Shown here piece after piece: positions 1-39,038 of a stretch of DNA of 39,038 bases (within the stretch, counting starts at the first letter, position 1; each line of letters opens with the position of its first letter). The notes under the pieces were generated by a model. That model did no database searches. It saw only the letters and a list, made by a program, of their open reading frames with translations, and was not told the DNA's origin. This DNA comes from an uncultured Lachnospiraceae bacterium. GTDB lineage: Bacteria > Bacillota > Clostridia > Lachnospirales > Lachnospiraceae. A program made the position numbers and the translations under genes. Where the stretch lies: positions 1 to 39,038 of the forward strand of contig CAMVDF010000002.1 of the NCBI GenBank assembly GCA_947166195.1. The letters are read 5' to 3'.

Positions 1-186
1 AAGCGCAAGTCCCTTGTCCTCACGCAGCATCCCTGCCATGGCATCTTCATCATCCCCCACATAGAGCGCCCTTGCACCACGCTCAAAATGATACCAGCGC
101 AAAAGCCCCGTTGGAAGCTCTTTCACAAGCTCACGGCCTTTCCTTTTATTCTCTTCTTCCGCTTTAAATTTATCGTACTTTTCCAT
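1..186 (-). CDS. N-terminal 62 aa of a CDS truncated by the window edge (MEKYDKFKAEEENKRKGRELVKELPTGLLRWYHFERGARALYVGDDEDAMAGMLREDKGLAL...)
   Basis: Open minus-strand frame from ATG at 186 to the window start with no stop; product not identifiable from this fragment. Confidence 0.6.
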   Translation of the reverse strand, partial: MEKYDKFKAEEENKRKGRELVKELPTGLLRWYHFERGARALYVGDDEDAMAGMLREDKGLAL

Positions 187-197
187 AGTTTTAATTT

Positions 198-268
198 TCA
201 ATCAGGGGGACGGTTCTCTGATTGACTGCTTTTCTTCAAGGTCAATCAGAGAACCGTCCCCTGATTGA
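198..268. repeat. REP/MITE-like inverted repeat, arms TCAATCAGGGGGACGGTTCTCTGATTGAC / GTCAATCAGAGAACCGTCCCCTGATTGA
   Basis: 28-29 nt arms complementary except one bulged G, separated by 14 nt; each arm is itself a TCAATCAG...CTGATTGA hairpin. Confidence 0.85.
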
Positions 269-271
269 CTT

Positions 272-2881
272 TCACATCAATGTCCTCTTCAGATATTCAT
301 GCGTCTTCACTCCGCAGGTACCGTCAAGGTTTGCGGCCAGTGTCTCAAGTTCTTTTTTCTGTCTTTCCTTCACACCCTCGTAACCGTCACGCGCAAATAC
401 ATCCAGAAAGTTTTCCAGCGGGAAAAGCCTTGACTCATCCATCCTGAAATAATCATAGGTATCGCCCTTAAAAAATCCGGCGTCCTTCGGAACCAGCTTT
501 TCAAACAGATCCGAAGGTATCTCAGGCACAAACTCCTCATAGCTTCCGTCGTTTAAGTCTATCACCGCAACGTGAAGATCCCGCATCCTCTGGAGTACAT
601 ATCTGTCGGTTCCCAGAAGGCATCCGGCACCGATAACCGATGAAAACTTCAGCTCATAACCGATGCCCTTTTCCTGTGTGCCATCAAAAAATCCCTCCGC
701 CAGATACGATATCTTTCCGGTCTCCTTGTTCATCTTCATCATGTGCGGATTTCTGTATGGGAAGATGATCATATCATCTCCCAGCTCATAAACACTTCCG
801 GTACCACCGATCGGGTCTCCCATATCATCATGCACAAAATCATAATCCTCCGGCATCGTATACAGTCTCCACTTATCCATATCGGACAATGCATCATATG
901 GCGCAAGGTAAAGATCAGCACTTCCTCCGGCACCTACCCAAAGCCCTTCCTTTGAGGCGCCCTTCAGAACAAAGTGAAGCTCATCGGTAAATTCCGGCTT
1001 CCCAAGGTACAGTATCTCGTACTTTCCGGTCCCCGGTTCAAGCTTCAGTATCCTGTTGCAGACACCTGTAGAATACCAGATCAGATCGTTATAGGCCGCA
1101 CCTCCGAGGAACAGCCCTATATAGTTCGGTCTTGCAACACCGTCGTGAAGCTCGGCGAGACTCTCCTGATGATACATCCATTTCTGCCTGTCAGGAATAT
1201 ATTCCATGATCAGATATTTGTTGTTTGCAGGAAGGAAAAACAGTGATTTCCTCGATGGCAACGGTATCCCAATCCCCGCAAATCTCACATCATAGTTTCT
1301 CCCTATCGCGCCAAGCCTTGACACTGTCCCCATCACCGGATCAAAGCATACCGCATCATCCGCAAAATAAGGTGCCATGTAAAGCTTCTCCCCGGCTCTG
1401 ACAAGACCATACAAAGAACAGGTCCAGTCAGTCACATCCGGTATGCTTCCTTCAAATTTTAAGGGAAAGCTCAGATTTGAAAGATTCACCGAAAAGATCG
1501 CGTTCATATTATACGGCTTCAGGTAGAGGCGTCCACGAACGCACTCTATACCGTTAAGCTGAAGCACCCTCCTGTCATCATGCGAAACAGGCTCCCTGAC
1601 CGTATTGTTAAAAATAAACACCGGCTTTCCCGCCGCCGCAAAAAGGTTGATGACTGAGCTCCCGGACGATCCGATATATCCATCGGCGATCGCTACAGTA
1701 TCCGAGATATCAGGCGTGGTATCAAACACACCGATCCCTTCATCGGAGAACCTTTTCTTCAGATTTCCGTAGCTTTCAAGCAGATCCGGCCTCATAGCCC
1801 TCATGGTAGATTCAAGCAAAGGATGCGGTCTCCATATCACAGCAAGCCTGTCATCGTTCTTTATGAGATCAAAAAAATACGACAGCTTCCCAATAACGGC
1901 CTCATTTGAATGAAGCAGATCATTTATGGACGTATTGAGCATCAGGATACGCCTGTCACCCAGGACATCCCTCCACTCCTGTGGCATTCCTGCACCCCTT
2001 TGACACTTATTTATTATCATATCAAACTTTGATGAACCAAAGGGCAGTATCTTATCATAATAAGACCTCCCTTTGCAGCACTTCTTTGCGTCCTCGCTCT
2101 GAAACACCGCGTAGTCCATGTTTTCATACACAGGAAAATCAAGATGCCCGTCCTCAATGAATCCGGCAGTAACATAGTAGGGAGCATAGACAAGCTTATC
2201 CACATATTTTTTTAACTCCCTTGAATAGTAATCAGGATGCACCGTAGTCACCAGATTGCTGTCATCGTACGGATAATGGGTGTAGGCGATATCTATAGAT
2301 CCGTCCCTGTGATCAAATCTGTTGAAGGGTATGGGATCCTCATCCTTTGGAAACCTCGCCCCGTCATAGCGTGAGACCATCTCGTTTTTTTCACGGTCAA
2401 ATTCAAAATACGGGATCGGCACCAGGTACGCATCACACTCAGGATCCTCCCTTGCCGCAAGATAGAAGCTTTCCAGCGAATCCCACATCTCCGCCTTGTA
2501 CGGAAAAAAAGCTATCTTCAGACGCGGGCGGATCTCCTCTATCGCTTCCGCAGCTTCATCCACAATGACGTCCAGCCTTTCAGCCATGCTTTCTATACCG
2601 CCTTCCGGCTCTGTGCCTGCATCCTGCACCCACTCGTCCGAGGGTTCATTTCCTGAAATCCGGAAAACAAGCTCACAGTATTCCTCAAGCCTGTGAACCG
2701 TCTCTTCAAATCCCGAAGCATCCTCCTTTTCCAGACTCTCGCCGATCTTTATGGCGCACTGCTGGCACATATTGCAAAGTTCTGTCTTTTCTTTAATGCT
2801 TCCTGTTTTTATTATGGCCTCATGCGCCTCGTGCATCGAATCACACAGGGCTATCAGGGCCTTCTTTTCATTTCTGTACAT
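272..2881 (-). CDS. CDP-glycerol glycerophosphotransferase-like GT-B domain with a C-terminal beta-propeller-like domain
   Basis: 869 aa; central KIAFFPYKAEMWDSLES..., VIWRPHPLLE..., ADGYIGSSGSSVINLFAAAGKPVFIFNN resembles the TagB/TagF fold; C-terminal ~400 aa has recurring propeller-like strands (GEKLYMAPYFADDAVCFDPVMGTV, YNDLIWYSTGVCNRILKLEPGTGKYEIL, GDDMIIFPYRNPHMMKMNKETGKI). Confidence 0.7.
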   Translation of the reverse strand: MYRNEKKALIALCDSMHEAHEAIIKTGSIKEKTELCNMCQQCAIKIGESLEKEDASGFEETVHRLEEYCELVFRISGNEPSDEWVQDAGTEPEGGIESMAERLDVIVDEAAEAIEEIRPRLKIAFFPYKAEMWDSLESFYLAAREDPECDAYLVPIPYFEFDREKNEMVSRYDGARFPKDEDPIPFNRFDHRDGSIDIAYTHYPYDDSNLVTTVHPDYYSRELKKYVDKLVYAPYYVTAGFIEDGHLDFPVYENMDYAVFQSEDAKKCCKGRSYYDKILPFGSSKFDMIINKCQRGAGMPQEWRDVLGDRRILMLNTSINDLLHSNEAVIGKLSYFFDLIKNDDRLAVIWRPHPLLESTMRAMRPDLLESYGNLKKRFSDEGIGVFDTTPDISDTVAIADGYIGSSGSSVINLFAAAGKPVFIFNNTVREPVSHDDRRVLQLNGIECVRGRLYLKPYNMNAIFSVNLSNLSFPLKFEGSIPDVTDWTCSLYGLVRAGEKLYMAPYFADDAVCFDPVMGTVSRLGAIGRNYDVRFAGIGIPLPSRKSLFFLPANNKYLIMEYIPDRQKWMYHQESLAELHDGVARPNYIGLFLGGAAYNDLIWYSTGVCNRILKLEPGTGKYEILYLGKPEFTDELHFVLKGASKEGLWVGAGGSADLYLAPYDALSDMDKWRLYTMPEDYDFVHDDMGDPIGGTGSVYELGDDMIIFPYRNPHMMKMNKETGKISYLAEGFFDGTQEKGIGYELKFSSVIGAGCLLGTDRYVLQRMRDLHVAVIDLNDGSYEEFVPEIPSDLFEKLVPKDAGFFKGDTYDYFRMDESRLFPLENFLDVFARDGYEGVKERQKKELETLAANLDGTCGVKTHEYLKRTLM

Positions 2882-3128
2882 TTGCGCTCCCGTAAAACAA
2901 AATACGAATCTGATGATTTCCTCCGGTCAACACCTCACAGCCATATGCTTTTGCCAGTCTGACAACTTCATTTACCTTTTGTCCATCATTTCAACAGGTC
3001 AGCCAGATACTTCATTATGCCGTCAGATCCTTCTTTAGCTTCATAAACTTTTCATAATCCCACATATTACGATTTAGTTCGTATTTACCTCATTTACCGG
3101 ATTTCCAACTGACCGGGAGCCGGAATCA

Positions 3129-4241
3129 TTATTCTATCAGTCCACAAGTTCTTCTCCTATAGATAGCCGCTATCCCACCTCCACAATCAAGATTTCCGAA
3201 TTTTAAGACATCCAGGTCATACTTTTCACCGATCATCTGAAGTGTCCGTTTTGTAAAACCGTTTATATGCTCATGAACGCTCATATTGCCGGTTGCAAAC
3301 TCACACGGAAGCTCAAGATAAAACAAGGTATGATCATTCATGAGTGAACGAATATTACATATGATTTCACCGGGATCGGATACATGCTCCAAAACATGGC
3401 AATTCATTATGAGATCCCAATCGAATTGCATGGCATTTTCCAGATTGTCTATGGCTTTTACTCCATCTATAGGCGCATTCCCGGATACTTCATACACATA
3501 GCGTTCACTATGATCCCACTCTTTAGGAATATATTGTCCACGATCTCCTCCATAATCCAAAATCGCCTTTGGCACGTGGTCAATAATATCGTGGCAAAAA
3601 GCAAAAGCATCTCTTCTTCTCTTTTCCGTAGCCTCTTCCCCAAACAACAATTCATTATCATACCAGGGTTCATAAATCTTTCTTTGCTTTGAATATTCCT
3701 CTCCCCTGTAGCCACTGTATAAACGTCCGAATTCTTCCTCGGTCGGTCTGTACGAGGAAAACGACACCTCACAATTCCTGCAATGAACCCAATCTGTTTC
3801 CGGAGCGTTTCCCAAGAACATCCTTTCCTGCAAGAAAGGAACAAAGCCGGATCTGACAGATACCGTTTCGTTGCAGCCACACAAAATACACCTGCTGCCA
3901 CTTTTTTCCCAAAAAGGATAATCAGCATAAACCTTCATATCATCTGCAATATCCTCAATAATCTGCGGCCAGAAAACAAATGATATGATCACAGAATATG
4001 TTTTATATGAATTCAACTTAAAAGGAGGTATTACTTTGATCCCGCAAAAACCTGTCTTTTCATATTCTTCTGCTCGTCTGTCAACAAATGCTTCTACCTG
4101 TCCTCCAGCTTTTTGAATACGATCATACAGATGTTTTCCGGAATTTTTGCAGCCATATATGATCACCTTTTCATCAAATATGTCCGGATTAAACGTTCCA
4201 TTTCTATCAGTATATAAATGTTCCACTTCTGTTATCTTCAA
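3129..4241 (-). CDS. SAM-dependent methyltransferase with N-terminal Rossmann-like module and CxxC zinc-binding-like insert
   Basis: N-term VIIYGCKNSGKHLYDRIQKAGGQVEAFVDRR; CILCGC...CRNC; C-term AILDYGGDRGQY...NCHVLEHVSDPGEI. Confidence 0.75.
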   Translation of the reverse strand: MKITEVEHLYTDRNGTFNPDIFDEKVIIYGCKNSGKHLYDRIQKAGGQVEAFVDRRAEEYEKTGFCGIKVIPPFKLNSYKTYSVIISFVFWPQIIEDIADDMKVYADYPFWEKSGSRCILCGCNETVSVRSGFVPFLQERMFLGNAPETDWVHCRNCEVSFSSYRPTEEEFGRLYSGYRGEEYSKQRKIYEPWYDNELLFGEEATEKRRRDAFAFCHDIIDHVPKAILDYGGDRGQYIPKEWDHSERYVYEVSGNAPIDGVKAIDNLENAMQFDWDLIMNCHVLEHVSDPGEIICNIRSLMNDHTLFYLELPCEFATGNMSVHEHINGFTKRTLQMIGEKYDLDVLKFGNLDCGGGIAAIYRRRTCGLIE

Positions 4242-4272
4242 CTTATCACACCTCAGTCATTTCAACGCTTTT

Positions 4273-5577
4273 TTATATAAGATCCGGGTAAAAAACTATA
4301 TCCCGGAAAGACTTCGCCCTAAGTTTTTCTTCGATCCCTGCATTATTTTTTACTGCTATAATACATAGCACCGACCCTCCAAAATTGATGTCATCAATAC
4401 TTCGTACAGGAATATCAAAAAGTGTGTCCGGATTATTCTCAGGATCCGAAACCACAAAGCAATCCACCAGCAGTTCAAGTCTCTCCCTGTGAAGCATCGC
4501 ATACAATGCCCTGGCATAATTTCCCGCGCCATAGATGATGATCCTGTCATGATCTCCTATGCCTGACAGCAGCCTGTTCAGCTTTTCTGATTCTCTTTTT
4601 GCCGCAAATTCCGGATTCGCCAGGATATCAAAAAGCTGCGGCTTCAGGCCGTCATCTATCAGTCCCAGGTCAAAACCCGGTTTTTCAAAAAGTTCAAGCA
4701 TCACCTTTCGAAGCCTCACTGCTACCTGCTCCCTCAGTTCATCGCTGACCCTGTGAAAAGCAAAGAGAGTCGTCACGATCATCATATAGTAGCAGTATTT
4801 ATAATAAGAACGCCCCCTGTCTCCCATCCTCTCAAGCTTCTTTTCAACAAACTCATACTCACCCAGTTCCGCAAAAGGCAGTCTTTTATTAAAAAAAGAA
4901 GCAGCAGGATTATCAAAACGATAATGATAAAACGCCTCCGGTAAAAAGAATATCTTTTCAGCACAGACCATAGTCTGGAACCAGAATCCGTTATCCTGAT
5001 ATGCAGCCCCGGGAGTTTCATTGTGAACGATCCCGTTCTCCCTGAGGAATCCAACCCTGTAGAGGGAAGTCCACGTGTAGTTCATGTACCTCATGATACA
5101 CGGCTCGCTATCCACATTTACATTTCTGCCATAAACATCCGGAAAATCAAATTCATTCAGAGAATAATAACGAACGATCCTGTGCCCGTCCTTTGCTGTG
5201 TAAAAGATATGATAATCAGATTTGACGATATCCGATCCGTTTTCCTCAATGACCTCATATAACCTTTCATACATACCGGGAGAGATGAAGTCATCGCTTT
5301 CAACTATGGCCGCATACGGAGCCTTTGCAAGCTCCATGCCGACATTGATGGCCTTGCCGTAGCCTTCATTCTTCTTGTGCACCACATGCACTCTGTCATC
5401 TCTTGAAGCATACTCATCCAGTATACGCCCGGAGCCATCAGTCGATCCGTCATCTATACAGATGATCTCTATGTCCTCCAGGGTCTGCCCGACAATGCTG
5501 TCCATGCACTCCCGCAGATATTTTTCAACATTATAAACCGGAACGATCACTGATACTTTTGGCATGATATCAACCAT
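4273..5577 (-). CDS. GT2-family glycosyltransferase with C-terminal Rossmann-like module
   Basis: VSVIVPVYNVEKYLRECMDSIVGQTLEDIEIICIDDGSTDGS; C-term RIIIYGAGNYARALYAMLHRERLELLVDCFVVSD. Start may be the internal Met at 5565. Confidence 0.9.
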   Translation of the reverse strand: MVDIMPKVSVIVPVYNVEKYLRECMDSIVGQTLEDIEIICIDDGSTDGSGRILDEYASRDDRVHVVHKKNEGYGKAINVGMELAKAPYAAIVESDDFISPGMYERLYEVIEENGSDIVKSDYHIFYTAKDGHRIVRYYSLNEFDFPDVYGRNVNVDSEPCIMRYMNYTWTSLYRVGFLRENGIVHNETPGAAYQDNGFWFQTMVCAEKIFFLPEAFYHYRFDNPAASFFNKRLPFAELGEYEFVEKKLERMGDRGRSYYKYCYYMMIVTTLFAFHRVSDELREQVAVRLRKVMLELFEKPGFDLGLIDDGLKPQLFDILANPEFAAKRESEKLNRLLSGIGDHDRIIIYGAGNYARALYAMLHRERLELLVDCFVVSDPENNPDTLFDIPVRSIDDINFGGSVLCIIAVKNNAGIEEKLRAKSFRDIVFYPDLI

Positions 5578-5587
5578 CTACTTTGTT

Positions 5588-6538
5588 TTATTCTGTTTGC
5601 TTCTTTTTCTTATTGTACTTAGCCGCAAGATCCTGAACTTCTTCTATCGTAAAACCGGTTCCTTCAGATACCTGATTTTCTGAAACTCCGGATCTTAAAA
5701 GCTTTATGACTATCTCTTCCTTTTCAGACCTTGACTTGTCTTGCTGCTTCCTTCTTTCGTCTTCTACTGCTTCTTTTTGCCTTTCATCATACCATCTCTC
5801 TATCTTTGTCATGCTTAACCTCCCGATAATCCTTTCAATATCCCGATTCGATATTATCTTGTCAGCAAATACCAAAAGACCGCTTTCAACCTTCCTAAGT
5901 TGCTCATCATCTTTAATTGTTTCAGCAATGTCAATTGCCTCGCTTACTGCCTCCCGCTGTGCCTTGCGTCCCCTGTATGTCAACGGATAAATAACGAGTT
6001 TCATTTGATCCTCTTCCGTTAATGGAATATCCTGGTCAATCTTTTCCGTAATCTGCTTCCGTATCAAGACGGGATTCAGTTCTGTTAGAAATGCCTCCTC
6101 CAGTCTCAATGCAAACCCACCCATATCCAATATCGGATTCGTGGCTCCTCTTTCGATATCTGCGGTATAAATGATAATCAGCCGCAGTGGACGAAACTCA
6201 CCATACTCATTATAAACTCTCTTAGATACCTGTGCAATGTAGCCAAGATACTTGACCTTGTTCTTTTCAGAATATTTGCTTTCGTAGTCAATTATCGCAA
6301 GAGATCCGTCCTCCATCTCGAAAAGATTGTCCAGTCGAAGCTCTTTAGCCTCGATTGTTGGCAGATTAGTCGGTCTGACTCCCACTATTTTGGAATTCTT
6401 TATTCCATAGACCTCAAGTGAACCTCCCTTAAGACTCTCTCCGAATCGTTTTGAAGAAATGTCCTTGTTTTGATAGGCCACTCTTGTGCCATCTCTCCTG
6501 TATCTGGCAATTTCCCCGATTTGCTCTTTTTTCTGCAT
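5588..6538 (-). CDS. Rpn/PD-(D/E)XK nuclease family (transposase-associated nuclease-like) protein
   Basis: LDNLFEMEDGSLAIIDYESKYSEKNKVKYLGYIAQVSKRVY resembles a PD-(D/E)XK core (D...E-x-K), with a charged C-terminal tail; start supported by AAGGAGG-N6-ATG. Confidence 0.6.
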   Translation of the reverse strand: MQKKEQIGEIARYRRDGTRVAYQNKDISSKRFGESLKGGSLEVYGIKNSKIVGVRPTNLPTIEAKELRLDNLFEMEDGSLAIIDYESKYSEKNKVKYLGYIAQVSKRVYNEYGEFRPLRLIIIYTADIERGATNPILDMGGFALRLEEAFLTELNPVLIRKQITEKIDQDIPLTEEDQMKLVIYPLTYRGRKAQREAVSEAIDIAETIKDDEQLRKVESGLLVFADKIISNRDIERIIGRLSMTKIERWYDERQKEAVEDERRKQQDKSRSEKEEIVIKLLRSGVSENQVSEGTGFTIEEVQDLAAKYNKKKKQTE

Positions 6539-6544
6539 CTGATA

Positions 6545-6578
6545 CCTCCTTGTGTATTATTGATAAATACACAGGAGG
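6545..6578 (-). promoter_or_regulatory. RBS-sequestering hairpin in the 5' UTR of the Rpn/PD-(D/E)XK gene
   Basis: Minus-strand CCTCCTGTGTATT-TATCAAT-AATACACAAGGAGG-TATCAG-ATG: 13 bp with one bulged A; the right arm contains the Shine-Dalgarno. Confidence 0.8.
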
Positions 6579-6888
6579 ATGCTGATAATAATGAATAACG
6601 CAAAACAAAGAAATGTTGCTATTGTCTGTACATCTAGGTTCTAATTCTATAATATTTGGATTATTTAAGCGAATCGCTCTGACATCCTGATGCGTATTTA
6701 TCTGAAATATTTACAGATATACTATCAGATTCGAATCACCAATGCAATAGCTTTTTCTTTTGTAAATTCCTATTGGTGTTTTATATCATGCACACGCTCA
6801 CCCTAAAGCCAATTCGACCGTACTCATTCAGGCATCTGCTTATATAAGATAACAATCTTTAATTACTCTCATGCATATGACAAAAACC

Positions 6889-8178
6889 TCAGAACAATAT
6901 AGAAAAGTCATCCGAATAAATATCCTCATCATTCCAATCCTTGAGAATAGTGGCTTTCAATTCGTTAACAAGTCTTTTTGACAGGCACATGAAAAGGCCC
7001 GGGTTATCCGATCTGTCAATCTCTCCTATCGCTGATACCGGAAGGCCGCAATGAACTCTTTTGTTGTTCTTCATTGAAGAGACTACAAATCCTTCTATCT
7101 TTTTATCTAACCCTTCGTTCCTCAAAAATGTCACATACCGTTTTCCAATACGACCGGCACCATAAAGATATATTTTGTTGTGACTATCAAAGAAATCCCT
7201 TATCTTGTTTCTAATTCCACAGATATAATCGTTTGCTTCTTCTCTTGATATCTTCAGTATCTCCTCGACTTCACAAACATCCATATCTGCAATCTTTGAA
7301 ATCTCTACAGGATGTCTGTAAAACACCTCGGGTGTGAAGATCCCGTCTGCAATATAACCGATCAGTACATTTCTGTTGAAATGTACATTGATATCATAAT
7401 AACTCTCTATGATCTTTTTTTTATCGTATAAATCCGGAAGCTTTTCAATAGCTTTGGGCCAATAATCAAAAAGGACTGTAAATATATCGTTCCTCCAGGT
7501 ATTTCTCAACGAAAGGGCAGAGTTTTCAACCCCTCCATTCTGTGTAATAATTACATATGCGTGAAAATCCGAAATCTCGAGTGCCCTCTCAGCATAAAAG
7601 CACACGTGGGAATAATTTACCGTTTCAGTTGTAACATACCTCGCTATCATCCCCTCTATATTCGCTGAATCCAATACAGTCTCTCTCCTTACCAAGGTTG
7701 CACCAAAGAGGGTGATTATCCAGGACATATACTCAAAATAATCTTTTGGATTTGTGTACTCCCTTCCTGAATCGAGCAGCTTGAACGAATTTGAAATAGT
7801 TACATAATCGTATTGCCCCTTTGATAGATACACCATCAACTCATTTAAAACATTTTCCCTAATACGGATCCTGTCTCCACACACCCACACATAATCATAG
7901 CGGGAATCCTTACATAAATCCCTGTATATTAAAAACACCTTGTAATTCCCATGCATGGTAGAAGGCAATGACGCAACCTCACCGGAAACATCCCGATAAT
8001 AAACAGCACATGATCCATCGTAGTCATCTACAATGGCATGTGTATCATCATTCCCTGAATCATATATATATATATCTATCCCATATCCCGCATATTGATC
8101 AGCGTATTCACATAGTAGTTCCTTAATAAGGTCTCTGTGGTTGAATGTTGGGATGCACATGGCGATTCTGCTATTCAT
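6889..8178 (-). CDS. GT2-like glycosyltransferase with C-terminal Rossmann-like module
   Basis: [26 protein letters not shown]...; C-term [34 protein letters not shown]; 8-bp overlap with the preceding gene. Confidence 0.8.
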
Positions 8179-9100
8179 GAAATCTCCTCATAAACTTTTC
8201 CGGCTGGTAGAATAGTTCCAAATTATCCTCTATCATTTCTACCGGCCAATCCCACCAACTGATTTCAAGCATCTTTTTTCTGTCTTCCTCATTAAACCTA
8301 TATCTGATCAACTTTGCCGGTACTCCCCCGACTATGGCATAATCATCCACATCTTTGTTGACAACCGCTCCTGCTGCCAACACTGCCCCATTCCCAATAT
8401 GTACACCGGGAAGTATCACAACATTTGCTCCGATCCAGACATCATTCTCTATGATCACAGGCTTATTATCCCTCAACGGGCTGTTTTCATAAACAGCATT
8501 ATCATCATACCTGCCGTATTTTTTGCAATACTCATTAATTCTTTTCATTTCTTCAAGCTTATGAAAACTCCTGTGATCCAAAATCGGATGAGTAGTGATA
8601 CATTCCATGGGATGATTATTATAGATTCTTGCCGAACCGCAAATAGAGCAAAACCTCCCGATACTTTCAGCCATCGGAAATGATTCTAACAACTCCCTAT
8701 ATCCGTAGGTATATCTCCCGATCCTGCACCCTCTGTAATCAATATCTTCTCTGTTAAAAAAAAATATATCCCCGGGATAAAAATAATCGGATGGATCGAG
8801 GTCCATATTAACAAGGATTTCATCGATCTCATCCGATGCTTTTCTCATTGAGACAATCAGGTATTCACTATTTTTATCAAAAGTTTTTATATCTGCCACT
8901 GGTTTCTCATTGAACTCAGATATCTCCCCGTGTTTCTTGTCAACATAATGATCAATTGCAACTCCATTGTCCGACAGGACTTCACTTACTATTTTTCCAC
9001 CGGAGCCTATGCCCCAGACGACTATTTCCTTTCTTTGTTTATCAGATAAAATTCTATTTAGATTTCTAGTCAACTCCTGCCTAAATTCTCTTTCGTCCAT
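8171..9100 (-). CDS. Hexapeptide-repeat (LbH/CatB-type) acyltransferase with N-terminal Rossmann-like module
   Basis: N-term [33 protein letters not shown]-term [51 protein letters not shown]. Confidence 0.9.
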
Positions 9101-9311
9101 TTTATTTTTCTAATACCGTCCTATTACACATTTTGCTTCTATTTCTATAATCGTTAACTTACTGAAATAAAGACACCCAATCTTCTTTTCTGACCACTTT
9201 TAGGTGATCTTTTTCTTTCTTCGACCGCCTCGACGGATCCCCACACAAACGTACAGCTTATAGACAATCTGACGAATGCCTAATCCTGTGAAAGTTGCAA
9301 ATGTCAAGCAA

Positions 9312-9572
9312 AATTTAACATCCAATGGAGATATTCCTATGGACAACAATCTGGCTGAACGTTCTATACGCCCGTTTTCTCTTGGTCGCAAGAAGTGAGT
9401 CAATATCTTCTCAGAGCAGGGTGCCGAGGCCAATTCTGTCCTCTACAGCATCGCGGAAACTGCAAAAGCAAACAACTTACGAGTCTTCGATTACCTTGAG
9501 TACACCCTGTATCAGCTTGTAAAACATGCTAATGACACAGATCGTGATTTCCTCAAGGATCTCTTGCCCTGA
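9312..9572 (+). pseudogene. IS66-family transposase C-terminal remnant
   Basis: Translation LTSNGDIPMDNNLAERSIRPFSLGRKK*VNIFSEQGAEANSVLYSIAETAKANNLRVFDYLEYTLYQLVKHANDTDRDFLKDLLP*, an IS66 transposase C-terminus with an in-frame TGA at 9396-9398 where the family usually has Trp. Confidence 0.85.
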
Positions 9573-9649
9573 TAAGACTACGTCCATGAACATTTCGCAG
9601 TCCGAAAAAAAATCCTAATTCATTTTTCAAAATAAAATCTATAAAAAAG

Positions 9650-9702
9650 CCCACAAAACGGCGTTTTCTACTTTTTCATGGTACCCATGGTTGAGGGCTT
9701 AC
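9650..9702. mobile_element. Probable IS66-type terminal end (right end)
   Basis: Reverse complement begins GTAAGCCCTCAACCATGGGTACC..., resembling the GTAAGC-start termini of IS66 elements, ~130 bp after the transposase remnant. Confidence 0.55.
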
Positions 9703-9764
9703 GATGGTTTAATACGACAGTTACGATATGAATCCATATACATTTTTATAGTTCAGAGTATAAA

Positions 9765-10940
9765 CTATTCTATTTCTGAATCTAAGTTCTTAAGTAAAAT
9801 CTCAAGCGAAATAATCCTATTGTTGTATATTGTTTGTAAGTATTCTTTAATCTCCTTATAGTCCAAAAAAGCGGTGACAACTATTAAATCACTGTTCCGT
9901 GCCGGAAACAGCTCATCATCTGGTTTGTACACCCTTATACCTTCATAATCAGGAAGCCCGCGTCTATCAAGTATACAATCTACATATAAACCATCCTTTA
10001 TTACTTCAGATATAAACAGTTTTCCTATTGTGTTCATACCATATACTGTCACTCTGATAATATTGTTTTTCTTAAGAAAATTAGAGATTTTAAGATTTCT
10101 CAAGTCCAGTATTTTCCACAGCGACAATATCTCTGATTCTTTATTTTTCTTTTTCAAAAGAAGTTTCATTTGTTTTTCCGTTAACGGTTTTCTGCTATTA
10201 TGAATTAAAGACCTGTCTTTATTTGTTATAAATCCAGCTGAATAAAGCAAATCCACCATTTCAATAACAGATTCATCCATATCTTTACTGTTATTTGATG
10301 TATTATTTTCAGTTGCGTTATGCCGATAAAGGATTCTCTTGTTGAACTTAAAGGAACATCCGTTGATGAGCATCAACATCCAGAGAAAGTAATCATCTGC
10401 TCCATTTTTTTTCAGGATGTTTGTTTTCCAAAACTCAGGTATACTATTTCTTTTTATCAAAACCTGACCTGGAGAAACAATTCCATTGTACCCCTGCAGA
10501 AAATGTTCAAGGGATATGACCGAATTGAATTCCTCTTCAGATAAATAAATTTCTTTGCTCAGATTCTTCCCATTACAAATTACAGCGTCAGAATCACCGA
10601 GAAATTCAAGCTGTGAGATAATATAATTACTACTTATAGTATCGTCTTGATCTAAAAAAAAGATATATTCACCATCAGATTTGCTCAAACCATCAACTCT
10701 TGATTTATGAATCCCACAATTACTCTCGTGATTTTCTATTATAACCGTTAAATTCTGCAGGTAATTATTTGTTATACTAATTGACTCGTCCGGATAATCA
10801 TTTACTATTACCAATTCAACCTGCCTGTTTTTTCCTATCTCATTTATATTTCTTTCCAACATTTTTATAATGCTATCAATGTAAGAAGCACCCTTGTATA
10901 TTGGAACAATTACACTAATCTTTCCTTCAATCATGATCAA
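9765..10940 (-). CDS. GT2-family glycosyltransferase with C-terminal Rossmann-like module
   Basis: KISVIVPIYKGASYIDSIIKMLERN...FLDQDDTI; C-term RVTVYGMNTIGKLFISEVIKDGLYVDCILDRRG. Confidence 0.88.
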   Translation of the reverse strand: MIMIEGKISVIVPIYKGASYIDSIIKMLERNINEIGKNRQVELVIVNDYPDESISITNNYLQNLTVIIENHESNCGIHKSRVDGLSKSDGEYIFFLDQDDTISSNYIISQLEFLGDSDAVICNGKNLSKEIYLSEEEFNSVISLEHFLQGYNGIVSPGQVLIKRNSIPEFWKTNILKKNGADDYFLWMLMLINGCSFKFNKRILYRHNATENNTSNNSKDMDESVIEMVDLLYSAGFITNKDRSLIHNSRKPLTEKQMKLLLKKKNKESEILSLWKILDLRNLKISNFLKKNNIIRVTVYGMNTIGKLFISEVIKDGLYVDCILDRRGLPDYEGIRVYKPDDELFPARNSDLIVVTAFLDYKEIKEYLQTIYNNRIISLEILLKNLDSEIE

Positions 10941-12043
10941 TTCTCAGCCAAAACAGAATCAAACAGGTGTTCTATTCTCTTGATATAAGAATTCAAATTA
11001 AACCTTTCAACAGATGCATAACAGTAATTTTCAACTAACTCTCTATTTTCATTTTCAACATAGTAAACAATTGCTTCTTGAGCTTCAAAATCTGTTTCTA
11101 TTACTGTTCCACAGAACTTATTCTCAGCCAATACCCTGGCTCCCCCAACCACAGTTGAAACAAAAGGAACGCCCAAAGCAAGGCTTTCCAGTAAACACAT
11201 TGGAAAACCCTCTTCTGTAGAAAGTAAAACAGTAGCTCTAGCCTGCCTAATTATTGGAAATGGATTCTCAATATATCCCAAAAAATGAACAAATTCTGTT
11301 AGCCCTTCCCGCAAACTATCTTTTTCAATCTGGTTCCTTAACGGACCATATCCTATAAAATATACATGATATTTTTTTCCTCGTTGATGAAGTTTGGCGA
11401 TCATTCTATATAGACGATCCGGACACTTTCTCTTTTCCAGTCTTCCTACAAATATCACAGCTGGTTGTAATAGCAGAACAGAGGTTGATTCTTTTGATTT
11501 CTCTCTTACATTATTTATGTCCAAACCATTATATATTTCTACTACTTTACCGCTATATTCAGGAAACAGTTCACATATAGACATAGAAGTAATATCACTA
11601 ATTGAAACAATTTTATCGGCAACTTTGAATGGCCGACGTTGCAAATTAAGGTAGCGTTCCATGCCTGCTTGGGCAAGATCGTATATGCATGTATGAATCC
11701 AGGCTATAGACTTGTGATTATCAGGAAGTAAAAAAGAAGGCAACTGATAATTGAATGAAATATACAAATCAAATTCATCACCTAAATAATAGTCAAAAAC
11801 TCTTTTGGGGTTTTCGTATAATAATCTCATATTGAATCTAGGTCTTGGATCATCAGCAGACATAATAAACGGCAAAATATGTACAGCCGGATCTGTGTCC
11901 TCAATTTTTATATCAGAATGAACCACCTCTATGATACTTATATCATATTTTTCTTTATTCAGATTATTAACAATGGTTGTAAGAAGAGATTCTGCTCCAC
12001 CACCCGAAGAATAAGAATAAATAATAAAAACAATTTTCACCAC
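10937..12043 (-). CDS. GT4-family glycosyltransferase
   Basis: IYSYSSGGGAESLLTTIVNNL...PAVIFVGRLEKRKCPDRLYRMIAKLHQRG...EEGFPMCLLESLALGVPFVSTVVGG; overlaps neighbours by a few bp. Confidence 0.93.
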   Translation of the reverse strand: MVKIVFIIYSYSSGGGAESLLTTIVNNLNKEKYDISIIEVVHSDIKIEDTDPAVHILPFIMSADDPRPRFNMRLLYENPKRVFDYYLGDEFDLYISFNYQLPSFLLPDNHKSIAWIHTCIYDLAQAGMERYLNLQRRPFKVADKIVSISDITSMSICELFPEYSGKVVEIYNGLDINNVREKSKESTSVLLLQPAVIFVGRLEKRKCPDRLYRMIAKLHQRGKKYHVYFIGYGPLRNQIEKDSLREGLTEFVHFLGYIENPFPIIRQARATVLLSTEEGFPMCLLESLALGVPFVSTVVGGARVLAENKFCGTVIETDFEAQEAIVYYVENENRELVENYCYASVERFNLNSYIKRIEHLFDSVLAEN

Positions 12044-13800
12044 GCGTTTACACCAATTGAAATATATTCTCTAATCTCCTCTATTAATGAACTTTTAATA
12101 TTTTGATCTAATTCCTCTCGGCCTTCAAAATAAAGTTCTATGGTTCCATCACCAAACAATAATAACTTGTAACCATCATCAAAAATGAATCCTTCAAATT
12201 CACGCAAAAATCGATTCCACCCCATTTTGGAGTAAATCCACTTGAAATCAGGATTATACAACGCAGACCTCCCTATCTTGATATATCTTCTTTTTTTAGG
12301 AATAAACGCCTCATTTCTTAATAGTGATATCATAATGTCATTTATATCCAACAAGGAAATCAACACATTTTCTGATCTGGACGAAATGAATGGAGAAATC
12401 ACGCAAAAAGGGATTTCCAACCACTCATCCCCTGCGGTTAATTCAACCGGATTGATATCCTCCAACATAGTTCCCTCATCTAAAACCATATTTCCATGAT
12501 CAGCAAAAAGCAATAAGCTGCAGTTCAATCTGCTTAGAAGTGGTGATAATGTATCATCTAAATATCTGATACTATCCGCGTGTTGAGAAACATAGTTAGT
12601 ACAGAGAACTCCACCTCTTGTTGGAAGATAATCAAATATCATTGCCGTCCCATCAGCTATCATCTTTCCCTTAGTATATGGGTTTGGATAGGAATAATGA
12701 CTCTCATATAATTCATGCAGGTAAAACAGTCCATTGTTTTCCTCTATTGCATCAAGAACAAAATCCCAGATTTTTTCCGAAAAAGTCTGTGCATGATTTG
12801 AATACTTAAAATTTATATCATATATATAATGATTCCCATCGCCATATATATATACCGTTCTTTTCTGTTTAAGAGCTTCCCTAATAAACCTGCACTCATC
12901 TGATTGAACTTCCGTTTTGTCATAATACTTGCTTTTTTGATCAGTGTTCTCCGAGAAAGACGGGACCAAGCTCTCATAAGTGGAAGTAGAATACGCATAT
13001 CCCCTTTCAAATATACAACCTCTTTTATTCAACACATCCATTGTTTGATACATTTCGCTTGGTGACAAATCTCTTTTTCTCAAGCCATCCATACATAACA
13101 TCAATACATTATTATTATCAATTTTCTCCATAGCATTCAGTTCTTCTATGTATAAATTGTTAATTAAAGTATGAAATCTGCTATATTCATCCTGATCCTT
13201 CAATTCTGATGCAAGACACAGGGCCATTCTGAAGTCTTTTATAGAGACAAAAGCCTTTATCAGTTCAAAAACAATCTTTTGTTTTTCAGTTCCTTCAACA
13301 CGATCAATTTCATTCCAAAGAGAATTGATTTTTAGATATCTTTCATATGGTCCCTTAGCATAATATTCCGCATACTGTTTATTCCCCTTGTTCTCAAGGC
13401 TTTCGTATATATCAAGCACATCTACGGAACTATGTTTTCTTCTTAAAATGTCTTTGATTTCATCCAAATATCTATATGATGATATTATAATACCATCAAT
13501 ACCGTTCTCTTCTATGTCCGAATCGCTTATAATAGGCAAGCCTGAAGCAATACAATCGGAAACGTTATTATCTATTATGGCAACTAAGTTCTTTAATTCA
13601 AAAACAAAATCAGACATTAGAACTCTTGTATGTCTTCCATTACAATAAACTGCAACAGAATGATGTTCCTTCATGAATGCAGAAATCGCTTCCCTGATTA
13701 CTGCATTTTTCTGCGTATCATTAGTCTCATCGATCATACCCAGCTCTTTTAGAATCTGTTGGTATTTATCTTCTAATTCTTTTCTTTTCATTGAACTCAA
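12037..13800 (-). CDS. Alkaline-phosphatase/sulfatase superfamily protein with N-terminal Rossmann-like module
   Basis: NVLMLCMDGLR (metal Asp), YSTSTYESLVPSF (nucleophile region), LLLFADHGN; N-term HSVAVYCNGRHTRVLMSDFVFELKNLVAIIDNN. No predicted TM segments by eye. Confidence 0.75.
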   Translation of the reverse strand: MSSMKRKELEDKYQQILKELGMIDETNDTQKNAVIREAISAFMKEHHSVAVYCNGRHTRVLMSDFVFELKNLVAIIDNNVSDCIASGLPIISDSDIEENGIDGIIISSYRYLDEIKDILRRKHSSVDVLDIYESLENKGNKQYAEYYAKGPYERYLKINSLWNEIDRVEGTEKQKIVFELIKAFVSIKDFRMALCLASELKDQDEYSRFHTLINNLYIEELNAMEKIDNNNVLMLCMDGLRKRDLSPSEMYQTMDVLNKRGCIFERGYAYSTSTYESLVPSFSENTDQKSKYYDKTEVQSDECRFIREALKQKRTVYIYGDGNHYIYDINFKYSNHAQTFSEKIWDFVLDAIEENNGLFYLHELYESHYSYPNPYTKGKMIADGTAMIFDYLPTRGGVLCTNYVSQHADSIRYLDDTLSPLLSRLNCSLLLFADHGNMVLDEGTMLEDINPVELTAGDEWLEIPFCVISPFISSRSENVLISLLDINDIMISLLRNEAFIPKKRRYIKIGRSALYNPDFKWIYSKMGWNRFLREFEGFIFDDGYKLLLFGDGTIELYFEGREELDQNIKSSLIEEIREYISIGVNAW

Positions 13801-13803
13801 ATG

Positions 13804-15423
13804 TCACCTGCTATTGATTCTTTCAAGTCTATCCAAAAATATTTGTCTTCCCAAATATCCATATGCATAATTATTCAGATACTGCGGATCACATCCATAC
13901 TTAAAATCCAAATCTGTAAATATAATCCTATCATTATTTTTTTTAAATCCAAGTTGTTTTACTTCTATCCCATAATCCTGGCACTTACCTAAAAATATGT
14001 TTTCCAAACTATCAATTCGTTTATTAGTCTCTCGTATATCATCAATATTACTGAATCGTTTTTTATCATCTAACCCTCCATAATATTCACTCAATCTTTC
14101 TTTTATCAATACTACCGATATTTTATTCTTTATTCTATTTAGCAAATCAAGAAAAGTATCACACTTATCAGCCCAAAGTCTCATATAATTACAAGAACGA
14201 TTTTTTATAACCTCTGAAGAGTTATAGCAAAAAAACTTCCCTTCTTTTAAAGCCTCACTGTCGGTATAATAGTTTTCACCATCTTTTATAATATCAAAAC
14301 GTTCATTCAAAAAATCTATATATAATACTGTTCTTCTCGTTATGTCAGATATCCTTTTATACAACTGTCCAGATGTATCCATCATAATTTGTTTTATTCT
14401 GTATTCTGGCAAGTTATTCAATACAACTTCTTTTCCTACGGTCATTGCAGAAATCAGGCTGGAAAAGTTATAATGTTCTATATCTCGGCTTATTCCAATA
14501 CTCATCAAAGACCACCATGATGAAAAAGAACCAATCAATATGTAATCTACCTCGTTTTCTACCGGACAAAAATCATTATCAAAATTTTTCCATATAGTCT
14601 TTAAAGCCTCATCAGGAATCTCTCTTTCCTTGTGCATATTTGCATGCATTTGCAGATGAGCTAACACATTTAGCATAATGAAGACTTCATTACCATCATA
14701 TACGTCCAATCTTCTACACTCACTAATCCCAAAGGCCAGTGTTTCATTATAGTCCAAAACTGTACTTTCAGATGAAAGACTATCTGTCCTTATTCTGTAA
14801 TTATATTTGAGTCCTTTTATAAGTGTAACTTTATTCGCACTTAATATCGAATATATATTATATGCCCAATCCTCATAGTGGTGCACAGTTGGAAAATAAA
14901 GTTTATTCTTTTTCACCCAACTTTTTTTATATATTCTTTTCCAAACAGCTGGAGAATCAAATGTCATCAAAAATCCTAAATCCTCTTTCGTAACATATGT
15001 CCCACTTGGGATCCAACATACTCTTTTTTTTCTATCTTTTTCAACAAAGAAAGCTCCTGTATAACCTGCAATGTCAGCTCCCGCCTCTTCAATAGCGTTT
15101 ACCAGGCACTCCACGAAGTCAGATTCAATCCAATCATCTGAATCTACAAAAGTAATATAATCCCCTTGTGAGTACTCTATACCTATGTTCCTTTTTTTTC
15201 CCAGGCAGATATTCTCCCCTATAACAACAACTCTAATTCTGTAATCATTCTCAGACCAAAATTGACACTTCTCCAGACTATCATCATCGCTTTTACTATA
15301 AATAATAATAACCTCAATGTTTCTATATGTTTGATTAATAACGCTGTTCAGACATTCATCTATATATTCCTCAACATTGAAAACAGGTATAATTATACTC
15401 ACTAATTTTTCATTTAATAACAC
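13804..15423 (-). CDS. GT2-family glycosyltransferase with C-terminal DUF6270-like domain
   Basis: LVSIIIPVFNVEEYIDECLNSVINQTYRNIEVIIIYSKSDDDS; C-term ILIGSFSS...ISRDIEHYN...RRTVLYIDFLNERFDII recalls DUF6270 (SGNH-like). Confidence 0.8.
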   Translation of the reverse strand: MLLNEKLVSIIIPVFNVEEYIDECLNSVINQTYRNIEVIIIYSKSDDDSLEKCQFWSENDYRIRVVVIGENICLGKKRNIGIEYSQGDYITFVDSDDWIESDFVECLVNAIEEAGADIAGYTGAFFVEKDRKKRVCWIPSGTYVTKEDLGFLMTFDSPAVWKRIYKKSWVKKNKLYFPTVHHYEDWAYNIYSILSANKVTLIKGLKYNYRIRTDSLSSESTVLDYNETLAFGISECRRLDVYDGNEVFIMLNVLAHLQMHANMHKEREIPDEALKTIWKNFDNDFCPVENEVDYILIGSFSSWWSLMSIGISRDIEHYNFSSLISAMTVGKEVVLNNLPEYRIKQIMMDTSGQLYKRISDITRRTVLYIDFLNERFDIIKDGENYYTDSEALKEGKFFCYNSSEVIKNRSCNYMRLWADKCDTFLDLLNRIKNKISVVLIKERLSEYYGGLDDKKRFSNIDDIRETNKRIDSLENIFLGKCQDYGIEVKQLGFKKNNDRIIFTDLDFKYGCDPQYLNNYAYGYLGRQIFLDRLERINSR

Positions 15424-15456
15424 GTCATTCCTCTATAATTATTTCATGTATAAAGC

Positions 15457-16620
15457 TTAAGCCAAACCTCTTACAATCTTTTCCTCTGGTACATCACAAT
15501 TCGATAAAATATCAACAATCGAATTAATTGTATCCTTTTGTGTCGCAGCAATTATTATATAATCGTAATCATCTATCTCTTTGATTCTGTCCGGATTTTG
15601 AACACCTTGCTTTTGCAGACTTAAATAATTCCTGTCCACTTGCATAACGAGTTCAGCAAATCCTGTTCTATTTATCTGTTCAACATATGCGTTACCCATC
15701 TCAGAAGCTCCGTATACTATTATTCTACTTCCTGCAGGGATTGATCCAAACGGAAACATATACTTATATCTTCCGCTTATAAAACTTACATCATACATCC
15801 TCATCCGATAGCCAACAGAAGCAGCAAAAAATAAATCTAATTGTTCAATGATATTTGAATCCCATTCAAATCTTTCTCCAAGATAATTATATAACCGAGC
15901 CAATTCTCCAAAATAATTATGATCCTTTATGTAATATGCGACTTCATTTCTTGGCCTCTGTCTATGAAAATATAATGGCTTATCCAAAATCATAAGCGTG
16001 TCTGCCTCAGTCATAATCGGGTATGATATAGCCAAATCCTGACCGTAATTTAAGATGCCTGCATTTTTTGCCCTTCTAATTGAATCTAATAGAATACTAT
16101 ATTTAAAAACCTTATTGCAGACCGACGGTTCAAAACCATAACTATTATTCTTTTTTTCCCAAATCATATTTGTACAGATATTATCAATATTCTTCCTGTT
16201 CATAAACCCGCTTGATGTATAACTATGAGTTATATATTGATAATCATCATCAAACCATCTTATAATATCATAAGAGATGATATCTACACTTTCACGCATA
16301 TACTCAGCCACAGTATCATATGTAGACTGATCAATCCAATCATCTGCATCCAAGAAGGAAACGTATTCACAATCAACTGCTTTGACACCAACATATCTTG
16401 ATGGTAACATTCCCATATTCTTTTGGTGAATAACTTTTACTCGATCATCATTCTTACTGTACTCATCACATATCTTGCCACTACTATCTGTGGAGCCATC
16501 ATCAACAAGAACCAATTGAAAATCTCTATAAGTTTGATTTAACACACTGTCCAAACACTTTCTCAAGTACTTTTCATCATTATATACGGGTATAATAATT
16601 CCCAACTCGACTTTTTTCAT
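15457..16620 (-). CDS. GT2-family glycosyltransferase with C-terminal Rossmann-like module
   Basis: LGIIIPVYNDEKYLRKCLDSVLNQTYRDFQLVLVDDGSTDSS; C-term RIIVYGASEMGNAYVEQINRTGFAELVMQVDRN. Confidence 0.92.
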   Translation of the reverse strand: MKKVELGIIIPVYNDEKYLRKCLDSVLNQTYRDFQLVLVDDGSTDSSGKICDEYSKNDDRVKVIHQKNMGMLPSRYVGVKAVDCEYVSFLDADDWIDQSTYDTVAEYMRESVDIISYDIIRWFDDDYQYITHSYTSSGFMNRKNIDNICTNMIWEKKNNSYGFEPSVCNKVFKYSILLDSIRRAKNAGILNYGQDLAISYPIMTEADTLMILDKPLYFHRQRPRNEVAYYIKDHNYFGELARLYNYLGERFEWDSNIIEQLDLFFAASVGYRMRMYDVSFISGRYKYMFPFGSIPAGSRIIVYGASEMGNAYVEQINRTGFAELVMQVDRNYLSLQKQGVQNPDRIKEIDDYDYIIIAATQKDTINSIVDILSNCDVPEEKIVRGLA

Positions 16621-17657
16621 TTCAACACACCATTTTTAGTAATCACTAATGTTCCTGCTCTGTCAGCCAAAGGCACCTTTGCAATTCTTTCACCAATATT
16701 ATTTTCATATCGTTTTACTGCATTTTTTACCCCACTTAAATTTTGGCTGTTATAATCATGCAGAAAAATGTAACCTCCGGAGCTTAAACGAGGATAAAAA
16801 AAATCCAACCCCTCATAGATGGAGTCCTCGAAGTCAACGTCAATAGAAACAAAGGCAAATTGTAATTCCCTTATATTATCTGTCACTGTTTCAGGGAAAA
16901 AGCCCTTGTATACGTGACACATCTGAGGATAAGGAAGATTTGTCATCAAAGTATCCAAACTAGTTAATTTATGTATGTATTCAAATTCTTCATCTGATCT
17001 ACCCGCTTTACGCTCTCTACTTGACTCTTCATTGTCAAATCCTTCAAATGTATCAAACAGATACAATTCTCTTTTCTCAAATTTCTTATTCATTAATGCA
17101 GAAAAGGTTCCACGAAAAACGCCCAATTCTGCTATCTCTCCTTGAATCCCATTGTTTATCAATTCTTCAGCGACAAATTCAAATGTTCTATAACGGAAAT
17201 AGTCTCCGATATATTCAGGATCGCAAAAATCTTCACTCCCTACAAGTCTAGTCGTATCAAATTCATCTCTTTCGTTTTGTTTCATAAATCTGTATGTTCG
17301 CATTCGAATATCCTTATACAATTTTGGTGATATCTTAAATATTGTCTGCAAATCCTGACATGCCAATGTCTCCGCAATATAATCAGAATAAATAACCTTT
17401 TTTCTATCTATGCCCAAATCAAGACACATGGAAATAATTTCGCTAAAGTAAACAGATGAAACTATCAAATAATCAATTTCTTTTTCTCTTTTTGCCATTT
17501 CGTAAGGGCTAATCACCTGACGCCCACAAAAGACGTTATGATAGTTGTATGTGTCGACAAAAAAAACCACTTCACACCCCTTAAAATAGTCAAAATCCAT
17601 ATATCTTGTAGTTCGTCTTCCGACTCCCCAAATTGCTATTTTTATTCTTTTCTCCAT
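16617..17657 (-). CDS. TylF/MycF-type methyltransferase with N-terminal Rossmann-like module
   Basis: N-term KIAIWGVGRRTTRYMDFDYFKGCEVVFFVDTY; GEIAELGVFRGTFSALMNKKF...FDTFEGF...VSIDVDFEDSIYEGLDFFYPRL. Start set at MEKRIK with upstream AGGAGG; the ORF track extends to 17735. Confidence 0.88.
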   Translation of the reverse strand: MEKRIKIAIWGVGRRTTRYMDFDYFKGCEVVFFVDTYNYHNVFCGRQVISPYEMAKREKEIDYLIVSSVYFSEIISMCLDLGIDRKKVIYSDYIAETLACQDLQTIFKISPKLYKDIRMRTYRFMKQNERDEFDTTRLVGSEDFCDPEYIGDYFRYRTFEFVAEELINNGIQGEIAELGVFRGTFSALMNKKFEKRELYLFDTFEGFDNEESSRERKAGRSDEEFEYIHKLTSLDTLMTNLPYPQMCHVYKGFFPETVTDNIRELQFAFVSIDVDFEDSIYEGLDFFYPRLSSGGYIFLHDYNSQNLSGVKNAVKRYENNIGERIAKVPLADRAGTLVITKNGVLK

Positions 17658-17733
17658 TTTTCCTCCTGAAATATTATCACCCACAAAATACAACCCTACT
17701 AACGTATATGGATCCTTGATAATTTTATATTTC

Positions 17734-17751
17734 AATCAATATATATTGATT
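17734..17751. promoter_or_regulatory. 18-bp perfect palindrome AATCAATATATATTGATT upstream of the TylF-like gene
   Basis: Perfect self-complementarity in an intergenic region; operator function is inferred only. Confidence 0.3.
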
Positions 17752-17831
17752 TATCAGGACGCGAGTTCCCCTTTAGGTCTGCGTAGTCATAATCATCAAA
17801 AAAATCCCTTTTCGCAGTATACAAAAATCAT

Positions 17832-18920
17832 TTAATTCAAACGTTTTTTTATGTACTCGAGGCTCCTAAAGTACTCATCTCTCACTTTTAGTGATTCATA
17901 GCTCAATTCAGCTTTATGAATAGAATGTGTGTTTTCCGTAATTCTGACATGGGCTCCACTTTTCCCCATTGGATTAAACACATCCATTGGAAAGATTATA
18001 TTTCCATTTATATTTTCGTACTCTCCGTTCATTGTGAAACCATAATCTTTTAATACACCATACTGATACTCAACACAGGTAGTCATATTATATGATCCAT
18101 CCTCGTTCCTGAAATGACAGTCATTATAATAATCTCTAAGTATTTTTATTAGTTTATTACCCTTGGTAGCTCCAAATCCTAGTCCTAACGCAACCACGCT
18201 TGCATCAAAGTAGCCCATGAAACTATTACTTCCAAGTAGATCATCTAAGTTTTGTATTACTTCAACATCAGTATCAAAGTATATTCCGCCAAATTCATAT
18301 ATTACATCCAATCTGAGATAATCAGGCACAAAGCCCCACTTTTCCTCCTCATATGCCTCTTTCATGTATCTATTTTTCGATATATCATAATTAGATTCAT
18401 CCCATCTGATTATTTCATAATCTGGACAATACTTTCTCCAGGTAGCGATGTTTTCTTCAAACCTATCCGGGATTCTATTATGCCCAAACCAGGCGTAATG
18501 TATCACTTTAGGAATTAGAGCATTACCTTTCTTAAAATCAATTGTTCTGCACGATGTATGTTCTTCTAAAAGAGAACAGATAAAGCAATCTACACCTTCG
18601 AACGCTTGAATTGAATCGAGTTCCTTTAATATATCACCTGCACTTAAAACACTTGTGATGAGAAATGCTGTTCCATTTATGGCATCATTATTAGCAACTA
18701 GAAAATCCATACTATGAACAGGAACAGCATAACCACCTTCAAATGATATTTCCTTCTGAAGATTTTCCGCATTACAATCTATTACACAACTGATTTTCTC
18801 AATCAGTCCATTTCGTTCAACAAAAGGAACAAACTTTCTTCCAGCACCAAATGCTATAATCCTTTTCTTTTGTGTTCTATTGATGAATTCAGCAAAGTTG
18901 CAATCAATCAGTAGTACCAC
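17832..18920 (-). CDS. GT32-type (DXD) glycosyltransferase with N-terminal Rossmann-like module
   Basis: IPKVIHYAWFGHNRIPDRFEENIATWRKYCPDYEIIRWDESNYD...DYLRLDVIYEFGGIYFDTDVEVI; N-term RIIAFGAGRKFVPFVERNGLIEKISCVIDCN. Confidence 0.92.
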   Translation of the reverse strand: MVLLIDCNFAEFINRTQKKRIIAFGAGRKFVPFVERNGLIEKISCVIDCNAENLQKEISFEGGYAVPVHSMDFLVANNDAINGTAFLITSVLSAGDILKELDSIQAFEGVDCFICSLLEEHTSCRTIDFKKGNALIPKVIHYAWFGHNRIPDRFEENIATWRKYCPDYEIIRWDESNYDISKNRYMKEAYEEEKWGFVPDYLRLDVIYEFGGIYFDTDVEVIQNLDDLLGSNSFMGYFDASVVALGLGFGATKGNKLIKILRDYYNDCHFRNEDGSYNMTTCVEYQYGVLKDYGFTMNGEYENINGNIIFPMDVFNPMGKSGAHVRITENTHSIHKAELSYESLKVRDEYFRSLEYIKKRLN

Positions 18921-18985
18921 TTAAAACACCATCTTCTAAAATACTAATCTTTTAAAACTCTGATATGCAATATACACAAACCAAT

Positions 18986-20032
18986 TTAAAAAGCATACAA
19001 TACCGTATCAACTTGAGCCAACGAATAATGTCCTATTGAAAAAGTATAACCGGGAAAGAAATCCAGTAGTAGCTTCGGAATAATGTATGCATCATTTCTT
19101 TTATGATATAAGCAAACTGCAATTTTTGGATGTTGATCTCTAATGGTTTCTTCTGCTCCGCGTAGCGCTTTTTCCTCAAATCCTTCTATATCAAGTTTAA
19201 TGTACCCAACTTTTTCTCCGGCGCACATCTTGTCTATTGTTGTTGTCTCCGTGCTGTCTTTACCTTTAGTTCCTAAATATGTCATCTCGTTGTTTTTTGA
19301 AGAGAATAAAATCTCACTTTTATCGGACAATCCTTTACATATCAAATGAACTCGATCCCGATTAAATCTAAGCTTTGCTCTTTCAAACATTTCCTTGTCC
19401 GGTTCACAACCCCAAATCATCCATTTTCTGCTCTTTTTATTCCATGAAGTATATTTTATTATGTCTTCTCCGTCATACATTCCCCCGTCAATAAACCCTC
19501 CAGATATTGAATCCGGACTCAATAACTTCGAGTCAAAATATTGATTCTTTGAAATTCGAGTATTTATTTCTTCGAGAAGTACTATATTCTCCGCTTTAAT
19601 ACCTCCTTGTATTAGATCATTTTTTATGTTTTTGTATCCAATTTTATTAGAAACTATTATTATACAATCTCTTGAAGAATCTTCCTTGATCGACCTGATA
19701 ATAGGAACTCCTTGGTAAGACCCCTCCATTTTACTGTCTATAAATCCCGCCCATTTCACATTGGAAAACATCTCTGCTAACTGTCTGCCTCGTTTTCCCG
19801 CGCCATAAATATAACATTTGCTTTTGGCTAATAGTTCTTCAAATATACGCCCTTCTTCATTTGATAAAACCAGTTCCTTGATAAATCTCAAATCCAGAGT
19901 TTCACTATATAAAATTCTATTCAACCATTTTATACCACTTTCATAGTCATACATATGGTTATATATTCTACTTATTTCATCTGGATCATATAGAATATGA
20001 TTATCCTGATATACGAAAAATGATTCCTTCAT
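18986..20032 (-). CDS. FkbM-family methyltransferase with N-terminal Rossmann-like module
   Basis: FIDGGMYDGEDIIKY...GCEPDKEMFERAKLRF...KVGYIKLDIEGFEEKALRGAEETI; N-term KCYIYGAGKRGRQLAEMFSNVKWAGFIDSK. Confidence 0.9.
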   Translation of the reverse strand: MKESFFVYQDNHILYDPDEISRIYNHMYDYESGIKWLNRILYSETLDLRFIKELVLSNEEGRIFEELLAKSKCYIYGAGKRGRQLAEMFSNVKWAGFIDSKMEGSYQGVPIIRSIKEDSSRDCIIIVSNKIGYKNIKNDLIQGGIKAENIVLLEEINTRISKNQYFDSKLLSPDSISGGFIDGGMYDGEDIIKYTSWNKKSRKWMIWGCEPDKEMFERAKLRFNRDRVHLICKGLSDKSEILFSSKNNEMTYLGTKGKDSTETTTIDKMCAGEKVGYIKLDIEGFEEKALRGAEETIRDQHPKIAVCLYHKRNDAYIIPKLLLDFFPGYTFSIGHYSLAQVDTVLYAF

Positions 20033-20065
20033 AGTCTTATATACTTGTTAATGATCTGGTATTGC

Positions 20066-21238
20066 TTAAATAAGGACTGCATAGGAGCATTTCCTACACA
20101 ATAAATCTACTTTACTATCTCCTTGCAAACCTTTTTTTACTTTAATCATTTCATCTCCACACATTAACTCCTCATATGAATTTTTGAAAATATTACCCAA
20201 AACATGTTTCATTCCATAATCCATACAACAGAGTAAAACAGTACCATCTGGCAAGATGATGTTGCTATCCATTTTCTCACCCATATTTCCACATCTTATC
20301 TGACCATTATCAATCTTTTTCTTAATTAAGCCTTCTTCTTTTATATTACCTGCTCTATCTGTCATTGTTGTAAAAATTTCATATTTGCCCTGACACAATG
20401 ATATAAGCCTATCATCCGCTTCTGCTTGTGCATTGCACATGTTAACAAACCTTTGACCATTACTCTTTTTTGCATTAATAATCTTTTCAAAAAGTTTATA
20501 ATAATCCTTGGTTTGAGGTATTTTGGCATATCCTCTTTTATCTGCACAATGTATGACCACAAACTCTAGCGGAAGCGACAAAAGTTTATCAACATCTCCT
20601 TCATTCAATCCAACAAGAGTTGTATAAAGAGAGACTTTTCTCCCCCTTTTGCACGCTAATTCGATCATTCTTATGGTGTTTACATTGAGAAAAGGTTCTG
20701 ACATTCCACCAAAAGAAATATCATGTGATTCCGGGAAAAAATCCAAACATCTTTCAAATGTATTTACAGACATATTTGATTCCCGTTCTTTATTACCTGA
20801 AAAATATGACTTTAATAGTGTTTTCTGAGGACAATATCTACAATTGATGGAGCATCCGATATTTGTCGTAATTTCAATGGATCCAAACCTCATTCCCCTT
20901 TTATTACCTGTCTCTAAATGCTTGCCGGCTAATACAATCCTTTTATCTTCTACTTTTTTACTATTTAAGTAGTTCAGAACATCACTTGTATTTCTCTCAT
21001 TTAAGGCAAGGATAAATCCGCAATTAAGATTTATTACGTCATCGATGTTAATGACATTATGTTCAGATTTTAAGCAATGACCAAGAACATTCGTCACAAC
21101 AAAACCGTCCACTTCTATTCCGTTATCCCTTAAAATCTTGAATAGATTCTGACCATAAGAGCCGTATCCATAAATATATTGACGAGCAGTATTATGTTTT
21201 AGTTGTTTGATATCATCAAATAAGTTTTGAATATTCAT
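20066..21238 (-). CDS. Radical SAM/SPASM protein with N-terminal Rossmann-like module
   Basis: TTNIGCSINCRYCPQKT (CxxxCxxC); C-terminal Cys-rich SPASM-like region CGNMGEKMDSNIILPDGTVLLCCMDYG...CRKCSYA; N-term RQYIYGYGSYGQNLFKILRDNGIEVDGFVV. Confidence 0.9.
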   Translation of the reverse strand: MNIQNLFDDIKQLKHNTARQYIYGYGSYGQNLFKILRDNGIEVDGFVVTNVLGHCLKSEHNVINIDDVINLNCGFILALNERNTSDVLNYLNSKKVEDKRIVLAGKHLETGNKRGMRFGSIEITTNIGCSINCRYCPQKTLLKSYFSGNKERESNMSVNTFERCLDFFPESHDISFGGMSEPFLNVNTIRMIELACKRGRKVSLYTTLVGLNEGDVDKLLSLPLEFVVIHCADKRGYAKIPQTKDYYKLFEKIINAKKSNGQRFVNMCNAQAEADDRLISLCQGKYEIFTTMTDRAGNIKEEGLIKKKIDNGQIRCGNMGEKMDSNIILPDGTVLLCCMDYGMKHVLGNIFKNSYEELMCGDEMIKVKKGLQGDSKVDLLCRKCSYAVLI

Positions 21239-22365
21239 TATAATTGTACACCCGTCTTTACAAATTGCTTGTTATCTATTCCACATCCACCACAAATTCT
21301 GCAAAATGTACTTGTGCCTCTGCTTAACTCGGATATTTTGTGGCATGCAATCCTGTCATTTGGATCGATATCTTTCAATACAATATAGTCTGTTTTATCA
21401 AGTAAAAATCTTCCACTTTTTTCTGCGCTCCATGACACATTACAGTAATAGAATTTTCCATCATTCAATCCATTCCACTCTGGTCTACATGCCATCAAAT
21501 GAACCTTCAGGGTTTCATTATCTCTTACCACCGGTCGTTCTGGAAAGCCAAAATCACACCATTCAATAGTTGGTTTAATATCATAATCTACACCAAATGC
21601 TTCGAATCTATCCTTTATTTTTAAGATTTTTTCTGAATAAGGGATTATATCTGAATAGTCACTAACAACGATATGTACACCATATTTTTTCATAACTTCC
21701 AGTAGATTGTCTTCTGGAATAATCGTACCATTTGAAGCATAACTGATCCTTCCAAATTGACTACTGTATTTATTTTCCAAGTATTCTATCACATCAACCA
21801 GTGATGGATTCATCATTGGTTCACCACCAATCAAACCAAAATATGCAACATAATCTATTCTTGCAAAAAAAAGATCAATATTACTCCTTAACTCATCAAA
21901 GGAATAATCTCTTCTTTCCTTGTAATAGGGAATAAACATGTTGCAATGCCTGCAATTTAACGTGCATCTTGTTGTCACAGTCATATCCACATGATATACA
22001 CAATTTAGACCTTTTTCATTCCACAACCATTCACTGATAAACTGCCCCACCCGACAATAGTCCTCAAATTCTTTTAAACCCTCCTTTTCCAAAATTGATG
22101 ATATACTGTTAAAAGCAGTATGTGCTGCCATCACAACAATCTTATACTCATGAATACGATCTTTTATCGATTCAAACGATACAATAGTAATCCCATTCCA
22201 CTCTTTTCCCTGCTTTTCAGGATCTCTATCTATAACGCATTCTATCTTAATGTCTATCTTACTAAAAAGATTTTCGCAAATTTTAGATACCGTCCCAGCA
22301 CCATATAAAACAATGCTCTCCACTTTACTCCAATCCTCAGTTAATCTTCCTAAGTCAGTTATCAT
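21238..22365 (-). CDS. Radical SAM protein with N-terminal Rossmann-like module
   Basis: DMTVTTRCTLNCRHCNMFIPYY (CxxxCxxC), GLIGGEPMMNPSLVDVI; extra C-terminal Cys CRICGGC; N-term SIVLYGAGTVSKICENLFSKIDIKIECVIDRD. Abuts the preceding gene. Confidence 0.9.
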   Translation of the reverse strand: MITDLGRLTEDWSKVESIVLYGAGTVSKICENLFSKIDIKIECVIDRDPEKQGKEWNGITIVSFESIKDRIHEYKIVVMAAHTAFNSISSILEKEGLKEFEDYCRVGQFISEWLWNEKGLNCVYHVDMTVTTRCTLNCRHCNMFIPYYKERRDYSFDELRSNIDLFFARIDYVAYFGLIGGEPMMNPSLVDVIEYLENKYSSQFGRISYASNGTIIPEDNLLEVMKKYGVHIVVSDYSDIIPYSEKILKIKDRFEAFGVDYDIKPTIEWCDFGFPERPVVRDNETLKVHLMACRPEWNGLNDGKFYYCNVSWSAEKSGRFLLDKTDYIVLKDIDPNDRIACHKISELSRGTSTFCRICGGCGIDNKQFVKTGVQL

Positions 22366-22468
22366 TTTCTACTCACTTTCACCTTCTGTATTCAGTATTC
22401 CCCTTCATTTCCATGTATGTATTAAAGCTTTCCCTTACTGATACAACTTTCATTATTCAGCCATCAAC

Positions 22469-24562
22469 TCAATAGAATAATGATGATTCCAGACGATTCA
22501 TCATTGCATTATCATTATAAAAACATGACTTGATCTCATCTGAATAGTGTATACTACCATCAAAACAACATCCATAAAAATGATCTATAAATATTTTATT
22601 CGGTTTAAGTCTAAAAGAACCAAAAGTTTCTAGATAGTCACGAATAAAAGAAGAGACCCCGTTGTTTATGGTCTCCTTCTGATCAAAACACATTTGATTC
22701 TTCTTTGGAGCTGCAGTGATAAAACTTCCATCACCCGATATCTCTTTTACCATACCATAAGGTGCTGTCAAAAAACTTTCTAAAAACATCATTTTTTTCA
22801 AGATTTCACTGTTTTTTCCCTCTGGATCATCTTCCTTCTGAAAACATGCTCTCATCTTTTGACATGAAGTGTTCTCATTTTTAGAGGAAGTATTAGCATT
22901 AAAATAGAATCCCGTCATTTTCAAACCCAACAGCTTATTTAGGTATCTTTGATTATTTCCATAATATCCAAGATCCACTAATCCACATTTATTATTCAAT
23001 TTTTCTTTTTCAAGATAACTGAGGTAGTTTGATCTAATTCTAGACACAGTACCATCTATTCTTTCTTTTTCTTTTTTAATAATACTGGTTAAGCTTTGAT
23101 CTCCGTCACTTTCTACTCTTATTCCGATTCTATCTTCAAACAGTTCTACCACATTTCCACTGTATGGCATTTTCAAAAAAGAGATCAGATCCTCATCTGT
23201 TTCAATTGATGCTGTCATTGCCAATTGTCGCGATATTCCTATATATTTGCTATTATTCTTATATCCTAATAGTTCGCATAAAAGATCAAAATCCTTTTTC
23301 AAAAAATAACCATCTCTCGACATAAAAACAAATGTGTTAATGTCTTCTTTTTGACCCTCTTCTACCAACCACAAAAGAAAAGTTAGTATTACTGGACCAA
23401 ATACATTGTAACCCATATCATATTCGTTTTTTATATCTACTCTTGCTTCTCTGTTTTTTAGTGTATAAGGATTATTAAAAAGTTTTGAAATAACTGTTCC
23501 TAATATCGTCGATGAATAAATATCCACAATTTCCGGATACAATTTTCCCAAGGTGGAACACCGTAATAATTCAGCAGGTGATGGTGTTTGATAAACATCT
23601 ATTCCATATTCTCTTGGAATTTCGATATCTGCCTTTTTGTCATCTCCCACATGTAATATCTTTTTACTATCTATTATATTATTGATCAAAGACCAGATGG
23701 ACCCTGTTTTTTTATCAGCATCCTCTTCGCACGAGATATGAATATGATCATCATCTATTACTATCCCCACTTCATTCAACTCTGTCCTATAAAAAGATTT
23801 GGGCAAGTACATATCACTTACTATATGGATTTCGCTCCTTTTTTGTTCTGTTTTAAAAGCTTCAACAACCTCACCTCTGGGGCATAGAAGCAACCTTTCC
23901 AACTCCATCTCGCTTTCTTTGATTTTATTTAAGAGATTAGATGTAAAGCCTGTAATCCTACTCATTTCATCATATAACGAGTCAAGAGTATAGTTCTCAC
24001 CTATATTCTTTTTTGCTATATTTCTTGTAGTCGTGTAATCATCCGAATATTTCCACTCATCGGCAAATTCCATCTGCAACAATTGAAATACATCTCCCGG
24101 ATTACAAACCCTTCTTACAAAAAGGGTATCAAAAAAATCAAAGGAAAGAACCTCTGTTTTTTCACATTTTTCATAAAGTCCATTTAGTGATAAATTCACA
24201 AATGAATTGTTTAATCCAATTTGATTTCTTTCATGTGCGATTTCACCATTTTTGAAATACACCGGAAGTTTTATATTTTTGATTCTGTTATAGATCACCT
24301 CCCAATATGTCTCTGATGTATTGATTATTATAAGATCCCCTACCTGTTCCGCCTGTTTCAGACTCAATACTGGAATTCCGAAAAAATCTTTACCAATATT
24401 TTCTGGATTCTTATCCATAAGTCCGACAAATTGATACTCCCTCAATCCATTTACTATGGTAGCAGTATATCTTCCAATACCATATAGAATAATCCTCTTG
24501 TCTTTGTAATGAAAAAACTGATTATTAAATTCATCTAATTCTGTCTGGTATCTATCTGACAT
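22469..24562 (-). CDS. HAD-superfamily predicted hydrolase (COG5610-like) with N-terminal Rossmann-like module
   Basis: LSFDFFDTLFVRRVCNPGDVF, IHIVSDMYLPKSFY, ILHVGDDKKADIEIPREYGI; N-term RIILYGIGRYTATIVNGLREYQFVGLMDKN. Confidence 0.85.
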   Translation of the reverse strand: MSDRYQTELDEFNNQFFHYKDKRIILYGIGRYTATIVNGLREYQFVGLMDKNPENIGKDFFGIPVLSLKQAEQVGDLIIINTSETYWEVIYNRIKNIKLPVYFKNGEIAHERNQIGLNNSFVNLSLNGLYEKCEKTEVLSFDFFDTLFVRRVCNPGDVFQLLQMEFADEWKYSDDYTTTRNIAKKNIGENYTLDSLYDEMSRITGFTSNLLNKIKESEMELERLLLCPRGEVVEAFKTEQKRSEIHIVSDMYLPKSFYRTELNEVGIVIDDDHIHISCEEDADKKTGSIWSLINNIIDSKKILHVGDDKKADIEIPREYGIDVYQTPSPAELLRCSTLGKLYPEIVDIYSSTILGTVISKLFNNPYTLKNREARVDIKNEYDMGYNVFGPVILTFLLWLVEEGQKEDINTFVFMSRDGYFLKKDFDLLCELLGYKNNSKYIGISRQLAMTASIETDEDLISFLKMPYSGNVVELFEDRIGIRVESDGDQSLTSIIKKEKERIDGTVSRIRSNYLSYLEKEKLNNKCGLVDLGYYGNNQRYLNKLLGLKMTGFYFNANTSSKNENTSCQKMRACFQKEDDPEGKNSEILKKMMFLESFLTAPYGMVKEISGDGSFITAAPKKNQMCFDQKETINNGVSSFIRDYLETFGSFRLKPNKIFIDHFYGCCFDGSIHYSDEIKSCFYNDNAMMNRLESSLFY

Positions 24563-24730
24563 CGTAATCCTGTTGCAACTCTACTCTCATCTGCTTCATC
24601 TTCGATTTCTTGTTTTTTACAATCAACATAGACTTTCTATTTTTCTCCACCCGGGTTTTCATAAATCACTTCAAGATATACTCTCAATGTTTGTTGACTT
24701 TCCCCCTTCCCTGATATATCATAAAAAAGA

Positions 24731-24818
24731 AGGCATTACCGAGTAAACGGTTCGCCTTGTTTTATGGTTTCAAAGAAAGCAACCTAAACCTTGGCTTGGC
24801 GGTTGCTTTCTTTCGTTT
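24731..24818 (+). ncRNA. Putative short RNA from the element's plus-strand promoter (copy B)
   Basis: TTGACT (24694-24699)-N17-TATCAT (24717-24722), leader GGCATTACC..., 13-bp hairpin followed by a T-rich run. Confidence 0.35.
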
Positions 24819-24860
24819 TGTGGTTGTATCTGATAATGACCCTTTCTTCAGATTTCCCAT
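24762..24860 (-). pseudogene. 32-aa internally deleted version of the small TM peptide (MGNLKKGSLSDTTTKRKKATAKPRFRLLSLKP)
   Basis: First 10 aa identical to the 54-aa peptide at 28053-28217; TM core missing. Confidence 0.55.
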
Positions 24861-26065
24861 AATGATCGCTCTTTTATGAATTTAACTACAGTCTCTGATC
24901 CTTTCCCATCTTCAATAATTCCGCATTTTTCAAAAAGATCATCGAGAGATCTGATATATGTACCTTCATCAAATATGCTTATATTATTGAATAACTCTTC
25001 CTGTGTTTCAGCCATTGGAAACGGGAGTTTTTTCATATCCCACAGGAGTTTTCCCCTCTCTCCTTCATAGTCAGCATAATCATAGCAATACAGGAACACC
25101 GGGATCTTCATCACAGCCGCATCAAAGGCAGCGCTGCTGTAATCGGTAAGAAATGCATCACATCCGGCAAGGATCTCATACATATCATCAACCGTACTTA
25201 CATCTATCACCCTTTCATGATGGTCATCATTTTTTATGTTTCTTGCAACAAGCTGTGGATGAAGACGCAGGAACACATACCATGTACCTCCAAACCTTTT
25301 TTCAAGTGTTTCTACCATACGGGAATGATCAATGATCCCACCGTCGTTATGTATGGCTCTGTCCGTCTCCTGACTGCCTCCGCGAAATGTCGGTGCATAC
25401 AACATAAACCTTGCGTCTTTATCAAGCCCGAATTTTTCTCTCAGTCTCTGCCTGTCTTCATCTGTCCTGTTTACAAGAATATCGCATCTGGGCGACCCGG
25501 ATCTTATAGTCTTTCCCTCATACAGAGAGCCTGTTTTTAATGTTTTGTCATACCAGTCCGAGTTAGAAATCCAGTAATCCACCATATCCGAATCATGCTT
25601 TGATACCAGATATGCTATTTTCGAAAAGGATTCTCCTCTGTCAAGGCATGTCGGCTTAAAACCCAATCTTGCATGCCAGGTCTGTATATATATCTGTCCT
25701 TTTCTCTTTCTGACCTCAAGCTGCTTTCTGCTGTTGTCTATCCAGAAACGAGCCGTAGTCAGATGAAATGCTCTGTTGATGAGAGTATTCTTCACCTTGC
25801 AAATCTCTCGAGGGAAGTCTTTTCCCATATCATTTACAAGCCAGACTAATTCCCATTTTTCAGGATCTGAACCGTTTTTATTATCCCGAGCAAGTTCAAG
25901 TGCTATGTACTTTGGATTACAGGTGAAACCTGTGGTTCCCTCTATCGTTGTAAAAACTATCTTATTTTTTTTTATAGGAAAAAACCTGGATAAATAAAAC
26001 AGAATACTCTGTATCTTTGCCGAAAAAAGCCTTTTTCGGATATAACTGCTTTCAACCCGGCTCAT
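24848..26065 (-). CDS. CDP-glycerol:poly(glycerophosphate) glycerophosphotransferase-family protein (TagB/TagF-like)
   Basis: KKNKIVFTTIEGTTGFTCNPKYIALEL, YIQTWHARLGFK, RFMLYAPTFRGG, DAFLTDYSSAAFDAAVMKIPVFLYCYD. Start set at MSRVES (26065), immediately after the upstream gene's TGA; ORF track extends to 26140. Confidence 0.9.
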   Translation of the reverse strand: MSRVESSYIRKRLFSAKIQSILFYLSRFFPIKKNKIVFTTIEGTTGFTCNPKYIALELARDNKNGSDPEKWELVWLVNDMGKDFPREICKVKNTLINRAFHLTTARFWIDNSRKQLEVRKRKGQIYIQTWHARLGFKPTCLDRGESFSKIAYLVSKHDSDMVDYWISNSDWYDKTLKTGSLYEGKTIRSGSPRCDILVNRTDEDRQRLREKFGLDKDARFMLYAPTFRGGSQETDRAIHNDGGIIDHSRMVETLEKRFGGTWYVFLRLHPQLVARNIKNDDHHERVIDVSTVDDMYEILAGCDAFLTDYSSAAFDAAVMKIPVFLYCYDYADYEGERGKLLWDMKKLPFPMAETQEELFNNISIFDEGTYIRSLDDLFEKCGIIEDGKGSETVVKFIKERSLWEI

Positions 26066-26066
26066 C

Positions 26067-27104
26067 TCAGCTGTTCTGTATGAATGAATCCAATGTCCAT
26101 CTGAACATTTCTTCAAGCCCAACCTGCGGTCTCCGGCCACGTTTCAATATTCTGTCTGTATTCATGATCCCGAGCCTGTAGTTCAGGTACTTCAGCGTGT
26201 TCCCGGATTCTTTTTCAAATATGACTTTTACTTTTTGTTTAGGATCAAGGCCTGCTATCAGCTTTGCAAGTTCTCTTGTGCTGATCAGATTGTCTGTATT
26301 TGCAACATTATAGAAGTCTTCGTCTCCCCTGGTAAATGCAAGGAGCATCGCACCGACAGCATCAGCTGAATATGTGTAGGTTCTTTTCGCACTTCCGTCA
26401 GTATGAAGAACTATATCTTCTCCGTTTATTACATTTTTCAGAAACTGAGCAAAAGATCTGCCGTCATCCAGCGAAATACCGGGGCCCAGAGTGTGGCAGA
26501 GTCTCACTCCTACAAAGTCGAGTCCGTACTGCGCCTTATAACTAGAAAGCATGGTTTCACACAGTCTTTTTGCCTCCGGGTAGCATTTTCTGGCATCATC
26601 ACATCTCATCGGCCCCATATCTTCTTCCCTGATAAGATCCTCTGCCTGCCAGTCACCATATACTTCTACCGTTGATACATAAAGGACTTTTTTTGTATTC
26701 TTCTGTCTGGCAAATTCAAGCACATTTCGTGTTCCCTGTACATGTCCCCACAGTGTACCAACCGGATCTTCCGTAAAGTCCTTCGGACTGGCTGCACCGG
26801 CTGTATGGAAAATGTAGTCTACATTTCCATCAAATAATACAGGCTCCGTAATGTCCTGCACTATAGTGGATATATTGGGAAGATTGAGAGATTCACCAAA
26901 AACTCTTTCAAGTTTTTCCCTGCTTCTGGCCAGAGCTATGATCCTCAGATTCAGATTCCAGTCTATGTCTGCCTTGTTCAGGGCCTCCACCAGATACATC
27001 CCCAGTCTTCCCGTTGCTCCCGTAATAAGGATCGTTGTATTCCTGAATTTTTCCCATTCAACAGGATTGCTTAATATTATATTAATATCTCTTTGTTCAA
27101 CCAT
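26067..27104 (-). CDS. NAD-dependent epimerase/dehydratase (extended SDR)
   Basis: TTILITGATGRLGMYLVEALNKAD; YVSTVEVYGD...; CYPEAKRLCETMLSSYKAQYGLDFVGVRLCHTLGPG (YxxxK). Confidence 0.93.
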   Translation of the reverse strand: MVEQRDINIILSNPVEWEKFRNTTILITGATGRLGMYLVEALNKADIDWNLNLRIIALARSREKLERVFGESLNLPNISTIVQDITEPVLFDGNVDYIFHTAGAASPKDFTEDPVGTLWGHVQGTRNVLEFARQKNTKKVLYVSTVEVYGDWQAEDLIREEDMGPMRCDDARKCYPEAKRLCETMLSSYKAQYGLDFVGVRLCHTLGPGISLDDGRSFAQFLKNVINGEDIVLHTDGSAKRTYTYSADAVGAMLLAFTRGDEDFYNVANTDNLISTRELAKLIAGLDPKQKVKVIFEKESGNTLKYLNYRLGIMNTDRILKRGRRPQVGLEEMFRWTLDSFIQNS

Positions 27105-27111
27105 TTTTCAC

Positions 27112-27846
27112 CTATAATCCAAAAATGTATTTTGTTTCTTCCAACTCCAAGATGGTCTTCAGAAAGTAGTAATCATCCGGTGTGGTTACTTTTATATTAT
27201 TATCCAGTTCTCTGACAAGCTGTAATTCTTTTCCTGTTTTTGCGTATACCATCGCTGCGTCAAGCAGAGGCATTTCATCCTGTGAATCATAGTTCTCTGC
27301 TCTTTCGTAAGCTTCGACAATCTCTCCAAATCTGAATGTCTGCGGGGATGTAAGAGAATATGTATCTGCTCTTTTCTTGAAATCATCAATCCGGGCTTTC
27401 TCGCTGTCCGTTATTACCACGGATTCCGTGACGGAATGAACCGTGACTGCACATCCCGACTCCCTTGCCACCCTTATGTTTTCATGTATGGTTGTTTCGC
27501 TCACAAGCGGGCGGACACCGTCATGTATCACCACGATATCATCCGGCTTTCCTTTATTATCTGATATGACATCAAGCCCTCTTTTCAGACTGCTTTGTCT
27601 GTCATTTCCGCCTACTATTACATACTTCGCCTTGCTGATCTGATATATATTCACAAGCTTCTTCATGTAATCTATATATCCCGAATGGCATACTATGACT
27701 ATACTGTCTATCTCTTCATTTTCTTCAAATTTTTCCAGGGTGTAGACAACAATGGGTTTACCCATGAGCTTCAGAAACTGCTTTGGCATGCCTCCGTTTC
27801 TCATTCGTTGTCCAACACCTGCTGCGAGAATTATCGCGTAGTTCAT
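27112..27846 (-). CDS. IspD/TarI-family cytidylyltransferase
   Basis: YAIILAAGVGQRMRNGGMPKQFLKLMGKPIVVYTLEKF; VVIHDGVRPLVSE; TSPQTFRF; DNNIKVTTPDDYYF. Confidence 0.93.
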   Translation of the reverse strand: MNYAIILAAGVGQRMRNGGMPKQFLKLMGKPIVVYTLEKFEENEEIDSIVIVCHSGYIDYMKKLVNIYQISKAKYVIVGGNDRQSSLKRGLDVISDNKGKPDDIVVIHDGVRPLVSETTIHENIRVARESGCAVTVHSVTESVVITDSEKARIDDFKKRADTYSLTSPQTFRFGEIVEAYERAENYDSQDEMPLLDAAMVYAKTGKELQLVRELDNNIKVTTPDDYYFLKTILELEETKYIFGL

Positions 27847-27963
27847 ACAATCTCCTGCTTCACTGTATCCTTCTCTTCACTAAAAAGCCGTTTACACGTT
27901 CTATATTTCTCACTGCTCCTCTCTTCTTTGCCTTCCCCGTCATCTTTTATCAAAGTTTCCTGA

Positions 27964-27992
27964 TTGACTTTTTGGCTTCATTATAATATATT
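27964..27992 (+). promoter_or_regulatory. Sigma-A-like promoter for putative antisense RNA
   Basis: TTGACT (27964-27969)-N17-TATATT (27987-27992); TTGACT-to-leader distance conserved in copy B (37 vs 38 bp). Confidence 0.55.
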
Positions 27993-27999
27993 TTAAGAA

Positions 28000-28090
28000 A
28001 GGCATTACCGAGTAAACGGTTCGCCTTTGTGATTAGCTACAAAAGAAAGCAACTAACCTTTGGCGTGGCGGTTGCTTTCTTTCATTTTGT
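28000..28090 (+). ncRNA. Putative short antisense RNA convergent with the 54-aa peptide gene
   Basis: Starts at AGGCATTACCGAGTAAACGGTTCGCC; ends in hairpin AAAGAAAGCAAC...GTTGCTTTCTTT + TTTCATTTTG. Confidence 0.45.
28042..28082. terminator. Bidirectional terminator-like hairpin (12-bp stem), also encoding the C-terminus and stop of the small peptide
   Basis: AAAGAAAGCAAC (28042-28053) / GTTGCTTTCTTT (28071-28082), T-rich on both sides. Confidence 0.65.
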
Positions 28091-28217
28091 GATTCTTTCT
28101 GTCCTGGATCCTGAAAACCACTGCAAGAACAAGTCCCGCAACAGATGCTATCGATCCAAGTACAGTAATTAAACTCACTTGACTACTTGATAATGACCCT
28201 TTCTTCAGATTTCCCAT
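28053..28217 (-). CDS. 54-aa single-TM, basic-tailed small peptide (type I toxin-like or leader peptide)
   Basis: MGNLKKGSLSSSQVSLITVLGSIASVAGLVLAVVFRIQDRKNHKMKESNRHAKG; AGGAG 8 nt before ATG at 28217; ORF-track start at 28235 lacks this spacing. Confidence 0.7.
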   Translation of the reverse strand: MGNLKKGSLSSSQVSLITVLGSIASVAGLVLAVVFRIQDRKNHKMKESNRHAKG

Positions 28218-28307
28218 AATGATCACTCCTTTCATACTGCATGGGAGTTCTCGGATAAATCCGGCAAAAAGGCGAACCGCTTACCGTTTATGGTAATGCC
28301 CAATTTT

Positions 28308-28336
28308 ATTATAGAACATTTGTTCGATAAGGTCAA
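28308..28336 (-). promoter_or_regulatory. Near-consensus sigma-A promoter of the small peptide gene
   Basis: TTGACC (28331-28336)-N17-TATAAT (28308-28313); expected start ~28301 at GGGCATTACC. Confidence 0.75.
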
Positions 28337-28556
28337 GTCTCCCCGTCATCTTTTGTCATAGCTCCGCCATCCGCACCTTTTCTTCGCAAAAAAGTGCGCC
28401 CGTTTCGAATTATGTCGGATCGGAATCACCGCGCGGCATGGCAGCTGCGGTTTTTCTTCACTTCATGAAAAAGCTGTTTGAATGCCCTATAATAATATCG
28501 GAGTAAAATGGTACAAAATGAAGACCGGAAGAGATTTCTTCAAGCTCATCCAATCC

Positions 28557-29348
28557 TCATTCCGTTCCATGCTTCACCACCTCCACCTCATCGGCGGAAA
28601 ATTCCATCCTTGCGATGGTGTTTATCATGGGGAGGGATGTGTAGACCTTTCTGCGGACAGGATCAACCTTTTCCACTATGAAGATCTGTCCGCCGTACAC
28701 TTCATCTTCACCGGCTGTGCTCACAAACCTCACTGTGTCACCCGGATGGATGCCTATGTCTATGTCGTCAATGAACGGCTTTGAAGCTTCGTCCTTTTTT
28801 TCCATGCTTTCCCTGATCCATGCGATCGGAGGATCATCATCGGTCCAGAGTCCGAACTTGAGCTTCCTTTTTTTTCCAAAAAGCTCTATCTCCACTATGG
28901 CTCTGCGGCGCATGACATCAAGCTTTGTGATATGGCTGCTATATTTTTCGAGCGGGCCTATGAGTTTTTCGATCCTTCCGCTTGTGGATCTTTTGATATA
29001 GGATACCCGCATGACACCCTGGTCAAGGAGGCTTTCAAGAAAATCCTCATCCTCTTTTCCCACAGGCAGGAATGTGATCTCTCCTTCCTTTTCCCTGGAA
29101 CCGAGGACTCTCGTAAACTCCGGTATTCTTTTTGCTGTCCGGAAAACCTTTTCGGGTGTATCGGTCTCCACAAAAAAATAACCGGGAAAGAAATGATGGA
29201 GGAATATCCGGCCTTTTCCATCCTTTTTTCGAACATCTTCATACAGCGGAATGAAGCATCTTTTGCAGTCTTCCGGATCCGTCAGCTTTTTCATCAGTTC
29301 GGAGACATTTTCCTCATTTCCGCTCCGGGTCTGCACCACGTACCACAT
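28557..29348 (-). CDS. loaP: NusG-like specialised antiterminator (LoaP-like)
   Basis: MWYVVQTRSGNEENVSELMKKL...FIPLYEDVRKKDGKGRIFLHHFFPGYFFVET (NGN domain); C-terminal KOW-like HPGDTVRFVSTAGEDEVYGGQIFIVEKVDPVRRKVYTSL. Confidence 0.8.
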   Translation of the reverse strand: MWYVVQTRSGNEENVSELMKKLTDPEDCKRCFIPLYEDVRKKDGKGRIFLHHFFPGYFFVETDTPEKVFRTAKRIPEFTRVLGSREKEGEITFLPVGKEDEDFLESLLDQGVMRVSYIKRSTSGRIEKLIGPLEKYSSHITKLDVMRRRAIVEIELFGKKRKLKFGLWTDDDPPIAWIRESMEKKDEASKPFIDDIDIGIHPGDTVRFVSTAGEDEVYGGQIFIVEKVDPVRRKVYTSLPMINTIARMEFSADEVEVVKHGTE

Positions 29349-29356
29349 ATCCGGGT

Positions 29357-30376
29357 TTACTCCGTTATCCTCTGGGCAAGGTACTCCCCTGTCTCACAGA
29401 TCGTGCGAAGCACCGCCGGATGCAGTTCTTCAGGAAAGCTGCTCATGACGGGATAGGTTTCAAAACTGAGTGTCCCTGAAAAATCAATGCTTCGAAGTGC
29501 TTCAATATATTCATCCCAGTCTACACCGTAGCCTTCCCCCTTTGTGCCTCTGAAGGTAAAGGGAAGCTGGTGTATATCTCCCACACCGTCATTATCATGT
29601 ATATGAAGTATCCTGATATGTTTTCCGAGAACCGCAGTATAATCCTTAAATTTCCTTTTAACGAGATTCAGGTGTCCCGAGTCGAGGCAGAAACAAAAGC
29701 ACTCCTCACCCGCTCTTTCGTTCAGAGTTTCAATATATGAAAGTGCCTCATAGGGGTCGGAGCAGGGACCCTCAATGATCCCGGCGCTGCTGCCGCCATA
29801 GAGGTTTTCCAGACATACCTTCACGCCGTGTGTCTTGATGAAGGGGATCAGAGTCTCATAATAATCCAGGTTTGCCGCGATCTCACCTTCAACACTGCCG
29901 TTCTTTCCATCCCTCAGTTTGCTTGAATGGATCACCATATAGGGTATCCCCAGATACTGCGCCACAGCAAAGCACTTGGGGATCACCTCGCTCTTCATGA
30001 ATGTATTCTGCTTTTTCTTTCCCTCTATCTCAACGGGATAGGGGGCATGCATCTGGGAGCAGACAAGGCCGCATTCATCAAGATACTGCTTGTATTTTTC
30101 AAAATAGGCAAGTATCTCCTGTGTGCTCTTCTCAAAAAAGCCGCCGACCTTTCCGGCATATACATCGTTATTTTTCAAAAATGCATCCAGATTGAAATCA
30201 ACGCAGTCAAAGCCTGCGTTCCGTATCATCTGAAAAGGTCTTTTCGTGAGCTTTACCCTTGTCCTCTTTTCGTTCTTTTTTTCCGCGCTTAAATCTTCTT
30301 CGAGAAGCCCCTTTGTCTGGACTCCTATCCTGATCCTCTTATCTGTCAAAATAGTCTCTCCTGTATCTTTCAGCAT
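29357..30376 (-). CDS. TIM-barrel sugar phosphate isomerase/epimerase (xylose isomerase-like)
   Basis: SQMHAPYPVE, YMVIHSSKLRDG, VCLENLYGG, FCLDSGHLNL, RILHIHDNDGVGDIHQLPFTF, LSFETYP. Confidence 0.88.
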   Translation of the reverse strand: MLKDTGETILTDKRIRIGVQTKGLLEEDLSAEKKNEKRTRVKLTKRPFQMIRNAGFDCVDFNLDAFLKNNDVYAGKVGGFFEKSTQEILAYFEKYKQYLDECGLVCSQMHAPYPVEIEGKKKQNTFMKSEVIPKCFAVAQYLGIPYMVIHSSKLRDGKNGSVEGEIAANLDYYETLIPFIKTHGVKVCLENLYGGSSAGIIEGPCSDPYEALSYIETLNERAGEECFCFCLDSGHLNLVKRKFKDYTAVLGKHIRILHIHDNDGVGDIHQLPFTFRGTKGEGYGVDWDEYIEALRSIDFSGTLSFETYPVMSSFPEELHPAVLRTICETGEYLAQRITE

Positions 30377-31400
30377 TTACACCCATTCCTTCAAGCTGGC
30401 TTTTTATCTCCTCAAGGTACTGCAGGTTGCATATCACCACGTTTCGTTCTTCTTCGGGGATCTCGAGTATCTTTTCCGGAGACTCCACCTTTACCCCGTG
30501 AACCTTCTTTCCCCACAGAGCGCTGTTATTATCCACCGCAAAAGCAGGCGGATACTGTTTTCCCCACTCTTTCATATAATAAAAGAGCATCTCGCCCGCA
30601 CCGAAGAGTATGAGTTTGCGACTCCTGTCTGCGAGCCTTTCCGGAGTTTTTGAATGATATTCCCACTCATTGCAGATGGCCGCGAACAGGTTCAGATAGG
30701 TCCTCCCCAGCTCCTTCGGACATGCGGCAAAGGTTCCTTTGATATCTCCTATGCAAAATACATCGGGATTTTCTCTCATATAATAGCCGGTGAACCTGTA
30801 CCAGTTGACCAGAGGTGCCCCTTTAAGGAATGTGAAGGTGAAGGGAAACTGTCTCAGGTCATCCCTTCCGTCATTTTCGCTGATATATATGACCTTTGTC
30901 CGCTTTCCAAGAGCCCTTGCATGCTCGGAAACCCGCAGAAGCAGCAGTTCGGCACAGCCAACATTGAATGCAGCCCGAAAGATCTCCGTTCCGGATTTTT
31001 CATTCAGCTCATCTACAAAACGGGCCAGTGTACCTCCGTCCGAGAGAACTCCGCGGTAAACTCTTTCGCGCTCCACCACATAACCGTTTTCAATGCACAC
31101 ACCGATCTCCTTTTCCTGCAGGATCGGCGCATGCTTTACCAGGATCCTTTTGAGACGCTCTGCCTCAAAAGCTTCCCTCAATCCGATGGTCTCGATGACA
31201 AGGTATTTCACGCCGCTCATGTGCAGCTCATCCAAAGCACCTTCAAGCAATGCCGCTTCAAGTTCAAAGCATCCGATCCTGATCACCGGAGCACTTCCCG
31301 CAAAGGGAAGTTCTCTGTATTCCGCTCCCAGGATCTTCAATCCGCTCTCCCTTATCTCGTTTTTCGTAACATGGATGTTGTACTGTAATCCGAATTCCAT
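30339..31400 (-). CDS. Degenerate TIM-barrel isomerase-like protein with C-terminal Rossmann-like module
   Basis: Aligns by eye to the neighbour: VCIENGYVV, AFNVGCAELL, VIYISENDGRDDLRQFPFTF; C-term KLILFGAGEMLFYYMKEWGKQYPPAFAVDNN. Confidence 0.75.
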   Translation of the reverse strand: MEFGLQYNIHVTKNEIRESGLKILGAEYRELPFAGSAPVIRIGCFELEAALLEGALDELHMSGVKYLVIETIGLREAFEAERLKRILVKHAPILQEKEIGVCIENGYVVERERVYRGVLSDGGTLARFVDELNEKSGTEIFRAAFNVGCAELLLLRVSEHARALGKRTKVIYISENDGRDDLRQFPFTFTFLKGAPLVNWYRFTGYYMRENPDVFCIGDIKGTFAACPKELGRTYLNLFAAICNEWEYHSKTPERLADRSRKLILFGAGEMLFYYMKEWGKQYPPAFAVDNNSALWGKKVHGVKVESPEKILEIPEEERNVVICNLQYLEEIKSQLEGMGVNAERYRRDYFDR

Positions 31401-31415
31401 AACCGTCCTTCCAAC

Positions 31416-33155
31416 CTATGATAAATATCTTTCCGGAACATTTGTAAATATATCAGTAACTCCCCAATACGCCAGATTTCTCCGGTCGTATGAAGGGATC
31501 CGTCTTTCATTTCTGTTCACAAACAGCGGCTCCTGTCCGGTCCAGGAACGCACCGATCTGCCGGAGTCGCGCAGTCTTTCATACTCCTCCTCAAAAACAC
31601 CGCTCATTCCCTCATCACAGGGATGATAATCATTACAGCAAACGGCATCCCCAAAAGACTTCACATCAATTATATCACATCCAAGCATCGCTGTTTTTGC
31701 CGACGGGTCGGTCTCTTTTATAATGCGTATGGAATCTGCAAGAAAGGATGACCATATTATATATTTTTCCATACCCTTGTTTCTTACGATATCAAGAGCT
31801 TCCCTTTCAATACCTTCATATCTTACAACTGTAGTCTTGATTTCTATATTTAATAAAAGCCCGTCCGATTCGCAATATGGTCTCATCACATCAAGGAATT
31901 CCGAAAATGTCGGGATCACGGCCTCCGGGTCATCCGTTCCCTTCATTTTCATGGCTTTCAGCTCATCAAGCGTATGCTCGCAAAGCCTCCCTCTGCCGTT
32001 TTCCGTGACCCGGTCAAGGGTTTCATCATGAAATACGACTATCTGCCCGTCTGCTGTTCTTTGTATATCGGTCTCTATCCCTCTGATCCCGAAAAGCTTT
32101 GCCGCTGCGACAAAGGCGGGAATGGTATTTTCGGGATGATCATAGCTTGCACCTCTGTGTCCCCAGATGCCAACGGCTTTGAGATCTGCTTCAGGCAGGT
32201 CCTGCTCCTTTCTCTTTTCCAGGAATCTTTCCATTATCCCTGCTCTGGCAACGGATTCCGATTCAAGCAGCTTCCTGTCTTCGTACCTCTTTCCTTCTAT
32301 CAGGTCACAAAAAACTTCTGTTTCATAGCAAAGTCCGGCACCCCTGTACTCGCATTCGATGATCTCCTTTTTTGAAGGATCCTCTCCCCTGATCTCAAAC
32401 TGCGAGGTCAGCCACCAAGGTGCTTTGGCATAGATATAACCTTTCGTACCTGCTATTACCAGCTCTCCTTCTGTTTTTGCAAGAAGTCCCGTCTTGCAGG
32501 TCGCGCTGACTCCCCCATCGTATACAAGTGTAGTTTTTGTATACCCGTCCAGTCCGTTCGGTGCTTTCACGCTGTCAAACCTAAGCTGTCTGTACTCTGT
32601 TCCAAAAAATCTCAATACCGGAAGAAGTGCGTATGTTCCAAGTTCCGTGAAGCTTCCACCGTATTTTCTGTCTTCAAATTCTCTTGTGTTTACAGGTGTA
32701 AGTTTTGAAAAAGCCACATCTATGTCTGTTACCTTTCCGATCTTTCCGGAAAGGACTGTTTCACAAAGCTTCAAAAATCCCGGGCAAAAAGCCGTTTTGA
32801 CTGCCTCCAGAAGTACCAGCCCCTTTGATCCTGCCAGATCATAGAGCTCTGCTGCTTCTTTTGCCGAAAAACAAAGGGGTTTTTCGCACAGCACGTGCTT
32901 TCCGCGATCCAGAGCCAACCTTGTGTATGAGACGTGTTCCCTGTGGGGGGCTGCTATGTATACAGCATCAGATCTGTCAAAAAGCCTGTCGATATCCTGT
33001 GTCCAAAATGATATGCCGTGTTTTCCCGCAAAGGCTTCGGCACTTCCCGGATGGGGATTGTATACGCCGCTTATCACCGCGCTTTTATTATCCTTCATGT
33101 CATGGACAAATCTTTCTGTTATGCGTCCGCAGCCGATGATGCCTATCCTGATCAT
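31416..33155 (-). CDS. Gfo/Idh/MocA oxidoreductase fused to glycerophosphodiester phosphodiesterase (GDPD)
   Basis: [18 protein letters not shown]...[20 protein letters not shown]-term [56 protein letters not shown]. Confidence 0.93.
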
Positions 33156-34522
33156 TTTTTTCTGGTCTCCATGAAGCGTTCCACTATATCCGCCATTGCT
33201 ATCGATTCCTCCGAAGTCAGCTTGTAGGTGATGCCGCCGGTGCCGTTCACCTTTGATATGAACTCGCTGATCTCGTATCTGAAGCCGTCTCCCTTGAAGG
33301 ATGACTCGTAGTGGTCCACCTTGTTTGCATCCTCATATCTGACATCAAAGGAGCTGGTCAGCCACCAGGGAGACTGGGCAAGTATATATCCCTGTGTTCC
33401 GGCAACGATCAACTGTCCCTCTGACTTCACACCGGCTCCCGATTTCGCCGTTGCCAGCGCACCGTCATATTCAAGCTGTATCTTTGTGTATCTGTCTATA
33501 CCGTTTTCTTTGTCGGTTATCGATTGTATTATCACATTTTTATAATCAAGACCCAAAAGCTTGAATACCGGCAGCAGACCGTAGGAGCCGAACTCCAGAA
33601 AAGCCCCGCCGTATCTGAAATCCGTCATTTCCCTCGACCTTGGATCTGCAAGCCTGGTGAAGGCTGCCTCCACATCGACTACCTTTCCTATCGTTCCGCT
33701 GTGCGCCACATTCAAAAGCTGCTGGAAGCCCGGCAGATACGCCGTCCTGACACCCTCCATGAGGACCACTTCCTTTTCCTCAGCAAGTGCGTAGAGTTCC
33801 TCGGATTCCTTTACGGTAAAGGCCAGAGGCTTTTCGCAGAGAACATGTTTTCCTGCCTCTATGGCTCTTTTCGTATAGTCATAATGTGTTTCATTTGGAG
33901 ATGCGACAAACACGGCATCCACATCTGACAGAAAGCGTTTGTATTCTCCCGAAAGTACCCTGCACTGGCACCTGACCCTGAAGCTGTCAACAGTCCCATC
34001 CCTGCAGGGGTTATAGGCGCAAACCACCTGGACTCCGGAAACATATCTGGACTCATCAAAAAAACGCGGAGCTATCCTGCCGGTGCCAACTATCCCCATC
34101 CTGATGATGCGGAATCTGTCCTTTCTGACGAGCGTTGATGAGATATCGGGAGTCCTTTTCAGGTAGACTACCTTGCAGTAAGCCTTCAGATAATCAAAGT
34201 ATCCTTCCCAGTCCGAGCCCTCCACAAAGATGTCAACTCCGTATTTCTGGATATCCTCTATCTTCTGGCCCTCGTGATCCTCCACTATGATCTCATCCGC
34301 ATATCCGGTGCTTTTGACATTTTCGATCCTGGTGATGATGGAATCAACGGTATTGAGTTTTCCTCTGGACTCATCGTAATGATCTGTGGTAACACCCACT
34401 ATGAGGTAGTCACCCAGAGCCTTTGCTCTTTCCAGTATTCTTCTGTGCCCCTCGTGAAAAAGATCAAAGGTCCCGTAGGTTATGACCTTTACCTTTCCGT
34501 CTTTTTTCGTGCTTTTTGCCAT
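33152..34522 (-). CDS. Glycerol-3-phosphate cytidylyltransferase-like (TagD-type) domain fused to Gfo/Idh/MocA oxidoreductase
   Basis: [37 protein letters not shown]...DISSTLVR; then [19 protein letters not shown]...[19 protein letters not shown]. Start set at MAKSTKK with GGGGGAG upstream. Confidence 0.93.
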
Positions 34523-34547
34523 ATCTCCCCCGTTTTTAACGATATGA

Positions 34548-35462
34548 TCAATTATAGTCTTTTTTCCACAACCCGTCCATTGATTCCTCAAGTATAACCG
34601 CCATCTCAAAAGGCGGCACGCCCTTATTATCCGTCATGATCTTTTCGAACTCTTCGAGCACTTTTGAGATCCTTGCAGACAGCCGGTCAAGTTCTTCTTT
34701 CTTTTCCTCGTCCGTGTCTGCTTCCACATAGTTTTCAAGCCGTCCTCCTATGTAATGATCCCCTTCTATGCCGAGGAATTTCTTTTCCATATCCGTATCG
34801 GGTCTTTTGAAAGCAGCATAGATCCCCACCGCATCTGCAACGACCTCGTCCCATATGGCATCCTTTTTTTCGGGATATTTCCGGCGGCAGATGAAATGTG
34901 TACACTCGTGATATTTCCTGATGGTATGGGATTTCGGGATCCATTCGTCCTCCGGTATCCCCACGGATGAAGCCGGTGTGTTGCTGTACGGTCCCACAGA
35001 CAGGATGATCAGGGCATCAGTATAATTCTTTTTGTCCGAGGTGAAACGCTTGAACTCCTCGTTCCATCCGGAATCTGATGCTCCCTCGTTTTCCGAAAAA
35101 TACTCCTCCCTGTGATCGTTTATAGTTTTCCAGTTTATCACGCCGTCAAGTATGGAGGCTCCCTGGGTATCGGGGATGTCCACCTTTGCGCAGCGGTTTC
35201 CCATTATACGCAAAAAGGTAATAAAATCCTGTCTTTCATACAGTGTGATGCACATCACCTTTCCTGCAGATGTCCCGGCATATTCAAGTGTATCCCTGTC
35301 GGATGTGGCAAAATGTGAAAGATCATACTCTTCCGGTTCCTCCCCCCGAAGCACCACACCCCTGTACTTTTCAAGAGCATCATCCGACGGCTCTATGTAC
35401 AGCTGTTTATAGGTTTGCGCAAGCGTTTTTATTACACTGCTGCCGCATATCTTCTCTTCCAT
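34548..35462 (-). CDS. Hypothetical protein with HEXXH metallopeptidase-like motif
   Basis: [36 protein letters not shown]. Start set at MEEKICGS (35462); ORF track extends to 35588. Confidence 0.7.
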
Positions 35463-35634
35463 ATCACTGCCCCTTTTTCGTTTTATTTTTACAATAACAC
35501 AGTCTGTCCGGTTCATCAAAAAAATGCTGTATCCCAAAACCGATTTACTTATGGGTGATGTTCTATTATAATCATTAATGCTGACCACCTAGAGGTCGGA
35601 AATTTTTGCAGGGTATATCCCGGGGAGGTAATTC

Positions 35635-36828
35635 ATGTCAGAAAGAAAAGTAGGAACTGTATCGAGAGGCATCCGTTGCCCCATCATCAGGCAGGGGGAT
35701 GATCTTTCGCAGATAGTAACTGACTGTGTTATAGAAGCAGCACAGTCCGAAGGCTTTGAACTTCGGGACAGGGATGTGATCTCGGTTACGGAATCCATCG
35801 TTGCCAGGTCACAGGGAAATTATTGCACTATCGATGATATAGCTGCCGATGTGAAGGCAAAGCTTGGAGGTGAAACGATCGGTGTCATCTTTCCCATCCT
35901 TTCAAGGAACCGTTTTGCCATATGCCTGAAGGGCATAGCGATGGGGGCCAGAAAGATCATCCTCATGCTCTCATACCCCTCAGACGAGGTCGGAAATGAG
36001 CTGGTAAGCCTCGACAAGATAGATGAGGCCGGCGTCAATCCGTACAGCGATGTACTTTCTCTTGAAAAGTACCGTGAGCTTTTCGGCTACATCAAGCATG
36101 AGTTCACCGGTGTTGACTATGTCGAATATTACAGCAACCTCATAAAGGAGACCGGCTGCGATGTCGAGATAATATTTGCAAATCAGGCAAAGGCCATCCT
36201 TGATTATACAAAAAATGTGATAAACTGCGACATCCATACCAGAGCAAGGACAAAGAGGATTTTGAAGGCTGCCGGAGCTGAAAGGGTCTTCGGCCTTGAC
36301 GAGATCATGAACGCACCCGTAAACGGAAGCGGATGCAACGAGATGTACGGGCTTCTCGGTTCAAACAAAGCCACCGAAGGGCAGGTCAAGCTCTTCCCCC
36401 GCGAGTGCAAACAGCTCGTGCTCGATATCCAAAAGAACATCCTTGACAGGACAGGCAAGCATGTGGAGGTCATGGTCTATGGTGACGGAGCATTCAAGGA
36501 TCCCAAGGGCAAGATATGGGAGCTTGCAGATCCTGTCGTTTCTCCCGCCTTCACAGACGGACTTGTGGGAACACCCAACGAACTCAAGCTCAAATATCTG
36601 GCAGACAACGATTTTGCCGATCTTTCGGGACAGGCCTTAAAGGATGCGATCTCAGAGAGCATCAAAAAGAAGGATGCAAACCTTGTAGGCAAAATGGCAA
36701 GCGAGGGAACTACTCCCCGCCAGCTCACCGACCTGATCGGTTCGCTCTGCGACCTCACCTCGGGATCGGGCGACAAGGGCACACCCGTCGTGCTTGTTCA
36801 GGGGTATTTTGACAACTACACAAACTGA
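35635..36828 (+). CDS. Coenzyme F420-0:L-glutamate ligase-like (CofE-family) protein
   Basis: GDDLSQIVTDCVIEAAQSEGFELRDRDVISVTESIVARSQGNY...VIFPILSRNRFAICLKGIAMGARKIILMLSYPSDEVGN. Confidence 0.75.
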   Translation: MSERKVGTVSRGIRCPIIRQGDDLSQIVTDCVIEAAQSEGFELRDRDVISVTESIVARSQGNYCTIDDIAADVKAKLGGETIGVIFPILSRNRFAICLKGIAMGARKIILMLSYPSDEVGNELVSLDKIDEAGVNPYSDVLSLEKYRELFGYIKHEFTGVDYVEYYSNLIKETGCDVEIIFANQAKAILDYTKNVINCDIHTRARTKRILKAAGAERVFGLDEIMNAPVNGSGCNEMYGLLGSNKATEGQVKLFPRECKQLVLDIQKNILDRTGKHVEVMVYGDGAFKDPKGKIWELADPVVSPAFTDGLVGTPNELKLKYLADNDFADLSGQALKDAISESIKKKDANLVGKMASEGTTPRQLTDLIGSLCDLTSGSGDKGTPVVLVQGYFDNYTN

Positions 36829-36846
36829 TATCCGAATAAAATAATA

Positions 36847-36876
36847 GAGGCGGCCATTGAGGCCGTCTCTTTTATT
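36847..36876 (+). terminator. Rho-independent terminator
   Basis: GAGGCGGCC-ATTGA-GGCCGTCTC followed by TTTTATTAT. Confidence 0.9.
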
Positions 36877-36892
36877 ATGCTGTACTTCCTTT

Positions 36893-36909
36893 AGTTTTGA
36901 GTCAAAACT
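36893..36909. promoter_or_regulatory. 17-bp palindrome AGTTTTGA-G-TCAAAACT
   Basis: Perfect 8-bp arms between the terminator and a small ORF. Confidence 0.35.
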
Positions 36910-36955
36910 GCCGATACATACAGTGTAATAAAATTCTTTCTCATGGAGGTACGCT

Positions 36956-37042
36956 ATGCAGGAAATTAATTACGAAGATCTCGAAAAGATGATAATAGAG
37001 CAGGGCATCCTTGCCTGCCTGACCTACGAGGACGACAACTGA
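36956..37042 (+). CDS. 28-aa small ORF (MQEINYEDLEKMIIEQGILACLTYEDDN)
   Basis: GGAGG 6 nt upstream of ATG; stop overlaps the 3' end of the convergent EAL gene; below the ORF-track cutoff. Confidence 0.45.
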   Translation: MQEINYEDLEKMIIEQGILACLTYEDDN

Positions 37043-38904
37043 TTCCTTGATCTGAGAAACGCCAGAAAATCCTTTTCCGGCACAGGTCTTGAAAAATAAA
37101 ATCCCTGAATGAATTCCACGCCCAGGTCTTCCATCGCGTCCACCTGTTCTTTGGTTTCTATGCCCTCTGCGACGATGCTCATATCCATTTTGTGAAGAAT
37201 ATCCATCATACCCGTCAGTACATGCTTTGTCTTTTCGTTGTCAAAAAATCCCTTTGTAAAGGAATTGTCAAATTTGATGATCTTTACCGGCATGTTCACA
37301 AAGTAATCAATGTTTGAACGGCCGGTACCGAAATCATCCAGAGAAAACGTCACACCTCTATCGATGAGCCTGTTCATGTTGCGGATCATGATCTCGTGGT
37401 TTTTTGCCGCAGCGGTTTCCGTGATCTCTATGTTGATGCTCCGGGGATCCACCTGATACTTTTCTATATTATCAAAGATAAAGCTTGCAGGGTTCTCAAA
37501 ATCAAACTGGGCAGCCGATACATTGATCTCAATCTGCTCCAACCCCAGTTTTTGCGCTTCGCCGCCTGAAAGGAACCGGCACACCTTTTCAAACACCCTT
37601 ATACCCAGGGGGATGATCTGCCCGTTCTCCTCGGCAACCGGTATGAACTCGCCGGGAGGGACTATATCACCGTTTTCACGGCGTATACGCACCAGAGCCT
37701 CTGCCACATTGAAACGGTCCTCTTTGACATTGTAAAAAGGCTGGTAAAAAACCTCCACCCTGTCCTCGTTTAAGGCATCATTGATCAGTTCCTTTATTCT
37801 GTTCTGATCGCGAAGCTTCCGTATGAGCCCCTCGTCAGCCACCGTTATTTCCTGTTCGCTTTCAAGATATGTATGGAGAAAATGGAAAAACTCATCCGGT
37901 CCGTTCAGCTCAAGACTGTCCGGTATGAGCAGATAAGTTCCTTTTGCAGGCAGATCGGTCACACCGTCCTTTTGCTTTTTGATATTTGCTGCCCTTTCAA
38001 ACATACGCTCCCTGTCATCATAGACAACACAGAACGTGTCGTCATCGATACGGAACGCCGGCTCGGGTCCCAGGGCTATGAGCGCACGTGAGGTACGCAT
38101 GACGGCGGCCTGCTCCATGGCGTAATCAACATAGTTTGTCAGATAATGGATCTTTGCCGTGAACATGGAAAATCGCTTTCCAAATTTGTATTTATCACGC
38201 ACATAGGCGGAAAGCGCATTTGTGGTAAAAAGACCTGTGGATCCGTCAAAAAACTCGCTGGGATTTTCAAGCTGGATATAGAGAATGACCATACCAAAGG
38301 AGGATGCAAATCCCACAAGCAGCAGGTCGGGTTTGACAAACTGTATGGCTGCCGCAAGAAGCCATATCCCCTGCCACAAAAGCATGGCCACGATCCTCCT
38401 GCCCGGCATATCCTTTCTGTAGGCTATTACCGTGACTATGGTTGAGAGGATATAAATGGCGGAAAGAATATATGCAACATAGGTGGAAGGCCCGTATGAA
38501 TACACCACCCTTCCGTATGCTTCATATCCGATGGGCAGGACAAGCATCAGAAACTCACCTGTCCCGAATATGGAATGCGAGATGATACGGACCCATTTTG
38601 CCCACGTTTGGTCACGGGGAAGGAGGCTCGTTGATGCATACACATATCCGAAATATCCCTGAAGAACGAGGAGCATGATGTAGATCCTGCAGACAAGCCG
38701 TGTGATGAACGGATCAAAGCCGTGATGTACGGTCAGATTGATCAGGATGATCGAAAGGATATCAAAGATCAGGCAGACAAAGCATGCGCAGATCGCACGG
38801 AAAAAAAGCCTACGATTCATCAGATCGAGCTTCTTTTCCCGCAGGAACATGACAGAGATCGAAATTATGATAAAAAGAGCACAACATTGAAGTTCTATAT
38901 TCAT
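37024..38904 (-). CDS. Membrane EAL-domain c-di-GMP phosphodiesterase with degenerate GGDEF-like domain
   Basis: EALVRIRR, NVSAAQFD, IEITETAA, FSLDDFGTGRSN, VAEGIETKEQ, QGFYFSRP; N-terminal multi-TM; no GGDEF signature (FRIDDDTFCVV at the expected position). Confidence 0.92.
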   Translation of the reverse strand: MNIELQCCALFIIISISVMFLREKKLDLMNRRLFFRAICACFVCLIFDILSIILINLTVHHGFDPFITRLVCRIYIMLLVLQGYFGYVYASTSLLPRDQTWAKWVRIISHSIFGTGEFLMLVLPIGYEAYGRVVYSYGPSTYVAYILSAIYILSTIVTVIAYRKDMPGRRIVAMLLWQGIWLLAAAIQFVKPDLLLVGFASSFGMVILYIQLENPSEFFDGSTGLFTTNALSAYVRDKYKFGKRFSMFTAKIHYLTNYVDYAMEQAAVMRTSRALIALGPEPAFRIDDDTFCVVYDDRERMFERAANIKKQKDGVTDLPAKGTYLLIPDSLELNGPDEFFHFLHTYLESEQEITVADEGLIRKLRDQNRIKELINDALNEDRVEVFYQPFYNVKEDRFNVAEALVRIRRENGDIVPPGEFIPVAEENGQIIPLGIRVFEKVCRFLSGGEAQKLGLEQIEINVSAAQFDFENPASFIFDNIEKYQVDPRSINIEITETAAAKNHEIMIRNMNRLIDRGVTFSLDDFGTGRSNIDYFVNMPVKIIKFDNSFTKGFFDNEKTKHVLTGMMDILHKMDMSIVAEGIETKEQVDAMEDLGVEFIQGFYFSRPVPEKDFLAFLRSRNQLSSS

Positions 38905-39038
38905 CTGTTCATCCCCTTGATGTATCTTACGATTCTACCACAAACAGATGCTTCATTCAATTCAGGGCAGATTCAGACAGCACCCTTATCGTAATCCGGC
39001 ATGGATCTTTTTACATTTCTTACCTCAAGCATAATAAA

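Follow-up and report, generated by a model that had tools for sequence, protein, structure and literature searches.

Convergent RNAs with mirrored leaders form a likely type I toxin-antitoxin-like module in Lachnospiraceae

The locus and its features

The window is the whole 39,038-nucleotide stretch analyzed here, positions 1 to 39,038 of contig CAMVDF010000002.1 from an uncultured Lachnospiraceae bacterium whose genome assembly is fragmented (271 contigs) and 88% complete. On the minus strand there is encoded a short membrane peptide, a putative toxin, and the plus strand opposite has its own promoter for an antisense RNA ending at the same terminator. The features are as follows.

28308..28336, minus strand: toxin promoter TTGACC-17-TATAAT, matching the consensus at 11 of 12 positions
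28271..28300, minus strand: sense mirrored leader GGCATTACC-N12-CGGTTCGCC, the 5' end of the toxin mRNA (exact sequence match)
28275..28281, minus strand: leader element AGCGGUU, complementary at 6 of 7 positions to the terminator 5'-arm AACCGCC (covariation, 82 loci)
28225..28248, minus strand: hairpin ACUCC/GGAGU sequestering the Shine-Dalgarno (SD) sequence (fold prediction)
28226-28230, minus strand: SD sequence AGGAG, 8 nt upstream of the 54-aa open reading frame (ORF)
28053..28217, minus strand: putative toxin ORF P0001, 54 aa, with one transmembrane (TM) segment and a basic tail
28067..28073, minus strand: AACCGCC, in the sense 5' arm and loop of the terminator, partner of the leader element (covariation)
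28041..28083, both strands: shared two-way intrinsic terminator, arms 28041-28053 and 28071-28083
27964..27992, plus strand: antisense promoter TTGACT-17-TATATT, matching the consensus at 10 of 12 positions
28001..28025, plus strand: antisense mirrored leader GGCATTACC-N7-CGGTTCGCC, that is GGCATTACCGAGTAAACGGTTCGCC (exact sequence match)
28000..28095, plus strand: antisense (putative antitoxin) RNA of about 95 nt (covariance-model match 27994-28085)
24694..24875, plus strand: degraded second copy of the module, in the same window

The first-pass annotation, made from the sequence alone, had proposed both promoters, the same two 9-mers at the start of both transcripts, and a 54-aa one-TM ORF with a good ribosome-binding site and a shared hairpin. 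All of this holds: the promoters are the top two among 10 promoter matches in the 3.5 kb scanned, and the leaders are exact. The degraded copy was absent from that annotation. The window leader pair has an alignment score of 39, against a mean of 17.7 and a maximum of 27 in 200 dinucleotide shuffles of the sense region. In the predicted fold of the window mRNA the SD has an unpaired probability of about 0. The C-terminal ESNRHAKG of P0001 is encoded within the terminator hairpin, whose antisense loop holds a CUUUGG U-turn, and complementarity between the antisense RNA and the toxin mRNA covers the 3' part of the latter, last codons included.

Relatives and distribution

A search of related genomes for the leader 9-mers had been suggested with the first-pass annotation. 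Among 48 genomes of the genus the exact pair is found in the source genome only; the layout itself recurs when a covariance model is used. The window peptide as a query has no clear relative in the 99 relatives, IMG/VR and GTDB contigs searched, and the exact leader together with the 54-aa peptide at close identity is again confined to the source genome. The entry point to the relatives is a lenient family search, giving weak matches that include some small ORFs with the same layout. By eye, the sense strand of these relatives carries a promoter, a GGTGTTACC...GCGGTTCGCC leader, an SD and a TM peptide whose end, ...KSNRTDQS, lies within the terminator; the other strand carries a promoter, a GGTGTTACC...ACGGTTCGCC leader and the same terminator.

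A first covariance model of the antisense RNA (R1) matches 141 of 397 genomes of the family at E ≤ 0.1, and with a refined 72-sequence model (R2) at E ≤ 0.001 matches extend to the order (45 of 246 genomes) and the phylum (9 of 250). Some weak matches to the models are not genuine; two phylum-level matches (L125 and L126) look like plain terminators and are rejected as relatives. About 140 loci were inspected, and 136 loci form the set scored for mirroring. The module anatomy recurs in about 80 loci of many genera, which excludes a chance origin of the window layout. Conservation of the TM peptide across homologous loci is of a particular kind: TM peptides lie opposite the antisense RNA in many loci, and they are of several unrelated-looking types, including the SNR-type (that of the window), a 30-aa MSDFEMLSIVLMILAIIVTILVAYINHTKK-type, a MLTISDLIAVLSLC...-type and others. 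A database scan for SNR-type peptides finds 66 loci, mostly in gut and rumen Lachnospiraceae metagenome-assembled genomes, some of which have several copies.

Plasmids and phages searched with one relative gave no matches, and neither did IMG/VR searched with aligned relatives, so there is no sign of linkage to mobile elements. At two loci (L052, G402a; L059, G414a) adjoining ORFs resemble type II toxin-antitoxin genes, YoeB-like and PIN/VapC-like, by eye and without support from a family search.

Conservation of the promoters and the antisense RNA

On the sense side, where the promoter is sigma-A-like, the best promoter match averages 8.8 of 12 positions against 6.3 in shuffles, with at least 9 of 12 in 56 of 88 loci; on the antisense side the figures are 10.1 against 6.8, with at least 9 of 12 in 83 of the 88. 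The antisense hairpin and terminator covary, with 95.4% of cells paired and two-sided changes in 20 of 22 pairs over 72 sequences, in an alignment that was itself fitted to the structure. A U-turn motif YUNR is present in the antisense terminator loop of 132 of 137 loci (shuffle maximum 111) and in the sense loop of 93 (shuffle maximum 85).

No Rfam family exceeds its gathering threshold in the window. SpF25 as an identity is rejected, at 30.2 bits in a relative and 20.3 in the window against a threshold of 48; pT181 ctRNA and the other Rfam candidates are also below threshold, and the Rfam matches rest largely on the terminator.

The peptide

The SNR-type peptides are under purifying selection, as judged from relatives alone, the window ORF itself being single-copy: over 50 related sequences, the part before the terminator has a pooled pN/pS of 0.31 and a median of 0.27. 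The window peptide fits the general description of a type I toxin, being small and hydrophobic, under 60 aa, with one TM segment and a charged C-terminus. The first-pass annotation recognized no family for it, and that holds, as none of the peptides tested reaches a curated cut-off in Pfam, NCBIfam, PHROGs or the PDB. There is no Pfam or NCBIfam match to the Fst/Ldr sequence, and P0001 has no PXXXG motif. The Clostridioides difficile type I toxin family NF047374 does not match P0001 and matches a relative only weakly (17.9 bits, cut-off 60).

Several SNR-type loci (L037, L039 and similar) have a short upstream ORF with a better SD that overlaps the toxin start, with an ATGA-type overlap in L037. 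This possibly indicates translational coupling reminiscent of mok/hok.

The two leaders of a locus diverge together

The mirror score is 24 or more in 80 of the 136 loci, and in 35 of 69 loci the mirrored leaders are significant against shuffles at p ≤ 0.005. Among the 80, with one locating procedure used for all, the fit of the cognate antisense leader is equalled by a median of only 1.5% of the non-cognate ones. Where strongly different leaders are present within one genome, 11 of 12 comparisons favor the cognate partner. One position, that between CGGUU and GYCC, has an identical base in the two leaders at 47 of 50 loci, compared with a shuffle mean of 17.9 and a maximum of 32. Of the 66 extra SNR-type loci, 56 are testable; most of these show mirrored leaders on inspection by eye, and 26 are at p ≤ 0.01 in a broader and noisier test. 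The shuffle tests take no account of relatedness, and 56 of the 136 loci are below the mirror threshold, with at least a dozen resembling orphan antisense RNAs. Computationally, the two leaders of one locus are shown to diverge together.

One less likely explanation of their likeness is that they are identical 5' elements, either stabilizing hairpins or the site of one host RNase or protein, with no relation to fold-back. Both leaders do fold as 5'-terminal hairpins and the antisense hairpin covaries. Against this, the matching is locus-specific even within single genomes of mixed leader types (G402, G329, G112), which one trans-acting factor would not demand.

A second proposal is base pairing between the leader of the toxin mRNA and that of the antisense RNA, the 5' arm of one with the 3' arm of the other, as an equivalent of DRa/DRb in par. 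The leader is a near-palindromic hairpin, and the window leaders can cofold. We consider this unlikely. Cofolding energies are no better for cognate leaders (-3.4 kcal/mol) than for non-cognate ones (-3.1 kcal/mol, p = 0.10), and direct-repeat similarity, the complementary kind, is about 20 versus about 30 for mirrored similarity (means over 88 loci 20.4 and 29.7; window 15 and 39). Mirrored leaders cannot act like DRa/DRb because mirroring makes the two RNAs alike, not complementary.

A third is that mutation alone, by template switching between short inverted repeats, homogenizes the leaders without selection. Template switching can in principle correct inverted repeats about 270 nt apart. 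We regard this as very unlikely, in that identity does not extend past the arms into the loops, where sense and antisense leaders differ systematically, and the arrangement is maintained across many genera.

Pairing of the leader with the terminator and with the read-through tail

The toxin-mRNA leader GGCGGUU covaries with AACCGCC of the terminator 5' arm. Over 82 loci there are 528 Watson-Crick pairs out of 574 and 12 two-sided changes, where the maxima in 20,000 shuffles are 518 and 9; when distinct combinations alone are counted, p is about 0.001. Each heptamer was anchored on its own consensus, as model columns are unreliable with varying stem lengths. Covarying examples are GGUGGUU/AACCACC (the G414 loci and L130), GGCGAUU/AAUCGCC (L142), GGCGGUC/GACCGCC (G451), AGCGGUC/GACCGCC (L175) and GGCGGCU/AGCCGCC (L163). 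Between G329a and G329b, the sense leader and the terminator are altered and the antisense leader is unchanged. The antisense leader covaries only weakly with its own terminator arm. When the mature mRNA is folded, the terminator hairpin wins and the probability of the leader-terminator helix is 0, so the pairing is limited to a co-transcriptional stage or to an opened terminator.

A second pairing is available to RNA that reads through. Because the antisense leader mirrors the toxin leader, a read-through toxin mRNA has a 3' end complementary to its 5' end and can form a panhandle. For the window this panhandle is 10 + 18 bp at -43.2 kcal/mol and is present in the predicted minimum-energy fold; over loci, the duplex averages -40.6 kcal/mol for cognate and -25.8 kcal/mol for non-cognate leaders. 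The complementarity is an automatic consequence of mirroring, and the sense leaders in the energy comparison were located using the cognate antisense leader. Of the long pairings, the locus-specific mirror preserves only that of the leader with the 3' tail of read-through toxin mRNA. The first-pass suggestion that the leader folds back on its own 3' end in a read-through mRNA thus gains support from the cognate panhandle and from the covarying leader-terminator pairing, which is additional to it.

Genomic context

Around the window module lies a cluster of polysaccharide or teichoic-acid-like type, with an ispD-like cytidylyltransferase and a CDP-glycerol glycerophosphotransferase. Two neighboring features belong with this context.

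28557-29348, minus strand: LoaP-like NusG paralogue, in a polysaccharide/glycerophosphate polymer cluster (NF033641, 108.5 bits, below the 125-bit cut-off)
about 28360-28400, minus strand: stable hairpin GCGCACUUUUUUGCGAAGAAAAGGUGCG with UGCG in the loop, -16.3 kcal/mol, between the LoaP-like gene and the toxin promoter

As an alternative, the first-pass annotation offered a leader peptide or attenuator serving the ispD-like operon downstream (here the ispD/glycerophosphotransferase operon), on which the adjacent LoaP-like protein might act. In its favor, the LoaP-like gene is directly upstream, the terminator precedes ispD, and the window leader has a UUCG, LoaP being known to act via a UNCG hairpin (PMC12691694). 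The wider comparison leaves it unsupported and very unlikely. Relatives adjoin unrelated genes, identified from sequence by eye as rimP-like, deformylase-like, transposase, MATE-like and others; the leaders do not conserve the UNCG, having A, U or G at that base elsewhere; and an attenuator has no need of a dedicated, conserved antisense promoter. If LoaP is recruited for the downstream operon, the hairpin at about 28360-28400 is a better candidate than the leader UUCG. As a further speculation, antitermination by LoaP might make the two inserted terminators tolerable to the operon.

A degraded copy and orphan antisense RNAs

The copy at 24694-24875 retains an antisense promoter TTGACT-17-TATCAT, the terminator, a 25-nt leader identical to that of the intact copy, and ten residues from the start of the peptide (remnant MGNLKKGSLSD...). 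What it has lost is the TM segment along with the promoter and leader of the toxin mRNA. Strong pairing is nevertheless predicted between its antisense RNA and the intact toxin mRNA, at -80.6 kcal/mol versus -112.9 for the cognate RNA. Such orphan antisense RNAs, with the toxin ORF missing or broken, are seen at 24694-24875 and at G161e, G192, G244c, G325, G366, G112 and others, and in 12 of 69 loci no TM ORF qualifies. Such loci may represent modules in decay or antitoxins that have been kept. One locus (L150, G078:C1:68600-72300) is a tandem array, with five antisense RNA matches of the group inside 2.2 kb of one genome.

Proposed mechanism

The first-pass reading as a type I toxin/antisense module is supported by conservation, in many loci, of the promoter and leader on each strand, the terminator and a TM peptide; toxicity and antitoxin action are inferred. 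The locus is likely a chromosomal, convergent type I toxin-antitoxin-like module of an apparently undescribed group. The computational analysis shows the anatomy, its conservation, the co-divergence of the leaders, the covariation and the selection on the peptide. Antisense control of the toxin is strongly implied as an inference, without expression data, and the function of the fold-back is likewise inferred.

In the proposed mechanism, one promoter would give a short mRNA for the membrane peptide with its ribosome-binding site folded away, and the facing promoter would give the antisense RNA of about 95 nt. The common two-way terminator would end both RNAs and so leave their 3' parts fully complementary. 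The U-turn (YUNR) of the antisense terminator loop would start a loop-loop kissing interaction, leading to duplex formation, RNase attack and silencing of the toxin, as inferred from the anatomy and from par/fst. Duplex silencing seems the likeliest mode, again by inference, because the two RNAs are complementary over the 3' part of the mRNA and a U-turn loop suits kissing. The mRNA leader GGCGGUU may fold back onto the terminator 5'-arm AACCGCC, the step that covariation supports, and that helix would compete with the terminator and could favor read-through. By analogy with hok and AapA, the panhandle would be a silent full-length form of the mRNA.

A bolder reading, which we hold less likely than not, is that this is a widespread Clostridia type I class in which the leader of the antisense gene doubles as a fold-back element of the toxin mRNA. 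Read-through, aided by pairing of the leader with the nascent terminator arm, would append the complement of the 5' leader and lock the mRNA, and several unrelated toxin peptides would have adopted the arrangement.

About one-third of the sampled genomes of the family have a model match, several with multiple copies; the peptides tested are below Pfam and NCBIfam cut-offs, the RNA is absent from Rfam, and the arrangement is without description in the open-access literature searched. If real, the group would add a large chromosomal toxin-antitoxin class to a poorly characterized part of the gut microbiota, and would offer a compact, testable case of a regulatory RNA in which evolution must keep the two strands as mirror images of each other. 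The covariance model also detects short membrane peptides that are otherwise unannotated.

Comparison with known systems

The LoaP-controlled leaders (dfn, mln) share with the window an adjacent LoaP-like gene and a terminator ahead of a biosynthetic operon. They differ in that the UNCG hairpin is not conserved in the window group and the module occurs away from such operons. Among type I systems, CD2517.1-RCd8 of C. difficile and its relatives are similar in being from Clostridia, with a convergent antisense RNA and membrane peptides of 50-53 aa (PMC6563280); the main text of that review contains neither "leader" nor "direct repeats". The general type I expectation of an overlapping antisense gene with its own promoter is met, in silico only.

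The par/fst systems (par_pAD1, parEF0409, SprA1/SprA1AS) share convergent promoters, a two-way terminator and a small membrane peptide (PMC7472228). RNA I of par_pAD1 hides its SD in the 5'-SL (PMC7472228), and the window, the only locus for which this likeness is drawn, has an SD-sequestering hairpin as well. Kissing through a U-turn terminator loop belongs to par/fst (PMC7472228) and is inferred for the window group, where the U-turn is mainly in the antisense loop. The par direct repeats DRa/DRb make the two RNAs complementary near the toxin start, whereas the repeats here are inverted and both RNAs start alike. Membership in par/fst was tested on the direct repeats and on the Fst/Ldr peptide family, and is rejected with neither met.

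With hok/Sok and AapA/IsoA the module would share long-distance 5'-3' pairing in the toxin mRNA that yields an inert full-length form (PMC6733600). The partner differs: here it is either the terminator arm or, once the RNA has read through, the stretch complementary to the antisense leader. There is no sequence kinship, and the antisense RNA of the window group is convergent at the 3' end. The module does meet the hok-like criterion of a covarying 5'-3' pairing, which by analogy we take as a likeness of mechanism and not of descent.
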